A stretch of DNA of 64,000 bases from Gramella sp. MAR_2010_147. GTDB taxonomy: Bacteria > Bacteroidota > Bacteroidia > Flavobacteriales > Flavobacteriaceae. The translations under genes were made by a program, and so were the position numbers. This document shows, piece by piece, positions 1-64,000 of this stretch. Within the stretch, counting starts at the first letter, position 1, and every line of letters begins with the position of its first letter. The stretch spans positions 1,860,001 to 1,924,000 of the forward strand of contig NZ_LT629741.1 in NCBI RefSeq assembly GCF_900105135.1. Direction: 5' to 3'. The notes beneath the pieces were generated by a model that searched no databases, had not been told where the DNA came from, and worked only from the letters and a program-made list of their open reading frames with translations.

Positions 1-1129
1 TATATCCACTTATAAAATGATATGCAGCCTGGCCTGGTGTAAGCTTACTAATAGGAGGCAAAACACCAAATGCATCTGCCGTTAAGAAAAATATGTTTTT
101 TGGATTTTCACCAGTAGACGGCTCCTGAATATTTTGAATATGATGTATTGGATAACTAACCCTAGTATTTTGGGTAATAGTGGTATTATCAAAATCTACA
201 TCTCCATTCTCATCAAGAACAACATTCTCGAGTATTGCTCCCGGCTTGATCGCACGATATATATCAGGTTCATTTTCTTCTGAAAGGTTTATCACTTTCG
301 CGTAACAACCTCCTTCAAAATTGAAAATAGTATTTTCTTCGGTCCAGCCATGCTCATCATCTCCAATAAGTTTACGCTCAGGATCTGCAGAAAGGGTGGT
401 TTTTCCAGTTCCCGATAATCCAAAGAAAATTGCGGTATCACCATCTTCTCCAACATTCGCAGAACAATGCATTGGCAATGTCTTCTTGTAAACCGGAAGC
501 ACAAAATTCAATGCAGAAAAAATTCCTTTTTTGATCTCTCCCGTATATCCAGTACCACCAATTAAAGCGATCTTTTTACTAAAATTGAGAATGGCGAAAT
601 TTTCCTGCCTTGTTCCGTCTATTTCAGGATCGGCTTTAAAGCCTGGTGCATTTACAACCAGCCAGTCTTCCTTAAAATTGTCTAACTCTTCATCACCAGC
701 ACGCAGGAACATATTAAATGCAAAAAGATTAGACCATGGATATTCATTTAAAACTCTAATATTCAATTGGTAATTATTATCTGCACAGGCATAAGCATCT
801 CTGGCGTATACCTCTTTACCACTAAGATAATTAGTTACCTTATGGTAAAGTTTGTCAAATTTTTCCGGATCAAATGGAATATTAATGTCACCCCACCATA
901 CTTTATCGCTTGTAACTTCATCTTTTACAATGAATCTATCCTTTGGTGATCTTCCTGTAAACTCCCCGGTATTCACGGCCAAAGCTCCAAATGAGCTCTC
1001 AACTCCCTGACCGAGTCTTAAAGTTTCCTGATGTAATTCCTGTGGAGATAGCTGATAATGTACTGTGGCATTATTGATTCCATAATCCTCTAACGAAATC
1101 GTTTTCGTAATTTGGGTGTTATCGACCAT
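1..1129 (-). CDS. pckA: Phosphoenolpyruvate carboxykinase (ATP), 3' end outside the window
   Basis: Reading from an ATG at 1129 gives 376 complete codons with no stop before the window edge. The family is about 530 residues, so roughly the last third is missing. The protein shows the ATP-PEPCK signatures FTGRSPKDRF near residue 60, the P-loop GLSGTGKTTLS and the metal/nucleotide segment IGDDEHGW. The enzyme converts oxaloacetate and ATP to PEP in the cytosol, the entry step of gluconeogenesis. It is transcribed alone, away from the DUF423 gene, and a TAnnTTTG box lies about 35 bases upstream of the start. Identity is firm; only the C-terminus is unseen. Confidence 0.96.
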   Translation of the reverse strand, partial: MVDNTQITKTISLEDYGINNATVHYQLSPQELHQETLRLGQGVESSFGALAVNTGEFTGRSPKDRFIVKDEVTSDKVWWGDINIPFDPEKFDKLYHKVTNYLSGKEVYARDAYACADNNYQLNIRVLNEYPWSNLFAFNMFLRAGDEELDNFKEDWLVVNAPGFKADPEIDGTRQENFAILNFSKKIALIGGTGYTGEIKKGIFSALNFVLPVYKKTLPMHCSANVGEDGDTAIFFGLSGTGKTTLSADPERKLIGDDEHGWTEENTIFNFEGGCYAKVINLSEENEPDIYRAIKPGAILENVVLDENGDVDFDNTTITQNTRVSYPIHHIQNIQEPSTGENPKNIFFLTADAFGVLPPISKLTPGQAAYHFISGY

Positions 1130-1163
1130 AAAAAAAAGCAATTCTGTTGTTTGTTTAGGCGTA

Positions 1164-1171
1164 CAAAAATA
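1164..1171 (-). promoter_or_regulatory. Putative -7 box for pckA
   Basis: On the minus strand the sequence TATTTTTG matches the Bacteroidota -7 consensus TAnnTTTG. It lies 35 bases upstream of the pckA ATG. No clean TTTG -33 box was found at the usual distance, so this is a partial promoter call. Confidence 0.35.
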
Positions 1172-1208
1172 AAAATCTTATGAAGATAAAACGTTAAACA
1201 GAATCAAT

Positions 1209-1598
1209 TTATTTCTTTTTTAACTTTATGAATTTCAGGAGCAAAATCACCCAGCCAATGATCAAAAGGCTTCCGCCTAAAGGAGTTAATAATGCGATTG
1301 AAGTAAAATCTACAGCAAAAACGCTTCCCGTAGACAACAGGTATATAGAACCAGAAAAAAGAACAGTTCCTATCACTATAAGATAAAAAACAGTATTCAA
1401 TGTTTTTTCTGAAAATGATCCTGAAACTCCTATTATTAACAACAAAAAAGCATGATACATTTGAAATCTTACACCGGTTTCAAAAGAATTTAATGCATCT
1501 GTAGAGATCGTTCCTTTCAAACCATGAGCAGCAAAAGCGCCTAAAATTACTGCCAACAACCCGAAAAGTGTCCCGGCTACTAAAAATTTCCTGTACAT
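1209..1598 (-). CDS. DUF423 family small membrane protein
   Basis: 129 residues with four hydrophobic segments (about residues 5-25, 45-62, 68-88 and 95-122) and a basic tail ending KLKKK. The start MYRKFLVAGTLFGLLAVILG and the segment GAFAAHGLK are typical of the DUF423/YgdD family of inner-membrane proteins, whose function is unknown. The length is normal for the family. It lies between pckA (same strand, about 80 bases away) and the divergent saccharopine dehydrogenase gene, with no obvious operon partner. Confidence 0.85.
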   Translation of the reverse strand: MYRKFLVAGTLFGLLAVILGAFAAHGLKGTISTDALNSFETGVRFQMYHAFLLLIIGVSGSFSEKTLNTVFYLIVIGTVLFSGSIYLLSTGSVFAVDFTSIALLTPLGGSLLIIGWVILLLKFIKLKKK

Positions 1599-1664
1599 AC
1601 TTTCAATTTTATTTGAATTAAAGTTTTAATACATTCGTCCAACTACACAAAACTAACTTAATTT

Positions 1665-3038
1665 ATGCGAGAAATTTTAATTGTGGGAGCAGGAAAATCT
1701 ACCTCTGTTCTTATAAATTACCTGCTAGAGCAGGCCGACAAAGAAGACCTTTTTTTAAGAATTGGAGATCTTGATATAGAAAATGCAAAAAAAGCCTGTA
1801 ACGACCATGCTAAATGTGAAGCTTTCCAACTTGATGTTTTTAAAGCTGAAAGCAGGGAGCCAGCCATAAAGAGGGCCGATATTATTATATCTATGCTCCC
1901 TGCCAGATTTCATATTCAAGTAGCAAAGGACTGCCTGAAATTTGGAAAGAACATGGTGACCGCTTCTTATGTGAGCGATGAAATGAAAGAACTGAATGAA
2001 GAGGTAAAAGCCAAAGGCCTAGTATTTATGAATGAGATTGGCGTAGATCCCGGCATAGACCACATGAGTGCTATGCAGGTGATAGACAGAATCAGGGACA
2101 AAGGCGGCAAAGTACTATTATTCGAATCTTTTACCGGCGGTCTCGTGGCCCCTGAAAGCGACAACAATCTATGGAACTATAAATTTACCTGGAACCCAAG
2201 AAATGTGGTGGTTGCCGGTCAGGGTGGTGTTGCCGAATTTATCCAGGAAGGTAAATACAAATACATTCCTTACCACCGCCTATTTAGAAGAACGGAATTT
2301 CTACAAATTCAGGGACATGGTAAATTTGAAGGCCTGGCCAACAGAAATTCACTTAAATACCAGAGTATTTATGGCCTGGAAGATGCCCTCACCTTATATA
2401 GAGGAACCATCCGAAAAGTAGGATTCAGCCGTGCATGGAATATGTTTGTTCAATTGGGAATGACAGATGACAGTTTTGAAATGAAGGATTCTGAAGAAAT
2501 GAGTTACAGGGACTTCATAAATTCATTCCTGCCTTATTCTCCAAGCGATTCAGTAGAATTGAAAGTGCGTCATAACCTGAAGATTGACCAGGATGATATT
2601 ATGTGGGAGAAACTAATAGAATTGGACCTGTTCAACCCTAATAAAAAAATAGGCATTAAAAATGCTACTCCCGCCCAGGCTCTTCAAAAGATATTAATGG
2701 AAAAATGGTCATTAGCAAAAGACGATAAGGATATGATCGTGATGTACCATAAGTTTGGATATGAATTAAATGGCGAAAGAAAACAGATTGACTCTACCAT
2801 GGTACATATTGGAGAAGACCAGTCTAAGACAGCCATGGCTAAGACTGTGGGATTACCGGTTGCAATGGCTACGATCATGATCCTTAATGGTGAAATTAAA
2901 ACTCACGGTGTTCAGCTCCCTATAAATAAAGAGGTGTATGAACCAATATTAAAGAAACTGGAGGACCACAATATCAAATTTGAAGAAAAAAAGACAGAAT
3001 ACCTGGGATATAACCCATTTGGAGAGGTAGGCAATTAG
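1665..3038 (+). CDS. Saccharopine dehydrogenase-like oxidoreductase
   Basis: 457 residues. The N-terminus MREILIVGAGKST is a Rossmann nucleotide-binding loop, and NEIGVDPGIDHMSA (about residues 123-136) is the conserved saccharopine reductase/dehydrogenase segment. Family members of this size interconvert saccharopine with glutamate and aminoadipate semialdehyde, or act on related lysine-pathway intermediates. The exact substrate cannot be read from sequence. The Lrp/AsnC regulator begins 52 bases downstream on the same strand, which fits control of an amino-acid pathway gene. Family assignment is strong; the role in lysine breakdown is inferred. Confidence 0.88.
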   Translation: MREILIVGAGKSTSVLINYLLEQADKEDLFLRIGDLDIENAKKACNDHAKCEAFQLDVFKAESREPAIKRADIIISMLPARFHIQVAKDCLKFGKNMVTASYVSDEMKELNEEVKAKGLVFMNEIGVDPGIDHMSAMQVIDRIRDKGGKVLLFESFTGGLVAPESDNNLWNYKFTWNPRNVVVAGQGGVAEFIQEGKYKYIPYHRLFRRTEFLQIQGHGKFEGLANRNSLKYQSIYGLEDALTLYRGTIRKVGFSRAWNMFVQLGMTDDSFEMKDSEEMSYRDFINSFLPYSPSDSVELKVRHNLKIDQDDIMWEKLIELDLFNPNKKIGIKNATPAQALQKILMEKWSLAKDDKDMIVMYHKFGYELNGERKQIDSTMVHIGEDQSKTAMAKTVGLPVAMATIMILNGEIKTHGVQLPINKEVYEPILKKLEDHNIKFEEKKTEYLGYNPFGEVGN

Positions 3039-3090
3039 AATTGGAAAGCATTTTTTATATTTTAGCTTAACAATCAAAAACGAACTATCT

Positions 3091-3561
3091 ATGAAAATAG
3101 TGAATGATAATGTGAAGCTGGATGGAATTGATAAAACTATTCTCAACTTCCTGATGAAAGATGCTAAAAAACCAATTTTAGAGATCGCGAAAAATATTGG
3201 AATAACCGGTGCTGCGGTACACCAGCGTTTAAGGAAACTTGAAAAATCAGGTTTGATCGAAGGTTCAAAAATGATGCTGGATGCCAGATTGCTTGGTTAT
3301 AAGACTATGGCCTTTGTGGGAGTCTACCTGGATAAGGCCGTAAGTAATCCCCAGGCTGTAAAACAGCTTAATGAAATCCCAGAAGTTATAGAATGCCATT
3401 ATACTACAGGGAACTGGTCTATTTTTTTAAAGATCCTGTGTACAGATAATGAGCATTTAATGCATGTGCTCAACAAGAATATTCAGGCGATAGAAGGTGT
3501 CTCAAGAACAGAGACATTTATTTCTCTAAATCAACAGATAGATAGACAAATTAAGATTTAA
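3091..3561 (+). CDS. Lrp/AsnC family transcriptional regulator
   Basis: 156 residues. An N-terminal winged helix-turn-helix (about residues 10-65) contains LDGIDKTILNFLMKDAK and VHQRLRKLEKSGLIEG, the Lrp/AsnC DNA-binding pattern. It is followed by a RAM-type ligand-binding domain (about 75-150). Family members sense amino acids and form oligomers on DNA. The position just after the saccharopine dehydrogenase-like gene suggests, without proving, that it responds to lysine or a related amino acid. A strong terminator follows the stop codon directly. Confidence 0.93.
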   Translation: MKIVNDNVKLDGIDKTILNFLMKDAKKPILEIAKNIGITGAAVHQRLRKLEKSGLIEGSKMMLDARLLGYKTMAFVGVYLDKAVSNPQAVKQLNEIPEVIECHYTTGNWSIFLKILCTDNEHLMHVLNKNIQAIEGVSRTETFISLNQQIDRQIKI

Positions 3562-3564
3562 TCA

Positions 3565-3595
3565 AAAAAGGCTGCTTAAATTAAGCAGCCTTTTT
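3565..3595. terminator. Bidirectional rho-independent terminator
   Basis: A perfect inverted repeat with arms AAAAAGGCTGCTTAA and TTAAGCAGCCTTTTT has an A-run on one side and a T-run on the other. It can therefore end transcription of both the Lrp gene and the convergent peptidase gene. Confidence 0.9.
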
Positions 3596-3619
3596 CTTTT
3601 ATATTTCAATCGATTTTTT

Positions 3620-4312
3620 TTAATCTCTTCCCATAAATATACCTACAAAATAAAGCAGCGTAGCCAGTGATCCAACGGCCGCAACCACATAAGTTCTCGC
3701 GGCCCATTTTAAGGAATCTTCAGCAGCATCATGTTCAGAAGCAGTTAGCATATTTTCGTTTTCCAACCATGCCAGCGCTCTATTACTTGCATCATATTCT
3801 ACAGGTAAAGTGATAAAGCTGAATAGCGTACCCATCCCATACATGATAATACCAATAAGAAGGACTGTTTGTCCTACACCAACTCCAACCATGGTCATTA
3901 GAATAAGACCACCAAAGATTGCCCATTGCGAAAGCTTGGAAGCCACACTCACCACCGGTACCAGCTTGCTTCTCATTTGCAACCAGTTATAGGCTTTTGC
4001 ATGTTGAATTGCATGGCCACACTCATGAGCAGACACAGCTGCGGCTGCGGCATTTCTTTGTGAATAAACTCCTTCACTAAGATTTACAGTTTTCTTAGAA
4101 GGATTGTAATGATCTGAAAGCATTCCCGGCGTAGAGATCACTTTCACGTCTGTAATCCCATTGTCACGAAGCATCTTTTCTGCGATCTCTTTTCCACTCA
4201 TCCCATTTTGAAGATGAACCTTGGAATATTTTTTAAATTTACTCTTGAGCCTGTTGCTCACAAACATACTTACCAGAAAAATAAGTCCTGCTATTATATA
4301 ATATCCTAACAT
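3620..4312 (-). CDS. Membrane zinc metallopeptidase (Zn_peptidase_2 / YugP family)
   Basis: 230 residues. An N-terminal hydrophobic helix (residues 3-19) is followed by a soluble region containing the zinc-binding motif HECGH (within SAHECGHAIQHA, about residues 95-106). Three further hydrophobic segments lie in the C-terminal half. This arrangement and the length match the PF04298 YugP-like neutral zinc peptidases, which are membrane proteins with unknown substrates. It stands alone on the minus strand and converges on the Lrp gene. Confidence 0.9.
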   Translation of the reverse strand: MLGYYIIAGLIFLVSMFVSNRLKSKFKKYSKVHLQNGMSGKEIAEKMLRDNGITDVKVISTPGMLSDHYNPSKKTVNLSEGVYSQRNAAAAAVSAHECGHAIQHAKAYNWLQMRSKLVPVVSVASKLSQWAIFGGLILMTMVGVGVGQTVLLIGIIMYGMGTLFSFITLPVEYDASNRALAWLENENMLTASEHDAAEDSLKWAARTYVVAAVGSLATLLYFVGIFMGRD

Positions 4313-4475
4313 CTTTTAATTTTTTTCATTTTTATAGGTTTTAAAGATATCAAAAATCCAGCCATTGCATTTGCATGACAGCTTGAATAATTGCGAGTTC
4401 ACGTTAATAAATATTTAAAGTCTCTGAATGATTTTCAAAATAGTCGCTTTATATTTCACAAATTCAGATATTAGC

Positions 4476-4483
4476 TATATTTG
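4476..4483 (+). promoter_or_regulatory. Putative -7 box for pyrH-frr
   Basis: TATATTTG matches the Bacteroidota -7 consensus TAnnTTTG and is followed 22 bases later by the pyrH ATG. The -33 element is not clear. Confidence 0.5.
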
Positions 4484-4505
4484 CAACGATTATTAAAAAG
4501 CAGCT

Positions 4506-5213
4506 ATGCAATACGAAAGAATACTTTTAAAACTATCAGGAGAAGCTTTAATGGGAAACCGTCAATATGGCATTGACCCCGAGCGACTGGCAGAATATGC
4601 CGCAGAAATCAAATCGGTAGTTGATAAAGGTGTTGAGCTGGCTATTGTTATTGGAGGAGGAAATATTTTTAGAGGTGTTGCAGGCGCGAGCCGGGGAATG
4701 GACCGGGTGCAGGGCGACCACATGGGCATGCTGGCAACCGTTATAAACGGACTGGCTTTACAAAGTGCTCTCGAAGACGCCAATATCCAAACCAGGTTAC
4801 AATCGGCAATAAAAATTAATGAAGTGGCAGAACCTTTTATTCGGCGTAAGGCTATTAGACATCTGGAAAAAGGCAGAGTCGTGATCTTTGGAGGTGGAAC
4901 GGGAAACCCTTATTTCACCACAGATTCAGCAGCGGTACTTAGAGCCATTGAAATTAAAGCTGATGTAATTCTTAAAGGAACACGTGTAGATGGGATCTAT
5001 ACATCAGACCCCGAAAAGGACAAAGGAGCAACTAAATTCGATTTCATTACATTTGAAGATGTAATTAAAAAAGGCCTGAAAGTTATGGACACCACAGCTT
5101 TCACCCTAAGTCAGGAAAACGAATTACCAATAATAGTTTTCGACATGAACAAACCGGGCAACCTTTTAAAAGTAGCTACTGGAGAACGTGTTGGAACCAA
5201 AGTGAACTTATAA
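4506..5213 (+). CDS. pyrH: UMP kinase
   Basis: 235 residues, the standard length for bacterial UMP kinase, a member of the amino-acid kinase fold. Visible motifs are [11 protein letters not shown] at the N-terminus, the glycine-rich loop [26 protein letters not shown] (UMP/ATP site) and [13 protein letters not shown]. It phosphorylates UMP to UDP for pyrimidine nucleotide synthesis and acts as a hexamer in the cytosol. The ribosome recycling factor gene follows after 26 bases, the widely conserved pyrH-frr pairing. Confidence 0.98.
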
Positions 5214-5239
5214 ATCTCAAATTGTAAATCATATTAAAA

Positions 5240-5791
5240 ATGGATGAAGTTGAATTTATTTTAGAAGAAGCAAAAGAAGGAATGGAAAAAGCCATTTCGC
5301 ATCTTAAAAAACAACTTTCAAATATACGTGCAGGGAAAGCCAGCCCAAGCATGCTTGGTAGTGTAATGGTTGAATACTACGGATCTCAAACTCCGCTTCA
5401 ACAGGTGGCGAATGTGAATACTCCAGATGCCAGAACACTTTCTATTCAACCTTTTGAAAAAAGTTTGATCCAGGAAATAGAACGTGGAATTATGCTTGCG
5501 AATCTTGGATTTAATCCTATGAATAATGGGGAGAGCGTTATCATTAACGTTCCGCCGTTAACCGAGGAAAGAAGAAAACAATTGTCTAAACAGGCAAAGG
5601 CTGAGGCTGAAGACGCTAAAGTTGGTGTGAGAAACGATAGAAAACAGGCAAATCAGGAATTGAAAAAACTTGATATTTCTGAAGATTTACTGAAAAGCTC
5701 TGAAGATGATGTTCAGGAACTCACCAATACTTATATTGAAAGAATCGACAAGATTCTTACCGTAAAAGAAACAGAGATCATGACTGTTTAA
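5240..5791 (+). CDS. frr: Ribosome recycling factor
   Basis: 183 residues, the family's normal length. The segments SNIRAGKASPSML and PPLTEERRKQLSKQAK are the conserved RRF motifs: three-helix bundle domain I plus the small domain II. With EF-G it splits post-termination ribosomes. It follows pyrH after a short gap and is probably co-transcribed with it. A good terminator lies 22 bases beyond the stop. Confidence 0.98.
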   Translation: MDEVEFILEEAKEGMEKAISHLKKQLSNIRAGKASPSMLGSVMVEYYGSQTPLQQVANVNTPDARTLSIQPFEKSLIQEIERGIMLANLGFNPMNNGESVIINVPPLTEERRKQLSKQAKAEAEDAKVGVRNDRKQANQELKKLDISEDLLKSSEDDVQELTNTYIERIDKILTVKETEIMTV

Positions 5792-5812
5792 TGATCTTTA
5801 CAGCACATTTAT

Positions 5813-5859
5813 ATGCCGGCTCAAATCTGAAAAATATCAGATTTGATTCGGCATTTTTT
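5813..5859 (+). terminator. Rho-independent terminator after frr
   Basis: A long stem with outer arms ATGCCG/CGGCAT and inner arms CAAATCTGA/TCAGATTTG is followed by a run of T. It ends the pyrH-frr transcript. Confidence 0.9.
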
Positions 5860-5888
5860 ATTTTAAGTTCTTATAACTAAGCAACCCC

Positions 5889-8351
5889 ATGCGTCATTCT
5901 CTTTTTTTACTATTCTTCTTTAGTGGCTTTTTTCTCTTTGCACAAAAAAGTATTCCCGGAAGAGTAATAAATAAAGATACCCGGGAACCGCTTGCCTATG
6001 CAAAGATTTCATCTGAAGAAGGCTCTCAGATTTTAACCAATATTGATGGCAGTTTCAAGCTAAAGTTAACCGAAGAAAGTGAAAATGTCACGTTCTATTA
6101 TGTTGGTTTTGAGCCAATTACCATTGAAATCACTGAAGCGACCCAATATCTTCAGGTTGGCATGACCCCAAAAATGGAAATGCTTGAAACAGTAACGATC
6201 TCAAACGCACCAGATCCGGCAGAAAAACTGATTAAAAAGGCCATTGAGAGACGAGATTTCAATGATCCTGAAAAAGTATTGGACGGCTTCAAATATACCT
6301 CTTATACAAAATTCATTATAGATAACGAATTCAATGGAATTTCATTACAGGCCGATTCTACTTCCTCTGCCATGCAAACCATCATTAATGAAGGCAGAGC
6401 CTATCTTTCAGAAAAAGTCGCAGAGCTTTCCTTCTCTTCCAAAAACGGAAGAAGAGAAGATGTGATTGGCATTGAAACTGCCGGTTTTAATAAACCAGTA
6501 TACAATGTGCTTGCGATGGAAGTAAATCCATTTTCACTGTACCAACGAGATTACGAATTATATAAAACCAAATATGCCGGACCATTAGCCAATAATGCAC
6601 TTCGGAATTATGAATATCAAATTCTGGACACAATTGCTTCAGAGAGGCCATCATATATGGTTTACTTTAAACCTAAACGCGAACAAATTGTAGCAGGACT
6701 TGAAGGCATCTTATATCTTGACACCGAAAGCCTGGCAATTCAAAAAGCAACAGCTCAGCTTCTGGGCGCCATAAAACTGGAAGTTACCCACACTTATAAA
6801 TACTATCCTGAAAAAGATCTTTGGTTTCCTTTAGAACAAACCACCAAAATTAGACCGGGAGCTGGTGGAAAAGAAGTTTCTGTTTTTGGAGGTACTATTT
6901 CTGTAGGCGCGGTACAACAAGGAGGTGGATTATTGAGTAAAATATTTGGTTCTAAGCAAAAATCTGCCGGTGATATTTACCTTAATTCAACCACCAGAAA
7001 TTATGAAATAGATCTCGATTTTGACGCTAATGTTAAAAAATCTGATGCAGATATAAATGTGTTTGGCAAAGCTATTGAAAGGGATAGTAGTTTTTGGCAG
7101 GAGAACCGTAAAATTCGTTTTTCCTCACGCGATGAAGCTACAAAACAGAAGGTAGACAGTCTTATAAAAGCTGGCGATGTGGAGCGTAAGATAGAGGTTA
7201 AAAAAGCCATGGCCTCTGGCTCCTACCCCGTTGGGTTTTGGGATCTGGACCTGAGCAAGATCTTCAAGTTTAATAACTACGAAGGCATTAGACTTGGATT
7301 TGGAGGCAGAACCAATGACCGGGTCTCAGAAAAATTCAATATAAATGGATATACCACTTATGGTTTTAAAGATGAAGTGGTTAAATATGGAATTGGGACA
7401 CAGATCTATCTAAATAAAAAGAACGGCACCAACCTTAACTTTAATTTTTCCAGGGACATTCAGGAAGTTGCTTCCTTTGGTTATTTAAAAGGTCAAAATA
7501 CATTCTCGATACTGGAACCTAGATTTGTAAACATTAATTTCTTTTATAATTATCGCCGGTATTCTGTAGGGCTGGAGCATAGGATCACTCCTAAATTTGA
7601 TACCCAGTTAAGACTTTCCAGAGAAGATATCTGGCAAATCAGGGATTACACTTACCTTGAAGACGCCCAGCAATTTCAAGAATATGACCTTACCAGCGCC
7701 AGTTTTTCTTTTCTATGGAGACCATTTTCCAGATTCCTGAATACCCCCGATGGAAATATTATTCTTGAAAAGGATTTTCCTCAGTTCACAGGACAATTAG
7801 AACAATCATTTTCAGCTTTCGGCGGGGATTTCAACTTTACCCGAATTGGTTTAAAGGCTGAGCACGAAATTAAAAGACTTGACAACTCCAGAACCGAATT
7901 TATTCTCGAAGGAAATTATGCATTTGGAGATATTCCTTTAACACATGCATTTCATTCCTACCCCAACAACCCTAACAGGGAGAGTATTTTTAGAAGATTT
8001 TCCATTGCAGGTAGAAATAGCTTTGAAACCATGTATTTCAACGAATTTTACAGTACCAGTCAGGCCATGCTTCACGTGCGCCATCAATTAAGACCTTTCC
8101 ATATCTCCAAAAGCTTTCAGCCAGAACTTGTTTTTATTTCAAGGCATGCCATTGGAGATTTTGAAGATCCAGAAAAACATCAAAATGTTAGTTTCAATAC
8201 CTTAGAGCATGGATATTCTGAAGCAGGTATAGAGTTAAATAAACTCCTGGGAGGTTTCGGCCTAAGTACGGCTTATAGATATGGAGCCTATCACCTACCA
8301 ACCTTTAAGCAAAACTTCTCGTTTAAATTTACACTTCAGCTTCAACTTTAA
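5889..8351 (+). CDS. DUF5686 outer-membrane protein with carboxypeptidase-like regulatory domain
   Basis: 820 residues. A signal peptide (LFLLFFFSGFFLFAQ) is followed by a CarboxypepD_reg-like beta-sandwich (about residues 20-105: PGRVINKDTREPLAYAKISS). A long domain and a C-terminal beta-barrel-like part with alternating aromatic strands complete it, ending in FTLQLQL. This architecture is the DUF5686 family, common in Bacteroidota and probably in the outer membrane; the substrate is unknown. It has no TonB box or plug, so it is not a standard SusC-type transporter. It is separated from frr by a terminator and from the exporter gene by a promoter-like box, so it is probably its own unit. Confidence 0.85.
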   Translation: MRHSLFLLFFFSGFFLFAQKSIPGRVINKDTREPLAYAKISSEEGSQILTNIDGSFKLKLTEESENVTFYYVGFEPITIEITEATQYLQVGMTPKMEMLETVTISNAPDPAEKLIKKAIERRDFNDPEKVLDGFKYTSYTKFIIDNEFNGISLQADSTSSAMQTIINEGRAYLSEKVAELSFSSKNGRREDVIGIETAGFNKPVYNVLAMEVNPFSLYQRDYELYKTKYAGPLANNALRNYEYQILDTIASERPSYMVYFKPKREQIVAGLEGILYLDTESLAIQKATAQLLGAIKLEVTHTYKYYPEKDLWFPLEQTTKIRPGAGGKEVSVFGGTISVGAVQQGGGLLSKIFGSKQKSAGDIYLNSTTRNYEIDLDFDANVKKSDADINVFGKAIERDSSFWQENRKIRFSSRDEATKQKVDSLIKAGDVERKIEVKKAMASGSYPVGFWDLDLSKIFKFNNYEGIRLGFGGRTNDRVSEKFNINGYTTYGFKDEVVKYGIGTQIYLNKKNGTNLNFNFSRDIQEVASFGYLKGQNTFSILEPRFVNINFFYNYRRYSVGLEHRITPKFDTQLRLSREDIWQIRDYTYLEDAQQFQEYDLTSASFSFLWRPFSRFLNTPDGNIILEKDFPQFTGQLEQSFSAFGGDFNFTRIGLKAEHEIKRLDNSRTEFILEGNYAFGDIPLTHAFHSYPNNPNRESIFRRFSIAGRNSFETMYFNEFYSTSQAMLHVRHQLRPFHISKSFQPELVFISRHAIGDFEDPEKHQNVSFNTLEHGYSEAGIELNKLLGGFGLSTAYRYGAYHLPTFKQNFSFKFTLQLQL

Positions 8352-8367
8352 TAATTGCAATTATTAA
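8348..8367. repeat. 20-bp perfect AT-rich palindrome over a stop codon
   Basis: TTAATAATTGCAATTATTAA is its own reverse complement and includes the stop codon of the DUF5686 gene. It could be a weak stem in the mRNA end or a protein-binding site. There is no GC stem or T-run, so it is not a standard terminator. Confidence 0.4.
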
Positions 8368-8402
8368 TCGTTTAATACCAAACTAATTAACAAAGCTTTT
8401 TC

Positions 8403-8410
8403 TACCTTTG
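8403..8410 (+). promoter_or_regulatory. Putative -7 box for the RND exporter gene
   Basis: TACCTTTG matches TAnnTTTG and lies 18 bases before the start codon at 8429. No clear -33 element was seen. Confidence 0.4.
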
Positions 8411-8428
8411 CGCCGCTAAAATGAAGCC

Positions 8429-10843
8429 ATGCAGAAGATCTTTAGCTTTGGATTCTGGAACTCCATCGCCAGCCTTATTTTAAGAAACAGGATTGTAATA
8501 ATTCTACTAATTACCATCGCAACCTTTCTGCTTTCTACCCAATGGAAAAACATGCGTTTTTCTTTTACCGAGGCAAACCTGATGCCCGATGATCATGAAG
8601 TAAATATTGCTTACAATGACTTTCTGGATAGATTTGGTGAAGAAGGAAATTTAATTTTGCTAGGAGTTCAGGATTCTGCTCTTTTTACTCCTGAAAAATT
8701 TAAGGCATGGAATGAGCTCACCTCGAAGCTTACCACGTATCCTGAGGTTGATCATATAATTTCCCCGGCAAGCCTTCAGGAACTTAAAAAATTTGAAAAT
8801 CCGAAAAGGTTTGAAATGGTCCCGGTTTTAGAGAGTGATTCGCCGGATAGTCTTGAACTTGCTAATTTCGAAAATAAGCTTTTTACTGAACTACCATTTT
8901 ATGAGAATCTGGTTTATAGTTCTCATTCTAACACCATTCAGTCTGCACTTTACCTGAATAAAGAACTGGTAAATACCAAAGCCAGAAAGATATTTGTCCT
9001 TGAAGAACTGGAACCAATTATCCAGGAATTTGAAAAGAAACATAATATTGATGTACGGGTATCAGGAATGCCCTATATAAGGACGCTGAATGCCCAAAAT
9101 ATTGTTGATGAAATCGGGCTTTTTATACTTGCGGCTTTAATAGTAACCTCTCTAATTTTCTTTTTCTTTTTTAGATCTATCAGGGCTACCATTATTTCAA
9201 TGTTTACGGTTTGTATTGGTGTGATGTGGGCATTCGGGGTTATCGGACTTTTACATTACGAAATCACGATCTTAACAGCGCTGATCCCTCCTTTAATTAT
9301 TGTGATTGGGATCCCTAACTGTATTTTCCTGATAAACAAATATCAGCAGGAAATAAAAAAACACGGAAATCAGGCAAAGTCATTACAACGTGTGATCACC
9401 AAGGTTGGAAATGCCACGTTAATGACCAATGTTACCACCGCTTCCGGTTTCGCTACTTTTATTCTAACCGATAGCCAGTTACTTCGTGAGTTTGGAGTCG
9501 TGGCTTCCATTAATATTCTCGCAATATTTATTTTAAGTTTATTGATAATTCCTGTTATCTACAGCTATCTCAAACCTCCAAAAGATAGACATCTAAAACA
9601 CCTTACCAAGAGATGGATAGGTGGTTTTGTAAACTGGATGGAAAATATGGTTCGACATCACAGGATCGCAATCTACATTTCCTCTGTACTTCTTCTTGTT
9701 CTAAGCATTATAGGAATTTACACCATAAAAATTTCAGGAAGTATTCTTGAAGATATGCCTCAGAACACCCAGTTCTTCAAGGACGTTAAATTCTTTGAAA
9801 GGGAATTTGACGGGGTAATGCCGCTGGAAATTCTAGTAGACACCAAGCGACCTAAAGGGGTCTTAAAGCTTTCTACTCTAAAAAGAATGGAAGAGCTTGA
9901 AAATTTTATTCAGGAGATCCCTGAACTTTCCAAGCCTCTTTCTGTAAATCGTTTGGTAAAATATTCTAAGCAGGCGTATTATAACGGAAATCCCAAATAT
10001 TATCAGTTACCCTCTTCGCAGGAACGCAATTTTATTATGCCTTATGCGAAAAGTCTATCTTCCAACGAAGGAATTATGCAATCTTACATAGATTCCACAG
10101 GTCAATATGCCAGGATCACCACTTTTATGAAAGATGTGGGTACCGAGAAAATGGAAGAGATTGAAAATGATCTTTTACCTCAGATCAAAAAAATATTCCC
10201 GGAAGAAAGATATAATGTTTCCATAACCGGGAAAGCTCTTCTTTTTCAAAAAGGAACCAATTACCTCGTAAAAAATCTTATTATCTCTTTAGGTCTTGCA
10301 ATTCTTTTAATTGCGTTACTAATGGCTTGGATGTTCAGAAGTTTTAGAATGATCTTAATTTCGCTGGTGCCAAACTTATTGCCCTTACTGGTAACTGCAG
10401 GAGTCATGGGATTCCTTGGGGTCCCCATTAAACCCTCAACAATTTTGGTTTTTAGTATCGCCTTTGGAATTTCGGTAGATGACACCATCCATTTCCTGGC
10501 TAAATACAGGCAGGAGCTTAAAGCAAATAACTGGAAAATAAAACGCTCGGTTTATGCAGCTTTAAGAGAAACGGGAGTAAGTATGTTCTATACCTCTATA
10601 GTTCTGTTTTTTGGATTCTCTGTATTTATGATCAGTAGTTTTGGCGGAACCGTAGCTTTAGGAGGTCTTGTTTCAGCAACCTTATTATTTGCGATGCTTG
10701 CCAACCTGCTACTCTTACCTTCTTTACTGCTGTCTCTTGAAAGAAGCATCGCCAATAAAGAAGTATTAAAAGAGCCGGCGATGAAGATCATCGAAACAGA
10801 AGAGGACGAGAAAAATTATACATCTGAAGAACTAAAGAATTAA
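8429..10843 (+). CDS. RND superfamily (MMPL-type) exporter
   Basis: 804 residues with the duplicated RND layout: one helix at about residues 18-38, a large periplasmic loop, then five helices (about 222-385). A helix near 415-435, a second periplasmic loop and a last group of helices (about 610-770) follow. Segments such as FGISVDDTIHFLAKYRQEL and LIPPLIIVIGIPNCIF resemble the sterol-sensing/MMPL class rather than the AcrB drug pumps. Such proteins use the proton gradient to move lipids or other hydrophobic molecules. No membrane-fusion or TolC-like partner is nearby, so the cargo is unknown. Confidence 0.88.
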   Translation: MQKIFSFGFWNSIASLILRNRIVIILLITIATFLLSTQWKNMRFSFTEANLMPDDHEVNIAYNDFLDRFGEEGNLILLGVQDSALFTPEKFKAWNELTSKLTTYPEVDHIISPASLQELKKFENPKRFEMVPVLESDSPDSLELANFENKLFTELPFYENLVYSSHSNTIQSALYLNKELVNTKARKIFVLEELEPIIQEFEKKHNIDVRVSGMPYIRTLNAQNIVDEIGLFILAALIVTSLIFFFFFRSIRATIISMFTVCIGVMWAFGVIGLLHYEITILTALIPPLIIVIGIPNCIFLINKYQQEIKKHGNQAKSLQRVITKVGNATLMTNVTTASGFATFILTDSQLLREFGVVASINILAIFILSLLIIPVIYSYLKPPKDRHLKHLTKRWIGGFVNWMENMVRHHRIAIYISSVLLLVLSIIGIYTIKISGSILEDMPQNTQFFKDVKFFEREFDGVMPLEILVDTKRPKGVLKLSTLKRMEELENFIQEIPELSKPLSVNRLVKYSKQAYYNGNPKYYQLPSSQERNFIMPYAKSLSSNEGIMQSYIDSTGQYARITTFMKDVGTEKMEEIENDLLPQIKKIFPEERYNVSITGKALLFQKGTNYLVKNLIISLGLAILLIALLMAWMFRSFRMILISLVPNLLPLLVTAGVMGFLGVPIKPSTILVFSIAFGISVDDTIHFLAKYRQELKANNWKIKRSVYAALRETGVSMFYTSIVLFFGFSVFMISSFGGTVALGGLVSATLLFAMLANLLLLPSLLLSLERSIANKEVLKEPAMKIIETEEDEKNYTSEELKN

Positions 10844-10865
10844 AAATTTTAATAAAATAGCCTGC

Positions 10866-10896
10866 TTGCTAAGCTTCAGGCGAAAAACTATCTTTG
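10866..10896 (+). promoter_or_regulatory. Bacteroidota-type promoter for asnS
   Basis: TTG at 10866-10868 and TATCTTTG at 10889-10896 are separated by 20 bases, which fits the -33/-7 pattern TTTG-N17-23-TAnnTTTG. The asnS ATG is 21 bases downstream. The -33 box overlaps a small GCCTG...CAGGC inverted repeat. Confidence 0.6.
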
Positions 10897-10917
10897 TTTT
10901 TTCTAAATTTCAACTAA

Positions 10918-12360
10918 ATGATACAAGCAAAAATCGCTGAAATACTGGAAAGCGATCAGTTTTTACAGGAACACCATATTAAAGGTTGGGTACGCTCTTT
11001 TAGAAGTAATAGGTTTATTGCCCTTAATGATGGTTCAACTATAAAAAACCTTCAGTGTGTTATCGATTTTGAAAATACCAGTGAGGATCTCATCAAAAGA
11101 ATCAACGTAGGTGCTGCAATTTCAGTAAAAGGTACTTTGAAAGAGAGTCAGGGAAGCGGACAGCGAGTAGAAATTGAGGTAACCGAACTTCAGATTCTTG
11201 GAGATGCAAATCCTGAAGAGGTAAAACTCACTATTCTTTCACCTAAGAAGCATAGTCTGGAAAAACTTCGGGAACAAGCTCATTTAAGAGTGCGCACCAA
11301 TACTTTTGGGGCGGTTATGAGAGTAAGAAGTAAACTGTCTTTCGCCGTGCATAAATATTTTCAGGAAAAGAACTTCTATTACGTTAATACTCCTATTATT
11401 ACAGGTAGTGATGCTGAGGGAGCCGGAGAAATGTTCAGAGTTTCTGCATTAGACATGAAAAATCCTCCAAAGAACGAAGATGGAAGCATCAATTACAAAG
11501 AAGATTTCTTTGGGAAAGAGACCAATCTTACAGTTTCCGGGCAATTAGAAGCCGAAACTTTTGCGCTTGGACTTGGCCAGGTATATACCTTTGGACCAAC
11601 ATTTAGAGCTGAAAACTCGAACACTTCACGCCATCTTGCTGAATTCTGGATGATCGAGCCTGAAGTTGCTTTTTGTGACCTGGATCAGAATATGGATCTT
11701 GCTGAAGATTTCATAAAATATGTTCTTAGGTATGTTATAGAAAACTGTAAAGAAGATCTTGAATTTCTTGCCGAAAGACAGGAGAATGAGGATAAGCTAA
11801 AGCCGAAAGTTGAACGTAGCGACATGAATCTTCTTGAGAAGTTGAACTTTGTGCTAGATAATAACTTTAAAAGAGTTAGCTATACCGAGGCTATTGAAAT
11901 TCTTAAGAACTCTAAGCCTAATAAAAAGAAGAAATTCAATTATGTTATTGAAGAGTGGGGAGCCGATCTGCAAAGTGAGCATGAGCGATTCCTGGTAGAA
12001 AAGCATTTTAAATCTCCTGTGATCCTTTTTGACTATCCGGCAGATATCAAAGCCTTCTATATGAGAATGAATGAAGATGGGAAGACTGTTAGAGCGATGG
12101 ACATCCTTTTCCCTGGGATTGGAGAAATTGTTGGGGGAAGCCAGCGTGAAGAGCGTTTAGAAGTACTTAAAGAAAAAATGGCGAAACTGGATATTCCAGA
12201 AGAAGAGCTTTGGTGGTACCTTGATACCCGTAAATTCGGAACCTGTGTACATAGCGGCTTTGGGCTAGGATTTGAAAGACTTGTTCAATTCACCACCGGA
12301 ATGGGAAATATTAGAGATGTAATACCATTTCCGCGTACTCCGCAAAACGCAGAATTTTAA
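10918..12360 (+). CDS. asnS: Asparagine--tRNA ligase
   Basis: 480 residues, typical of bacterial AsnRS. An N-terminal OB-fold anticodon-binding domain (GWVRSFRSNRFIALNDGS, about residues 20-105) precedes a class II catalytic core. The core has motif 2 FGPTFRAENSNTSRHLAEFW and motif 3 SGFGLGFERLVQF, with the ending PFPRTPQNAEF. It charges tRNA-Asn directly with asparagine. The pseudouridine synthase start codon lies only 4 bases after its stop, so the two are probably co-transcribed. Confidence 0.98.
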   Translation: MIQAKIAEILESDQFLQEHHIKGWVRSFRSNRFIALNDGSTIKNLQCVIDFENTSEDLIKRINVGAAISVKGTLKESQGSGQRVEIEVTELQILGDANPEEVKLTILSPKKHSLEKLREQAHLRVRTNTFGAVMRVRSKLSFAVHKYFQEKNFYYVNTPIITGSDAEGAGEMFRVSALDMKNPPKNEDGSINYKEDFFGKETNLTVSGQLEAETFALGLGQVYTFGPTFRAENSNTSRHLAEFWMIEPEVAFCDLDQNMDLAEDFIKYVLRYVIENCKEDLEFLAERQENEDKLKPKVERSDMNLLEKLNFVLDNNFKRVSYTEAIEILKNSKPNKKKKFNYVIEEWGADLQSEHERFLVEKHFKSPVILFDYPADIKAFYMRMNEDGKTVRAMDILFPGIGEIVGGSQREERLEVLKEKMAKLDIPEEELWWYLDTRKFGTCVHSGFGLGFERLVQFTTGMGNIRDVIPFPRTPQNAEF

Positions 12361-12364
12361 TCAT

Positions 12365-13234
12365 TTGAAAGTTTTAGAATCGCATATAGTTCCTGCAATC
12401 TCTGAAGAAATTAGATTGCAGGAATATGCGGTTTCTATCTTCACTTCCATACAAACCAGAAGCGGCATTAAGAAGGCTATTAAGAAGGGATTGATCCTTC
12501 TTAATGGTAAAAAAGCACAAACCGGTGACTGGATTAAAACAGGACAGAAAATTGAAGTTTTAAAACCTTCTGTTGAAAGTAAAAAAATATTCAAGCTCAA
12601 TTTTAATGTTCTTTTTGAGGATGAACACATCGCTGTTGTTCATAAACCCCCGGGATTTCCTACCAGCGGAAATTATTTCAAAACCATTGAAAACGCGTTA
12701 CCTCATAATTTAGAAAAAAGCGAGGCGCTGGATGCTTTAGCCTACCCATTACCAGCGCATAGATTAGACAACCCTACTTCAGGCATTCTACTTTGTGCCA
12801 AAACAGGGAATTCACTTATTCTACTTCAGGAAGCTTTTGCGCAAAAAAACATTCAGAAGATCTATTTCGCAATAGTTCACGGTGAGATAGAAAATATATT
12901 GGAAATCAATCTGCCCATTGAGGGAAAAACTTCAAAAACTACTCTTAAACCAGTAGAATCTTACCTCATAATGGATGAAAAATATACGTTAGTGGAGTTA
13001 GTTCCGTTAACTGGTAGAACACATCAATTAAGAATTCATTTGAGTAATAATAAAACTCCCATTGTAGGTGATGCTATTTACGGGAAGGAAGAGAAAGGTT
13101 TATTTGTTGGCAGAAATCTATATCTTTTTGCAGGCAAAATTTCGTTTGCACATCCCGTTACCAAGGAGCAGATGAACTTTCAACTTGAACTCCCTAAAAA
13201 ATTCAGAAACCTAGGCTATTACAGGGCGCATTAA
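12365..13234 (+). CDS. RluA family pseudouridine synthase
   Basis: 289 residues. An N-terminal S4-like RNA-binding region (about residues 20-68) is followed by the RluA catalytic domain, with HRLDNPTSGILLCAKT carrying the active-site aspartate and GRTHQLRIHLS near the end. The family changes specific uridines in rRNA or tRNA to pseudouridine; the target is not readable. The only in-frame start near asnS is TTG at 12365, 4 bases after the asnS stop. This start is accepted because the S4 region would be cut by later starts. The usual HRLDRxTSG reads HRLDNPTSG here. Confidence 0.88.
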   Translation: MKVLESHIVPAISEEIRLQEYAVSIFTSIQTRSGIKKAIKKGLILLNGKKAQTGDWIKTGQKIEVLKPSVESKKIFKLNFNVLFEDEHIAVVHKPPGFPTSGNYFKTIENALPHNLEKSEALDALAYPLPAHRLDNPTSGILLCAKTGNSLILLQEAFAQKNIQKIYFAIVHGEIENILEINLPIEGKTSKTTLKPVESYLIMDEKYTLVELVPLTGRTHQLRIHLSNNKTPIVGDAIYGKEEKGLFVGRNLYLFAGKISFAHPVTKEQMNFQLELPKKFRNLGYYRAH

Positions 13235-13315
13235 CAAAATTTTACCACAACATAAGGCGTGCCAAAGTCGAGTTGGTTTGTATTTTCCTTATTTTTGTTA
13301 GACAAGCAAGAATTT

Positions 13316-14773
13316 ATGCTAAAGCAACAATTAAATTTTAAATTATCACAAAAACTATCGCCACAGCAGATACAGTTGATGAAACTCATTCAATTGCCAA
13401 CACAGGCATTTGAGCAGAGAATTAAAGAAGAGCTGGAAGAAAACCCTGCATTGGAAGATGGTAAGGAGGAACGGATTGATGAATATGACGACTTGGGTAA
13501 TGAGAATTCTGAAGACGATTACGATAATGAAACTATAGAGACTGAGATTGATGTTGATGAGTATCTTAGTGATGATGAAATTCCTAACTACAGGCTGCAG
13601 GCGAATAACTATAGTCCTGATGACGATGATAAACAAGTACCATATGCAGCAGGAACTTCATTTACACAGCATTTAAAAACACAGCTTAGCACTTTTAGAT
13701 TTGGAGATACCGAACATGAAATTGCTGAATTCCTGGTAGGAAGTGTAGACGAAAGTGGATATATTAGAAGAAGTGTCCAGGATATTGTGGATGATCTTGC
13801 CTTTACTCAAAATATTTACACCGATGAAGAAACCGTTGAAAAAGTACTTAAAAAAGTACAAAAACTAGATCCTGCCGGTGTTGGTGCAAGAAGCCTGGAA
13901 GAATGCCTTTTGATACAGCTACATAGAAAGGAATCTACAAAACAGGTGGAACTCGCTATAGATATTATGGAAAGGTCCTTTGACCATTTCAGTAAAAAAC
14001 ATTACACCAAACTTTTAAGCCGGCACGATATTTCTGAAGACGAACTTCGGGATGCGATTGAAGTTATTGAGCACCTCAATCCAAAGCCAGGTGGAGCCTA
14101 TTCAGGAAATACAAGAATGGTGGAGCATGTTATCCCAGATTTTACCATTAAGATTGAAGACGGAGAATTACAGTTAACGCTCAATGGTAGAAACGCTCCC
14201 GAAATGCATATTTCCAGGGATTATAATAATATGCTAAAGGGTTATAAAGAATCCAAGGAAAAGACAAAAGCGCAAAAGGATGCGGTGATGTTCATCAAAC
14301 AAAAGCTTGATGCCGCAAAATGGTTTATCGAGGCAATTAAGCAACGCCAGCAAACTTTAATGGTGACGATGAGCTCTATAATGAATTATCAAAAAGAATA
14401 CTTCCTAACCGGCGATGAGCGTAATCTGCGCCCCATGATCTTAAAGGATATTGCCGACGAAATAGAAATGGACGTTTCTACCGTTTCCAGAGTGGCTAAT
14501 TCTAAATATGTTGATACTCCCTACGGTACGAAATTGATCAAAGAATTCTTTTCAGAATCAATGACCAACGATCAGGGTGAGGAAGTTTCTACCAGGGAAA
14601 TTAAAAAGATCCTTGAAATGTCTATTGATGAGGAAAACAAACGCAAACCTTTGACCGACGAGAAACTCGCAAAGGTTTTAAAAGATAAAGGTTATCCAAT
14701 TGCAAGAAGAACAGTAGCAAAATACAGGGAACAGTTAGATATCCCTGTTGCAAGATTGCGTAAAGAAATTTAA
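13316..14773 (+). CDS. rpoN: RNA polymerase sigma-54 factor
   Basis: 485 residues from the ATG at 13316. This start gives the canonical glutamine/leucine-rich activator region (MLKQQLNFKLSQKLSPQQIQ), followed by an acidic stretch (about residues 45-105), the core-binding domain, the helix-turn-helix (DIADEIEMDVSTVSRVANSK) and the RpoN box ARRTVAKYRE. An upstream GTG at 13259 would add 19 unrelated residues and is rejected. Sigma-54 directs transcription from -24/-12 promoters and needs an AAA+ activator, none of which is in this window. The next gene overlaps its stop by one base. Confidence 0.97.
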   Translation: MLKQQLNFKLSQKLSPQQIQLMKLIQLPTQAFEQRIKEELEENPALEDGKEERIDEYDDLGNENSEDDYDNETIETEIDVDEYLSDDEIPNYRLQANNYSPDDDDKQVPYAAGTSFTQHLKTQLSTFRFGDTEHEIAEFLVGSVDESGYIRRSVQDIVDDLAFTQNIYTDEETVEKVLKKVQKLDPAGVGARSLEECLLIQLHRKESTKQVELAIDIMERSFDHFSKKHYTKLLSRHDISEDELRDAIEVIEHLNPKPGGAYSGNTRMVEHVIPDFTIKIEDGELQLTLNGRNAPEMHISRDYNNMLKGYKESKEKTKAQKDAVMFIKQKLDAAKWFIEAIKQRQQTLMVTMSSIMNYQKEYFLTGDERNLRPMILKDIADEIEMDVSTVSRVANSKYVDTPYGTKLIKEFFSESMTNDQGEEVSTREIKKILEMSIDEENKRKPLTDEKLAKVLKDKGYPIARRTVAKYREQLDIPVARLRKEI

Positions 14774-15405
14774 TGAAAGTAGTACTTAAGCTGGCATCTT
14801 ATCTCTTTCACCCGCTCTGGATGCCATTTCTGGGAAGTTTATTCTATTTCCTTTTCATTCCAAGATATTTCCCTGCCGAGATCGTAAAAGCGAAGCTAAT
14901 GGCGATTGCCATTATTACCATCTTTATACCTGTGGTGTTTTATTTTCTTTTAAAGAATCTTGGGAAAGCCAAGAACATTTTTCTGGAAAGTGTAAATGAG
15001 CGCAGGTGGCCTTTATTCTTCTTTGTACTCTTAAGCTTTATGGTACTTCACCAGATACTTAACATTTATAATTATCCCGGTCTCTTTTATTACTTCGTTG
15101 GGATAATGATCTCTGCAGCACTAAGCTATTCACTAACCTGGTTAAATTTAAAGACGAGTCTTCATATGGTTGGAATCTCTGGCCTATTGATGTTTATAGT
15201 AGGATTCTGCATTTACTTTCACCTCTATTTTATATACACCATTAGTTTTTTAATGATCGCTACGGGCCTTACAGCTTCTTCAAGGCTCTATAATAAAGCA
15301 CATACCTCAGGAGAACTTTTTCTGGGATTTGTCATTGGCGTTATCCCACAACTAATAGTTTTTAATTTATGGCTTAGAGAATATAGAATGTCAGACCTAT
15401 TTTAA
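14773..15405 (+). CDS. Integral membrane protein, PAP2-like
   Basis: 210 residues with six or more hydrophobic helices. The start ATG shares its A with the rpoN stop (TAATG), so the two are translationally coupled. The late segment NKAHTSGELFLGFVIG resembles the last helix of PAP2-type phosphatases (SHTxxEVxxG). However, the full KxxxxxxRP and PSGH motifs were not found, so catalytic activity is doubtful. The 3' end overlaps the convergent barrel gene by 32 bases. Function unknown. Confidence 0.75.
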   Translation: MKVVLKLASYLFHPLWMPFLGSLFYFLFIPRYFPAEIVKAKLMAIAIITIFIPVVFYFLLKNLGKAKNIFLESVNERRWPLFFFVLLSFMVLHQILNIYNYPGLFYYFVGIMISAALSYSLTWLNLKTSLHMVGISGLLMFIVGFCIYFHLYFIYTISFLMIATGLTASSRLYNKAHTSGELFLGFVIGVIPQLIVFNLWLREYRMSDLF

Positions 15406-16090
15406 GGGTGGACAGATCAATTTTTTCCCCATCTACCACTGCATCTTTAAAGAATGGGTTTAGCGCGTAATAGAATTGAAAGTTGAATGTGTTATATCCA
15501 AAGGTAAAAGTAGCCCCCATACGAAACCTATTTAACTCAGAAAGATTATTAACGATAATCTCATTATCTGGATCTACATATCTGCTTCTAAAATTGTACA
15601 TATACCCCAATCGCACGCCAGAATAAATTCTCCAGAACTTATACGTTTGAGGGGTTGAGGTACGCCATCTAAATTCAATTGGCGCTTCTATTAACTGAGT
15701 GGTAAATCTATTTCGGCTATAATCATCTTCATCAGCAAGATTTCTAAAATTGGTAGATCCATCTTCATTTTTACCAATAAATAAGTTTTGCCCATAAGTA
15801 TTAATAGACCATCCTAGTCCTACTCCAAGGGCAATATTTCTTCGTTCATTCAATGGGAGGTCTCTAATAAATCCAAAATTAACTCCTCCGGAAAAACTTT
15901 CCTGTGATATGGTAGATGGCCTGTCGGTCACCAGATTGAAGTGAAACCCGGCATAAAATTGATCTTCCCTATACAAGCTATCTATAGAAAAAGGAACTGA
16001 ATCTGGTATCTTAGTTTGTTCTTCTTCCTGTGCATTTCCTATAAAAGAAAGAATAAAAATAAAGAATATTGAAATTCTAGTAATGTTCAT
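15374..16090 (-). CDS. PorT-like outer-membrane beta-barrel protein
   Basis: 238 residues. A signal peptide (ISIFFIFILSFIGNAQ) precedes alternating beta-strand patterns such as AGFHFNLVTDRPS, GVGLGWSINTYGQN and IYSGVRLGYMYNFRSR, ending in LTFYIL. Size and pattern match the PorT/outer-membrane beta-barrel family. PorT itself takes part in type IX secretion and gliding. The gene follows the ExbB/ExbD set, the arrangement commonly seen for PorT-like genes in Bacteroidota. A terminator lies between it and ExbD, so it may be expressed separately. Whether it is the true PorT orthologue is not settled from sequence alone. Confidence 0.7.
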   Translation of the reverse strand: MNITRISIFFIFILSFIGNAQEEEQTKIPDSVPFSIDSLYREDQFYAGFHFNLVTDRPSTISQESFSGGVNFGFIRDLPLNERRNIALGVGLGWSINTYGQNLFIGKNEDGSTNFRNLADEDDYSRNRFTTQLIEAPIEFRWRTSTPQTYKFWRIYSGVRLGYMYNFRSRYVDPDNEIIVNNLSELNRFRMGATFTFGYNTFNFQFYYALNPFFKDAVVDGEKIDLSTLKIGLTFYIL

Positions 16091-16118
16091 TGGCCGTATG
16101 TATCTAAAGTTTAAATAT

Positions 16119-16154
16119 AAAAAAACATCCTGTCTGGATTACCCAAACAGGATG
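16119..16154 (-). terminator. Terminator after the ExbB/ExbD operon
   Basis: The arms CATCCTGT and ACAGGATG form a stem. Read on the minus strand, the stem is followed by seven T. It ends the ExbB-ExbD transcript just before the PorT-like gene begins. Confidence 0.8.
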
Positions 16155-16178
16155 CTTTATATAATTAAATAGAAAAGA

Positions 16179-16661
16179 TTATTCTACATTTTGCTGAGCA
16201 TCACCAACTACAGTAGTGTAGTTGATCTTTAATGCCTCGGCTTTTCTCAATTCTTGTTTAATATCTGAAACAAGACCCATATTTGTCTTTTCATCCACTT
16301 TAAGAGCAGTGGTTAAGTAAGGAATTAATTCCTCTCTTTTAGACTCTCTTTCAGAATAGATAAACTGCTGTACTTCTTCTACACTTGCAAATTTATCATT
16401 TAACTGAATTCGGGCTTCTGTTCCATATTTAGCCTGGTATCTTTGGCTTGGTTTACCAGCATAGATATACATGATCAAATCTTTCTTATCAAGCTTCTCA
16501 ACCTGATCTGCAAACGGTAACTTGTTTTCTATCATCAAAGTATTTTGACGCATTACAGTTGCAACCATAAAGAAAAATAAGAGCATAAAAACGATATCAG
16601 GTAAAGATGCCGTATTTACCGCAGGCAAATCTCCAGACTTCTTCTTTTTAAATTTAGACAT
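16179..16661 (-). CDS. ExbD/TolR family biopolymer transport protein (second copy)
   Basis: 160 residues. A short basic N-terminus is followed by one transmembrane helix (about residues 22-40) that begins with the conserved aspartate (SLPDIVFMLLFFFMVATV) needed for proton flow. The remainder is a periplasmic ExbD domain. With ExbB it harnesses the proton gradient to power TonB-dependent or related outer-membrane work. It lies 30 bases downstream of the other ExbD; pairs of different ExbD proteins in one operon are usual in Bacteroidota. Confidence 0.92.
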   Translation of the reverse strand: MSKFKKKKSGDLPAVNTASLPDIVFMLLFFFMVATVMRQNTLMIENKLPFADQVEKLDKKDLIMYIYAGKPSQRYQAKYGTEARIQLNDKFASVEEVQQFIYSERESKREELIPYLTTALKVDEKTNMGLVSDIKQELRKAEALKINYTTVVGDAQQNVE

Positions 16662-16691
16662 AATTAAAGTCGTTTTCGTTTGTTAAAAGCT

Positions 16692-17300
16692 CTAGCTTCT
16701 TGGTTCGGCTTCAGATAATTTCTGAGGAATCATATCCTGAACTATATCGATCTTCTCTTTAAGGGCATCTTTATCACCATTAAATCCTGGATCGTTATAA
16801 TTCTTTTCCATCTCTACGAAAGTCATACCATACATTCTCTGAGCTTCACGATCTCTTAGCTGATTATAGGCAGCTACAAGTTCGTTTTGAACAGCGATAT
16901 AAGTACCGTATTCCGTTCCTCTGTTGTTCATCAATGAAATAATAGCTTTTTGAGGATTCACAGATGATGAAGGATCTTTGGCTCCACGACAAAAGCTACA
17001 CGCTTCGTCACCAGTACCCGCACCGTTGTCTAAGAACTCAACAGCCGCTTCCTGAAGTTCAGAAAGTTCCATCTCCTCTTCTTCTACCAGTAGTTGGTTA
17101 TTACTATTAACCTCTACTGTGAAGATGTTACGTTGTTTAATAACCGGAGGCTCAACGTCTTCAGGTTGCCATGGCGGTAACTTCCTGCTTATTCCGCTAT
17201 CTGTTTCAATGGTAGTAGTTACCAGGAAAAAGATAAGAAGTAAGAAGGCGATGTCTGCCATAGACCCAGCGTTAACTTCCGGTGCTGATCTCTTTGCCAT
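16692..17300 (-). CDS. ExbD/TolR family biopolymer transport protein (first copy, with CxxC insert)
   Basis: 202 residues from the ATG at 17300, which gives MAKRSAPEVNAGSMADIAFL, the normal ExbD start. A start at 17345 would add 15 residues overlapping the upstream gene and is rejected. The helix carries the conserved aspartate D16. The periplasmic domain is longer than usual and contains DEACSFCRGAKDP with two cysteines (C101, C104). The start is one base from the stop of the preceding membrane protein, so the genes are tightly coupled. Confidence 0.92.
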   Translation of the reverse strand: MAKRSAPEVNAGSMADIAFLLLIFFLVTTTIETDSGISRKLPPWQPEDVEPPVIKQRNIFTVEVNSNNQLLVEEEEMELSELQEAAVEFLDNGAGTGDEACSFCRGAKDPSSSVNPQKAIISLMNNRGTEYGTYIAVQNELVAAYNQLRDREAQRMYGMTFVEMEKNYNDPGFNGDKDALKEKIDIVQDMIPQKLSEAEPRS

Positions 17301-17301
17301 A

Positions 17302-17739
17302 TTATTTAGCCAGTTTTTTAATTCCAGAGAATACCATCGCTGCAATAGCTATTCCGGCCAGGATATAGAAGGTAATTAAACCTGCACCAACCCAATGATC
17401 ACCAGATGCTGAAAGCATAGTACCATCCTTAAGCTCCGTTGCTGTACCGTCACTTAAAACATAAGCAACAACTACGATCACTAAAAATGATCCTACAGCA
17501 ATAATTGTGTTCTTAATATTACCTCTGAATAAACCTACGATCACAAATATTCCGACTAACAGAATAACTACTGCCAGAACCAGATAAGCAATCCACATGT
17601 AAGGGTCTAAATGACTACCCTGAAGGTCTGCCGAGGCTTTAATGGCATCGTCACCGGTAGCGATAATCCTTCCAAGAAAGATCATCCCTATCACACCAAT
17701 AACAAGTGCCAGATATTTTAATATTTTATGTAAGCTCAT
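17302..17739 (-). CDS. Unknown membrane protein between ExbB and ExbD
   Basis: 145 residues with about four hydrophobic helices (near 8-25, 48-68, 75-95 and 118-138). No catalytic motif is visible. It sits 13 bases after exbB and one base before the first exbD, a position occupied by a similar small membrane protein in many Bacteroidota ExbB/D operons. This suggests, by context only, an accessory part of the proton-channel complex. Confidence 0.8.
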   Translation of the reverse strand: MSLHKILKYLALVIGVIGMIFLGRIIATGDDAIKASADLQGSHLDPYMWIAYLVLAVVILLVGIFVIVGLFRGNIKNTIIAVGSFLVIVVVAYVLSDGTATELKDGTMLSASGDHWVGAGLITFYILAGIAIAAMVFSGIKKLAK

Positions 17740-17752
17740 AATTTACTTTGTC

Positions 17753-18556
17753 TTAGATTCTTTTTTTATTCTTGTAAGCTACTAACATATCGATAAGAAT
17801 GATAGACGCGTCTTCCATATCGTTTACGATACTGTCTATCTTAGCGATGATATAGTTGTAGAAAATCTGAAGAATAATCGCAACGATCAAACCAAATACG
17901 GTAGTAAGAAGTGCTACTTTAATACCTCCTGCTACAAGTGATGGTTGCATATCTCCAGCTGCTTCAATACGGTCAAAAGCCTGAATCATCCCGATTACAG
18001 TACCCATGAAACCAAGCATAGGAGCTAGTGCGATAAATAAAGAAACCCAGGACACATTCTTTTCAAGTTGTCCCATTTGAACACCTCCGTAAGCAACAAC
18101 CGCTTTTTCAGCAGCTTCGATACTTTCGTCAGCCCTGTCAAGACCTTGATAATAGATAGAAGCAACAGGTCCTTTTGTATTTCTACAAACCTCTTTAGCC
18201 GCTTCGATACCACCACTATTAAGAGCATCCTCAACATCCTGAGCAAGCTTTTTAGTGTTAGTTGTTGAAAGGTTTAAAAAGATAATTCTCTCAATGGCAA
18301 TAGCCAGACCAAGAATTAAACACAATAGAACGATCCCCATAAAGGCGGGACCACCTTCGATGAAACGTTTTTTAAGTTCCTGGTGAAAACCAAGTTCCTC
18401 TCCTTCCAAATCATCACCGGCCATTGCTTCTTCGTCATCTTGTACAAAGGTCACAATCGTTCCTGGCAAAATATTCGCGCTGTTAGCCGCCTTTAGATTG
18501 TAGGCCCCAAGAACCGTAATCGCGGCGATTACCAAAATAGAAAATAATCTTTTCAT
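17753..18556 (-). CDS. MotA/TolQ/ExbB proton channel family protein
   Basis: 267 residues. An N-terminal signal-like helix (residues 5-23) and an acidic spacer are followed by the ExbB core with three transmembrane helices. The core includes LAPMLGFMGTVIGMIQAF and VALLTTVFGLIVAIILQI, the hallmark channel helices with conserved small and threonine residues. It pairs with the two ExbD proteins downstream to form an inner-membrane proton-driven motor. It is the first gene of a four-gene minus-strand operon. The extra N-terminal helix is common in Bacteroidota ExbB. Confidence 0.93.
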   Translation of the reverse strand: MKRLFSILVIAAITVLGAYNLKAANSANILPGTIVTFVQDDEEAMAGDDLEGEELGFHQELKKRFIEGGPAFMGIVLLCLILGLAIAIERIIFLNLSTTNTKKLAQDVEDALNSGGIEAAKEVCRNTKGPVASIYYQGLDRADESIEAAEKAVVAYGGVQMGQLEKNVSWVSLFIALAPMLGFMGTVIGMIQAFDRIEAAGDMQPSLVAGGIKVALLTTVFGLIVAIILQIFYNYIIAKIDSIVNDMEDASIILIDMLVAYKNKKRI

Positions 18557-18623
18557 TACTGTTTGTCTTAATTTAATTAGTTAAAGGGTTAAAGATATAA
18601 ATTATTTTTAATAAAACACTTAG

Positions 18624-18711
18624 CAGAGAGGAAGGGATTCGAACCCTCGATACGCTTGTGACGTATACACACTTTCCAGGCGTGCGCCTTCGACCACTCG
18701 GCCACCTCTCT
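18624..18711 (-). tRNA. tRNA-Ser (anticodon GGA)
   Basis: An 88-base cloverleaf on the minus strand. The acceptor arm is AGAGAGG/CCTCTCT with discriminator G, the long variable arm expected of tRNA-Ser is present, the anticodon loop reads CTGGAAA and the T-arm is GGGTTCGAATCCC. No CCA is encoded. It reads UCC/UCU serine codons. Confidence 0.96.
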
Positions 18712-18778
18712 GTTTAATTGTTTCGGGGCGGCAAATAACAAAAAAAAACCGTCCCCATCAAGTAACATAGCGTTAATT

Positions 18779-19807
18779 TTAAGACATTTCGCCTCTTAAC
18801 GATGTTTCATAGATTGTTTTGAACACTTTAGGGGACAAATCTTTTCCTAATAAATACATTAATTTAGAGACAGCTGCCTCTGTGGTAATGTCTTTTCCAG
18901 AGACCACTCCTATCTTTTTTAGCCCCACACTAGTTTCGTATTGCCCCATTGTAACACTACCCCCAATACACTGGGTTACATTCACTACGCTCAGTCCATT
19001 GCTAATTTTTTCTTTAAGAATATTTAGGAACCATGGATCGTTTGGAGCATTCCCGCTACCAAAAGTTTCCAGTACCACTCCTTTTAAATTTGGCTTGGAC
19101 AGGATATGTTCTACTGTAGTTTCAGTAATACCGGGAAACATTTTTAAAACCAGTACATCAGTATTAAATCCCGCATGTAATTTAGTCTTTTGTTTTCTAT
19201 TTGGTTTCCACAGGGATTTATAATTTACTGAAAGATATACACCAGATTCTGCCAGCGCAGGATGATTCATCGAGGAAAATGCCTGAAAATGTTCTGCATT
19301 GATCTTCGTGGTTCTGTTCGCCCGGTACAATTTATACTCAAAGTACAAACCAACTTCAGAAATTACCGGCTTCCCATTTTTTTGCAAACCGGCAATCTGG
19401 ATACTGGTTATCAAATTTTCTTTTGCATCTGTACGAAGATCACCTATGGGCAACTGTGATCCCGTAAATATGATTGGCTTTGTAAGATTTTCAAACATAA
19501 AACTTAAGGCAGATGCGGTATAAGACATGGTATCACTTCCATGAAGTACTACAAAACCGTCATATTGATGATAATGATCATCGATTGTTTTAGCGATAAT
19601 CTCCCAATAAGCCGGATTCATATTAGATGAATCTATGGGATCTTCAAAACTTAAAGTTTCAATATCGTGCTCCAGGATCTTTAACTCGGGGATATTCTGT
19701 AAAAGCTCATCAAAATTGAAAGCCTTCAGTGCACCAGAATCATAATCTTTGATCATACCAATGGTTCCACCGGTATAAATTAATAATATCCTGGACTTAT
19801 TATTCAT
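18779..19807 (-). CDS. ansA: L-asparaginase, type I
   Basis: 342 residues. The catalytic signatures are ILLIYTGGTIGMI at the N-terminus and VVLHGSDTMSYTASAL (about residues 84-99), each with its active-site threonine. No signal peptide is seen, so it is a cytosolic type I enzyme that converts asparagine to aspartate and ammonia. Its start overlaps the stop of the upstream acyltransferase gene by 8 bases, implying co-transcription. Confidence 0.95.
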   Translation of the reverse strand: MNNKSRILLIYTGGTIGMIKDYDSGALKAFNFDELLQNIPELKILEHDIETLSFEDPIDSSNMNPAYWEIIAKTIDDHYHQYDGFVVLHGSDTMSYTASALSFMFENLTKPIIFTGSQLPIGDLRTDAKENLITSIQIAGLQKNGKPVISEVGLYFEYKLYRANRTTKINAEHFQAFSSMNHPALAESGVYLSVNYKSLWKPNRKQKTKLHAGFNTDVLVLKMFPGITETTVEHILSKPNLKGVVLETFGSGNAPNDPWFLNILKEKISNGLSVVNVTQCIGGSVTMGQYETSVGLKKIGVVSGKDITTEAAVSKLMYLLGKDLSPKVFKTIYETSLRGEMS

Positions 19808-20933
19808 TTAGAGACATTTTATTGATCACTGGATTTGCGTACATCAATAAATAGCTATTCAGAGCAAGCGGGTTTTTCACATCCACCCTCCTGCTAATAC
19901 GTCTATCAAATTGCCTCTTTTCCTTTTCAGTATATTCACTGGTGAACCTTTCTTCATTCTTCAGCAGATCATAAGCGATATAGTTAGAAGGCCATAATTT
20001 GTAATTTCGGTAAATAGCCTGATCTATTAAAGTGGCAACTTCTTTTAACTGATCGTTAATGGAAAGTTCTTTTTTCCTGATTTCAGCAAAATCTTCTTCG
20101 GTTAGCACAGGCCCCGCATTTATCTGGATGCGACCTTTTTGTCCCATCGCTCCCTGCATAATGCTATTAAAGTCCTCATTGGCGCTTTTCTTATAGTCTT
20201 CTTTCATACGTTTTGCCAAAACCTCTGGCATTTTCAACATATCTGTGGGATCAAACTCGTAAGACATGGCAACTGGAACAATCTTAAGTTTTGCGAAATA
20301 ATCCAGAACATCCAGATCGCCTTTGGCCATTCCTACCATCTTAAGAACTCCCTGCTGGGTAAAATCGTTCCCATCTTTAGTTCTTCCTTCACGCTGTGCC
20401 ATCCAAACGGAGCGGTCTTCTGAAAAAAGCAGGTGTTTTATATATTCTGAAAGCTTTAGTGAACTCTTCAGCATTTCCCTTGGACTCTGATTACGCAGTA
20501 CCAGAAAATTCCGGTTAAGCTTTGACAATGCCATTAAGAAAGGCTTTTGCACCAGGTTATCCCCAATAGCTGAAGCCGTCATGATAAGGTCATGATCGTG
20601 TAAAGTGTAATTTATAAGACAGGTGTCGAGAATAATATCCCTGTGATTTGAGATATAGAAGTAAGATTCAGAAGTGTCTAAATTATCAAAGCCAGCATCG
20701 GTCAATCCCTCACTGGTTTTTTCCAGCACCTTTTCAACACTTAGGTAAATTACCTTGCTTTGAAAATCTGCGATGGAATGACATTCATTTAAAACAGCCC
20801 GAATATCTTCAGACCTAAGATCTGGAAATGTAAACTGAAGCAATGCTTTTACCATTGGATGTTTCATAAACTCCTGCAAAGCAGGATTTACTTCATCATC
20901 CTTAAAAAATCTTATATCGTCAAAATTTTGCAC
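19800..20933 (-). CDS. 1-acyl-sn-glycerol-3-phosphate acyltransferase-like protein
   Basis: 377 residues. The acyltransferase HX4D motif appears as SNHRDIILD (about residues 111-119), and WMAQREGRTKDGN supplies the second conserved block (EGRT). This matches PlsC/PlsB-type glycerolipid acyltransferases, which transfer acyl groups to lysophospholipids at the membrane. The long N-terminal extension (about 90 residues) is not assigned. It overlaps ansA by 8 bases. Confidence 0.85.
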   Translation of the reverse strand: MQNFDDIRFFKDDEVNPALQEFMKHPMVKALLQFTFPDLRSEDIRAVLNECHSIADFQSKVIYLSVEKVLEKTSEGLTDAGFDNLDTSESYFYISNHRDIILDTCLINYTLHDHDLIMTASAIGDNLVQKPFLMALSKLNRNFLVLRNQSPREMLKSSLKLSEYIKHLLFSEDRSVWMAQREGRTKDGNDFTQQGVLKMVGMAKGDLDVLDYFAKLKIVPVAMSYEFDPTDMLKMPEVLAKRMKEDYKKSANEDFNSIMQGAMGQKGRIQINAGPVLTEEDFAEIRKKELSINDQLKEVATLIDQAIYRNYKLWPSNYIAYDLLKNEERFTSEYTEKEKRQFDRRISRRVDVKNPLALNSYLLMYANPVINKMSLNE

Positions 20934-20983
20934 CTATCTCTAAAATTATTTCAACAAATGAACAAAATTTCTGTTTAACAGCT

Positions 20984-21751
20984 CTAAATTCCGAAAACTT
21001 CCTTTGAGTTTTTTGTGGTTACCTCAGCAACTTTTTCCAAAGGCAAATTATAAAGTTCGGCTAACTTTTCAGCCACCTTCAATATATAAACAGGATTATT
21101 TCTCTTGCCCCGGTATGGTTTTGGTGCCAGATAAGGCGAATCTGTCTCCAAAACAATCTCCTCCAGAGGAATTTCACTAATAAATTTATCTATACCTCCA
21201 TTTTTAAAGGTGACAACACCTCCAATTCCCAATTTCATATTATAAGAAAGCGCTTTTAAAGCCTGTTCATGAGTTCCTGTAAAACAATGAAAAACACCAA
21301 ACAACTTATCATCCTTCTCTTCTTCAAGAACTTCAAATATCTCCTCAAAAGCTTCACGACAATGAATCACAATAGGTAAGTTGCGATCTTTGGCAAACTG
21401 AATTTGCTTTCTAAAAGCCTGTTGCTGGATTCCCAGTGTTGATTTATCCCAGTATAGATCGATCCCAATTTCCCCTACAGCATAAAATTTTCGTTTATCC
21501 AGCTCTGCCTCTACATGTTTCAGTTCTTCTTCAAAATTTTCTTTTACATGGGTAGGATGAAGCCCCATCATTAAAAAAATATGATCTGGAAATTCATTTT
21601 CCAGATCATACATGCTTTGAGTAGTTTCAGAATCTATCGCGGGAATAAAAAATCTCTTTACATTATTGTTAATCGCATCCTGAATAACTTCCCTTCTTTC
21701 GCCATCGAAAGAATCACTATATAAATGGGTATGGGTATCTGTAATTATCAT
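20984..21751 (-). CDS. TatD family metal-dependent hydrolase
   Basis: 255 residues from the ATG at 21751, which gives the expected start MIITDTHTHLYSD. An upstream start at 21910 would add 53 residues overlapping the Rieske gene and lacks family support. Metal-binding motifs are THTHL, GEIGID, VIHCREA, GVFHCFTG and ETDSPYLAP. The length is normal for TatD-type deoxyribonucleases, which act in DNA turnover or repair. It is followed on the same strand by the acyltransferase gene after 50 bases. Confidence 0.95.
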   Translation of the reverse strand: MIITDTHTHLYSDSFDGERREVIQDAINNNVKRFFIPAIDSETTQSMYDLENEFPDHIFLMMGLHPTHVKENFEEELKHVEAELDKRKFYAVGEIGIDLYWDKSTLGIQQQAFRKQIQFAKDRNLPIVIHCREAFEEIFEVLEEEKDDKLFGVFHCFTGTHEQALKALSYNMKLGIGGVVTFKNGGIDKFISEIPLEEIVLETDSPYLAPKPYRGKRNNPVYILKVAEKLAELYNLPLEKVAEVTTKNSKEVFGI

Positions 21752-21863
21752 AGCCGCAAAAATAATAGAAGAATGCGGAATGCTAAAAATAGAAGTCGTT
21801 AAATAACAATAAGTATACTCCCGGAAAGTTTTCCGGTATGTTTCAATAATAGTAAAAGCTTTA

Positions 21864-22319
21864 TTAGCTTTTCGTAGCCGTAATGCTTCCTCCACTAATA
21901 GAGGTGGCATAAACTTCCAGATCCCGAGTATTCCCGGCAGAATTCTGGGGGCCGCGAATTACATCCCCATCGTCCTCATATCTTGCAAAATGCAACTGAC
22001 ATTCAATAAATCCTCCTTCTTCCACCCATACCAGTGCTCCGCCCTGATGCGGACATACGGCTTCAGTAGCAACAAAATCTGCTGAAGTATTTCCCTCTCC
22101 AATACGAAAGAAAAGCACTCCATTGCTGGTTACCTGGTCTCCTACATTGGCAAGATTTGATAAGTTGACCGAAACTGTCTCCCCATTATTTCCTCCACCA
22201 TTTCCCGGAGGAGGTGTCGTGGTCCCTCCTCCATCATCACCAGAACTACAAGCTGACAAAGCACAGGCTCCAGAACAGGCTAACAAAACTCCTTTTACTA
22301 AAAACTCACCTCTTTTCAT
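21864..22319 (-). CDS. Rieske [2Fe-2S] lipoprotein
   Basis: 151 residues from the ATG at 22319. An N-terminal signal with a lipobox-like LSAC is followed by a glycine/proline linker and a Rieske domain. The domain has both cluster-binding boxes: CPHQGG and CQLHFARYE, each with one cysteine and one histidine. The second box has FARY instead of the usual GSxF. It is probably a small electron-transfer protein held on the cell-envelope membrane. It is the last gene of a three-gene unit with the DUF5777 barrel and YceI. A start 12 codons upstream is possible but spoils the signal peptide. Confidence 0.88.
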   Translation of the reverse strand: MKRGEFLVKGVLLACSGACALSACSSGDDGGGTTTPPPGNGGGNNGETVSVNLSNLANVGDQVTSNGVLFFRIGEGNTSADFVATEAVCPHQGGALVWVEEGGFIECQLHFARYEDDGDVIRGPQNSAGNTRDLEVYATSISGGSITATKS

Positions 22320-22329
22320 AATATGATAT

Positions 22330-23235
22330 TTAATTACTCTCCTTTTTCGATCCAAGATTAAAATTCCTTGATATCATAAACCCAAACCTAACGCCACCGT
22401 CAGACCAACTTTTTGTTGTATTTGGAATAAAATTGTTTGCTGTGATATATTGTGAATTCTGGAAGTTGAGAGCGAATACATGACCTCCCGTTTCAATTTC
22501 CACACCTACCCCAAAAGGATTGGAATAATCTGTTTGAAGGTCGTCTGGCCTGCTCAAACCATTTACAAAAGTATAATCTGTAATTATTGATATTCGTTTA
22601 AAAATCTTAAACCTTCCTCCAATTCCCAGAGCAAAAAGATTATCTGCATCCTCAAAATCCTGAATTTGCGCCTCTGGCCTGAATAAAAATCCAGGGTTTA
22701 CCATTACAGATACACCGGGACTAAATTTTCTGGCTATAATGGCCTGAAAAAAATGGGAGATCCTATCACCCTCACTATCAAATTCATTATTAGAAAATGG
22801 TTTTCTGGTGATCCAGCTACTTTGCTCAAACAAGGTTACAGAAACTGGCATATTTTCATCCTGCCATAACAGCCTGTATTTTATTAAAGCACTGTAAGCC
22901 TCATTAAATTTACTTCTTCCTATTCCTACGGTTAAGGCATCGGTAATACCGTAATCAAAACCAAGATAAAGATCACTGGCCACATCCAGCCCGTATAAGG
23001 TATTAGAACCTCCAAACTCGCCGCCAATGTCACCAAATCTATGTCCAACCCAGAAAGCCAGATCATGTGCTTTTTGTGTTTCATTGGTCTGTAGTAGCAC
23101 CAGTCTTGGGCTCTTAAAAGTTGCAATGGTTCTAAATTCCTTAGTTTCTGAAATATTGTCCATTATACTATCTACATCCTGAGCATACATTCCAGAACAG
23201 ATTATCGTAATCGCAAACAGTAAAAATCTTTTCAT
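22330..23235 (-). CDS. DUF5777 family outer-membrane beta-barrel protein
   Basis: 301 residues. A signal peptide (FLLFAITIICSGMYAQ) is followed by repeated amphipathic strands (HDLAFWVGHRFGDIGGEFGG, LGFDYGITDALTVGIGRSKF), ending in an aromatic-rich C-terminal part. The family is a Bacteroidota barrel of unknown function. Its start overlaps the stop of the YceI gene by 4 bases and its stop is 10 bases before the Rieske start, so the three are one operon. Confidence 0.85.
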   Translation of the reverse strand: MKRFLLFAITIICSGMYAQDVDSIMDNISETKEFRTIATFKSPRLVLLQTNETQKAHDLAFWVGHRFGDIGGEFGGSNTLYGLDVASDLYLGFDYGITDALTVGIGRSKFNEAYSALIKYRLLWQDENMPVSVTLFEQSSWITRKPFSNNEFDSEGDRISHFFQAIIARKFSPGVSVMVNPGFLFRPEAQIQDFEDADNLFALGIGGRFKIFKRISIITDYTFVNGLSRPDDLQTDYSNPFGVGVEIETGGHVFALNFQNSQYITANNFIPNTTKSWSDGGVRFGFMISRNFNLGSKKESN

Positions 23236-23807
23236 TCCTTTATAATTTTATATTCCATATCAATATTTACCTTGATCACTTCGGCTATATTTTCCCATAA
23301 CAACTTCGGGATCTTAATGTTATGATCATTGCAAGAAACTTCAAATTCAGACTTTAGTGTAATAGTTTCCTTATCTCTAGAAATTCTCACCCTCACCGGG
23401 ATTTCACGTTCCCTGGGTATTCCATGAATATTTAAAGTGCCGGCAAGAATTAAATTTTGAACTTTTGTATGATTAAGGTCTATCATCTCCATCAAACCGC
23501 CTTTAAAACTGGCATCTGGATATTCTTCACTTTCCATATAATTCTCATTAAAATGCTCTTGCATTAAACCTTTTTCAAATTCAAAGCTTCGGATCTTAAC
23601 TTTAAAGGAGATGGAACCGTTTTTAGCATTGAAAACAGAAACTCCAGATTTTGAAATTGCTTCGATATCTTCTACTGGCGCCGAAGAATAAAATTTTATG
23701 CTGGCATTGGTAGTTTGGTAAAATGAGGACTGAGCACTGATAGATAAAGGAAATAAAATTCCAAGTATGAAAAAAGAAACTGAAAGTATTAGAGCACGCA
23801 TCATCAT
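23232..23807 (-). CDS. YceI family secreted protein
   Basis: 191 residues. A signal peptide (VSFFILGILFPLSISAQ) is followed by one YceI domain, with the characteristic segments GSISFKVKIRSFEFEKGLM and FNENYMESEEYPDASFKGG. YceI proteins are periplasmic lipocalin-like barrels that bind isoprenoid or quinone-like molecules. It is the first gene of the operon with DUF5777 and Rieske, which would fit a lipid- or quinone-linked redox task. That role is inference only. Confidence 0.9.
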   Translation of the reverse strand: MMMRALILSVSFFILGILFPLSISAQSSFYQTTNASIKFYSSAPVEDIEAISKSGVSVFNAKNGSISFKVKIRSFEFEKGLMQEHFNENYMESEEYPDASFKGGLMEMIDLNHTKVQNLILAGTLNIHGIPREREIPVRVRISRDKETITLKSEFEVSCNDHNIKIPKLLWENIAEVIKVNIDMEYKIIKE

Positions 23808-23915
23808 ACTTACGAAAAATAAAGGGATATAGTTTTAACCTATACCCTAATAAATTTATGTAATATTATTTGAAATATGAAAATTACTTGCTGTAACTGT
23901 CGAGGTGAATTTTTT

Positions 23916-24956
23916 TTAACCGTTTTGGTTTATATACTCAGCAAGGTATTTCGCGTCTTTTTTAATTCCGCCCAAAGTCGCCGAACCTCTGGTATGTAGC
24001 CAGGGAAGGCCTATGAAGTAGAGTCCGTCAATATTACTAACTCCTCTATAATGATTTGGATAGCCATTCTTTGCCAGTTCCAGCCCCTCAATCCAGCTAA
24101 AATTTGGACGATAGCCTGTAGCCCAGATAATATTTCTGATATCAGATATTTTCCTATTCTCCGTAAAAATTAGTTCTCCTTCTGCATTTTTAGTTTTACC
24201 AACAGCTTCTACGTTTTCCCGTGCCAGAATTTCTTTTACAGGGGTTCCAATCACAGGCTGTCTTGATTTGGAAATCTTTTTTCCGAGCCAGGTATCGCGG
24301 CTAAAACTCAAAAATCCTGATTTTGTAAACCACCACCACAATGTTTTTCCCAGAATTTCCTGGGGGAGCACTTTTACCTCTGTAGTTCCTGAAAAATAAA
24401 CCTCCCGGTCTCCATCAGAAACTTCATCAAGGATCTGAAACCCACTATCTCCTGCTCCAACTACCATGGCTTTACCTTCCTGAAGCTGATACGGGTTTTT
24501 ATAATAATTACTATGGATCTGAAAAATATCCTGATCTATCTTTTTTGAAAATGGCGGGGTATAAGGAATATGAAATGGGCCCGTAGCGACTACCACCTCC
24601 TTAGCTCTCAACTCTCCCCGGGATGTCTTCAGTAAGAAATGATCGTCATGATGGGAAATTTTCTCAACCATCATATTTAACTCAATAGGAATTTGAAATT
24701 CTTCCACATAATCCTGAAAATAGTCAGCAACTTCAGTCTTACCTGGATAATGGCCTTTTTCAGCCGGAAATTCCATTCCCGGCATATTATTAAATTCAGA
24801 AGGGGTAAATAAAGTAAGTGAATCCCAGCGATTAAGCCACGAAGCACCAATTTCTGACTCTTTATCTACCACAAGAAAATCTTTTCCCTGTTCCTTAAGG
24901 TAGTAAGCCATAGCCAGACCAGCCTGTGCAGCTCCAACAACAATAAAATCCAGCAT
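23916..24956 (-). CDS. Flavin-containing monooxygenase-like NAD(P)/FAD oxidoreductase
   Basis: 346 residues. The FAD-binding Rossmann loop is at the N-terminus (DFIVVGAAQAGLAMAYYL) and the NADPH-binding loop at AMVVGAGDSGFQI (about residues 159-171), with the late ATG motif IIWATGYRPNF. This layout matches flavin monooxygenases of the CzcO/FMO type that oxidise small molecules. The first loop reads GAAQAG rather than the classical GxGxxG. It is a single gene. Confidence 0.87.
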   Translation of the reverse strand: MLDFIVVGAAQAGLAMAYYLKEQGKDFLVVDKESEIGASWLNRWDSLTLFTPSEFNNMPGMEFPAEKGHYPGKTEVADYFQDYVEEFQIPIELNMMVEKISHHDDHFLLKTSRGELRAKEVVVATGPFHIPYTPPFSKKIDQDIFQIHSNYYKNPYQLQEGKAMVVGAGDSGFQILDEVSDGDREVYFSGTTEVKVLPQEILGKTLWWWFTKSGFLSFSRDTWLGKKISKSRQPVIGTPVKEILARENVEAVGKTKNAEGELIFTENRKISDIRNIIWATGYRPNFSWIEGLELAKNGYPNHYRGVSNIDGLYFIGLPWLHTRGSATLGGIKKDAKYLAEYINQNG

Positions 24957-25014
24957 TCCTTTATTTTTTTGCGAAAGTATGATTATTTAAAGGTTTCTGA
25001 AAATGAGCCTCTTC

Positions 25015-25512
25015 CTAAAAAATGATCTCTTTATAGCTCCAAAACTGATATAGAAAAAGGATAAGAAAAGCGAACGTCACGATAAATTCCATAAAACTGG
25101 AAGCCAGTAAACCCAAAAAAGATCCGAATGCCGCTTTCCCTGCAGTTCGGGAATTGCTTTTATTTAAAATTTCTCCAATAAAAGCGCCTATAAAAGGACA
25201 AATTAAGATCGCGAAAGGAAATGGGGCAAAGATACCTATGATCAAACCTATGGTAGCGCCTATCATTCCTTTTCTGCTTCCGCCAAATTTTTTAGTCCCC
25301 ATTGCTGGGATTATCAGGTTCAGGATATAGAAAAGAATAGCGACGGCGAGGGTGATGCCTAAAAACCAATAATTCATTCCAACGCCCGGGATAAGATAAA
25401 ATATCAATAAGCCTATCCAGCTTAGCGGTACTCCGGGTAAAACAGGAAGAAAACTACCTAATACACCAAGCAGCATGAATACTCCTGCCACTACTAATAA
25501 AATCATATCCAT
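25015..25512 (-). CDS. DUF456 family membrane protein
   Basis: 165 residues, strongly hydrophobic with about four to five helices and glycine-rich turns such as LGSFLPVLPGVPLSWIGLL and KGMIGATIGLIIGIFAPFPF, the DUF456 pattern. Function is unknown. It is divergent from blaI, with the operator in the 109-base gap between them, so the BlaI-like repressor could in principle also affect this gene. Confidence 0.85.
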   Translation of the reverse strand: MDMILLVVAGVFMLLGVLGSFLPVLPGVPLSWIGLLIFYLIPGVGMNYWFLGITLAVAILFYILNLIIPAMGTKKFGGSRKGMIGATIGLIIGIFAPFPFAILICPFIGAFIGEILNKSNSRTAGKAAFGSFLGLLASSFMEFIVTFAFLILFLYQFWSYKEIIF

Positions 25513-25560
25513 TCTATATTTTTAAGAAAACGAAGATAATCAACTTAAATTCAATTTTTA

Positions 25561-25601
25561 ACTAAAATATTAGTTTAAACTAAAAACTTAGTTTATATTA
25601 G
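25561..25601 (+). promoter_or_regulatory. Operator/promoter region of the BlaI-M56 operon
   Basis: Three overlapping inverted repeats share the half-site ACTAA/TTAGT. They are ACTAA-N4-TTAGT (25561-25574), the perfect 14-mer TTAGTTTAAACTAA (25570-25583) and AAACTAA-N4-TTAGTTT (25577-25594). The last abuts a -7-like box TATATTAG (25594-25601), so a bound dimer would block RNA polymerase. BlaI/MecI repressors bind such dyads at their own promoters; the match to this gene is inferred. Confidence 0.65.
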
Positions 25602-25621
25602 CAGAAACAAATTCATCTAAT

Positions 25622-25984
25622 ATGAAACAATTAACGAAAGCCGAAGAAGAGATCATGCAAATTCTTTGGGAATTGAAAGAGGCTAATGTTGCCAGCGTTA
25701 TAAAAAAAATGCCAGAACCAAAACCGGCTTATAATACGGTTTCAACTATCGTTAGAATTTTAGAGAATAAAGAATTTGTTGATCATAGACAGGAAGGCAA
25801 AGGCTATATCTACTTCCCTATTGTAAAGAAAGAGACCTACAGCAATCAGAGTATGAACCAGTTAATGAATAACTATTTTAATGGTTCATTTAAAAGTATG
25901 GTTTCATTTTTTATGAAAAAGAACGATATGAGCTCCAAGGATCTTGAAGCCATATTAAATGAAATTGACAAAAAGGACTCGTAA
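25622..25984 (+). CDS. BlaI/MecI/CopY family transcriptional repressor
   Basis: 120 residues. The winged helix (about residues 4-75) carries LTKAEEEIMQILWELKEANV and YNTVSTIVRILENKEFVDH, both typical of BlaI/MecI. The C-terminal part is the dimerisation and cleavage region. In the classical system the repressor is removed when the membrane M56 peptidase is activated. The M56 gene overlaps its stop codon by one base, the usual blaI-blaR1 coupling. No beta-lactamase gene is nearby. Confidence 0.95.
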   Translation: MKQLTKAEEEIMQILWELKEANVASVIKKMPEPKPAYNTVSTIVRILENKEFVDHRQEGKGYIYFPIVKKETYSNQSMNQLMNNYFNGSFKSMVSFFMKKNDMSSKDLEAILNEIDKKDS

Positions 25985-27570
25985 TGGCACACTATATTAT
26001 ACAGATCATATTTTTCCAGCTATTTTTCTTACTGGTTTACGAGATATTTCTGAAGAAAGAAACTTTCTTCAACTATAACCGTTTATACCTTCTACTTACA
26101 CCAATACTGGCATTTCTTATTCCATGGCTAAGACTGGAGTTTCTCGTAGCAGCTGTTCCTGAAAATGCCAGAATAATTATTCCTCAGGCTATTGCCAGTC
26201 AGCCCGATATTTACAGGGAAACTTTGCCAATAGTGACCATTTATGGTGAAAGCGGATTACAACTAAACTGGTGGCTAATTATCTATTTAACCGGATTCGC
26301 AGCTTCTATGTTTCTTTTCATCAAAAAATATAAAAACCTGAACAAGCTGTTCAGCTTTAAGCAGATCATAAAGGAGGACAATTTCAGGATCATAGAGGTA
26401 CCAAATTCGAATGCAGCTTACACATTTTTTAGTACTGTTTTCCTTGGAGATCAACTTTCAGATTCTGAAAAACAACATATTCTTTCTCATGAAATGGTAC
26501 ATGTAAGGCAAAAGCACAGCCTGGATCTAATTTTCTTTGAACTGTTGAAGGTGATCTTTTGGTTTAATCCCTTGATCTACATTTATCAGAACAGGATTGC
26601 CGGTCTTCATGAGTTCATTGCAGATGAAGAAGTCGTAAAAACTACTGAAAGAAAAACATATTATGAGCAATTGCTGAATACAGCTTTCAGCACTCAGAAT
26701 ATTTCATTTATCAATCAATTTTTTAATCATTCATTAATCAAAAAGCGAATTTTTATGTTACAAAAGAACAAATCATCGAAACTCTCAAAATTCAAGTTTT
26801 TACTAACCATTCCGCTTATGCTGGCAATGTTAATGTATGTAGCTTGCTCAGATGTCGAGACAAAAGACGAAACAGATTCATCATTATCTCAATACAATTA
26901 CAGTCTACAAAAAGGAGAAGACCTGGACAGTGATCCTGATAAGAAAAAAACACATCAGGCCTTTGAAGATTTTCTGATCAATAATCCTGATTATGTGAGC
27001 TGGGCCACAATAGATTATGAGTCTGATATGGTTTCATATTCTGTTCATAAAGCTTCTGAAGAGGTTCCGGAATCCTATAATAAAATGATGGTTTCCATGA
27101 AAGATGGAAGAGAATATACGATGTATATGAACCTTAAATCAACAGGCTCCAACACAAGCGCTAATAAAAAGAGGTATGATCAAAAAAAATCTACAGAATG
27201 GGACGACAAAGAGAATATACCATATGCTGTGATAGAGAGAGTTCCTGCCTTTGAAGGTTGCGAACAGCAAGAGGGTAAACTTAGAAAGGAATGTACGTCT
27301 AAACAAATATCATTATTTGTAAATAAAAATTTCAATACAGATTTAGGTAAGCAGCTAGGCTTAACCGGAGTAAATCGTGTGATCGTTCAATTTAGAATAG
27401 ATGAAACCGGAGCGATAGTAGATATCAAGGCAAGAGCTGCACATCCCGAACTGGAAGCAGAAGCTAAAAGAGTAATTTCCCTGATACCTAATATGATTCC
27501 TGGAGAACAAAAGGGCAGGCCCGTTAGCGTGATGTATTCCTTACCTATCGCCTTTAAAGTGGCGGGATAA
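25984..27570 (+). CDS. M56 family (BlaR1-like) membrane peptidase with C-terminal TonB-like domain
   Basis: 528 residues. N-terminal membrane helices (about residues 4-22, 34-50 and 95-113) are followed by the M56 zinc motif HEMVH (169-173), then a helix near 270-285. The C-terminal part (about 410-528: PYAVIERVPAFEGCE ... VIVQFRIDETGAIVDIK) resembles a TonB C-terminal domain. It lacks the penicillin-binding sensor domain of true BlaR1, so the signal is unknown. The C-terminal domain closely resembles the product of the next gene. It probably senses an envelope signal and inactivates the BlaI-like repressor. Confidence 0.9.
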   Translation: MAHYIIQIIFFQLFFLLVYEIFLKKETFFNYNRLYLLLTPILAFLIPWLRLEFLVAAVPENARIIIPQAIASQPDIYRETLPIVTIYGESGLQLNWWLIIYLTGFAASMFLFIKKYKNLNKLFSFKQIIKEDNFRIIEVPNSNAAYTFFSTVFLGDQLSDSEKQHILSHEMVHVRQKHSLDLIFFELLKVIFWFNPLIYIYQNRIAGLHEFIADEEVVKTTERKTYYEQLLNTAFSTQNISFINQFFNHSLIKKRIFMLQKNKSSKLSKFKFLLTIPLMLAMLMYVACSDVETKDETDSSLSQYNYSLQKGEDLDSDPDKKKTHQAFEDFLINNPDYVSWATIDYESDMVSYSVHKASEEVPESYNKMMVSMKDGREYTMYMNLKSTGSNTSANKKRYDQKKSTEWDDKENIPYAVIERVPAFEGCEQQEGKLRKECTSKQISLFVNKNFNTDLGKQLGLTGVNRVIVQFRIDETGAIVDIKARAAHPELEAEAKRVISLIPNMIPGEQKGRPVSVMYSLPIAFKVAG

Positions 27571-27588
27571 ACTTAAAATTTAAAAATT

Positions 27589-28059
27589 ATGAAAACACTT
27601 AATTATCACACACTTACATTCATATTCACCTTAATTTCCCTTTGCGGATTTAGTCAGGAAGATGAATCAATCCCTTTTGCGGTGGTAGATCAGGTACCGG
27701 CATATCCAGGGTGTGAACAACTGGATGGGGAGAATTTAAAAGATTGCACCGTTCAGAAAATCTCCAATCATGTAAATATGAATTTCAACACTGCTTTAGG
27801 GAAAGAGCTGAATATTCAGGGGCAAACCCGAATAGTCGTTCAGTTTAAAATTGATGCGAACGGAGATATCACAAATGTTCGTTCCCGCTCCTTAGCAGAT
27901 AAAGCCGAAGTTAGAGATGCTTTGCAAAATGAAGCTAATCGTGTGGTAAGCAGTCTACCCAGGATGCAGCCGGGCCAAAAAGATGGTAAAGAGGTTGCGA
28001 TCATGTATTCTTTGCCCATAGCTTTTGCAGTCCCGGAAAAGGAGAAAAAGAAAGGTTAG
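27589..28059 (+). CDS. Secreted TonB C-terminal-like protein
   Basis: 156 residues. A signal peptide (LTFIFTLISLCGFSQ) is followed by one domain that parallels the end of the M56 protein: IPFAVVDQVPAYPGCEQ against IPYAVIERVPAFEGCEQ, NFNTALGKEL against NFNTDLGKQL, and the shared ending MYSLPIAF. It is best explained as a duplicated domain made into a separate periplasmic protein. No transmembrane anchor or proline-rich spacer is present, so it is not a normal TonB. Confidence 0.8.
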   Translation: MKTLNYHTLTFIFTLISLCGFSQEDESIPFAVVDQVPAYPGCEQLDGENLKDCTVQKISNHVNMNFNTALGKELNIQGQTRIVVQFKIDANGDITNVRSRSLADKAEVRDALQNEANRVVSSLPRMQPGQKDGKEVAIMYSLPIAFAVPEKEKKKG

Positions 28060-28077
28060 GCTACTTAAAATTTAAAA

Positions 28078-29223
28078 GTGCAAATTAGATTTATTATATT
28101 TTTAATATTAGGCTGTATGCTGTCTGGTTTTTCTCAGGAAGAAACTATCAAGACAGCTGACAGCCTTTCAGCTGTAGGCGAAAAAACAGCCGCGATTGAA
28201 CTTTTAAAAAGCTTGCAACCAAAATCGGAAACTGTCTATCTAAAATTAGCCAGGATCCAGCAGGCCAATGGTCAGAATGAGGAAGCACTTCAGAATTATA
28301 AAATGGTAATGAAAAAAAATCCAGAAAAAATTCTCACCTCTATTGACTATGGTGAACTGCTTCTGGAAACCGGAAAACTGGACATGGCAGATAGTCTTTT
28401 CAGTGATCTAAGTGAAAAATATCCTGAAAATGCTGGCTTCATTTATAGGATTGGACTTGCTAAAGAGAAAAAGAAGGATAGCACGGCCATGAGGTACTTC
28501 TTTAAAACAACAATTTGGGATTCTACTCATCAGGGAGCACTTTATAAAACCGCAAAATACTACCTTAAAAATGGCAAATCTTACAATGCGATCGTTTCAG
28601 CCAGATCAGGGCTGAAAGTAAGGCCAGATAATGTTTCCTTATTGTCAATTTTAGGTCAGGCATATTCTGCTTCCCTGCAATTTGAAAAAGCCATTGCTCC
28701 TTATGAAAAACTAGTAGCACTTGGCGAAGGTTCAGAATTTATTCTGGGAAAACTTGCGAAAGCTTATCGCGTCAATTCCCAGCCCGAAAAAGCTATAGAA
28801 ACCTATAAAATGATGCTGGATATCAACGATATGAATAGCGCGGTTCATTCCAACCTCGGCGCGCTTTACCTTAAAACAAATGAAGTTGAAAAAGCTCAGC
28901 AACACTTCACTATGGCACTGCTAATTAAAAAACAGGCTGTAGACCGTGAATATCTCAATATTGGACTTACGTTTAAAAGAATGGAAGACTTTAAAAGTGC
29001 ATTTGAAAATTTTGAGTCGGCTCTTAAAGAAAATCCTGAAAACGAACGAGCCTTATTAGAACGTGCTATTGCTGCCGATGCATATTTTGAAGATCAGGAA
29101 GCAGTTTTAAATCTTTATGAAACCTATATAAAAAAATATGGTGAATCTGGCAGAAATGATATGATCTCTGTTGCAAAATATCGTATTAGTGAATTAAAAA
29201 GCGAGATGCACCAGGCGAAATAG
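28078..29223 (+). CDS. TPR-repeat protein with signal peptide
   Basis: 381 residues from a GTG start at 28078. The A/T-rich spacer before it copies the one before the previous gene. A signal peptide (IIFLILGCMLSGFSQ) is followed by about eight to nine tetratricopeptide repeats, for example NEEALQNYKMVMKKNPEKIL and PEKAIETYKMMLDINDMNS. TPRs form a scaffold for protein contacts, here on the outer side of the inner membrane. It is the fourth gene of the BlaI-M56 operon and might relay or gate the envelope signal (inference). Confidence 0.85.
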   Translation: MQIRFIIFLILGCMLSGFSQEETIKTADSLSAVGEKTAAIELLKSLQPKSETVYLKLARIQQANGQNEEALQNYKMVMKKNPEKILTSIDYGELLLETGKLDMADSLFSDLSEKYPENAGFIYRIGLAKEKKKDSTAMRYFFKTTIWDSTHQGALYKTAKYYLKNGKSYNAIVSARSGLKVRPDNVSLLSILGQAYSASLQFEKAIAPYEKLVALGEGSEFILGKLAKAYRVNSQPEKAIETYKMMLDINDMNSAVHSNLGALYLKTNEVEKAQQHFTMALLIKKQAVDREYLNIGLTFKRMEDFKSAFENFESALKENPENERALLERAIAADAYFEDQEAVLNLYETYIKKYGESGRNDMISVAKYRISELKSEMHQAK

Positions 29224-29349
29224 TCAGCTATTTTCATTTAAAAATCCCTGTTCGAAAAATTACAGGTTAATAATTGAATATTTTAATTCTTGCAATTTTT
29301 CCTAACCTGCTATATTTCACTATTTTTGAAATCCGAAAGCGGATGGCCA

Positions 29350-29823
29350 ATGAAAAAAGTTTTACTTTTTGTATTTACTTTAATACTAACTTCCTGCAAT
29401 TTTGAAACAAAAAAGATCTCTTCTGAAGAGGTTCTGGAACAGGAATCCCGTTCTCTGAACTGGAAGGAAGTAGATGAATATCCTGCTTTTGAAAATTGTC
29501 AGAATGAAACCGAACTGGCCGCGGCCAAAAACTGTTTTGAGCGAACCGTAGCCACTACGATCTATTCTTTTTTAGCCAGTCAGCAGCCTGTAGTGACTGA
29601 AAGTATCAACGACACGATCTTTATTTATCTTGAAATCACCAAAGATGGAACACCCCAAATCGATTCGGTGAAGGCAGATACCACCGTAACCAATCAATTA
29701 CCTGAAATTGAACAGTGGTTAAAGCAAAGCATAGATTCTCTTCCAAAGATCTATCCCGCCAGCAAGCGTGGAATTCCGGTTTCGACGGTATTTAAAATGC
29801 CGGTTGTGGTTAAGGCAGAATAA
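29350..29823 (+). CDS. Lipoprotein with a diverged TonB-like domain
   Basis: 157 residues from the ATG at 29350, which gives a lipoprotein signal (KKVLLFVFTLILTSC). An upstream start at 29290 would bury this signal. The body (NWKEVDEYPAFENCQ ... IFIYLEITKDGTPQIDSVK ... GIPVSTVFKMPVVV) follows the same order of motifs as the two TonB-like domains upstream. It appears to be a third, more diverged copy. It lies 126 bases after the TPR gene and probably belongs to the same envelope-signalling group. Confidence 0.75.
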   Translation: MKKVLLFVFTLILTSCNFETKKISSEEVLEQESRSLNWKEVDEYPAFENCQNETELAAAKNCFERTVATTIYSFLASQQPVVTESINDTIFIYLEITKDGTPQIDSVKADTTVTNQLPEIEQWLKQSIDSLPKIYPASKRGIPVSTVFKMPVVVKAE

Positions 29824-29850
29824 ACCTATAGTAGATTTTAGAAAGACAAA

Positions 29851-30015
29851 GTAGGAGACTGCTTCATTTCACTCGCAGTGACTTTCTTATTAAATCTTGT
29901 CATGCTGAACTTGATTCAGCATCTCAAGAGACCCTGAATCCAGTTCAGGGTGACGGCCCTCAATTTCCTCGCAGGAATGTTAATCATTGTCATCCTGTGC
30001 GGAGGGATTTTCGAT
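29851..30015. repeat. REP-like repeat cluster
   Basis: The 198-base gap between two genes is filled with repeats. There are two family-1 palindromes in tail-to-tail order: 29899-29925 with stem ATGCTGAA/TTCAGCAT, and 29928-29955 with stem ACCCTGAA/TTCAGGGT. Family-2 fragments around 29857-29885 (CACTCGCAGTGAC) and 29982-30010 flank them. No gene is seen here. Confidence 0.8.
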
Positions 30016-30021
30016 TCTCAA

Positions 30022-31191
30022 TTATTTATGAAATCTTCTCCCCTTCCACTCATAACCATTAAAAAAAGAAAGTATCGCCACATACACCGTAAAAAACGGG
30101 TAAAGCAAACTGCTCCAAAGATAATGTCGCATCAGGTTTTCCCGGTTCATGAATTTTGCCGACTTATAGATCAATATAAAATCCAGATTGAATTTTAGAA
30201 GGAAAATCAACATCAGGAATTGGTATGAAAAAAGTTTAAAAAAAGTCAGACCTGTTAATACAATCAGGGATAAATTCATCAGAAAAACGATAAGTCCTGT
30301 AAATTTTGCAAAAACACTGGTATAGGATGAAGCTTTCGCTGCCCATCGAATTCGCTGGTTTATGAGTCCACTTAAACTTTTTTGGTAATTCGTATAAACA
30401 GCAGCCTTTATAGATTTTATAAAGAAAACCTCAATTCCTTTCTTTCTTAGTTTCTGTAACAGAAAAACATCATCGCCACTGGCAACTCTTACATTATCAT
30501 TAAATCCTGCTTCCCTTAAAAAAGTTTCCTTTTCATAACACATATTGGCGGCGTTGCACATAAAAGCTTTTTCAACGCCGAAAGCACCAACGGTAGAAGC
30601 CTGCAAGCTCATAAAATCCATTTCTTCAAAATTCTGAAAATAAGGCTTTTTTTTACCTACTAGTTGAATAAAACCAACCGGTCCTGCAATCATTTTTGAA
30701 GCTGAATTTTGAATGCTTTCATCAAAAAACTGCAACCATTTAGAAGGAACTACACAATCGGCATCTGTAGTCGCGATATAATCGAAATTTGAAAACTCTA
30801 TCGCAGTTTGGATCGCATCCTTTTTAGGTGAATTTGTTTTATGCTTATTCTCCAGTAATTTGATATTCATTTCCGGAAAATCTTCCTTGAAATTTTCAGC
30901 CAGAATTTTAGAATCATCTTTAGAATCATCATTTACCAGGATAATTTCAAATTTACTGGTGTGGTAATTCAGGTTGCTTAAGGATTTGAATAATACTGGT
31001 AAATTTTCAGCTTCATTTCTATAAGGAATGATAATAGAAAATGTGTTTACTGAAGCCATTCCTGTTAGACTGAATTCAGGTACTTTATTCCAACCAAAAA
31101 CAAATGCGGCCACTATTCCCAGATAAGCTGCGGTAATTATTCCAAAAAAGATCAGCAAAAGCATAACCTGTAAGTTTGGTGCTGCCAACAC
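30022..31191 (-). CDS. Family 2 glycosyltransferase, membrane-bound
   Basis: 389 residues. An N-terminal helix (about 8-30) is followed by a GT-A domain with FSIIIPYRNEAENLPVL, the nucleotide-sugar motif VNDDSKDD and the DxD segment IATTDADCVVPSKW. RINQRIRWAAKASSY carries the (Q/R)xxRW motif of processive or lipid-acting GT2 enzymes. Two to three helices close the protein. It adds sugars to a lipid or polysaccharide acceptor at the inner membrane; donor and acceptor are unknown. It is divergent from ruvC. Confidence 0.88.
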   Translation of the reverse strand: MLAAPNLQVMLLLIFFGIITAAYLGIVAAFVFGWNKVPEFSLTGMASVNTFSIIIPYRNEAENLPVLFKSLSNLNYHTSKFEIILVNDDSKDDSKILAENFKEDFPEMNIKLLENKHKTNSPKKDAIQTAIEFSNFDYIATTDADCVVPSKWLQFFDESIQNSASKMIAGPVGFIQLVGKKKPYFQNFEEMDFMSLQASTVGAFGVEKAFMCNAANMCYEKETFLREAGFNDNVRVASGDDVFLLQKLRKKGIEVFFIKSIKAAVYTNYQKSLSGLINQRIRWAAKASSYTSVFAKFTGLIVFLMNLSLIVLTGLTFFKLFSYQFLMLIFLLKFNLDFILIYKSAKFMNRENLMRHYLWSSLLYPFFTVYVAILSFFNGYEWKGRRFHK

Positions 31192-31234
31192 AGAATTGTT
31201 TAGCTTTGTAAAAGTCCCAAATTAGGTAATTTTT

Positions 31235-31813
31235 GTGAGCAATTCTTCGGAAAAATCAGTTTTGAAAAGCGAAAGGATCATTCTCGGTATTGATCCCGGA
31301 ACCACTATTATGGGCTTCGGCCTCATCAAAGTAGAAAATAAAAAGATGAGTTTTATTCAAATGAATGAACTTCAGCTTACCAAGTATTCAGACCATTACA
31401 AGAAATTAAAACTGATTTTTGAAAGAACCATAGAACTAATTGATAATTATCATCCCGATGAGATTGCGATTGAAGCTCCTTTTTTCGGAAAGAATGTTCA
31501 ATCTATGCTAAAGCTTGGACGTGCCCAGGGAGTCGCTATGGCTGCCGGCCTCTCCAGGGAAATTCCAATTACCGAATATCTGCCAAAAAAGATCAAAATG
31601 GCCATCACCGGGAACGGAAACGCCAGTAAGGAACAGGTGGCAAAAATGCTGCAAAGTCAGTTGAAGATCGGCAAGCTTCCAAAAAATCTGGATGCGACCG
31701 ACGGACTTGCCGCTGCGGTTTGTCATTTTTATAATTCCGGCAAAACGGAGATCGGTAAAAGTTACACCGGCTGGGATGCTTTTGTAAAGCAAAACCCTAA
31801 TAAAGTCAAATAA
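31235..31813 (+). CDS. ruvC: Crossover junction endodeoxyribonuclease RuvC
   Basis: 192 residues from GTG at 31235, or about 183 from TTG at 31262. Motifs are the catalytic IILGIDPGTTIMGFG, the second acidic site IAIEAPFFGKNVQSMLKLG and the C-terminal DATDGLAAAVCH. It resolves Holliday junctions as a dimer in recombination repair. The start is uncertain because a TTTG motif at 31205-31208 and a near-consensus TA-N3-TTTG at 31227-31235 could be the promoter itself. That would favour the later TTG. Confidence 0.95.
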   Translation: MSNSSEKSVLKSERIILGIDPGTTIMGFGLIKVENKKMSFIQMNELQLTKYSDHYKKLKLIFERTIELIDNYHPDEIAIEAPFFGKNVQSMLKLGRAQGVAMAAGLSREIPITEYLPKKIKMAITGNGNASKEQVAKMLQSQLKIGKLPKNLDATDGLAAAVCHFYNSGKTEIGKSYTGWDAFVKQNPNKVK

Positions 31814-31841
31814 CAATTAGCAATAAACAATGATCAATGAT
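31814..31841. repeat. Heptamer repeat array, left of the four-helix-bundle gene
   Basis: Four consecutive seven-base units: CAATTAG, CAATAAA, CAATGAT, CAATGAT. The array starts directly after the ruvC stop and contains the start codon (31837) of the next gene. Confidence 0.6.
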
Positions 31842-32208
31842 CGAGTCTGGAAAGAAAAATGTTTTGGCTGATAAATCTTATCAATTTGCATTGAAAATCG
31901 TTTTTCTATGCAAGGATTTAAATGCTCAAAAAGAATATATTTTATCCAGGCAGTTATTAAAATGTGGCACTTCGATCGGAGCGAATGTTGCTGAAGCAAA
32001 TGGAGCTATTTCAAATGCCGATTTTTCTGCTAAAATATCTATCGCCTACAAAGAAAGTCTTGAAACTAAATATTGGTTAAAATTGCTTAATGATTCAAAC
32101 TCCATCGATGAAAATGAATTTACAGAATTGTTCAAACTTGCAGATGAATTGTCAAAAATTCTTTTTTCTATTCTAAAATCAACCAGAATGAATAAAACTG
32201 GTAATTGA
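31837..32208 (+). CDS. Four-helix-bundle protein (S23/IVP family)
   Basis: 123 residues. The family signature is visible as YQFALKIVFLCKDL, LSRQLLKCGTSIGANVAEA and the later helix KESLETKYWLKLL. Related proteins were first noted inside 23S rRNA intervening sequences but are common as free-standing genes in Bacteroidota; their role is unknown. It sits between ruvC and hemW. Both its start and stop codons lie inside short heptamer arrays, suggesting it was inserted as a cassette. Confidence 0.88.
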   Translation: MIESGKKNVLADKSYQFALKIVFLCKDLNAQKEYILSRQLLKCGTSIGANVAEANGAISNADFSAKISIAYKESLETKYWLKLLNDSNSIDENEFTELFKLADELSKILFSILKSTRMNKTGN

Positions 32209-32221
32209 TAACTGATAATTG
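32201..32221. repeat. Heptamer repeat array, right of the four-helix-bundle gene
   Basis: The units GTAATTG, ATAACTG and ATAATTG correspond, on the other strand, to the CAATTAn units of the left array, so the two arrays are inverted. They cover the stop codon (32206-32208) and end just before the hemW ATG at 32223. A related stretch occurs at 33548-33570. Confidence 0.55.
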
Positions 32222-32222
32222 A

Positions 32223-33347
32223 ATGAGTGGTATCTACATCCATATCCCTTTTTGCAAGCAGGCCTGTCATTATTGTGATTTCCATTTTTCGACATCCACG
32301 AAGAAGAAATCTCAATTGGTTGAAATGCTTTGTAAAGAGCTTGAGTTTAGAAAAGGAGAAATAGCACCACCTATTCAAACCATCTATTTTGGAGGTGGTA
32401 CTCCTTCCCTGCTGAATTCTGAAGAATTAGATCTGATTTTCAAAACCATTTCCCAGAATTTCGAGGTTTCTGAAAATGCCGAAATTACGCTTGAAGCAAA
32501 TCCTGATGATCTTACCGAAGAAGTGATTAAAATGCTGAATACTTCTCCGGTTAACCGATTAAGTATAGGCGTTCAATCATTTTTTGAAGAGAACCTGAAA
32601 TTGATGAACCGGGCGCATAATTCTGAAGAGGCGCTGAAATCATTAGAATTAGCGAAGCAGTATTTTGATAATATTAGTATTGATCTTATCTATGGTATTC
32701 CGGGACAATCCAACGAACAATGGAAACAAAATCTTCAAAAGGCTTTAGATCTTGATATCCCGCATATTTCCAGTTATGCACTTACCGTGGAACCTAAAAC
32801 TGCACTGAAAAAATTCATCGAAAAGGGAAAGATTAAACCGGTGAAAGACGAGCAATATCGGGAGCAATTCGATATTTTGGTAAATACACTCTCCTCCAAC
32901 GGCTTCGAGCATTATGAGTTTTCCAATTATGGAAAACCGGGCTATCATTCGCAAAACAATATGGCCTACTGGTTAGGAGAACCATATTTGGGAATTGGTC
33001 CTTCTGCCCACTCTTATGACGGTATTTCCAGGAAGTGGAATATCAGTAATAATACGTTATATAATAAAGCCATTGAAGCAGGAAACTTACCTCAACAAAC
33101 CGAAAAGCTTTCTACGACAGATTCTTATAACGAATATGTTATGACCAGGCTCCGAACTAAATTTGGGGTTTCCGAAGAAGATATTAAGGAGAAATTCGGA
33201 GAAAAATACAGGCTTCACTTTTTAAAAGAATCAGATAAATTTCTCCGGGATGGACTTATGGAAACTTCCGGAAATAATTTTCATATAACTTCAAAAGGCA
33301 AATTTCTGAGCGACGGGATCGCCGCAGATTTATTTTATATCGACTAA
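32223..33347 (+). CDS. hemW: Radical SAM family heme chaperone HemW
   Basis: 374 residues. The N-terminal radical-SAM cluster motif is HIPFCKQACHYCDF (CxxxCxxC), followed by TIYFGGGTPSLL, LTEVEAN-type EITLEANPDDL and NRLSIGVQSF, then the HemN C-terminal domain. These match HemW, which binds heme and delivers it to target proteins; it is often misnamed coproporphyrinogen oxidase. The length is typical for HemW. It begins 14 bases after the four-helix-bundle gene. Confidence 0.95.
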   Translation: MSGIYIHIPFCKQACHYCDFHFSTSTKKKSQLVEMLCKELEFRKGEIAPPIQTIYFGGGTPSLLNSEELDLIFKTISQNFEVSENAEITLEANPDDLTEEVIKMLNTSPVNRLSIGVQSFFEENLKLMNRAHNSEEALKSLELAKQYFDNISIDLIYGIPGQSNEQWKQNLQKALDLDIPHISSYALTVEPKTALKKFIEKGKIKPVKDEQYREQFDILVNTLSSNGFEHYEFSNYGKPGYHSQNNMAYWLGEPYLGIGPSAHSYDGISRKWNISNNTLYNKAIEAGNLPQQTEKLSTTDSYNEYVMTRLRTKFGVSEEDIKEKFGEKYRLHFLKESDKFLRDGLMETSGNNFHITSKGKFLSDGIAADLFYID

Positions 33348-33359
33348 AATTTTTCATAA

Positions 33360-33530
33360 AACGTCACCCTGAATTCGTTTCAAGGTCGCTGAAGATGCTG
33401 AATCAAGTTCAGCATCACTCAATTTAGATTTCTCCCTTCGGTCGAAATGAAAATCGTTAAGTCATTCCGAGCGCAGCGAAGGAATCTCATCAAAAGACTA
33501 CTTCGTCGCACTCGCAGTGACCTTCCAATT
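33360..33530. repeat. REP-like repeat cluster between hemW and the cyclase gene
   Basis: The 252-base gap contains a degenerate family-1 copy (from 33362), a perfect one at 33391-33418 with stem ATGCTGAA/TTCAGCAT, and a family-2 pair. The pair is TTTCTCCCTTCGGTCGAAAT at 33429-33448 and GTCATTCCGAGCGCAGCGAA from 33461. A CACTCGCAGTGACC copy lies near 33510. CAATTAT-type heptamers follow at 33548-33570. No gene is seen. Confidence 0.8.
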
Positions 33531-33599
33531 CTTAATTTTATAAAGCATTATCAATTATCAACTAACAATGCTACATTTGTTAAGACCAATTGATCGCAC

Positions 33600-34346
33600 A
33601 TGTTAGCTACTATCAGCCATAAAGGAGTTTCCTATACCATAGATTTCTCGAAACCACTGGATATTTCCATAAGTCTGCGGGGAGACAACAAGAATCCTAT
33701 GGCCTGGTATTTAAAACATCCGAAAATTGAACCTGTAGTAGATGGTGATTTTATTGGAAAAGTGAGTAAAGGCTCTTCGGTGAATTTCAATAACATCTGG
33801 TTTAATCCGCATGCGCATGCCACACATACAGAATGTGTAGGGCACATCACTCCTGAATTGAATACTATTCAGCAACATTTAAAAACCTTCTTTTTCAAGG
33901 CCAGGCTTATTTCCATAGAACCTAAGCAAAAAGGTGATGACCTGGTTTTTACCAAGGAACATATTTCTAAAGAATTAAGGGAAATAGATTCAGAAGCCTT
34001 AGTGCTGCGAACAATTCCGAATTACATTGGTAAAATCGCTAAAAATCATTCGCATACCAACTGGCCCTATTTAGAAGAAGATGCTATGATCCTAATTAGG
34101 GAAGCAGGAATTAAACATTTTTTGATTGATCAGCCTTCTGTTGATAAAGAAAAGGACGACGGAAAATTACTGGCGCATAAAGCATTCTGGGATTATCCAA
34201 AAAACACCCGATTTGATGCAACGATCACAGAATTGATCTATGTGCCAAATAAAATCGAGGACGGAGAATATTTTCTAAACCTTCAGCCGGCATCCTTTGA
34301 AAACGATGCGGCGCCTTGTAAACCGGTACTTTATAAAATTCAGTAA
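33600..34346 (+). CDS. Cyclase / kynurenine formamidase-like metal hydrolase
   Basis: 248 residues. The segment NPHAHATHTECVGHI (about residues 64-78) carries the histidines and acidic residue of the cyclase family (HxGTHxDxxxH), here HATHTECVGH. FDATITELIYVP lies near the C-terminus. Relatives hydrolyse N-formylkynurenine or related amides, but the substrate is not shown by sequence and no tryptophan genes are nearby. The DUF4260 gene starts one base after its stop. Confidence 0.85.
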   Translation: MLATISHKGVSYTIDFSKPLDISISLRGDNKNPMAWYLKHPKIEPVVDGDFIGKVSKGSSVNFNNIWFNPHAHATHTECVGHITPELNTIQQHLKTFFFKARLISIEPKQKGDDLVFTKEHISKELREIDSEALVLRTIPNYIGKIAKNHSHTNWPYLEEDAMILIREAGIKHFLIDQPSVDKEKDDGKLLAHKAFWDYPKNTRFDATITELIYVPNKIEDGEYFLNLQPASFENDAAPCKPVLYKIQ

Positions 34347-34347
34347 T

Positions 34348-34698
34348 ATGAAGTTCACTTTAAAACTTGAAGAACTGGGTATGCTCCTGCTTAGCATTTG
34401 GGTGTTTAGTTTACAGCATTTATCGTGGTGGTGGTTTGTCGGGTTATTCTTTCTTCCTGATATTGGCATGTTGGGTTACCTTGTAAATTCAAAAACAGGC
34501 GCTTTTTTCTATAATATTTTTCATCATAAAGGCCTGGCGATTGTGATTGGCTTACTTGGATATTATCTTAAATTGCAGGCACTGGAAATTACAGGCATCA
34601 TTCTGTTCGCTCACGCCAGTTTTGATCGTTTACTGGGATACGGATTGAAGTACGAAAAAGGCTTTAAATTTACGCATCTGGGAGAAATAGGAAATTAA
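34348..34698 (+). CDS. DUF4260 small membrane protein
   Basis: 116 residues from the ATG at 34348, two bases after the cyclase gene. An earlier in-frame start at 34297 lies inside that gene and is not needed. Three or four hydrophobic helices and the conserved stretch PDIGMLGYLVNSKTGAFFYN with HASFDRLLGYGLKY identify the DUF4260 family, whose function is unknown. The DUF4230 gene starts one base after its stop. Confidence 0.85.
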   Translation: MKFTLKLEELGMLLLSIWVFSLQHLSWWWFVGLFFLPDIGMLGYLVNSKTGAFFYNIFHHKGLAIVIGLLGYYLKLQALEITGIILFAHASFDRLLGYGLKYEKGFKFTHLGEIGN

Positions 34699-34699
34699 T

Positions 34700-35314
34700 A
34701 TGGAATTACTCTTTATAGGACTGGCCGTCGGTGCCGTGATTGCTTACTTTATCTTTGCTGCTTTTAATAAAGATCGCTCAAAACTGAAAACCAGTGAACA
34801 GTCGGTTGTTTTGATGGATAAGATTAAAAGCGTCTGCAAATTCATTAGTATTGAAGGTGATTTTTCAGAGATCTATCATTACGAGAATATGAAAGAGAAG
34901 TACCTCAGTCTTGTTCTTGGAAAGAAAAAAGCAATTGTACTGGTAACAGCCAAGGCCCATATAGGCTTTGATCTCAGTAAGATTAGAATGGATAGTGATA
35001 ATGAGCAGAAAAAGATCATTCTTACTAATTTTCCTCAGCCGGAACTGTTAACCATCGAGACCGATTTTAAATATTATGACAAGCGGGAAGGATGGGCAAA
35101 TCCTTTTACCACTTCAGATCTTACAGATATTAACCGTGACGCGAAAAAGGCAATCGTAGACAAAATTCCTCAAAGCGGACTCATAGATCAGGCAAGAAAG
35201 GAAGCTCTTGACACTATAGTTTTAATGGAAAAGATCGTGGAAACCATTGGCTGGAAACTTGATTATACGGCCTTGACTATTGAAGATGCGAGCAATAACA
35301 AAATTGAAAAGTAA
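34700..35314 (+). CDS. DUF4230 protein with N-terminal membrane anchor
   Basis: 204 residues. One N-terminal helix (about 3-22) is followed by a soluble domain typical of DUF4230 (KSVCKFISIEGDFSEIYHYE, then KKAIVLVTAKAHIGFDLSK). The function is unknown. It is packed directly after the DUF4260 gene, so the cyclase, DUF4260 and DUF4230 genes probably share a transcript. Confidence 0.8.
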   Translation: MELLFIGLAVGAVIAYFIFAAFNKDRSKLKTSEQSVVLMDKIKSVCKFISIEGDFSEIYHYENMKEKYLSLVLGKKKAIVLVTAKAHIGFDLSKIRMDSDNEQKKIILTNFPQPELLTIETDFKYYDKREGWANPFTTSDLTDINRDAKKAIVDKIPQSGLIDQARKEALDTIVLMEKIVETIGWKLDYTALTIEDASNNKIEK

Positions 35315-35321
35315 TAATGCA

Positions 35322-35402
35322 GAGATGCTGAAACAAGTTCAGCATGACGACTTTTTACCTTAATTGGTTTTATTACGTCACCCTGAACTCGTTTTAAGGT
35401 CT
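35322..35402. repeat. Inverted pair of family-1 palindromic repeats
   Basis: The forward copy at 35322-35349 has stem ATGCTGAA/TTCAGCAT and ends TGACG. A reverse-oriented, decayed copy at 35376-35402 begins CGTCACCCTGAA. They face each other, as in the other clusters, and fill the gap between two genes. Confidence 0.8.
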
Positions 35403-35415
35403 AAAAATCAGAAAA

Positions 35416-35775
35416 ATGAACATCGACACTTTCAGAGACTATTGCCTTAATAAAAAAGGAGTGACTGAAGGCCTCCCTTTTGGCCCGGATAACCTTGTGC
35501 TGAAAGTTATGGGCAAAATGTTCTCTATCGTTTCTTTAGATGAAGTTCCGCTGCGGGCAAATCTAAAATGCGATCCCGAAAGAGCGATCGATCTTAGAGA
35601 AGAATATGAGGAAAATATTCTGCCGGGCTATCATATGAACAAGCAACATTGGAACACCATGATTCTAGACGGAACAATCGAACCAAAACTGGTCTTTGAA
35701 TTGATAGATCATTCTTATAAGCTGGTGTTTGATGGCCTTACCAAAAAATTAAAAAAGGAACTTGAAGATTTATAA
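35416..35775 (+). CDS. MmcQ/YjbR family protein
   Basis: 119 residues. The opening FRDYCLNKKGVTEGLPFGPD and the later MNKQHWNTMILDGTI are characteristic of the MmcQ/YjbR family, small double-wing proteins thought to bind DNA. Length is normal. It overlaps the following MutS-like gene by one base (TAATG), so the two are coupled. Confidence 0.9.
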   Translation: MNIDTFRDYCLNKKGVTEGLPFGPDNLVLKVMGKMFSIVSLDEVPLRANLKCDPERAIDLREEYEENILPGYHMNKQHWNTMILDGTIEPKLVFELIDHSYKLVFDGLTKKLKKELEDL

Positions 35776-37553
35776 TGACAGAAGCTGAAAATTTTTACTC
35801 CTCCCGAAGAGCAACATATACCGAATTAAAAAAGCGAATAACCAAAAGATTAGCACTTTCCAGCTCGCTAAGACTACTCGTTTTTCTGTCTTTATGTGCT
35901 GCCATTTATTTTTTCTATGGAAATATCACTATCCTGCTCCCACTGGGTATGGTGCTTATCGCTGGTTTTATTTTTCTTATCTCCAGACATACAGATCTAA
36001 AAAAGGAACAGGAAAAATTGAAGGCGCTTATAGATATAAATCAGCAGGAATTAAGAATTCTGGAAACAAGAGATTTTTCTGATTTGCCCGATGGAAAGAA
36101 ATTCGAACCAGAAGATCATGAATTTTCCAGGGATATTGACCTTTTTGGAAAGAAGTCTTTTTTTCAGTTTCTGAACAGAACGTCTCTTAGAGAAGGAAAA
36201 GCCAGACTGGCGAACATTCTTCTTGCAAATAGAACGCTTGATATTTTAAAGAAACAGGAGGCGGTTAAAGAACTTGCTTCCAAGGCCGACTGGAGGCAGA
36301 ATTATTCTGCTACCGCAACACTCGTAAAAACCGAAACAGACTCTAAGTTCATTCTCAACTGGATTCGTAATTACAAAAGTTTCGTGCCAGAATATATAAA
36401 GTGGCTCCCGGCAGTTTTTTCAATATTATCAGTTGGCGTGCTTTGCATTTTTTATTTTGACATCATCGGTTTTTCACAGGTACTTCTGTGGTATATAATT
36501 GGAGTTCTTATAACCGGAGTTTTTCTAAAAAAAATCAATGAATTATCGGGAACGGTAAGCAAGATTCAGGATACTTTTCAGCAATATCACCAGCTCCTTT
36601 CTTTTCTGGAGAAAGAAGAATTCGAATCAGAATTAATGCTGGAAGTGAAAACTTCGATCACCTCCGAATCTAAGAAAGCTTCAGAAATTCTAAAAGAATT
36701 TTCCAAAGCAATTGATGCACTGGATCAGCGAAATAATCTATTATTCGCGATCTTTGCCAACGGATTTCTGCTATGGGACCTAAGACAAAGTTACCGACTT
36801 GAAAAATGGATCGAGCATCATCACACCGCTGTAGAACATTGGTTTGAAGCGGTAGAAAGAACCGACGCTTATAATAGTCTGGGGAATTTTGCTTTTAACC
36901 ATTCGCATTATCAATTTCCTGAAATTTTGAAAAAAGGCGGTGGAATTACTGCCAAAAATCTGGGGCATCCGTTACTGGACCCAAACAAGCGTGTTGATAA
37001 TGATTTCAGAATAGATGGTGAACAGTTCTTTATCATTACAGGAGCAAATATGGCGGGAAAAAGTACCTTTTTACGTACGGTCGCCTTGCAGATCGTAATG
37101 GCTAATATAGGACTTCCCGTTTGTGCAGATTCCTGTAGTTATTCTCCAACAAAGCTAATTAGTAGTATGCGCACCAATGATTCTTTGGGAGATGATGAAT
37201 CTTACTTCTTTTCAGAATTAAAGAGGTTGAAATTCATTGTAGATAAAATTCAAACCGAAGATTATTTTATCATTCTTGATGAGATCCTAAAAGGAACTAA
37301 CAGTACCGACAAAGCGATAGGCTCCCGAAAATTTGTGCAACGTTTGGTTGGCACCCATTCTACCGGGATTATTGCCACGCACGACCTCAGCTTATGTGAG
37401 ATCAGCAAAGAACTGGATGAGGTTAAAAATTTCTATTTTGATGCGGAGATCGTAAATGATGAACTTCATTTTGACTATCATTTGAAGGATGGTATATGCC
37501 AGAATATGAATGCTTCATTTTTACTTCGGAAAATGAAAATTGTAGAGGAATAA
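35775..37553 (+). CDS. Membrane-anchored MutS-family ATPase
   Basis: 592 residues. The C-terminal MutS ATPase domain has Walker A GANMAGKS (423-430), SSMRTNDSLGDDESYF, Walker B FIILDE (498-503) and GTNSTDKAIGSRKF. It lacks the N-terminal mismatch-reading domain and instead has two pairs of predicted helices (about residues 33-70 and 208-250). It therefore looks tied to the membrane, unlike MutS1. Such MutS-like proteins are known in Bacteroidota but have no settled role. It is coupled to the MmcQ/YjbR gene. Confidence 0.88.
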   Translation: MTEAENFYSSRRATYTELKKRITKRLALSSSLRLLVFLSLCAAIYFFYGNITILLPLGMVLIAGFIFLISRHTDLKKEQEKLKALIDINQQELRILETRDFSDLPDGKKFEPEDHEFSRDIDLFGKKSFFQFLNRTSLREGKARLANILLANRTLDILKKQEAVKELASKADWRQNYSATATLVKTETDSKFILNWIRNYKSFVPEYIKWLPAVFSILSVGVLCIFYFDIIGFSQVLLWYIIGVLITGVFLKKINELSGTVSKIQDTFQQYHQLLSFLEKEEFESELMLEVKTSITSESKKASEILKEFSKAIDALDQRNNLLFAIFANGFLLWDLRQSYRLEKWIEHHHTAVEHWFEAVERTDAYNSLGNFAFNHSHYQFPEILKKGGGITAKNLGHPLLDPNKRVDNDFRIDGEQFFIITGANMAGKSTFLRTVALQIVMANIGLPVCADSCSYSPTKLISSMRTNDSLGDDESYFFSELKRLKFIVDKIQTEDYFIILDEILKGTNSTDKAIGSRKFVQRLVGTHSTGIIATHDLSLCEISKELDEVKNFYFDAEIVNDELHFDYHLKDGICQNMNASFLLRKMKIVEE

Positions 37554-37559
37554 ATTGGG

Positions 37560-37752
37560 GAGATGCTGAAACGAGTTCCGCATGAGGATAAACCTTTCAC
37601 ATGGAGCGAAGTCGAAATATGATATTCAATAGGTATGCTTCAACTTCGCTCAGCATGACAATGTATCAAAATGCCAGATTATGAGATGCTGAATCAAGTT
37701 CAGCATGACGGCGTTCAAAATAAACGTCACCCTGAACTCGATTCAGGGTCTT
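37560..37752. repeat. REP-like repeats left of the GIY-YIG gene
   Basis: A decayed family-1 copy (37560-37586) is followed by a fragment at 37634-37660 (TTCAACTTCGCTCAGCATGA). A clean head-to-head pair then follows: forward at 37683-37710 (stem ATGCTGAA/TTCAGCAT) and reverse at 37725-37752 (stem ACCCTGAA/TTCAGGGT), 14 bases apart. The pair ends 11 bases before the nuclease gene. Confidence 0.85.
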
Positions 37753-37763
37753 TACTTTTGAAA

Positions 37764-38048
37764 ATGAAAAAAAGTTATATCTACATACTTTCTAATAAAA
37801 ATAGAACTGTCCTGTATATAGGTGTAACTAATAATTTGATCAAAAGAATTACAGAACATAAGAATAAAATAGGCTCGGATTTTTCAAAAAAATATAATCT
37901 TGAATATTTACTTTACTTTGAAGAATTTACTGACATCACCCAGGCTATTTTAAGAGAAAAGCAATTAAAGAACTGGCGAAAAGAATGGAAATGGGATTTG
38001 ATTAAGACACTCAATCCAAACTTGAAAGATTTATTTTCTGAATTATGA
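37764..38048 (+). CDS. Small stand-alone GIY-YIG nuclease
   Basis: 94 residues from the ATG at 37764. Only one domain is present, with the GIY-YIG core YIYILSNKNRTVLYIGVTNN, the arginine-helix RITEHKNK and a later EKQLKNWRKEWK motif. A longer start at 37671 would only translate the repeat and is rejected. The family includes UvrC-like, homing and other DNA-cutting enzymes; this short form has no known target. Its stop codon overlaps by two bases the next copy of the palindromic repeat, and a matching pair lies just upstream. Confidence 0.88.
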   Translation: MKKSYIYILSNKNRTVLYIGVTNNLIKRITEHKNKIGSDFSKKYNLEYLLYFEEFTDITQAILREKQLKNWRKEWKWDLIKTLNPNLKDLFSEL

Positions 38049-38131
38049 GATGCTGAATCAAGTTCAGCATGACGAGTTCTTTTATAATTTCTTATACCCA
38101 AGACGTCACCCTGAACTTGATTCAGGGTCTC
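38047..38131. repeat. REP-like repeat pair right of the GIY-YIG gene
   Basis: A forward family-1 copy at 38047-38074 (stem ATGCTGAA/TTCAGCAT) starts inside the nuclease stop codon. A reverse copy at 38104-38131 (stem ACCCTGAA/TTCAGGGT) faces it. Order and orientation repeat the pair on the left side of the gene. Confidence 0.85.
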
Positions 38132-38164
38132 ACTCAAATAAATATTTGCCCCTATATTTGCCAA

Positions 38165-39169
38165 ATGGATTCATTGACCCAAATCGTATTAGGTGCCGCT
38201 GTAGGCGAAGCGGTTTTAGGAAAGAAAGTCGGCAATAAAGCCATGCTTTATGGCGCGATCGCCGGCACCATCCCAGACCTGGACACCTTCGTGGGTAACT
38301 TTTTCGATACCATCACCGCCATTGAAATCCATCGTGGCTTTTCACACTCCATAGTTTTTGCAATTGTCTTCGCCCCTATTTTTGGCTGGCTTATTTCAAA
38401 GATCGAATCTAAGTCGGTTGCCAACTGGAAAAACTGGTCATGGCTCATGTTCTGGGGACTTTTCACCCATCCGCTACTCGATGCTCACACTACATGGGGA
38501 ACCCAGTTATTCTGGCCTTTTGATCTAAGGCTGGCTTATAAGAATATCTTTGTAATAGATCCGCTGTATACACTTCCTTTCCTGATATTTCTAATCCTGG
38601 CAATGCGTCTTAAACGCACCGACCCTAAAAGGAAAAAGTTCAACCAAATCGGATTGATAGTAAGCAGTATCTATTTACTGGTGCTCACACCAGCCTTGAA
38701 ATTCTATACATTTCAGCAATTTGAAGATGCTCTGGAAACTCAGAATATTAAATATGAGCGAATGGACACAAGACCTACTCCTCTAAATACCATACTATGG
38801 ACAGCAAATATCGAGACCGAAGATGCTTTTTTAATCGGTAATTATTCGATTTTTGATACGCAGCCTATTGATTTCTACAGCATTCCTAAAAATTACACTC
38901 TTGCTGAAAATCTAAAAGACGATCCAAATCTTCATCGGTTGATTCAAATTTCTGAAGGCTGGTATACCTTTTCTTCGAAAAATGATCATTTATATTTCAA
39001 TGATCTAAGATTTGGAAACCTGGATATTGAAGATCCGGATTCAGAATTTATCTTCAGCTATAAATTAGCTAAAGAGCATGGTGAGTTAACGGCTACGGAA
39101 ACCGAAAAGGAAATGACCGATGCGAAAAACCTTCTCCCCAGACTTTGGACACGCATTCTCGGTAATTAG
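38165..39169 (+). CDS. YdjM/DUF457-like membrane-bound metal-dependent hydrolase
   Basis: 334 residues from the ATG at 38165, giving MDSLTQIVLGAAVGEAVLGK, the family's usual start. A start at 38069 would translate repeat DNA and is rejected. Metal-site candidates are IPDLDTFVG and HRGFSHSI near the N-terminus and THPLLDAHTTWGTQ (about residues 98-111). Several helices and a soluble C-terminal part follow. Relatives such as YdjM are inner-membrane proteins of unknown substrate. Confidence 0.87.
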   Translation: MDSLTQIVLGAAVGEAVLGKKVGNKAMLYGAIAGTIPDLDTFVGNFFDTITAIEIHRGFSHSIVFAIVFAPIFGWLISKIESKSVANWKNWSWLMFWGLFTHPLLDAHTTWGTQLFWPFDLRLAYKNIFVIDPLYTLPFLIFLILAMRLKRTDPKRKKFNQIGLIVSSIYLLVLTPALKFYTFQQFEDALETQNIKYERMDTRPTPLNTILWTANIETEDAFLIGNYSIFDTQPIDFYSIPKNYTLAENLKDDPNLHRLIQISEGWYTFSSKNDHLYFNDLRFGNLDIEDPDSEFIFSYKLAKEHGELTATETEKEMTDAKNLLPRLWTRILGN

Positions 39170-39200
39170 GAACTCAATTCTTAAGATTAAACAGGAAAAG

Positions 39201-39300
39201 CGTCATTCTGAACTTGATTTAGAATCTTTTATTATTTGATTCTGAATTTAAAATGAGATCCTGAAATCGAAGATTCGACGGAGTTCAAATAAATTCGTGG
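39201..39300. repeat. Decayed REP-like repeats
   Basis: A family-1 copy at 39201-39229 has stem ATTCTGAA/TTTAGAAT, a further stem variant. A broken copy follows from about 39254 (GAGATCCTGAAATC) to the GGTGACG at 39299. The rest of this 197-base gap holds nothing recognisable. Confidence 0.65.
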
Positions 39301-39366
39301 TGACGAATTCACAGTTTTCACGATTCAAGGTATTTACATTTATTATATTTAGGGAAAATTCTATTT

Positions 39367-41076
39367 ATGCGGCTATTCCCGGTGATTTTTGCCTTATTTC
39401 TGCTTATTTCAAGTTCCGTCATTGCTCAAAAAGATTCTATTGCCCTTGAAAAGATCATCACGGAGTTTCAGGATTATGAACCTTACAAGCGTTCAGATTA
39501 TCCACTCGGACTTTATTCTGAAGAGCATTATAAAAATCAGGCTGATTTTGCTGAAGACCTGCTGGAAGAACTGAGAGACCTCGAATTGGAAAAACTTTCA
39601 GAAACTCAAAAGATCTCGGTGGAATTACTAAAATATGACCTGAGAAATACGGTAAAAACCTATGAATTCAAGGAATATTTGAATCCGCTGCTTTCTGATG
39701 CCGGCTTTCATTTAAGTCTGAATTACCACATAAGAGATCTTAATAATTATGCACAGGTAAGAGCTTACCTCAACAAATTGAATGCTATTCCTACTTATGT
39801 AGATCAGCATTTCGTTTTACTGCGTAAAGGTTTAAAAGACGGAATTACCCAGCCACTGGTGATCTTTGAAGGTTATGAGAGCACTTATGACAGCCAGATC
39901 GTAGACGATTATAAGGACAGTTATTTTTATAAACCTTTTGAAGATCTTCCTTCAACCTTATCTGAAAAACAAAAGGATTCAGTTTTAAATGCTGCGAAAA
40001 TGGCTATTACAAAGAATGTGATCCCGGAGTTTAAAAGAATCAAATCATTCTTTGAAACTGAGTATTTTCCAAAAACCAGAAAAACACTCGGAGTTTCTGA
40101 GACTCCAAACGGCCGGGAACATTATGACTATTTGCTAGAATATTATACTACTTTGAACCTTAGTGCAGATGAAGTACACAATATTGGTATAGAGGAAGTA
40201 AAAAGGATCAATACTGAAATGAAAAAGGTAATGGCCAAAACTGACTTTAAAGGCACTTTTTCAGAATTCTTTGATTTCTTAAGAACCGATGAACAATTCT
40301 ATGCTCAGACTCCGGAAGAATTGCTGATGTTCGCTCGTGATATTTCTAAAAGGATCGATGCGAAATTACCGGCCTATTTCACCAAACTTCCGCGAAAACC
40401 TTATGGAGTAGCAGAAGTTCCAGCGGCTATTGCACCAAAATATACCACCGGAAGATATATTGGCGCTTCCAACGAAACTCAGCCGGGATATTACTGGGTA
40501 AACACTTATGACCTGCCTAGCCGTCCAAAATACGTTTTACCTTCTCTTACCGCACATGAAGCGGTTCCAGGTCATCATTTACAGATCTCATTGAACAATG
40601 AATTGGGGGAGGATTTTCCGAAATTCAGAAAAAACTTTTACATCTCCGCATTTGGGGAAGGCTGGGGTTTATATTCAGAGTTTTTAGCAGAAGAAATGGG
40701 TATTTATCGTAATCCCTATGAAGTCTTCGGAAAGCTTACTTACGAACAGTGGCGCGCCTGTAGACTGGTAGTCGATACCGGCATCCATGCAGAAGGCTGG
40801 ACCAGAGAGGAGGCCGTAGATTTTATGGAAAAGAACACTGCACTTTCCATTCATGAGATCAATACCGAAGTAGACCGATATATTTCCTGGCCGGGGCAGG
40901 CTGTATCTTATAAGATTGGAGAATTGAAGATAAGGGAGCTTAGAAAGAAAGCCGAAGAAGCGCTAGGAACAGAGTTCGATATCAGGAAATTCCATGAAGT
41001 GATCCTTGAAGAAGGTGTGGTCACTTTGCCGATTCTCGAGCAAAGGGTGATGAATTATATCAAATCTAATTCTTAA
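39367..41076 (+). CDS. DUF885 family secreted peptidase-like protein
   Basis: 569 residues. A signal peptide (FPVIFALFLLISSSVIAQ) is followed by the DUF885 domain with the zinc-type motif LTAHEAVPGHHLQ (about residues 395-407) and GEGWGLYSEFLAEEMG downstream, which would supply the third metal ligand. The family resembles M32/M3-like metallopeptidases, so a peptide-cleaving role outside the cytoplasm is likely but the substrate is unknown. It stands alone. Confidence 0.88.
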   Translation: MRLFPVIFALFLLISSSVIAQKDSIALEKIITEFQDYEPYKRSDYPLGLYSEEHYKNQADFAEDLLEELRDLELEKLSETQKISVELLKYDLRNTVKTYEFKEYLNPLLSDAGFHLSLNYHIRDLNNYAQVRAYLNKLNAIPTYVDQHFVLLRKGLKDGITQPLVIFEGYESTYDSQIVDDYKDSYFYKPFEDLPSTLSEKQKDSVLNAAKMAITKNVIPEFKRIKSFFETEYFPKTRKTLGVSETPNGREHYDYLLEYYTTLNLSADEVHNIGIEEVKRINTEMKKVMAKTDFKGTFSEFFDFLRTDEQFYAQTPEELLMFARDISKRIDAKLPAYFTKLPRKPYGVAEVPAAIAPKYTTGRYIGASNETQPGYYWVNTYDLPSRPKYVLPSLTAHEAVPGHHLQISLNNELGEDFPKFRKNFYISAFGEGWGLYSEFLAEEMGIYRNPYEVFGKLTYEQWRACRLVVDTGIHAEGWTREEAVDFMEKNTALSIHEINTEVDRYISWPGQAVSYKIGELKIRELRKKAEEALGTEFDIRKFHEVILEEGVVTLPILEQRVMNYIKSNS

Positions 41077-41124
41077 CAATAAAAAAGTAGTTCAAGAATA
41101 AATTTCATGCGCCTGAGTTTAAAT

Positions 41125-41132
41125 TATCTTTG
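41125..41132 (+). promoter_or_regulatory. Putative -7 box for the PhnA-like gene
   Basis: TATCTTTG fits TAnnTTTG and lies 18 bases before the ATG at 41151. This supports that ATG over an upstream TTG at 41130, which lies within the box. Confidence 0.5.
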
Positions 41133-41150
41133 CAGGCAAATTCAGTTTTA

Positions 41151-41729
41151 ATGACTATTGAAGAAAATTTAAGACAACGTAGTGATTCCACCTGTGAATT
41201 ATGCGAAAATAAGGATCAATTGAATGTTTTTGAAGTTCCCGATTCACCTGAAGATGGATTGGACAGTAGTATTCTTATCTGCGAAACCTGCAAAACACAG
41301 ATAGAAGATCCTGAAAAAGTAGAGCCTAATCACTGGCGTTGCTTAAATGACAGTATGTGGAGTACGGTTCCGGCGGTTCAGGTGATGGCCTGGAGAATGT
41401 TACAACGGTTAAAAGCTGAAGGCTGGCCAAATGATCTTCTGGAGATGATGTATATGGAAGATGAAGTAAAAGCCTGGGCAAAAGCCGGAATTTCGGAAGA
41501 AAAATCAGGAAATAATATCATTCATAAAGACAGCAACGGAGCAATTATTGAAGTTGGAGATACCGTAGTCTTAACCAAAGATCTTAATGTAAAGGGTTCC
41601 AGTTTAACGGCGAAACGCGGAACTGCCGTAAGAAGAGTTTCCCTGGTTCATGATAATGCGGAACAAATTGAAGGAAAAGTAGAAGGGCAACAAATCGTGA
41701 TTCTCACGAAATTTGTGAAGAAAGTTTAA
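41151..41729 (+). CDS. PhnA/YjdM domain protein
   Basis: 192 residues. The N-terminal zinc ribbon has two cysteine pairs (CELCENKDQ and CETCKTQ) and a middle region with NHWRCLNDSMWSTVPAVQVM. The C-terminal PhnA domain contains KDSNGAIIEVGDTVVLTKDL. Despite the name, YjdM-type proteins are not shown to act on phosphonates and their role is unknown. The start is chosen by the promoter box just upstream. Confidence 0.88.
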   Translation: MTIEENLRQRSDSTCELCENKDQLNVFEVPDSPEDGLDSSILICETCKTQIEDPEKVEPNHWRCLNDSMWSTVPAVQVMAWRMLQRLKAEGWPNDLLEMMYMEDEVKAWAKAGISEEKSGNNIIHKDSNGAIIEVGDTVVLTKDLNVKGSSLTAKRGTAVRRVSLVHDNAEQIEGKVEGQQIVILTKFVKKV

Positions 41730-41742
41730 TTTCTCAAATTGG

Positions 41743-41890
41743 CGTCACCCTGAACTTGTTTCAGGGTCTCAAAATGAGATGCTGAATTAAGTTCAGCTTG
41801 ACGGTGTAAGCACTTTAAGGTCATTTCGAAGAAGCATAGCGAATAATAAATCTAATTCCAAAGGAGATTTCTCTCGCTGGTCGAAATCAC
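41743..41890. repeat. REP-like repeats of both families
   Basis: A family-1 pair lies tail-to-tail: reverse at 41743-41770 with stem ACCCTGAA/TTCAGGGT, and forward at 41776-41803 with one arm damaged. A family-2 inverted pair follows: GTCATTTCGAAG from 41820, and GAGATTTCTC...TCGAAAT at 41864-41890. Together they occupy nearly the whole 186-base gap. Confidence 0.8.
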
Positions 41891-41915
41891 ACAAGATAAT
41901 TCAAGAATAACAACT

Positions 41916-42134
41916 ATGGAATCACAACCAAATAACCCACTACACGGAGTAAAACTGGCAACTATCGTAGAAGAACTGCAAAAATATTATGGTTGGGATG
42001 GACTCGCCGACCGAATCAATATTAACTGTTTTAAAAGTAATCCTACCATAAAATCCAGCCTTAAGTTTTTAAGAAAAACTCCATGGGCTCGGGAAAAAGT
42101 GGAAAGACTTTATCTTAGAACTGATTTTAAGTAA
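41916..42134 (+). CDS. VF530 family (DUF2132) DNA-binding protein
   Basis: 72 residues. [20 protein letters not shown] and the [20 protein letters not shown] segment identify the VF530/DUF2132 family, a small helical protein similar to a DNA-binding fold. Length is normal. It lies between repeat clusters with a short unknown membrane protein behind it. Confidence 0.9.
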
Positions 42135-42194
42135 ACTCATTCATAAACCACAGATTAGGAATTAGTATTTTTAAAGAATGCTAAAGCTGAAAAT

Positions 42195-42371
42195 ATGAAT
42201 AAGCGAAAAATACAATTATTGTTTTCAATCGGAATATTAATTGTCGCCGGTTCTCAAGTGATTTGGCATTATTTAGAAATACCAGATTTTCTAAATGGTG
42301 CACTCATCGGCCTTGGAATTGGATTATTACTTTTCGCAATACGTAAGAACAACTCCTGGAAAACCCTTTAA
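42195..42371 (+). CDS. Short two-helix membrane protein
   Basis: 58 residues starting MNKRKIQLLFSIGILIVAGS. Two hydrophobic helices (about 7-24 and 34-49) are joined by a short polar turn, and the tail is basic. No family is recognised. The clean signal-like hydrophobic layout and its position 60 bases after the VF530 gene make it a likely real gene, though codon evidence is thin because of its size. Confidence 0.55.
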   Translation: MNKRKIQLLFSIGILIVAGSQVIWHYLEIPDFLNGALIGLGIGLLLFAIRKNNSWKTL

Positions 42372-42422
42372 ATTAGAATAAACTTTCATAAGATCTCTCC
42401 CTGTAGCCCAGATGACATTCGA

Positions 42423-42550
42423 GAAGATCCTGAAACAAGTTCAGGATGAAGGCTAATTTTCAGATGTCATTTAGAAGTAGTGAAACGAATGAGAAATCTC
42501 ACAACAAAAATTTAGCTAAAAATAGATTTCTCCCTGCGGTCGAAATGACA
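42423..42550. repeat. REP-like repeats of both families
   Basis: A family-1 copy at 42423-42450 has stem ATCCTGAA/TTCAGGAT. A family-2 inverted pair follows: a forward copy at 42466-42501 running from GTCATTTAGAAG to GAGAAATCTCA, and a reverse copy at 42524-42550 running from AGATTTCTCC to TCGAAATGACA. No gene lies in this 246-base gap. Confidence 0.8.
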
Positions 42551-42562
42551 AGGATAAAGCCA

Positions 42563-42599
42563 TAAATTCAAAGCCCGGCAATCGCCGGGCTTTGAATTT
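42563..42599. terminator. Strong hairpin terminator
   Basis: The arms AAATTCAAAGCCCGGC and GCCGGGCTTTGAATTT surround a four-base loop. It stands 19 bases beyond the stop of the minus-strand M49 peptidase gene, which it probably terminates. There is only a modest T-run. Confidence 0.75.
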
Positions 42600-42617
42600 A
42601 TTATGAGGAATGAAATT

Positions 42618-44705
42618 TTACATTTCAGCTGCCTCCGCAGTCTCTTCTTTTTTAGTTTCCCCATTAGCTCTTTTCTTCTCAGTTAGAAAACTAAAGTTTT
42701 CAGAATACATCATCATCTGCTTTTCAAAAGATGCCGGTTGAGTTACTTTAATAGTGTTAATCTCTCCATTTTCATCCATTTCAGCAACCAATACAGGATT
42801 GATAAATCCACTATAAGGAGCAGATTTGAACTGAGCGTTTCGATCTAATACCTCTTTATGCATCTTCTGATCAACTTTCACTCCGTAGTTCTCCACAAGC
42901 TCTTTTACAGCTTCATAATCACCTTCAGATTTAATCCTTTGAGTTTCTCTTAAAAGCTCCCCGAAAAGTTCTCTTAGTTTCTGGTATTCTTTGATATCAA
43001 AATAAGTCTTACCGTCTTTTTCCACTTTTTCGATCACTCCTTCTTCCTTGCCTTTCTCAAAAACCCAGGCGCTTACCCACTGGCGGTTTCTCATGTGAGC
43101 CTCTTCAACATCGTCTCCAAGCTCTAACCTCACCAACTGAGTCATTAGTCCGTTTCTGATATAATCGTTGTAAGCAGCTTTCCCGAGCTCTTCAGCATTA
43201 TCTGTAAGTCCAAGCTCCTCAAGTTTTGGATCCATCAGGTAATACAGTCCTACAAGATCTGCACGACCTTCTTCCAAAGTCGAAGCGTAGCTCTTCAAAG
43301 TTTCTTTTGTAGTCCCTACTCCTTTGTTCAATTGTCCTGAAGCATGACCTACCACTTCGTGAAGTGCTGTATGTAATTTATCTGCCTGATTTCCGTATTT
43401 TTCTGAAAGGGCAATTTCCTCTTCATCATGGGCAAATTCCTTTAGTTTATCAGTTCCGCCGGCATTTTCATACGCGTTGATGATATTTCCAAGGGAAACA
43501 GATTTACTTCCATGAGCTTTTCTGATCCAGCTTGAATTTGGAAGGTTTACCCCAATTGGTGTACTTGGTGAAGCATCACCAGACTCTCCGGCAACGATCA
43601 CTGTTTTGTAAGTAACTCCTACTACAGAATCCTTCTTGTGCTCGTCCATAATTGGCGAATTATCTTCGAACCACTGAACATTCTGCTCTACCTTGCTCAT
43701 CTTCTCAGACATATCAAAATCTTTGATCTGAACAATGCTTTCATATGAACCTGTGTAACCCTTAGGATCGTTATATACTTCAATGAACGAGTTGATATAA
43801 TCGATATTTCCTTCAGTAGCTTCTACCCATGCAACGTTATACTCGTCCCAGGTTTGAAGATCTCCGGTATTGTAATAATCGATCAAAAGACCTAAAGCAT
43901 TTGCCTGTTTTTCATTTTCAGCAACAGCTTTTGCTTTCTCCAGCCATTTTACGATCTCATCGATCGCTTCCCCGTAAAGTCCGCCACTTTTGTAAACTTT
44001 CTCTACCAGTTTTCCATTCTCCTTCACCAACTTGGTATTGATTCCATAAGCCAATGGCTTTTCCGGATTTGGTGATTTCTTATTGGCATAGAATGCATCC
44101 ACCTCGGCGGCTGTAATTCCTTCACCATACATATTTACGGCAGAACCTTCGATCAAACCATCAGCCTCGTTCAGATTTACTTTTTTCGCGTCCTTATCGT
44201 TAAAGATCACTTCGTAAGCTTCACCGGTAAGGTCTGTATTGGTTTCTTTAAGCAAAGTATCAAAATATTCTTTGCTGAATTCAGGCTTTAACTTGGCATT
44301 TGAATAATGGTGGTGAATTCCGTTAGAAAACCAAACTCTTTTTAAATAGGTTTCAAAAGCCTTCCAGTCTTCAGAAGACTTATCACCTTCATAATTTACA
44401 TAGATATTCTCTAAAGCCTCACGGATAGTAAGATTGTGACGGTAATTCTGATCCCAGATAATATCACGTCCTGAAAGTCCCGCCTGAGTAAGGTAATAAA
44501 CAAGTTTTTGCTCTTTCAAGCTTAAGTTTTCCCATCCCGGGATCTGATACCGCAGAATTTTAAGATCTGCAAATTCATCTGCTTTAAAATTGAAATCTTC
44601 CGCAGAATTTTCTGTCTGAGCCATTTCCGGATCTTTCTTATCCTGATCACAGGATACGAAAGTAAGCGCTGCAGCTAACAGACAAGTACTTAATATTTTG
44701 TTCAT
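42618..44705 (-). CDS. Dipeptidyl peptidase III-like (M49) lipoprotein
   Basis: 695 residues. A lipoprotein signal (LLAAALTFVSC, Cys19) is followed by an M49-type domain. HEVVGH (449-454) corresponds to the family's HELLGH zinc motif, and EEGRAD (478-483) to EECRAE. DPP III removes dipeptides from peptide N-termini; this copy is probably held on the envelope rather than cytosolic. Length is typical. It has its own terminators on both sides. Confidence 0.92.
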   Translation of the reverse strand: MNKILSTCLLAAALTFVSCDQDKKDPEMAQTENSAEDFNFKADEFADLKILRYQIPGWENLSLKEQKLVYYLTQAGLSGRDIIWDQNYRHNLTIREALENIYVNYEGDKSSEDWKAFETYLKRVWFSNGIHHHYSNAKLKPEFSKEYFDTLLKETNTDLTGEAYEVIFNDKDAKKVNLNEADGLIEGSAVNMYGEGITAAEVDAFYANKKSPNPEKPLAYGINTKLVKENGKLVEKVYKSGGLYGEAIDEIVKWLEKAKAVAENEKQANALGLLIDYYNTGDLQTWDEYNVAWVEATEGNIDYINSFIEVYNDPKGYTGSYESIVQIKDFDMSEKMSKVEQNVQWFEDNSPIMDEHKKDSVVGVTYKTVIVAGESGDASPSTPIGVNLPNSSWIRKAHGSKSVSLGNIINAYENAGGTDKLKEFAHDEEEIALSEKYGNQADKLHTALHEVVGHASGQLNKGVGTTKETLKSYASTLEEGRADLVGLYYLMDPKLEELGLTDNAEELGKAAYNDYIRNGLMTQLVRLELGDDVEEAHMRNRQWVSAWVFEKGKEEGVIEKVEKDGKTYFDIKEYQKLRELFGELLRETQRIKSEGDYEAVKELVENYGVKVDQKMHKEVLDRNAQFKSAPYSGFINPVLVAEMDENGEINTIKVTQPASFEKQMMMYSENFSFLTEKKRANGETKKEETAEAAEM

Positions 44706-44739
44706 GTTGTTAAGAAATTTTGAGGCGCTAAGATATAAA

Positions 44740-44777
44740 AACGGGGAATCAAATTTTAATAAAATTGATTCCCCGTT
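44740..44777 (-). terminator. Terminator after the M20 peptidase gene
   Basis: The arms AACGGGGAATCAA and TTGATTCCCCGTT form a 13-bp stem. Read on the minus strand the stem runs into TTTTT. It separates the M20 gene from the M49 gene. Confidence 0.85.
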
Positions 44778-44803
44778 GATTAAGAGATTTAGTCTTTTTG
44801 AAT

Positions 44804-44830
44804 AGATCCTGAATCAAGTTCAGGATGACA
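44804..44830. repeat. Single family-1 palindromic repeat
   Basis: Stem ATCCTGAA/TTCAGGAT with the usual TCAAG centre and TGAC tail. It lies 15 bases beyond the M20 stop codon and is the last family-1 copy seen in the window. Confidence 0.8.
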
Positions 44831-44845
44831 CCAGCAGAAGTAAAT

Positions 44846-46237
44846 CTATTTTTTACTCATTTCAGTAAAATGTTTATAGAACCAAGGAATGGTTTCAATC
44901 CCCTTCAGGTAATTCCAGACTCCGAAATGCTCATTTGGAGAATGTATCGCATCGGTATCTAAACCAAAGCCCATCAGGATGATCTTACTATCCAATTCTT
45001 TTTCAAAAAGGGAAACGATTGGAATACTTCCACCGCTTCGCTGTGGAATTGGTGTTTTCCCGCAGGTTTCTTCATACGCCTTGCTCGCCGCCTGATATCC
45101 AATGGTATTTATTGGAGTCACATACGGATACCCGCCATGATGTGGTTTCACTTCTACTCTTACTGAATCTGGTGCCAGACTTTCAAAATGTTTTTTAAAT
45201 AGTTCGGTGATCTCTTTCCAATCTTGATTCGGTACTAAACGCATGGAAATCTTTGCATATGCTTTAGAAGGAAGTACTGTTTTAGCACCTTCTCCAATAT
45301 AGCCTCCCCACATTCCGTTGACATCCAGTGTTGGTCTGATTGAACCTCTTTCTAAAGTAGAATATCCTTTCTCTCCATGAACATCTTTTATGTCCAGTTT
45401 CTCCTTGTACTCTTCTAAACTGAAAGGAGCTTCAGCCATTTTAGATCTCTCCTCATCACTTAGGTTTTCAACATTATCATAAAAACCTGGAATAGTAATA
45501 TGATTATTCTCGTCTGTAAGTTGACTAATCATCTGGCTTAAAATATTCAGCGGATTTGCTACGGCACCTCCGTAAAGTCCCGAATGCAAATCCCTATTAG
45601 CACCAGTCACCTCTACTTCCACATAAGAAAGTCCGCGAAGACCTGTGGTAATTGAAGGAGTGTCTTTAGAGATCATTCCGGTATCGGAGATCAGGATGAC
45701 ATCATTCTGAAGTTTTTCCTTATTCTCCTTGATCCACCAGTCCAGGTGTTCACTTCCTACTTCTTCTTCACCTTCTATCATAAACTTCACATTGCAGGGA
45801 AGTTCATCATTTTTGGTCATGTATTCCATCGCTTTCACGTGCATATACATTTGCCCTTTATCATCACAGGAACCTCTTGCAAAAATGGCTCCTTCAGGAT
45901 GGATCTTAGTTTCCTTTATCACTGGCTCAAACGGTGGTGAATCCCAAAGATCCAAAGGATCTGGCGGCTGCACATCATAATGACCATATACCAAGACCGT
46001 CGGTAAGTTTTTATCAATAATTTTTTCAGCATACACCACAGGATGCCCGGGTGTTTCCGAAACTTCTGCCGTATCACAACCGGCTTCAAGAAGTCTCGCT
46101 TTCACCGCTTCCGCAGCTTTGAGCATGTCTCCTTTATAGGCAGGATCGGCTGAAATGGAAGGAATCTTTAGCAAATCTACCAGTTCATCCAGAAACCTGT
46201 CTTTATTCTTATTTAAGTAGTCTTTTATTGAATCCAT
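44846..46237 (-). CDS. M20 family dipeptidase
   Basis: 463 residues. Metal-binding signatures are VLVYGHYDVQPPDPLDLWDS, RGSCDDKGQM and the catalytic EGEEEVGS, with a dimerisation (lid) domain in the middle and HSPNEHFG near the end. This fits M20A dipeptidases (CNDP/PepV-like) that cut dipeptides in the cytosol, as no signal peptide is present. Together with DUF885 and M49, three peptidases lie within 7 kb, which suggests peptide use as a nutrient. Confidence 0.93.
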   Translation of the reverse strand: MDSIKDYLNKNKDRFLDELVDLLKIPSISADPAYKGDMLKAAEAVKARLLEAGCDTAEVSETPGHPVVYAEKIIDKNLPTVLVYGHYDVQPPDPLDLWDSPPFEPVIKETKIHPEGAIFARGSCDDKGQMYMHVKAMEYMTKNDELPCNVKFMIEGEEEVGSEHLDWWIKENKEKLQNDVILISDTGMISKDTPSITTGLRGLSYVEVEVTGANRDLHSGLYGGAVANPLNILSQMISQLTDENNHITIPGFYDNVENLSDEERSKMAEAPFSLEEYKEKLDIKDVHGEKGYSTLERGSIRPTLDVNGMWGGYIGEGAKTVLPSKAYAKISMRLVPNQDWKEITELFKKHFESLAPDSVRVEVKPHHGGYPYVTPINTIGYQAASKAYEETCGKTPIPQRSGGSIPIVSLFEKELDSKIILMGFGLDTDAIHSPNEHFGVWNYLKGIETIPWFYKHFTEMSKK

Positions 46238-46450
46238 GAATTTAATTTCAAGTTTGCGTAAAGTTACTAAGTTCTCTTTGGAAAACGATAATCGAATTCC
46301 GCTCTCTTTCTTAAGTGTGAGCTAAATTTTTCCAGGAGTTCTAAAAAAATTTAGGATTTCAATAGAATCTGTAAATCAGCCAGTTGAAAACAGTGAAATT
46401 TCACCACTAATTTTTTAGAAGATTTTTTTTAATATTTTCCTTCAACACTA
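46238..46450. other. Gap without a recognised gene
   Basis: This is part of the 305-base space between the M20 start and tRNA-Leu. It is A/T-rich with several T-runs. No open frame, repeat family or clear hairpin was found; it probably holds the M20 promoter. Confidence 0.5.
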
Positions 46451-46480
46451 TTTGAAATTTAAAAACAATAATTATATTTG
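46451..46480 (+). promoter_or_regulatory. Promoter of tRNA-Leu
   Basis: TTTG at 46451-46454 and TATATTTG at 46473-46480 are 18 bases apart. This is an exact match to the Bacteroidota -33/-7 pattern TTTG-N17-23-TAnnTTTG. The tRNA begins 62 bases downstream. Confidence 0.8.
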
Positions 46481-46542
46481 CACCCGCTTAAGTAATTAAG
46501 CAAGGAATCACAACGAGTCCTAAGTGTTGTGAAACTTTAAAT

Positions 46543-46624
46543 GCGGGCGTGGTGGAATTGGTAGACACGCTAGACTTAGGATCTAGTGCCGCGAGGTGTG
46601 AAGGTTCGAGTCCTTTCGCCCGCA
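46543..46624 (+). tRNA. tRNA-Leu (anticodon UAG)
   Basis: An 82-base cloverleaf. The acceptor is GCGGGCG/CGCCCGC with discriminator A, the anticodon loop reads ACTTAGG (TAG), the variable arm is long and the T-arm has GGTTCGAGTCC. It reads CUA and related leucine codons. No CCA is encoded. Confidence 0.96.
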
Positions 46625-46646
46625 CTTCGGCAAGCTCAGTGCAGGC
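46620..46646. repeat. Repeat-like element fused to the tRNA-Leu 3' end
   Basis: CTTCGGCAAGCTCAGTGCAG directly follows the tRNA. Its end AGTGC can pair with GCACT formed by the last tRNA bases and the element. The phrase resembles a dispersed element I have seen in Bacteroidota spacers; only one copy is in this window. Confidence 0.45.
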
Positions 46647-46653
46647 CAAACAG

Positions 46654-46684
46654 AAAAGCCGACTTTAACGAGTCGGCTTTTTTT
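46654..46684 (+). terminator. Terminator of tRNA-Leu
   Basis: The arms AAAAGCCGACT and AGTCGGCTTTT with a six-base loop are followed by more T. A textbook rho-independent terminator, 29 bases after the tRNA. Confidence 0.92.
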
Positions 46685-46737
46685 ATTTAGGCATCATAGC
46701 TTTTACCTTTAATAAAGACTGATAATTAAGCCTATCT

Positions 46738-46767
46738 AAAAAAAAAGCCTCATACGAGTATGAGACC
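46738..46767 (-). terminator. Terminator of the STAS gene
   Basis: The arms CTCATAC and GTATGAG (46749-46764) are followed, on the minus strand, by a run of nine T (46738-46746). It lies about 60 bases beyond the STAS stop codon. Confidence 0.8.
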
Positions 46768-46825
46768 TTCCTAACATAAGTAGGCTAAACGGATTCTTTG
46801 AAAACCTATTTTCTGAAATTAGGGC

Positions 46826-47119
46826 TTAATCCAGAATGGTTTTCAAACCGCTCCTATTTATAATATCATTTAGACAAGAAGTCTTATTCAATAAAATATT
46901 CACTTCTTTAGAAATTTGCTGTGCTTTATTTTTAAATTGAAAAAGCATGTAAATACCCGGAATATCTATGTAATCCACTTCGGTAATATCAAGTACCAGG
47001 TGATTCCTTGTAAACAAGAGTTCGTTTAGATGGTTTTGAACCTTAAGAGCATTATCAGATGTTAACTTTCCAACAATTTTTAAAATACCTTTTTCATCTA
47101 CTTCTATATACATTGCCAT
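46826..47119 (-). CDS. STAS domain protein without phosphoacceptor serine
   Basis: 97 residues, the size of a single STAS domain (anti-sigma antagonist type). The normal switch motif, around a phosphorylated serine (DSSG), reads YIDIPGIYML here, so the serine is replaced by proline. Control by an RsbW-type kinase is therefore unlikely and the domain may be a constitutive binding module. It lies 243 bases after the LytTR gene on the same strand. Confidence 0.82.
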   Translation of the reverse strand: MAMYIEVDEKGILKIVGKLTSDNALKVQNHLNELLFTRNHLVLDITEVDYIDIPGIYMLFQFKNKAQQISKEVNILLNKTSCLNDIINRSGLKTILD

Positions 47120-47362
47120 ATTTACGCTACTCCTTAAAATTGATAAAAAGAATTTGTACAGGAAGAATATTTAACCAATGTAGGGAAGAAGGTACTTTTT
47201 TCTTTTCTATCATAACCTAACCAAAACCTGATAGCCTGCACAAATTCAATATCAAAAATAGAGGGATTTATCATTGATATTTGAATTTTTAGACGGATGG
47301 CAGGTTAACTTAGACGAGCTGTTTAAATAATGATGCAAGGTGAAAATATGCCGAAAAAGAAT

Positions 47363-48079
47363 CTACAGCAGGTTTAAAACCTTCATTAAATCGGCCCGTT
47401 TAGATCTGCTAATAGGAATAACGTCTTTACCTATCAAAACTGAATTATCTTCAATATCAATGATCATTCTTATATTGATAATGAACGATCGGTGTATTTT
47501 AAGGAATGTAGAACCTGGTAATTTCTCTTCAATTTTCTTTAGTGTAGAATGCACCACGTAATCTTTAGAAATGGTTTTTATAAGAATATAATCGCCCCGG
47601 GCTTCTATAAATTTGATAGAAGAAATGGTAATTTTCACTAAGCGCCTGGAAACGCTAATAAACATTTCATCATCTTCAGTCTCCTGTTTCATGGTTTCTG
47701 AAGTGCTTTTTTGTTCTATTGTTTGTTGTTCATTGGAAGCCTTTCTCAATGCCTTTTCAAAACGCTCACGAGTAAAAGGTTTTACAAGATAATCTACAAT
47801 CATTTCATACTCAAAAGCCGCAAGCGCAAAATTTTTATCTGAAGAGGTTAGAATAATCCTTGGCGGGTTTTGCAATGTTTCAATCAAATCAAAACCAGTG
47901 AAACCCGGCATATGGATATCTAAAAAAATTAAATCTATATCGGCATTCTTATTCAAGAATTTAATGGCTTCCATAGCGCTATTAAAGGACCCTTTCAAGT
48001 CAAGGTGTGTATTCTCACTTACTAATTGCTGTAAGATGGCCCTGGCAGTTTCTTCATCGTCTATAATGATACATTTCAT
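47363..48079 (-). CDS. LytTR-type response regulator
   Basis: 238 residues. The receiver domain (1-120) has the acidic pair IIDDEE, phosphoacceptor D54 in FLDIHMPGF and KPFTRERF. The C-terminal LytTR DNA-binding domain (about 138-238) contains the segments FIEARGDYILIKT and FLKIHRSFIINI. Phosphorylation would switch DNA binding at target promoters. It starts 5 bases after the Hpt gene, so both are in one operon with the histidine kinase. Confidence 0.94.
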   Translation of the reverse strand: MKCIIIDDEETARAILQQLVSENTHLDLKGSFNSAMEAIKFLNKNADIDLIFLDIHMPGFTGFDLIETLQNPPRIILTSSDKNFALAAFEYEMIVDYLVKPFTRERFEKALRKASNEQQTIEQKSTSETMKQETEDDEMFISVSRRLVKITISSIKFIEARGDYILIKTISKDYVVHSTLKKIEEKLPGSTFLKIHRSFIINIRMIIDIEDNSVLIGKDVIPISRSKRADLMKVLNLL

Positions 48080-48084
48080 ATTCC

Positions 48085-48411
48085 CTAAATTTCACAGGAT
48101 TCAACAAAGCTTTTTAATTGCCCCAAATATATTTCAAACTTCTCTTTATACCTATCTTCTTTTTCACGTAAAGCCTCTTCATAATCTATAGCTAGCTTAT
48201 ATGCTTCTTCCATTTGAAATATGCCTATTTTATGCTTAATCTTATGTATATTCTCTGCGGCCTTTTCAAATTCCCGGGCTGAGATGTTTTTTTTATAAGA
48301 CTGAATCTCTACCGGAAGTTCCTTTTTTATGATCGTGATGATTTTTCTTTCAAAATCCTTATCACCGCCAGATAGCTGTTTTATATAATCGAGATTTGGA
48401 GACTTTAACAT
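48085..48411 (-). CDS. Histidine phosphotransfer (Hpt) protein
   Basis: 108 residues, all helical. NIHKIKHKIGIFQM fits the Hpt motif HxxKG/H, with H56 as the likely phosphate carrier. Hpt proteins move phosphate between a receiver domain and another receiver. It lies 4 bases after the kinase gene and 5 before the LytTR gene. The kinase has no receiver of its own, so the single-domain receiver upstream (50975-51394) would be the natural intermediate; this is inference. Confidence 0.82.
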   Translation of the reverse strand: MLKSPNLDYIKQLSGGDKDFERKIITIIKKELPVEIQSYKKNISAREFEKAAENIHKIKHKIGIFQMEEAYKLAIDYEEALREKEDRYKEKFEIYLGQLKSFVESCEI

Positions 48412-48415
48412 TATT

Positions 48416-50791
48416 TCATTTTTTAACTATCGCATTTTTTAAACTAAAATAGAACGTGGTTCCCTTACCAATTTCACTCTCCAGCCAGATCTTTCCATTA
48501 TAAAGCTCTATAATTTTTTTTACAATACTCAATCCAATCCCGCTGGACATATCGTTGTTTCCTAGTGACCTGAAAATTTTAAATATTTTATCATGGTCTT
48601 CTGGAGCGATTCCAATGCCGTTGTCTTTAACCGAAAAAATATAGGCAGAGCCATTTTGGGTATGATCTATTTCAATTCGCCCATCTTTTTTATTACTATA
48701 GTTTATAGCATTTCCCAGCAAATTCTGAAAAAGTTGCTGCATTCTTGTCGCATCGGCAACAATTTCCGGCAATGGCTTACAAACCGAAATCTCAATATGT
48801 TTAGGAACATAAAGCATCTCCTGTACCTCTTCTAATAATGTGTTTAGATCTATTCTTCTATTATCTACCCGGTCGCTATCAATGCTTGAATATTTAAGGA
48901 TATTTTCAATAAGATGATCCATTTTTTCAATCCGGGTTTGCATGAGGTCTAAATTGGTAAGACTTTCCTCCCCTAGCTGATTTCTAAAATCTTCTTTTGT
49001 CCAGCTTAATAATGCTGAAATATTCCTCAAAGGAGATTTAAGATCATGACTTACAATATGCGCATATTCATTGAGTTGTTCATTTTGCCGCTCAAGATTT
49101 TGAAGCAGGCGCTCTTTTTGTATTTCCAGGTTTTTTTGCCTCGTAATATCCAGGTGAATAAGTATAAAACCCTGTTGCTCCCCGTTTATATCAAAATTTG
49201 GAGCACCACTTACCAGCCAGTATCTCTTTTTTCCTGTTTTAGTCTTGATTTTAACTTCAAATGGTTCAGAAATAAACATCCCCAAATTCATAAAATTCTG
49301 TACCCTGTCTGATTCCTCTTGATAATTAAAAACCTCAGAAACCGATTTACCTAACAATTCTTCCTGATCGTAGCCACTTAAATCAGTAAAACTTTGATTC
49401 GCTAGTAATACAATGCCTTCGTTACTTACTTCCAGTAAGCCAAGGTTCATGTTTGCTATAATATTACTATATTTTTCCTTTTGAGACTTAAGTGTATCCT
49501 TGTAATTCTTTTGCAGCGTAATGTCATTAAAACTCCATAAATGACCTTTGTAAGTGCCTTCTATATACACAGGAGTATAATTTCTTTCTAAAATTCTGCC
49601 ATCGGCAAGTTCCAGTTCTTCTCCAACTACACGAACTTTTCTTTTTAATACATCTTGCATCCGGCTCATAAAATGTGTTGGATCCTTAAAATAATCCATA
49701 AAGTTTTCAGCGCTATTTTTCAGGTTCGTGCCTTCCAACTCTTCTGGAGTTACCCCCATCTCGAACATGCTACAACACATTTCATTTACAAGTAGAACGT
49801 TGCGCTCTTCATCTTCAAGCAAAACACCGGTCTGAAGATTTTTCACAAGACTTGATAAACGTTCTTCAGATTCCTTTACCTTCTGCTTGGTTTGTAGATC
49901 GCTGGTTACATCTTCAATAATCGCAATTTGAAACTTAATATTGTTCTTTTCATCACGAACGGCAGAGACTGATGTTTTTGCCCAGATACTATTTTTATCT
50001 TTTGTAATGTATTTTTTTTCGAGACTAAAAGATTCGATTTCTGCATTTTTTAATCGAGACAGATAGGTCGCGGTCGTTTCATGATCATCCTTATGGGTGA
50101 TTTGCTTAATACCCAGTGGCATTAACTCCTCTTCAGAATATCCCAGCATAGTACAAAAAGCCTTATTTACTTTTGTAAACCCGGTTCTCCCAGGTTCCAT
50201 AAGTGTAATTCCCAGGGGGGAGTTATCAATAATAATATCTAACTGACTTTTTTGTTCATTTAACTTCTCTTTGGTGAGTGTTTCTTCAGTTATATCTCTA
50301 ACAATACCCTGCGCGGCTTTAGGCTTCCCCTCGGGATCATAAATTATGGAAGCATTTATCTGGACTGTTTTTTCCTGATTATTCTTCGTAAGAATTACGG
50401 CTTTATAATTAGAAAAAGATCCTATATAAAAAAGCTGTTTAAACGCCTCTACGGTGTATGATTTATAATCGGGATGTACAAGATCAAGTAAATTTATATT
50501 TTCTGAAACATCAAATCCCAGTAATTCTTTGGCAGGATTGTTCATTCGTAATACCAAACCATCGATATCCATCACCACATATGCGTCGCTAATGTTTGAA
50601 AATACACCTTCTAATTCAGAGGTCTTTTCAGTGAGCAGCTGTTGTAATTGTTCACTAGATTGTTTCAAAGCTTCAGAAAGGTCAAAAAGCTTTCTGGATT
50701 TTTTTTCGAGATTTCTTTCGGCTATTATTCGTGCAGACTTTTCCTTTTTCAGCCTAAGTTCTAATTCGTTAATTCTTTCGGTTAAGTCCAT
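48416..50791 (-). CDS. Soluble multi-PAS sensor histidine kinase
   Basis: 791 residues. An N-terminal coiled coil (about 1-60) is followed by four PAS domains (about 60-170, 183-300, 310-425 and 437-555), a HisKA domain with H582 in HIVSHDLKSPLRN, and an HATPase domain. The ATPase domain has NLLGNAINYSN, DNGIGIAPED and SSGIGLSIVKK. No membrane helix is present, so it senses an internal cue such as redox state, light or a ligand; which one is not shown. It heads an operon with Hpt and the LytTR regulator. Confidence 0.93.
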   Translation of the reverse strand: MDLTERINELELRLKKEKSARIIAERNLEKKSRKLFDLSEALKQSSEQLQQLLTEKTSELEGVFSNISDAYVVMDIDGLVLRMNNPAKELLGFDVSENINLLDLVHPDYKSYTVEAFKQLFYIGSFSNYKAVILTKNNQEKTVQINASIIYDPEGKPKAAQGIVRDITEETLTKEKLNEQKSQLDIIIDNSPLGITLMEPGRTGFTKVNKAFCTMLGYSEEELMPLGIKQITHKDDHETTATYLSRLKNAEIESFSLEKKYITKDKNSIWAKTSVSAVRDEKNNIKFQIAIIEDVTSDLQTKQKVKESEERLSSLVKNLQTGVLLEDEERNVLLVNEMCCSMFEMGVTPEELEGTNLKNSAENFMDYFKDPTHFMSRMQDVLKRKVRVVGEELELADGRILERNYTPVYIEGTYKGHLWSFNDITLQKNYKDTLKSQKEKYSNIIANMNLGLLEVSNEGIVLLANQSFTDLSGYDQEELLGKSVSEVFNYQEESDRVQNFMNLGMFISEPFEVKIKTKTGKKRYWLVSGAPNFDINGEQQGFILIHLDITRQKNLEIQKERLLQNLERQNEQLNEYAHIVSHDLKSPLRNISALLSWTKEDFRNQLGEESLTNLDLMQTRIEKMDHLIENILKYSSIDSDRVDNRRIDLNTLLEEVQEMLYVPKHIEISVCKPLPEIVADATRMQQLFQNLLGNAINYSNKKDGRIEIDHTQNGSAYIFSVKDNGIGIAPEDHDKIFKIFRSLGNNDMSSGIGLSIVKKIIELYNGKIWLESEIGKGTTFYFSLKNAIVKK

Positions 50792-50974
50792 TTAATGTGG
50801 GAATTCTGAACATAATTTAGTTATTATATTCAGATTTAGTACATATCAAATTTGGCGAATTTTTGAGAAAGGTCAAAAAAATTCTTTTTACCAAATTTAA
50901 TAAAAAGTAATGTTTAGAATTTTCCAAAAATGATCAATACTGAAATATCAAAAAATGAGCCCCGGTAGTATTTG

Positions 50975-51394
50975 TTACCCGCTAACGTTAATAAGCTCAT
51001 TCTGGCTCCAATAATCTATTAACGCTTTGAGCTTCACCTCGTAATCTTCAAATTTAAAAGGCTTAATGATATAGCCCGCAATCCCGATCTTATAACATTC
51101 TAACACATCTTTTCTGTTATTGGAAGTTGTCAGGATAATTACCGGTAAGTATTTTAACTGATTATCGCTCTTTAGAATTCTTAGAAATTCTATCCCGGAG
51201 ATTTTAGGCATGTTAAGATCCAGAAGAAGAATATCAGGCAGGGGATCTCCAGATTGGAGCTGTTCAATAGCTTCTTCTCCATTTTTCGCCTCTATAATTT
51301 TCGGGACGTTTGGAAGCAAAGCAACGGTGCGACGTAACTTCATCACTTCTATAGCATCATCTTCTATAAAGAGAATATTCAATCTTTTGGACAT
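50975..51394 (-). CDS. Single-domain (CheY-like) response regulator
   Basis: 139 residues, a bare receiver. Acidic residues E11-D13 (FIEDDA), phosphoacceptor D59 (LLLDLNMPKISG), T90 and K111 (IIKPFKFEDY) are all present, so it should accept phosphate. With no output domain it probably acts by protein contact or as a relay between the kinase and Hpt. It is 183 bases upstream of the kinase gene on the same strand and divergent from the giant repeat protein gene. Confidence 0.92.
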   Translation of the reverse strand: MSKRLNILFIEDDAIEVMKLRRTVALLPNVPKIIEAKNGEEAIEQLQSGDPLPDILLLDLNMPKISGIEFLRILKSDNQLKYLPVIILTTSNNRKDVLECYKIGIAGYIIKPFKFEDYEVKLKALIDYWSQNELINVSG

Positions 51395-51691
51395 AAAATA
51401 TATACTGAAAGGACCAAAATTGTAGAATATTGGTCAGGAAAGGCTTATAATTCGTTCAATTGTTAATTCATATAGTTGAATGGGATTTTTAGCCCGGTGA
51501 ACTGAATATTAATGTTAACAAAGTCCAAAACAAAGCAATTCAAACGTTAAGATATCCGCTTTATAGCTAAAATTCCACCATTCGTCGAAAACCGAAAAGC
51601 TTTTTTTTCGTATATATTAATATTTGTACTCTATATGGTACGCTTGCGCGTATTATACTATTTGAAGCCCAAATTAACTGAACATTATCTT

Positions 51692-54600
51692 ATGGATAAA
51701 CCATTACCCCCCTATTTTTCCAATTTTGGAAAAAACACCCTTATTTTTTGTTTTTTATTTTTTGCCATATTTTCATTAAATGCGCAAACTAAAGGACTTA
51801 TATATAAGCAGGCTGCTGGTAGTGGCCAAACAGTATTAGATCCAAATACAGACGGTTATTCCTCTGAAACCAATCAGGGATTTTTTGAAAATGATGAAAC
51901 AGAGAGTGAAATTCCTTACACTGCCCTTCCTTCTGTAGGTGCTTCCGAACCTGATAGTGATTTAGGACCGGGACCGGATTGTAAGTTTACAGACCTTGTA
52001 AAATCTGAAAATAATAATACGGTTTATACCTATCTGGACGGTACTGGCAATCTAATGTTCCGTTTTCGGCTAGGTGGCACCGCAGAAAACTCTAAAGGAT
52101 ATTCGATTCTTATAGATACCGATCAAAAATTTGGCGCTAGTGGTGAAAATGCTGACCCTAATTACATCCCTGGCAATCCGGGGTTTGAAATAGAAGTTGT
52201 TCTAAGAACGAATTTTGGTGTGGGTTTATACGACATAGATGGAACGGTTTCTCCTGTTGAAGTGGGAGATGCGGTTACAGACAGGCCTTACGATAATTTT
52301 GCCCAAAAGAGTATTGCCCTTTCAGAAATTTGCGGGGATGATGATTACTTTTATGATTTCTACATTCCTTTTGCAGATATTACCGCAGCTTTTCCTTCTG
52401 TCACAGTAAATACTCCGCTGAGAATGGTAGGAAACACAGTAATTAACCCAAAAGCTGCTACTGGGAATAATGGAATATCTGATTTGGGTGGTATTGATGA
52501 TAGTACCGGAATAACCGATGGTTTATGGGAAGAGCTTATCAATGTATTTCCACCAACCAGTGTTACTGAAATTGGATCTGGAGCTACATTACCTCCGAGA
52601 GCTGCCTGCCCATCCATCACAGGCCCTATCGCAGTAGATGCTACCTCTATTACCGGAACCTCTTCTGAAGTTGATGGTGCAACGATCGAAGTTTTTCGCG
52701 ATGATGTATCAGTGGGAACTACCACGGTGAGTGCCGGAAACTGGACCCTTTCTGGATTAAGTCCTGCAGTAGGAAATGAAGTCTTCTCTGCAACTGCAAA
52801 GGTTTCCGCAGCTACAGCCGATTCAACAGGAACTGAAGAAAAATCTGCATCCTATTCAGATTGTAATAAAACTACTGTAGGAGCTACATGTTCGAATCCA
52901 CCTGATGTGGCTGGTACAGAGAACGGGTCAAAAAAAGCATTTGAAGGTACTTCCAGTGCTTCAGGTAGTTATGAATTAACAATATATAATTCAGACGGTA
53001 CAAAACTAGTTTCTCCTGCTGGAACTAGCAACCCGGCAACGTACACCACTTCCAGCTGGGTTTGGGAATATGGGCGTGGAGGGACTAAAATCCCAGCCGG
53101 AGTTTATTATTTTACAGTGACTGAAACTGGTAAATGTGAATCTTCAAAAACAGAATTTTGTTTTGATACAGCTACCTTTTCCTCGGCTCCAGTAATTTCT
53201 AATACCCCTATATTAGAATCAGACACCAGTATTTCTGGTACTGCAACTACAGGAGCTACAATAACGCTACTCATCAATGGAGAAGAACAAGGCGTTGATA
53301 TAGCAAGTGGTGGAAACTGGAGTTTTAGTGTTTCTGGTTTGTCCCAGGGAGATGAATTAACTATTAGGGCGATCGAAAGCGGAAATTGTAGTGCAGAAAC
53401 AAGTGTTACTGTAAGTGCAAAATCTGATGCTCCTATAGTAAGGGGCGAATATTGTCTTGCCGGAGGAATGACGGTAAACACAGTGAATGGTGTATCATCA
53501 GAAGACGCAGGGTCAGAAATTAATATTTACTCAAGTCCAACGCAGGGTGGGATGAAAAGTCTGGAGGGAACTACAAATGTTCAGTCAAATGGTTCCTGGT
53601 CTGCAGACGGCTTAAATATCCTTATTGGCAGATATATTACTGCAACCGCACAGAACACTGGAGAAATTGTAAGTGAATTTTCAAATGAAGTTTTAGTAAG
53701 AAGCAAAACTCCTTCACCAAATCTTAAAATCACTTCAGATCCAATAACAGAAGGTGATGCGAGTATAACGGGCGAAGCTCTAGCTAGTACCAGTGTTGAG
53801 TTAACCATCCAGCTATATATGGATGGTGTTGCTATAGAAGGTGCCACAGCAACAGTAAATCCCGTAGTTGGCGTAGCATCGGTTCAGGAGTGGACAATTA
53901 CCGGTTTAGACACCCCTTTCAACAAATTATATGCAGGTGGAGTTGCGACGGTCACTGTTACCAGTCCTACGATAGGCTTTTGCGAAAGTGATCCCTCCAA
54001 TGCCGTAACTGTACAGTGTAAACAGCCAGCCTCACAAGTATTTAGTGCAACAACAAGTACTACGGTGTGCCAGAACGAAACAATCTCATTTCAGGTAAAC
54101 GATACGGAAGAAAATATAGTTTACGAACTTATAGATCAAACCGATGCTGGAGTAGGACCGGCCATGCTTGGTACAGGATCTTCTATTTCACTTACTAGTT
54201 TCGGATTAAATACCTCAGTGACAGGAATCAGAATCCGTGCACAAAAGATCGGAATAGACTGCGATAGAATTATTCTACCCTCAGTTTCAGTTACGGTAAA
54301 TCCTTTACCAGCTATTACTCTGGGTGCAAATCCCATAATAAACGATAGTGAAACTTCAGCATTTATTAGTTATACAAATGCTGTAAATGATCCTGCAAAC
54401 TATGTATTAGATTTTGATTCATCTGCTAACTCAGCGGGCTTTACAGACATTACAACACCTACAAATCTACCCGCATCACCAATTGAGATTTTGGTACCAG
54501 GCACAGCATCTGGGGGGACATACAATGGAGTTATAAAAGTATTAAATACCACCACCGGATGCATTTCTGGAAATATTCCTTTTAGTATTACTATAGATGC

Positions 54601-57600
54601 ATCGGCTCCTCCGGCAATCAATTTCACTATAGACCCAATCAATGATATTATCATAAATGAGAACACAGCCTATACCGGACCTACGCCGGTTCTTTCTGGA
54701 GATACACCGGTTGGGACAGTAACTTATACTTTGGCCGGAGAAGATGCAGGTGACTTTACGATAAATTCTAGTACCGGGGTGGTGAGCATGGTGGCCCGTG
54801 ATTTTGAAAACCCAGTAGATGATGATACTAATAATACCTATGAATTAATTGTTATCGCAACAGATGAAGATAGCAATACCGATAGTGAAGCATGGGCAGT
54901 TGAAATTTCAGATATCAATGAGGCTCCTGCCATTACAAATAACGGCAGTGCTGCCACCCATTCAGTAGACTTTGCTGAAAATGGAACTGGTAACGTGATC
55001 GACTGGGATGCGACTGATGCTGATGGGGATGACCTGACGTATTCTTTAAGCGGAGCCGATGCTGCTCTATTTGATTTAGATACTAATACAGGTGAACTTA
55101 GCTTTAAATCAGCGCCTGATTTTGAAGGCAGTGGGGATAATCAATATGAAGCCATTGTTACTGTAAGTGACGGAACCTTTTCCGATACTCAGACCCTGAC
55201 GGTCAATGTCACCGATCAGACGGAAGCAGCTGATTTTACTATCGATGCTATTGGAGATGCTACCGTAAATGAGAACAGTGCCTATACCGGGCCTGCTCCG
55301 AGTTTATCAGGCGATGCTCCTGTTGGAAGTGTAACCTATACCATCACCGGGGCTGATGCTGCCCTGTTCGAGGTCAATGAAGATACCGGGGTGGTGACCA
55401 TGACCGAAAAGGATTTTGAGAACCCAGCCGATGCCAATTCCGATAATGTCTATGAAGTAACCCTGGTAGCGACCGATAGTGACGGGAATACCGATGCTGA
55501 ATCATGGAGTGTCACGGTTGAAAATGTTGCTGAAGCAGTAAGCTTTAGCATTGATCCGATTGCCGATGCTACAGTAAATGAGAATAGCGCTTACACCAGT
55601 GAGACCCCATCCATTACCGGAGGTCCGATTGGAACTGTAACCTATAGCCTGAGTGGTGATGATGCTGATGACTTTACCATCAACGCCAGCACTGGGGTAG
55701 TAAGCATGGTCGCCAGAGATTTTGAGTCTCCGGTGGATGCTGATACCGATAATGTATATGAGGTGACCATTACTGCTACCGATTCTGATGGAAATACTGA
55801 TTCTGAATCATGGAGTGTAAGTGTCACCGATCAGACGGAAGCAGCTGACTTTACCATCGATGCTATTGGAGATGCTACCGTAAATGAGAACAGCGCCTAT
55901 ACCGGGCCTACTCCGAGTTTATCAGGTGATGCTCCTATTGGAAGTGTAACCTATACCATCACCGGGGCTGATGCTGCCTTGTTCGAGGTCAATGAAGATA
56001 CCGGCGTGGTGACCATGACCGAAAAGGATTTTGAGAACCCCGCCGATGCCAATACCGATAATGTCTATGAAGTAACCCTGGTAGCTACCGATAGTGACGG
56101 GAATACCGATTCCGAATCATGGAGTGTCACGGTTGAAAATGTTGCTGAAGCAGTAAGCTTTAGCATTGATCCGATTGCCGATGCTACAGTAAATGAGAAT
56201 AGCGCTTACACCAGTGAGACCCCATCCATTACCGGAGGTCCGATTGGAACTGTAACCTATAGCCTGAGTGGTGATGATGCTGATGACTTTACCATCAACG
56301 CCAGTACCGGGGTGGTAAGTATGATCGCCAGAGATTTTGAAGCTCCGGTGGATGCTGATACCGATAATGTATATGAAGTAACCATTACCGCGACCGATTC
56401 TGATGGAAATACTGATTCTGAATCATGGAGTGTAAGTGTCACCGATCAGACGGAAGCAGCTGACTTTACCATCGATGCTATTGGAGATGCTACCGTAAAT
56501 GAGAACAGCGCCTATACCGGGCCTACTCCGAGTTTATCAGGTGATGCTCCTGTTGGAAGTGTGACCTATACCATCACCGGGGCTGATGCTGCCCTGTTCG
56601 AGGTCAATGAAGATACCGGGGTGGTCACTATGACCGAAAAGGATTTTGAGAACCCCGCCGATGCCAATTCCGATAATGTATATGAAGTAACCCTGGTAGC
56701 GACCGATAGTGACGGGAATACCGATGCTGAATCATGGAGTGTCACGGTTGAAAATGTTGCTGAAGCAGTAAGCTTTAGCATTGATCCGATTGCAGATGCC
56801 AGTATAGCAGAGAACAGCGCTTATACCAGTGAGACCCCATCCATTACCGGAGGTCCGATTGGAAGTGTAACCTATAGCCTGAGTGGTGATGATGCTGATG
56901 ACTTTACCATCAACGCCAGTACCGGGGTGGTAAGTATGATCGCCAGAGATTTTGAAGCTCCGGTGGATGCTGATACCGATAATGTATATGAAGTAACCAT
57001 TACCGCGACCGATTCTGACGGGAATAAAGATTCTGAATCCTGGAGCGTAAGTGTGACCGATCAGACGGAAGCAGCTGATTTTACTATCGATGCTATTGCG
57101 GATGCTACCGTAAATGAGAACAGTGCCTATACCGGGCCTGCTCCGAGTTTATCAGGTGATGCTCCTGTTGGAAGTGTGACCTATACCATCACCGGGGCTG
57201 ATGCTGCCCTGTTCGAGGTCAATGAAGATACCGGGGTGGTCACTATGACCGAAAAGGATTTTGAGAACCCGGCCGATGCCAATTCCGATAATGTATATGA
57301 AGTAACCCTGGTAGCTACCGATAGTGACGGGAATACCGATGCTGAAGCATGGAGTGTCACGGTTGAAAATGTTGCTGAAGCAGTAAGCTTTAGCATTGAT
57401 CCGATTGCAGATGCCAGTATAGCAGAGAACAGCGCTTATACCAGTGAGACCCCATCCATTACCGGAGGTCCGATTGGAAGTGTAACCTATAGCCTGAGTG
57501 GTGATGATGCTGATGACTTTACCATCAACGCCAGTACCGGGGTGGTAAGTATGATCGCCAGAGATTTTGAAGCTCCGGTGGATGCTGATACCAATAATGT

Positions 57601-60600
57601 ATATGAAGTAACCATTACCGCGACCGATTCTGATGGAAATACTGATTCTGAATCATGGAGTGTAAGTGTCACCGATCAGACGGAAGCAGCTGACTTTACC
57701 ATCGATGCTATTGGAGATGCTACCGTAAATGAGAACAGCGCCTATACCGGGCCTACTCCGAGTTTATCAGGTGATGCTCCTGTTGGAAGTGTGACCTATA
57801 CCATCACCGGGGCTGATGCTGCCCTGTTCGAGGTCAATGAAGATACCGGGGTGGTCACTATGACCGAAAAGGATTTTGAGAACCCCGCCGATGCCAATTC
57901 CGATAATGTATATGAAGTAACCCTGGTAGCGACCGATAGTGACGGGAATACCGATGCTGAATCATGGAGTGTCACGGTTGAAAATATAGCTGAAGCGGTA
58001 AGCTTTAGCATTGATCCGATTGCCGATGCTACCGTAAATGAGAACAGCGCTTATACCAGTGAGACCCCATCCATTACCGGAGGTCCGATTGGAACTGTAA
58101 CCTATAGCCTGAGTGGTGATGATGCTGATGACTTTACCATCAACGCCAGTACCGGGGTGGTAAGTATGATCGCCAGAGATTTTGAAGCTCCGGTGGATGC
58201 TGATACCGATAATGTATATGAAGTAACCATTACCGCGGCCGATTCTGATGGAAATACTGATTCTGAATCATGGAGTGTAAGTGTCACCGATCAGACGGAA
58301 GCAGCTGACTTTACTATCGATGCTATTGGAGATGCTACCGTAAATGAGAACAGCGCCTATACCGGGCCTACTCCGAGTTTATCAGGTGATGCTCCTGTTG
58401 GAAGTGTGACCTATACCATCACCGGGGCTGATGCTGCCCTGTTCGAGGTCAATGAAGATACCGGCGTGGTCACTATGACCGAAAAGGATTTTGAGAACCC
58501 CGCCGATGCCAATTCCGATAATGTATATGAAATAACCCTGGTAGCTACCGATAGTGACGGGAATACCGATGCTGAAGCATGGAGTGTCACGGTTGAAAAT
58601 GTTGCTGAAGCAGTAAGCTTTAGCATTGATCCGATTGCAGATGCCAGTATAGCAGAGAACAGCGCTTATACCAGTGAGACCCCATCCATTACCGGAGGTC
58701 CTATTGGAAGTGTAACCTATAGCCTGAGTGGTGATGATGCTGATGACTTTACCATCAACGCCAGTACCGGGGTGGTAAGCATGGTCGCCAGAGATTTTGA
58801 GTCTCCGGTGGATGCCGATACCGATAATGTATATGAAGTAACCATTACCGCGACCGATTCTGACGGGAATAAAGATTCTGAATCCTGGAGCGTAAGTGTG
58901 ACCGATCAGACGGAAGCAGCTGATTTTACTATCGATGCTATTGCGGATGCTACCGTAAATGAGAACAGTGCCTATACCGGGCCTGCTCCGAGTTTATCAG
59001 GTGATGCTCCTGTTGGAAGTGTGACCTATACCATCACCGGGGCTGATGCTGCCCTGTTCGAGGTCAATGAAGATACCGGGGTGGTCACTATGACCGAAAA
59101 GGATTTTGAGAACCCGGCCGATGCCAATTCCGATAATGTATATGAAGTAACCCTGGTAGCTACCGATAGTGACGGGAATACCGATGCTGAAGCATGGAGT
59201 GTCACGGTTGAAAATGTTGCTGAAGCAGTAAGCTTTAGCATTGATCCGATTGCAGATGCCAGTATAGCAGAGAACAGCGCTTATACCAGTGAGACCCCAT
59301 CCATTACCGGAGGTCCTATTGGAAGTGTAACCTATAGTCTGAGTGGTGATGATGCTGATGACTTTACCATCAACGCCAGTACCGGGGTGGTAAGTATGAT
59401 CGCCAGAGATTTTGAAGCTCCGGTGGATGCCGATACCGATAATGTCTATGAAGTAACCATTACCGCGACCGATAGTGACGGAAATAAAGATTCTGAATCA
59501 TGGAGTGTAAGTGTCACCGATCAGACGGAAGCAGCTGATTTTACCATCGATGCTATTGGAGATGCTACCGTAAATGAGAACAGTGCCTATACCGGGCCTG
59601 CTCCGAGTTTATCAGGTGATGCTCCTGTTGGAAGTGTGACCTATACCATCACCGGGGCTGATGCTGCCCTGTTCGAGGTCAATGAAGATACCGGGGTGGT
59701 CACTATGACCGAAAAGGATTTTGAGAACCCCGCCGATGCCAATTCCGATAATGTATATGAAGTAACCCTGGTAGCTACCGATAGTGACGGGAATACCGAT
59801 GCTGAAGCATGGAGTGTCACGGTTGAAAATGTTGCTGAAGCAGTAAGCTTTAGCATTGATCCGATTGCAGATGCCAGTATAGCAGAGAACAGCGCTTATA
59901 CCAGTGAGACCCCATCCATTACCGGAGGTCCGATTGGAAGTGTAACCTATAGCCTGAGTGGTGATGATGCTGATGACTTTACCATCAACGCCAGTACCGG
60001 GGTGGTAAGTATGATCGCCAGAGATTTTGAAGCTCCGGTGGATGCTGATACCGATAATGTATATGAAGTAACCATTACCGCGACCGATTCTGATGGAAAT
60101 ACTGATTCTGAATCATGGAGTGTAAGTGTCACCGATCAGACGGAAGCAGCTGACTTTACCATCGATGCTATTGGAGATGCTACCGTAAATGAGAACAGCG
60201 CCTATACCGGGCCTACTCCGAGTTTATCAGGTGATGCTCCTGTTGGAAGTGTGACCTATACCATCACCGGGGCTGATGCTGCCCTGTTCGAGGTCAATGA
60301 AGATACCGGGGTGGTCACTATGACCGAAAAGGATTTTGAGAACCCCGCCGATGCCAATTCCGATAATGTATATGAAGTAACCCTGGTAGCGACCGATAGT
60401 GACGGGAATACCGATGCTGAATCATGGAGTGTCACGGTTGAAAATATAGCTGAAGCGGTAAGCTTTAGCATTGATCCGATTGCCGATGCTACCGTAAATG
60501 AGAACAGCGCTTATACCAGTGAGACCCCATCCATTACCGGAGGTCCGATTGGAACTGTAACCTATAGCCTGAGTGGTGATGATGCTGATGACTTTACCAT

Positions 60601-63600
60601 CAACGCCAGTACCGGGGTGGTAAGTATGATCGCCAGAGATTTTGAAGCTCCGGTGGATGCTGATACCGATAATGTATATGAAGTAACCATTACCGCGGCC
60701 GATTCTGATGGAAATACTGATTCTGAATCATGGAGTGTAAGTGTCACCGATCAGACGGAAGCAGCTGACTTTACTATCGATGCTATTGGAGATGCTACCG
60801 TAAATGAGAACAGCGCCTATACCGGGCCTACTCCGAGTTTATCAGGTGATGCTCCTGTTGGAAGTGTGACCTATACCATCACCGGGGCTGATGCTGCCCT
60901 GTTCGAGGTCAATGAAGATACCGGCGTGGTCACTATGACCGAAAAGGATTTTGAGAACCCCGCCGATGCCAATTCCGATAATGTATATGAAATAACCCTG
61001 GTAGCTACCGATAGTGACGGGAATACCGATGCTGAAGCATGGAGTGTCACGGTTGAAAATGTTGCTGAAGCAGTAAGCTTTAGCATTGATCCGATTGCAG
61101 ATGCCAGTATAGCAGAGAACAGCGCTTATACCAGTGAGACCCCATCCATTACCGGAGGTCCTATTGGAAGTGTAACCTATAGCCTGAGTGGTGATGATGC
61201 TGATGACTTTACCATCAACGCCAGTACCGGGGTGGTAAGCATGGTCGCCAGAGATTTTGAGTCTCCGGTGGATGCCGATACCGATAATGTATATGAAGTA
61301 ACCATTACCGCGACCGATTCTGACGGGAATAAAGATTCTGAATCCTGGAGCGTAAGTGTGACCGATCAGACGGAAGCAGCTGATTTTACTATCGATGCTA
61401 TTGCGGATGCTACCGTAAATGAGAACAGTGCCTATACCGGGCCTGCTCCGAGTTTATCAGGTGATGCTCCTGTTGGAAGTGTGACCTATACCATCACCGG
61501 GGCTGATGCTGCCCTGTTCGAGGTCAATGAAGATACCGGGGTGGTCACTATGACCGAAAAGGATTTTGAGAACCCGGCCGATGCCAATTCCGATAATGTA
61601 TATGAAGTAACCCTGGTAGCTACCGATAGTGACGGGAATACCGATGCTGAAGCATGGAGTGTCACGGTTGAAAATGTTGCTGAAGCAGTAAGCTTTAGCA
61701 TTGATCCGATTGCAGATGCCAGTATAGCAGAGAACAGCGCTTATACCAGTGAGACCCCATCCATTACCGGAGGTCCTATTGGAAGTGTAACCTATAGTCT
61801 GAGTGGTGATGATGCTGATGACTTTACCATCAACGCCAGTACCGGGGTGGTAAGTATGATCGCCAGAGATTTTGAAGCTCCGGTGGATGCCGATACCGAT
61901 AATGTCTATGAAGTAACCATTACCGCGACCGATAGTGACGGAAATAAAGATTCTGAATCATGGAGTGTAAGTGTCACCGATCAGACGGAAGCAGCTGATT
62001 TTACCATCGATGCTATTGGAGATGCTACCGTAAATGAGAACAGTGCCTATACCGGGCCTGCTCCGAGTTTATCAGGTGATGCTCCTGTTGGAAGTGTGAC
62101 CTATACCATCACCGGGGCTGATGCTGCCCTGTTCGAGGTCAATGAAGATACCGGCGTGGTCACTATGACCGAAAAGGATTTTGAGAACCCCGCCGATGCC
62201 AATTCCGATAATGTATATGAAGTAACCCTGGTAGCGACCGATAGTGACGGGAATACCGATGCTGAATCATGGAGTGTCACGGTTGAAAATATAGCTGAAG
62301 CGGTAAGCTTTAGCATTGATCCGATTGCCGATGCTACCGTAAATGAGAACAGCGCTTATACCAGTGAGACCCCATCCATTACCGGAGGTCCTATTGGAAG
62401 TGTAACCTATAGCCTGAGTGGTGATGATGCTGATGACTTTACCATCAACGCCAGTACCGGGGTGGTAAGTATGATCGCCAGAGATTTTGAGTCTCCGGTG
62501 GATGCCGATACCGATAATGTATATGAAGTAACCATTACCGCGACCGATTCTGACGGGAATAAAGATTCTGAATCCTGGAGCGTAAGTGTGACCGATCAGA
62601 CGGAAGCAGCTGATTTTACTATCGATGCTATTGCGGATGCTACCGTAAATGAGAACAGTGCCTATACCGGGCCTGCTCCGAGTTTATCAGGTGATGCTCC
62701 TGTTGGAAGTGTGACCTATACCATCACCGGGGCTGATGCTGCCCTGTTCGAGGTCAATGAAGATACCGGGGTGGTCACTATGACCGAAAAGGATTTTGAG
62801 AACCCGGCCGATGCCAATTCCGATAATGTATATGAAGTAACCCTGGTAGCTACCGATAGTGACGGGAATACCGATGCTGAAGCATGGAGTGTCACGGTTG
62901 AAAATGTTGCTGAAGCAGTAAGCTTTAGCATTGATCCGATTGCAGATGCCAGTATAGCAGAGAACAGCGCTTATACCAGTGAGACCCCATCCATTACCGG
63001 AGGTCCGATTGGAAGTGTAACCTATAGCCTGAGTGGTGATGATGCTGATGACTTTACCATCAACGCCAGTACCGGGGTGGTAAGTATGATCGCCAGAGAT
63101 TTTGAAGCTCCGGTGGATGCTGATACCGATAATGTATATGAAGTAACCATTACCGCGACCGATTCTGATGGAAATACTGATTCTGAATCATGGAGTGTAA
63201 GTGTCACCGATCAGACGGAAGCAGCTGACTTTACCATCGATGCTATTGGAGATGCTACCGTAAATGAGAACAGCGCCTATACCGGGCCTACTCCGAGTTT
63301 ATCAGGTGATGCTCCTGTTGGAAGTGTGACCTATACCATCACCGGGGCTGATGCTGCCCTGTTCGAGGTCAATGAAGATACCGGGGTGGTCACTATGACC
63401 GAAAAGGATTTTGAGAACCCCGCCGATGCCAATTCCGATAATGTATATGAAGTAACCCTGGTAGCGACCGATAGTGACGGGAATACCGATGCTGAATCAT
63501 GGAGTGTCACGGTTGAAAATGTTGCTGAAGCAGTAAGCTTTAGCATTGATCCGATTGCAGATGCCAGTATAGCAGAGAACAGCGCTTATACCAGTGAGAC

Positions 63601-64000
63601 CCCATCCATTACCGGAGGTCCGATTGGAAGTGTAACCTATAGCCTGAGTGGTGATGATGCTGATGACTTTACCATCAACGCCAGTACCGGGGTGGTAAGT
63701 ATGATCGCCAGAGATTTTGAAGCTCCGGTGGATGCTGATACCGATAATGTATATGAAGTAACCATTACCGCGACCGATTCTGACGGGAATAAAGATTCTG
63801 AATCCTGGAGCGTAAGTGTGACCGATCAGACGGAAGCAGCTGATTTTACTATCGATGCTATTGCGGATGCTACCGTAAATGAGAACAGTGCCTATACCGG
63901 GCCTGCTCCGAGTTTATCAGGTGATGCTCCTGTTGGAAGTGTGACCTATACCATCACCGGGGCTGATGCTGCCCTGTTCGAGGTCAATGAAGATACCGGG
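51692..64000 (+). CDS. Giant secreted cadherin-repeat protein, 3' end outside the window
   Basis: The frame runs from the ATG at 51692 to the window edge: 4,103 codons without a stop. A signal peptide (TLIFCFLFFAIFSLNAQ) is followed by an N-terminal region (to about residue 970). This holds Ig-like units such as SITGTSSEVDGATIEVF and SISGTATTGATITLLING. Cadherin-like domains start near residue 977, and from residue 1178 two alternating types (103 and 102 residues) repeat. Calcium-site features are visible: NEN, ATDSDGNTD and DADTDN. Such proteins act in surface adhesion or gliding, often exported by the type IX system, but the C-terminal sorting signal is not in view. It is divergent from the signalling cluster. 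Confidence 0.93.
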   Translation, partial: MDKPLPPYFSNFGKNTLIFCFLFFAIFSLNAQTKGLIYKQAAGSGQTVLDPNTDGYSSETNQGFFENDETESEIPYTALPSVGASEPDSDLGPGPDCKFTDLVKSENNNTVYTYLDGTGNLMFRFRLGGTAENSKGYSILIDTDQKFGASGENADPNYIPGNPGFEIEVVLRTNFGVGLYDIDGTVSPVEVGDAVTDRPYDNFAQKSIALSEICGDDDYFYDFYIPFADITAAFPSVTVNTPLRMVGNTVINPKAATGNNGISDLGGIDDSTGITDGLWEELINVFPPTSVTEIGSGATLPPRAACPSITGPIAVDATSITGTSSEVDGATIEVFRDDVSVGTTTVSAGNWTLSGLSPAVGNEVFSATAKVSAATADSTGTEEKSASYSDCNKTTVGATCSNPPDVAGTENGSKKAFEGTSSASGSYELTIYNSDGTKLVSPAGTSNPATYTTSSWVWEYGRGGTKIPAGVYYFTVTETGKCESSKTEFCFDTATFSSAPVISNTPILESDTSISGTATTGATITLLINGEEQGVDIASGGNWSFSVSGLSQGDELTIRAIESGNCSAETSVTVSAKSDAPIVRGEYCLAGGMTVNTVNGVSSEDAGSEINIYSSPTQGGMKSLEGTTNVQSNGSWSADGLNILIGRYITATAQNTGEIVSEFSNEVLVRSKTPSPNLKITSDPITEGDASITGEALASTSVELTIQLYMDGVAIEGATATVNPVVGVASVQEWTITGLDTPFNKLYAGGVATVTVTSPTIGFCESDPSNAVTVQCKQPASQVFSATTSTTVCQNETISFQVNDTEENIVYELIDQTDAGVGPAMLGTGSSISLTSFGLNTSVTGIRIRAQKIGIDCDRIILPSVSVTVNPLPAITLGANPIINDSETSAFISYTNAVNDPANYVLDFDSSANSAGFTDITTPTNLPASPIEILVPGTASGGTYNGVIKVLNTTTGCISGNIPFSITIDASAPPAINFTIDPINDIIINENTAYTGPTPVLSGDTPVGTVTYTLAGEDAGDFTINSSTGVVSMVARDFENPVDDDTNNTYELIVIATDEDSNTDSEAWAVEISDINEAPAITNNGSAATHSVDFAENGTGNVIDWDATDADGDDLTYSLSGADAALFDLDTNTGELSFKSAPDFEGSGDNQYEAIVTVSDGTFSDTQTLTVNVTDQTEAADFTIDAIGDATVNENSAYTGPAPSLSGDAPVGSVTYTITGADAALFEVNEDTGVVTMTEKDFENPADANSDNVYEVTLVATDSDGNTDAESWSVTVENVAEAVSFSIDPIADATVNENSAYTSETPSITGGPIGTVTYSLSGDDADDFTINASTGVVSMVARDFESPVDADTDNVYEVTITATDSDGNTDSESWSVSVTDQTEAADFTIDAIGDATVNENSAYTGPTPSLSGDAPIGSVTYTITGADAALFEVNEDTGVVTMTEKDFENPADANTDNVYEVTLVATDSDGNTDSESWSVTVENVAEAVSFSIDPIADATVNENSAYTSETPSITGGPIGTVTYSLSGDDADDFTINASTGVVSMIARDFEAPVDADTDNVYEVTITATDSDGNTDSESWSVSVTDQTEAADFTIDAIGDATVNENSAYTGPTPSLSGDAPVGSVTYTITGADAALFEVNEDTGVVTMTEKDFENPADANSDNVYEVTLVATDSDGNTDAESWSVTVENVAEAVSFSIDPIADASIAENSAYTSETPSITGGPIGSVTYSLSGDDADDFTINASTGVVSMIARDFEAPVDADTDNVYEVTITATDSDGNKDSESWSVSVTDQTEAADFTIDAIADATVNENSAYTGPAPSLSGDAPVGSVTYTITGADAALFEVNEDTGVVTMTEKDFENPADANSDNVYEVTLVATDSDGNTDAEAWSVTVENVAEAVSFSIDPIADASIAENSAYTSETPSITGGPIGSVTYSLSGDDADDFTINASTGVVSMIARDFEAPVDADTNNVYEVTITATDSDGNTDSESWSVSVTDQTEAADFTIDAIGDATVNENSAYTGPTPSLSGDAPVGSVTYTITGADAALFEVNEDTGVVTMTEKDFENPADANSDNVYEVTLVATDSDGNTDAESWSVTVENIAEAVSFSIDPIADATVNENSAYTSETPSITGGPIGTVTYSLSGDDADDFTINASTGVVSMIARDFEAPVDADTDNVYEVTITAADSDGNTDSESWSVSVTDQTEAADFTIDAIGDATVNENSAYTGPTPSLSGDAPVGSVTYTITGADAALFEVNEDTGVVTMTEKDFENPADANSDNVYEITLVATDSDGNTDAEAWSVTVENVAEAVSFSIDPIADASIAENSAYTSETPSITGGPIGSVTYSLSGDDADDFTINASTGVVSMVARDFESPVDADTDNVYEVTITATDSDGNKDSESWSVSVTDQTEAADFTIDAIADATVNENSAYTGPAPSLSGDAPVGSVTYTITGADAALFEVNEDTGVVTMTEKDFENPADANSDNVYEVTLVATDSDGNTDAEAWSVTVENVAEAVSFSIDPIADASIAENSAYTSETPSITGGPIGSVTYSLSGDDADDFTINASTGVVSMIARDFEAPVDADTDNVYEVTITATDSDGNKDSESWSVSVTDQTEAADFTIDAIGDATVNENSAYTGPAPSLSGDAPVGSVTYTITGADAALFEVNEDTGVVTMTEKDFENPADANSDNVYEVTLVATDSDGNTDAEAWSVTVENVAEAVSFSIDPIADASIAENSAYTSETPSITGGPIGSVTYSLSGDDADDFTINASTGVVSMIARDFEAPVDADTDNVYEVTITATDSDGNTDSESWSVSVTDQTEAADFTIDAIGDATVNENSAYTGPTPSLSGDAPVGSVTYTITGADAALFEVNEDTGVVTMTEKDFENPADANSDNVYEVTLVATDSDGNTDAESWSVTVENIAEAVSFSIDPIADATVNENSAYTSETPSITGGPIGTVTYSLSGDDADDFTINASTGVVSMIARDFEAPVDADTDNVYEVTITAADSDGNTDSESWSVSVTDQTEAADFTIDAIGDATVNENSAYTGPTPSLSGDAPVGSVTYTITGADAALFEVNEDTGVVTMTEKDFENPADANSDNVYEITLVATDSDGNTDAEAWSVTVENVAEAVSFSIDPIADASIAENSAYTSETPSITGGPIGSVTYSLSGDDADDFTINASTGVVSMVARDFESPVDADTDNVYEVTITATDSDGNKDSESWSVSVTDQTEAADFTIDAIADATVNENSAYTGPAPSLSGDAPVGSVTYTITGADAALFEVNEDTGVVTMTEKDFENPADANSDNVYEVTLVATDSDGNTDAEAWSVTVENVAEAVSFSIDPIADASIAENSAYTSETPSITGGPIGSVTYSLSGDDADDFTINASTGVVSMIARDFEAPVDADTDNVYEVTITATDSDGNKDSESWSVSVTDQTEAADFTIDAIGDATVNENSAYTGPAPSLSGDAPVGSVTYTITGADAALFEVNEDTGVVTMTEKDFENPADANSDNVYEVTLVATDSDGNTDAESWSVTVENIAEAVSFSIDPIADATVNENSAYTSETPSITGGPIGSVTYSLSGDDADDFTINASTGVVSMIARDFESPVDADTDNVYEVTITATDSDGNKDSESWSVSVTDQTEAADFTIDAIADATVNENSAYTGPAPSLSGDAPVGSVTYTITGADAALFEVNEDTGVVTMTEKDFENPADANSDNVYEVTLVATDSDGNTDAEAWSVTVENVAEAVSFSIDPIADASIAENSAYTSETPSITGGPIGSVTYSLSGDDADDFTINASTGVVSMIARDFEAPVDADTDNVYEVTITATDSDGNTDSESWSVSVTDQTEAADFTIDAIGDATVNENSAYTGPTPSLSGDAPVGSVTYTITGADAALFEVNEDTGVVTMTEKDFENPADANSDNVYEVTLVATDSDGNTDAESWSVTVENVAEAVSFSIDPIADASIAENSAYTSETPSITGGPIGSVTYSLSGDDADDFTINASTGVVSMIARDFEAPVDADTDNVYEVTITATDSDGNKDSESWSVSVTDQTEAADFTIDAIADATVNENSAYTGPAPSLSGDAPVGSVTYTITGADAALFEVNEDTG
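55223..64000 (+). repeat. Tandem array of 615-bp units encoding paired cadherin domains
   Basis: Fourteen complete 615-bp units plus a partial fifteenth run to the window edge. Each encodes a type A domain (starts EAADFTIDAI, 103 residues) and a type B domain (starts EAVSFSIDPI, 102 residues). Copies differ only at scattered sites, such as DATVNENS against DASIAENS in type B and TDSES against KDSES. Many differences are silent and shared between units, so the array is kept similar at the DNA level. Confidence 0.96.
57594..62154 (+). repeat. Recent four-unit (2,460-bp) block duplication inside the array
   Basis: Compared line by line, 57594-59694 and 60054-62154 appear identical over 2,101 bases at an offset of 2,460 (4 x 615). 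The first differences are at 57593/60053 and 59695/62155. Rare variants such as ATTACCGCGGCC at 58231/60691 occur in both copies, so the block was copied as a whole. Confidence 0.88.

Follow-up and report, generated by a model that had tools for sequence, protein, structure and literature searches.

The window analysed here is a stretch of 64,000 nucleotides (bases 1,860,001-1,924,000) of the single-contig genome (3,158,483 bp) of a marine-type member of Christiangramia, the genus formerly named Gramella. An open reading frame that runs without a stop from ATG 51692 to the last base of the window had been described, from the sequence alone, as a giant protein of cadherin-like repeats that could exceed 5,000 residues. 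In the flanking genome the frame is whole. No stop or frameshift lies just beyond 64000; the stop codon ends at L009:18026 (L009 coordinates are window coordinates minus 50000), 4,026 nt past the window end, and the encoded protein, counted from 51692, has 5,444 aa (563.6 kDa, calculated pI 4.05, 19 cysteines, a single histidine). The frame is already open at ATG 51635, the start given by the ORF tool, 19 codons upstream; ATG 51692 is preferred, because a signal peptide, called by eye from the sequence, comes right after it. The features of the locus are as follows.

48416..50791, minus strand: PAS-domain histidine kinase, 791 aa, adjoining the response regulator
50975..51394, minus strand: divergent single-domain response regulator, 139 aa, about 300 bp from the adhesin start
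51692..51787, plus strand: start codon and signal peptide, aa 1-32, ending ..SLNAQ (sequence inspection; the relative G022 has a matching N-terminus)
51788..52696, plus strand: N-terminal domain, aa 33-335 as modelled, the proposed tip (no family match; a CBM74/CBM9/DOMON-like beta-sandwich is predicted)
52592..54601, plus strand: remaining conserved head, aa ~301-970, Ig-like domains with a weak Big_6 match and boundaries set by eye (in relatives, conserved along with the first domain)
54620..55231, plus strand: two cadherin-like domains leading into the array, aa 977-1180 (scores of 140.6 and 23.7 bits against the HMM of the array)
55232..64000, plus strand: in-window part of the cadherin array A(BA)x16, aa 1181-4103 (TRF, Pfam, predicted fold)
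L009 15377, plus strand: end of the cadherin array, beyond the window
L009 15369-15626, plus strand: Big_9, beyond the window
L009 from 15639, plus strand: six 94-aa repeats matching He_PIG/Big models, beyond the window
L009 about 17331-17690, plus strand: TSP3 repeats, beyond the window
L009 17745-18023, with the stop to 18026, plus strand: T9SS type B sorting domain (TIGR04131 and CHU_C)
L009 18036-18944, plus strand: PorP/SprF-like carrier, 302 aa, no cysteine, ending SSPRFF, beginning 9 nt after the adhesin stop

It is possible that the kinase/response regulator pair controls the fibre.

From the N- to the C-terminus, the protein thus comprises a signal peptide, a head of ~940 aa, the two lead-in domains, the A/B array, Big_9, the six 94-aa repeats, TSP3 and the T9SS type B sorting domain. 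The last of these, which the sequence-only reading had proposed to look for together with a stop codon, scores 51.8 bits with TIGR04131 (cut-off 35) and 87.9 bits with CHU_C (cut-off 27); the second repeat array and the dedicated carrier gene (PF11751, 303 bits; TIGR03519, 299.7) lie outside the window to which that reading was confined. With a sorting domain above the cut-offs, a signal peptide (by eye) and an adjoining PorP/SprF-like gene, the features of a T9SS type B cargo are present. SprA (2,796 bits), GldK (606.5) and GldJ (932.7) are encoded in the same genome, which makes the secretion route plausible, and the protein would then be anchored at the surface. The Pfam names L544_helical, PAD_N, UBX and some others were dropped, because each is a sum of weak repeat scores in which no stretch is significant by itself.

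The array consists of 17 A domains (103 aa) and 16 B domains (102 aa), 33 in total, in strict alternation over aa 1181-4562, so that the 14 full two-domain units first read in the window are part of a longer series. Their cadherin-like character, also proposed then, is borne out by both sequence and predicted fold. Pfam Cadherin (PF00028) matches in 16 stretches with 617 bits against a cut-off of 28.8, and with a model of an A-B-A piece (mean pLDDT 87.2) all 50 matches listed by Foldseek are cadherin-superfamily chains, the best with an E value of 1.3e-19. The inter-domain angles and calcium geometry of this model are left uninterpreted, because of a pTM of 0.52 and the poor quality of two of its five models (scored 43). 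On this predicted structure, the array domains have the cadherin EC fold.

Compared with cadherin EC domains (PF00028; the cadherin-23 and CELSR1 structures), the array domains are thus alike in sequence family and predicted fold, but differ in the calcium motifs. A test for calcium sites had been proposed, and of the cadherin ligand motifs xEx, LDRE, DxD, xDx and DxNDN a part is there: the glutamate of NEN/AEN, DFE and DSD are each kept in 33 of the 33 domains, DFE being what we take to be the counterpart of cadherin LDRE/LDFE, with the roles of the motifs likewise presumed. The DxNDN linker motif, however, is found in none of the 33, and DxD is replaced: A domains have a single Asp at this position, B domains none. 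As for the linker Asp, all 16 B domains have D and all 17 A domains N. The absence of DxNDN and the changed DxD may mean a reduced calcium site.

The repeats are nearly identical at the DNA level. TRF reports a 306-bp period in 28.6 copies from 55207 to 64000 (score 7706), and the 16 complete A-B units share 93.3-100% of their bases (mean 96.6%), so that chance can be discounted. The A copies average 97.6% identity and the B copies 96.4%, while A and B share about 60% identity. Codon variants within the array comprise 37 synonymous and 18 non-synonymous changes (pN/pS about 0.15), and the protein sequence therefore appears constrained.

Near-identity on this scale raises the question of whether the array length is an artefact of assembly, the real protein being shorter or longer. 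Units 9-11 repeat units 5-7 without a single base difference, and five of the 120 unit pairs are 100% identical; the contig is given as 3,158,583 bases in the protein database, against 3,158,483 here, and the 100 extra bases might be a gap somewhere; in several relatives the contigs break off inside this adhesin gene. On the other hand, the genome consists of a single contig, with no break in the frame across any of the 33 domains, and a congener, likewise a single contig (G007), shows the same design with other counts. An artefact is accordingly regarded as improbable.

The comparison with G007 also bears on the history of the repeats. The strict alternation had been called unusual; it is real but not unique, since G007 shows the same order over 15 such domains. 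The A domains of G007 are 77% identical to those here, closer than A and B are to each other within the present protein, and the A-B pair therefore predates the species split. Unit identity in DNA is 96.6% among the 16 units here, 86.4% among the 7 units of G007 and 79.1% between the two. The higher identity within than between genomes indicates that the copies were homogenised or re-amplified separately in each lineage. The cadherin domain count, 33 here vs 15 in G007, was compared across species only, and the second array runs the opposite way, with six repeats here and more in G007 (12 by a simple motif). A second C. forsetii record is partial and 100% identical.

The head bears out the suggestion that the region before the repeats has no clear family and may hold a functional tip. 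In Pfam and NCBIfam searches with the N-terminal domain alone and with the whole head, the domain has no family, with no Pfam family at E ≤ 1. When Pfam was run on 38 members of its alignment, Big_6 was found in 7, and other families in 1 to 3 members each with E values of 0.0012 or worse; CBM_56 matched one of the 38 (E 0.021). A PDB sequence search with the single protein gave nothing convincing for the N-terminal domain, and the sole match of a PDB profile search falls in a later Ig domain. The Big_6 search that had been advised points to a Big-type Ig domain in the head, but at 21.1 bits, under the cut-off of 27.6.

The N-terminal ~300 aa are common to 775 proteins; in a further search of the protein database, the candidates scored were the 1,090 with the most words in common. 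Among 395 sampled genomes of the class, 16, including the present one, match the N-terminal domain at E ≤ 1e-10, some of the matches being short. Two further head matches were seen in relatives. In Pontibacter aydingkolensis (L055 14726-15370) the first protein is directly followed by another match to the first head domain, a weaker one at 39% identity, and in a Bacteroidetes MAG (L053 14575-22929) the next long frame matches head residues 866-968 only. These may be tandem relatives or broken frames.

The model of the N-terminal domain (pLDDT 89.3, pTM 0.88) has CBM74/CBM9/DOMON-type sandwiches as its nearest folds, with a moderate likeness. The predicted fold resembles those of CBM74 of Sas6, CBM9, DOMON cytochromes and the C-terminal domains of glucodextranase, whereas no sequence relation to any of them is detected and the haem histidine is absent. 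A haem-binding DOMON was set aside for this reason, the domain containing no histidine. The domain is taken to be a probable tip, which may bind a ligand, possibly a sugar. A different reading is that the head works by protein-protein contact, either cell-cell or cadherin-like homophilic, and that the CBM-like fold is a mere scaffold. In its favour, the likeness of the fold is moderate, self-association of the 33 near-identical cadherin domains could join one cell to another, and the head of ~940 aa is conserved as a unit, with 36-94% identity across 13 relatives, which is more than a small lectin needs. Such a contact function is considered rather unlikely, and a ligand-binding tip is retained as the working interpretation. 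The unnamed tip domain is the novel part of the protein, the overall design being already known.

The same head is carried on different stalks. Where relatives combine this head with a type B end, the stalk consists of MopE repeats in G011 and of TSP3 in Croceitalea (L047), shows weak Ig-type signals only in Aquimarina (L052), and comprises 30 cadherin domains of another subtype in G016; the six complete proteins range from 2,026 to 5,444 aa. In a Pontibacter homologue (L054), the sorting domain at the end is of type A. Taken together, the head-bearing relatives show stalks of cadherin, MopE, TSP3 or Ig type, and their anchors are of type A or type B (the two kinds of anchor were counted among the listed homologues by reading tables). 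Within the present genome, a 4.85-kb anchor cassette occurs twice, about 16 kb apart and 98.1% identical, behind two different giant genes. The copies (550282-555130 and 566020-570869; L039, L040) hold HYR repeats and a type B sorting domain and encode PorP/SprF proteins that are identical, and the giant open frames ahead of them have 4,097 and 2,561 aa, so that the anchor is duplicated and the stalks differ. From the varied stalks and the duplicated cassette, it appears that head and anchor are conserved units while the stalk turns over.

The length of the fibre and its secretion class suggest a comparison with SprB. At ~4.5 nm per beta-domain, the 42 beta-domains would give a fibre of about 190 nm without the head. 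SprB of Flavobacterium johnsoniae measures about 200 nm in the available part of PMC12635249. As far as the accessible portions of PMC12635249, PMC12618676 and PMC9143113 describe SprB and SprF, both systems have a giant T9SS type B protein with the carrier gene directly downstream; the comparison covers architecture. The first idea was in fact that the protein is an SprB-type gliding adhesin, which would ride the GldJ/GldK track and pull the cell along, with the cadherin domains as a lever. In its favour are the shared secretion class, the adjoining PorP/SprF gene, the comparable length and the presence of GldJ, GldK and SprA in the genome.

The tail of the carrier argues otherwise. According to the sections of PMC12635249 at hand, SprF of F. 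johnsoniae is bonded to GldK via Cys-x-Cys in its C-terminal tail, and with an SprF lacking CxC, SprB is still exported, but sustained track movement is lost and brief track contacts remain. Unlike SprF, the carrier here has no Cys-x-Cys tail. In each of the six complete loci examined that pair this head with a type B end (L009, L032, L046, L034/L035, L047, L052), the carrier lies directly downstream, is cysteine-free and ends PRFF. Among the best 120 of 7,999 carrier homologues, CxC occurs in the last 40 residues of none, and 119 end in RFF. The idea of gliding was dropped on this test, and the SprB-type alternative is held to be quite unlikely. Membership of the SprB gliding class is unsupported, while function as a long surface adhesin is supported. 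By analogy with SprF, a fibre whose carrier has no Cys-x-Cys tail would most likely be stationary.

CxC carriers do exist in the genus. Counting distinct carriers that have a stop codon, 24 congeneric genomes hold 81, of which 23 end in CxC; 6 of 88 rows were left out of this survey (four partial, three of them at the first bases of a contig, one with an internal stop and one weak). All 23 belong to one carrier type, with one per genome in 23 of the 24 genomes and missing only from G021 (67% complete). A type B gene was flagged upstream of 24 of the 58 non-CxC carriers and of none of the 23 CxC carriers; both counts are lower bounds, because the flag is a simple motif test that misses known cases, such as the G011 carrier after its adhesin. 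Of the five carriers in the present genome, a single one has CxC; it lies at 1.749 Mb, and no type B domain is near it. This carrier (1748963-1749838; L026) ends CxCPAINN or close, and the same type is found in 22 other congeneric genomes (L089-L110). It is a candidate for the track-tethered carrier of the genus.

Two other loci in the genome may be mentioned. At 2888985-2889254 (L027) there is an orphan type B sorting domain, the top of five (109 bits), in a 621-aa open frame; no PorP/SprF match was found near it, and the protein is possibly a client of the orphan CxC carrier. At 2766414-2767223 (L025) a PorP-like carrier is flanked by a type B adhesin (an open frame of 1,814 aa) and a gene whose end is OmpA-like. 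This arrangement resembles the PorE-linked operons of F. johnsoniae, the PorE likeness being judged by eye.

A fixed type B adhesin would have a precedent in F. johnsoniae Fjoh_3952, which, in the part of PMC12618676 available, has a different carrier and is static while other type B adhesins move. It shares with the present protein a type B sorting domain and a dedicated carrier, Fjoh_3951, and is static there as is predicted here. Fjoh_3951 is followed by a PorE-like gene, whereas none lies directly beside the carrier here; the comparison covers the adhesin type, the carrier gene and its neighbour.

We therefore consider it likely that the protein is a surface-anchored, periscope-like T9SS type B adhesin, probably static, with a tip borne on a stalk. 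From the cell outwards, it would consist of the type B sorting domain, TSP3, the six Ig-type repeats, Big_9 and the 33 cadherin domains as a long rod, beyond which two cadherin-like domains and the conserved Ig-rich head would present the carbohydrate-binding-like sandwich as the ligand-binding tip. The near-identical DNA units could allow intragenic recombination and hence changes in stalk length within a population, following the logic of periscope proteins. The carrier without a Cys-x-Cys tail would leave the fibre stationary, suited to attachment, plausibly to polysaccharide. With the periscope proteins SasG, Rib, Sgo_0707 and CdrA, as presented in the available text of PMC8201768, the protein shares a stalk of highly identical folded domains, a predicted surface anchor and, putatively, an N-terminal functional region. 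It differs from them in its cadherin A-B pairs, its T9SS-carrier anchor and a change in repeat number seen only between species. Literature searches gave no match for a Gramella adhesin with cadherin, and none of the giant, cadherin or T9SS titles concerned such a protein; by title and abstract, work on T9SS and DOMON adhesins concerned another subject only, work on Gramella forsetii adhesins was judged from the titles listed, and neither 'Bacteroidetes' nor 'cadherin' occurs in the available text of PMC9210967.

A broader reading is put forward tentatively, as somewhat doubtful but worth stating: that the N-terminal ~300 aa are an unnamed carbohydrate-binding module family, serving as an interchangeable tip of Bacteroidota T9SS fibres, and carried here on a track-free fibre of variable length, a static periscope that probes glycans and stands apart from the gliding adhesins. 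An unannotated head family with a CBM-like first domain provides a general prediction for the tips of T9SS adhesins. The carrier-tail motif may divide track-tethered from fixed adhesins and, if so, the tail, CxC in one case and PRFF in the other, could act as a switch, readable from sequence, that decides whether a fibre moves or stays fixed. Finally, the combination of a conserved head and anchor with stalk turnover between related species would make recombination-driven stalk evolution directly measurable.
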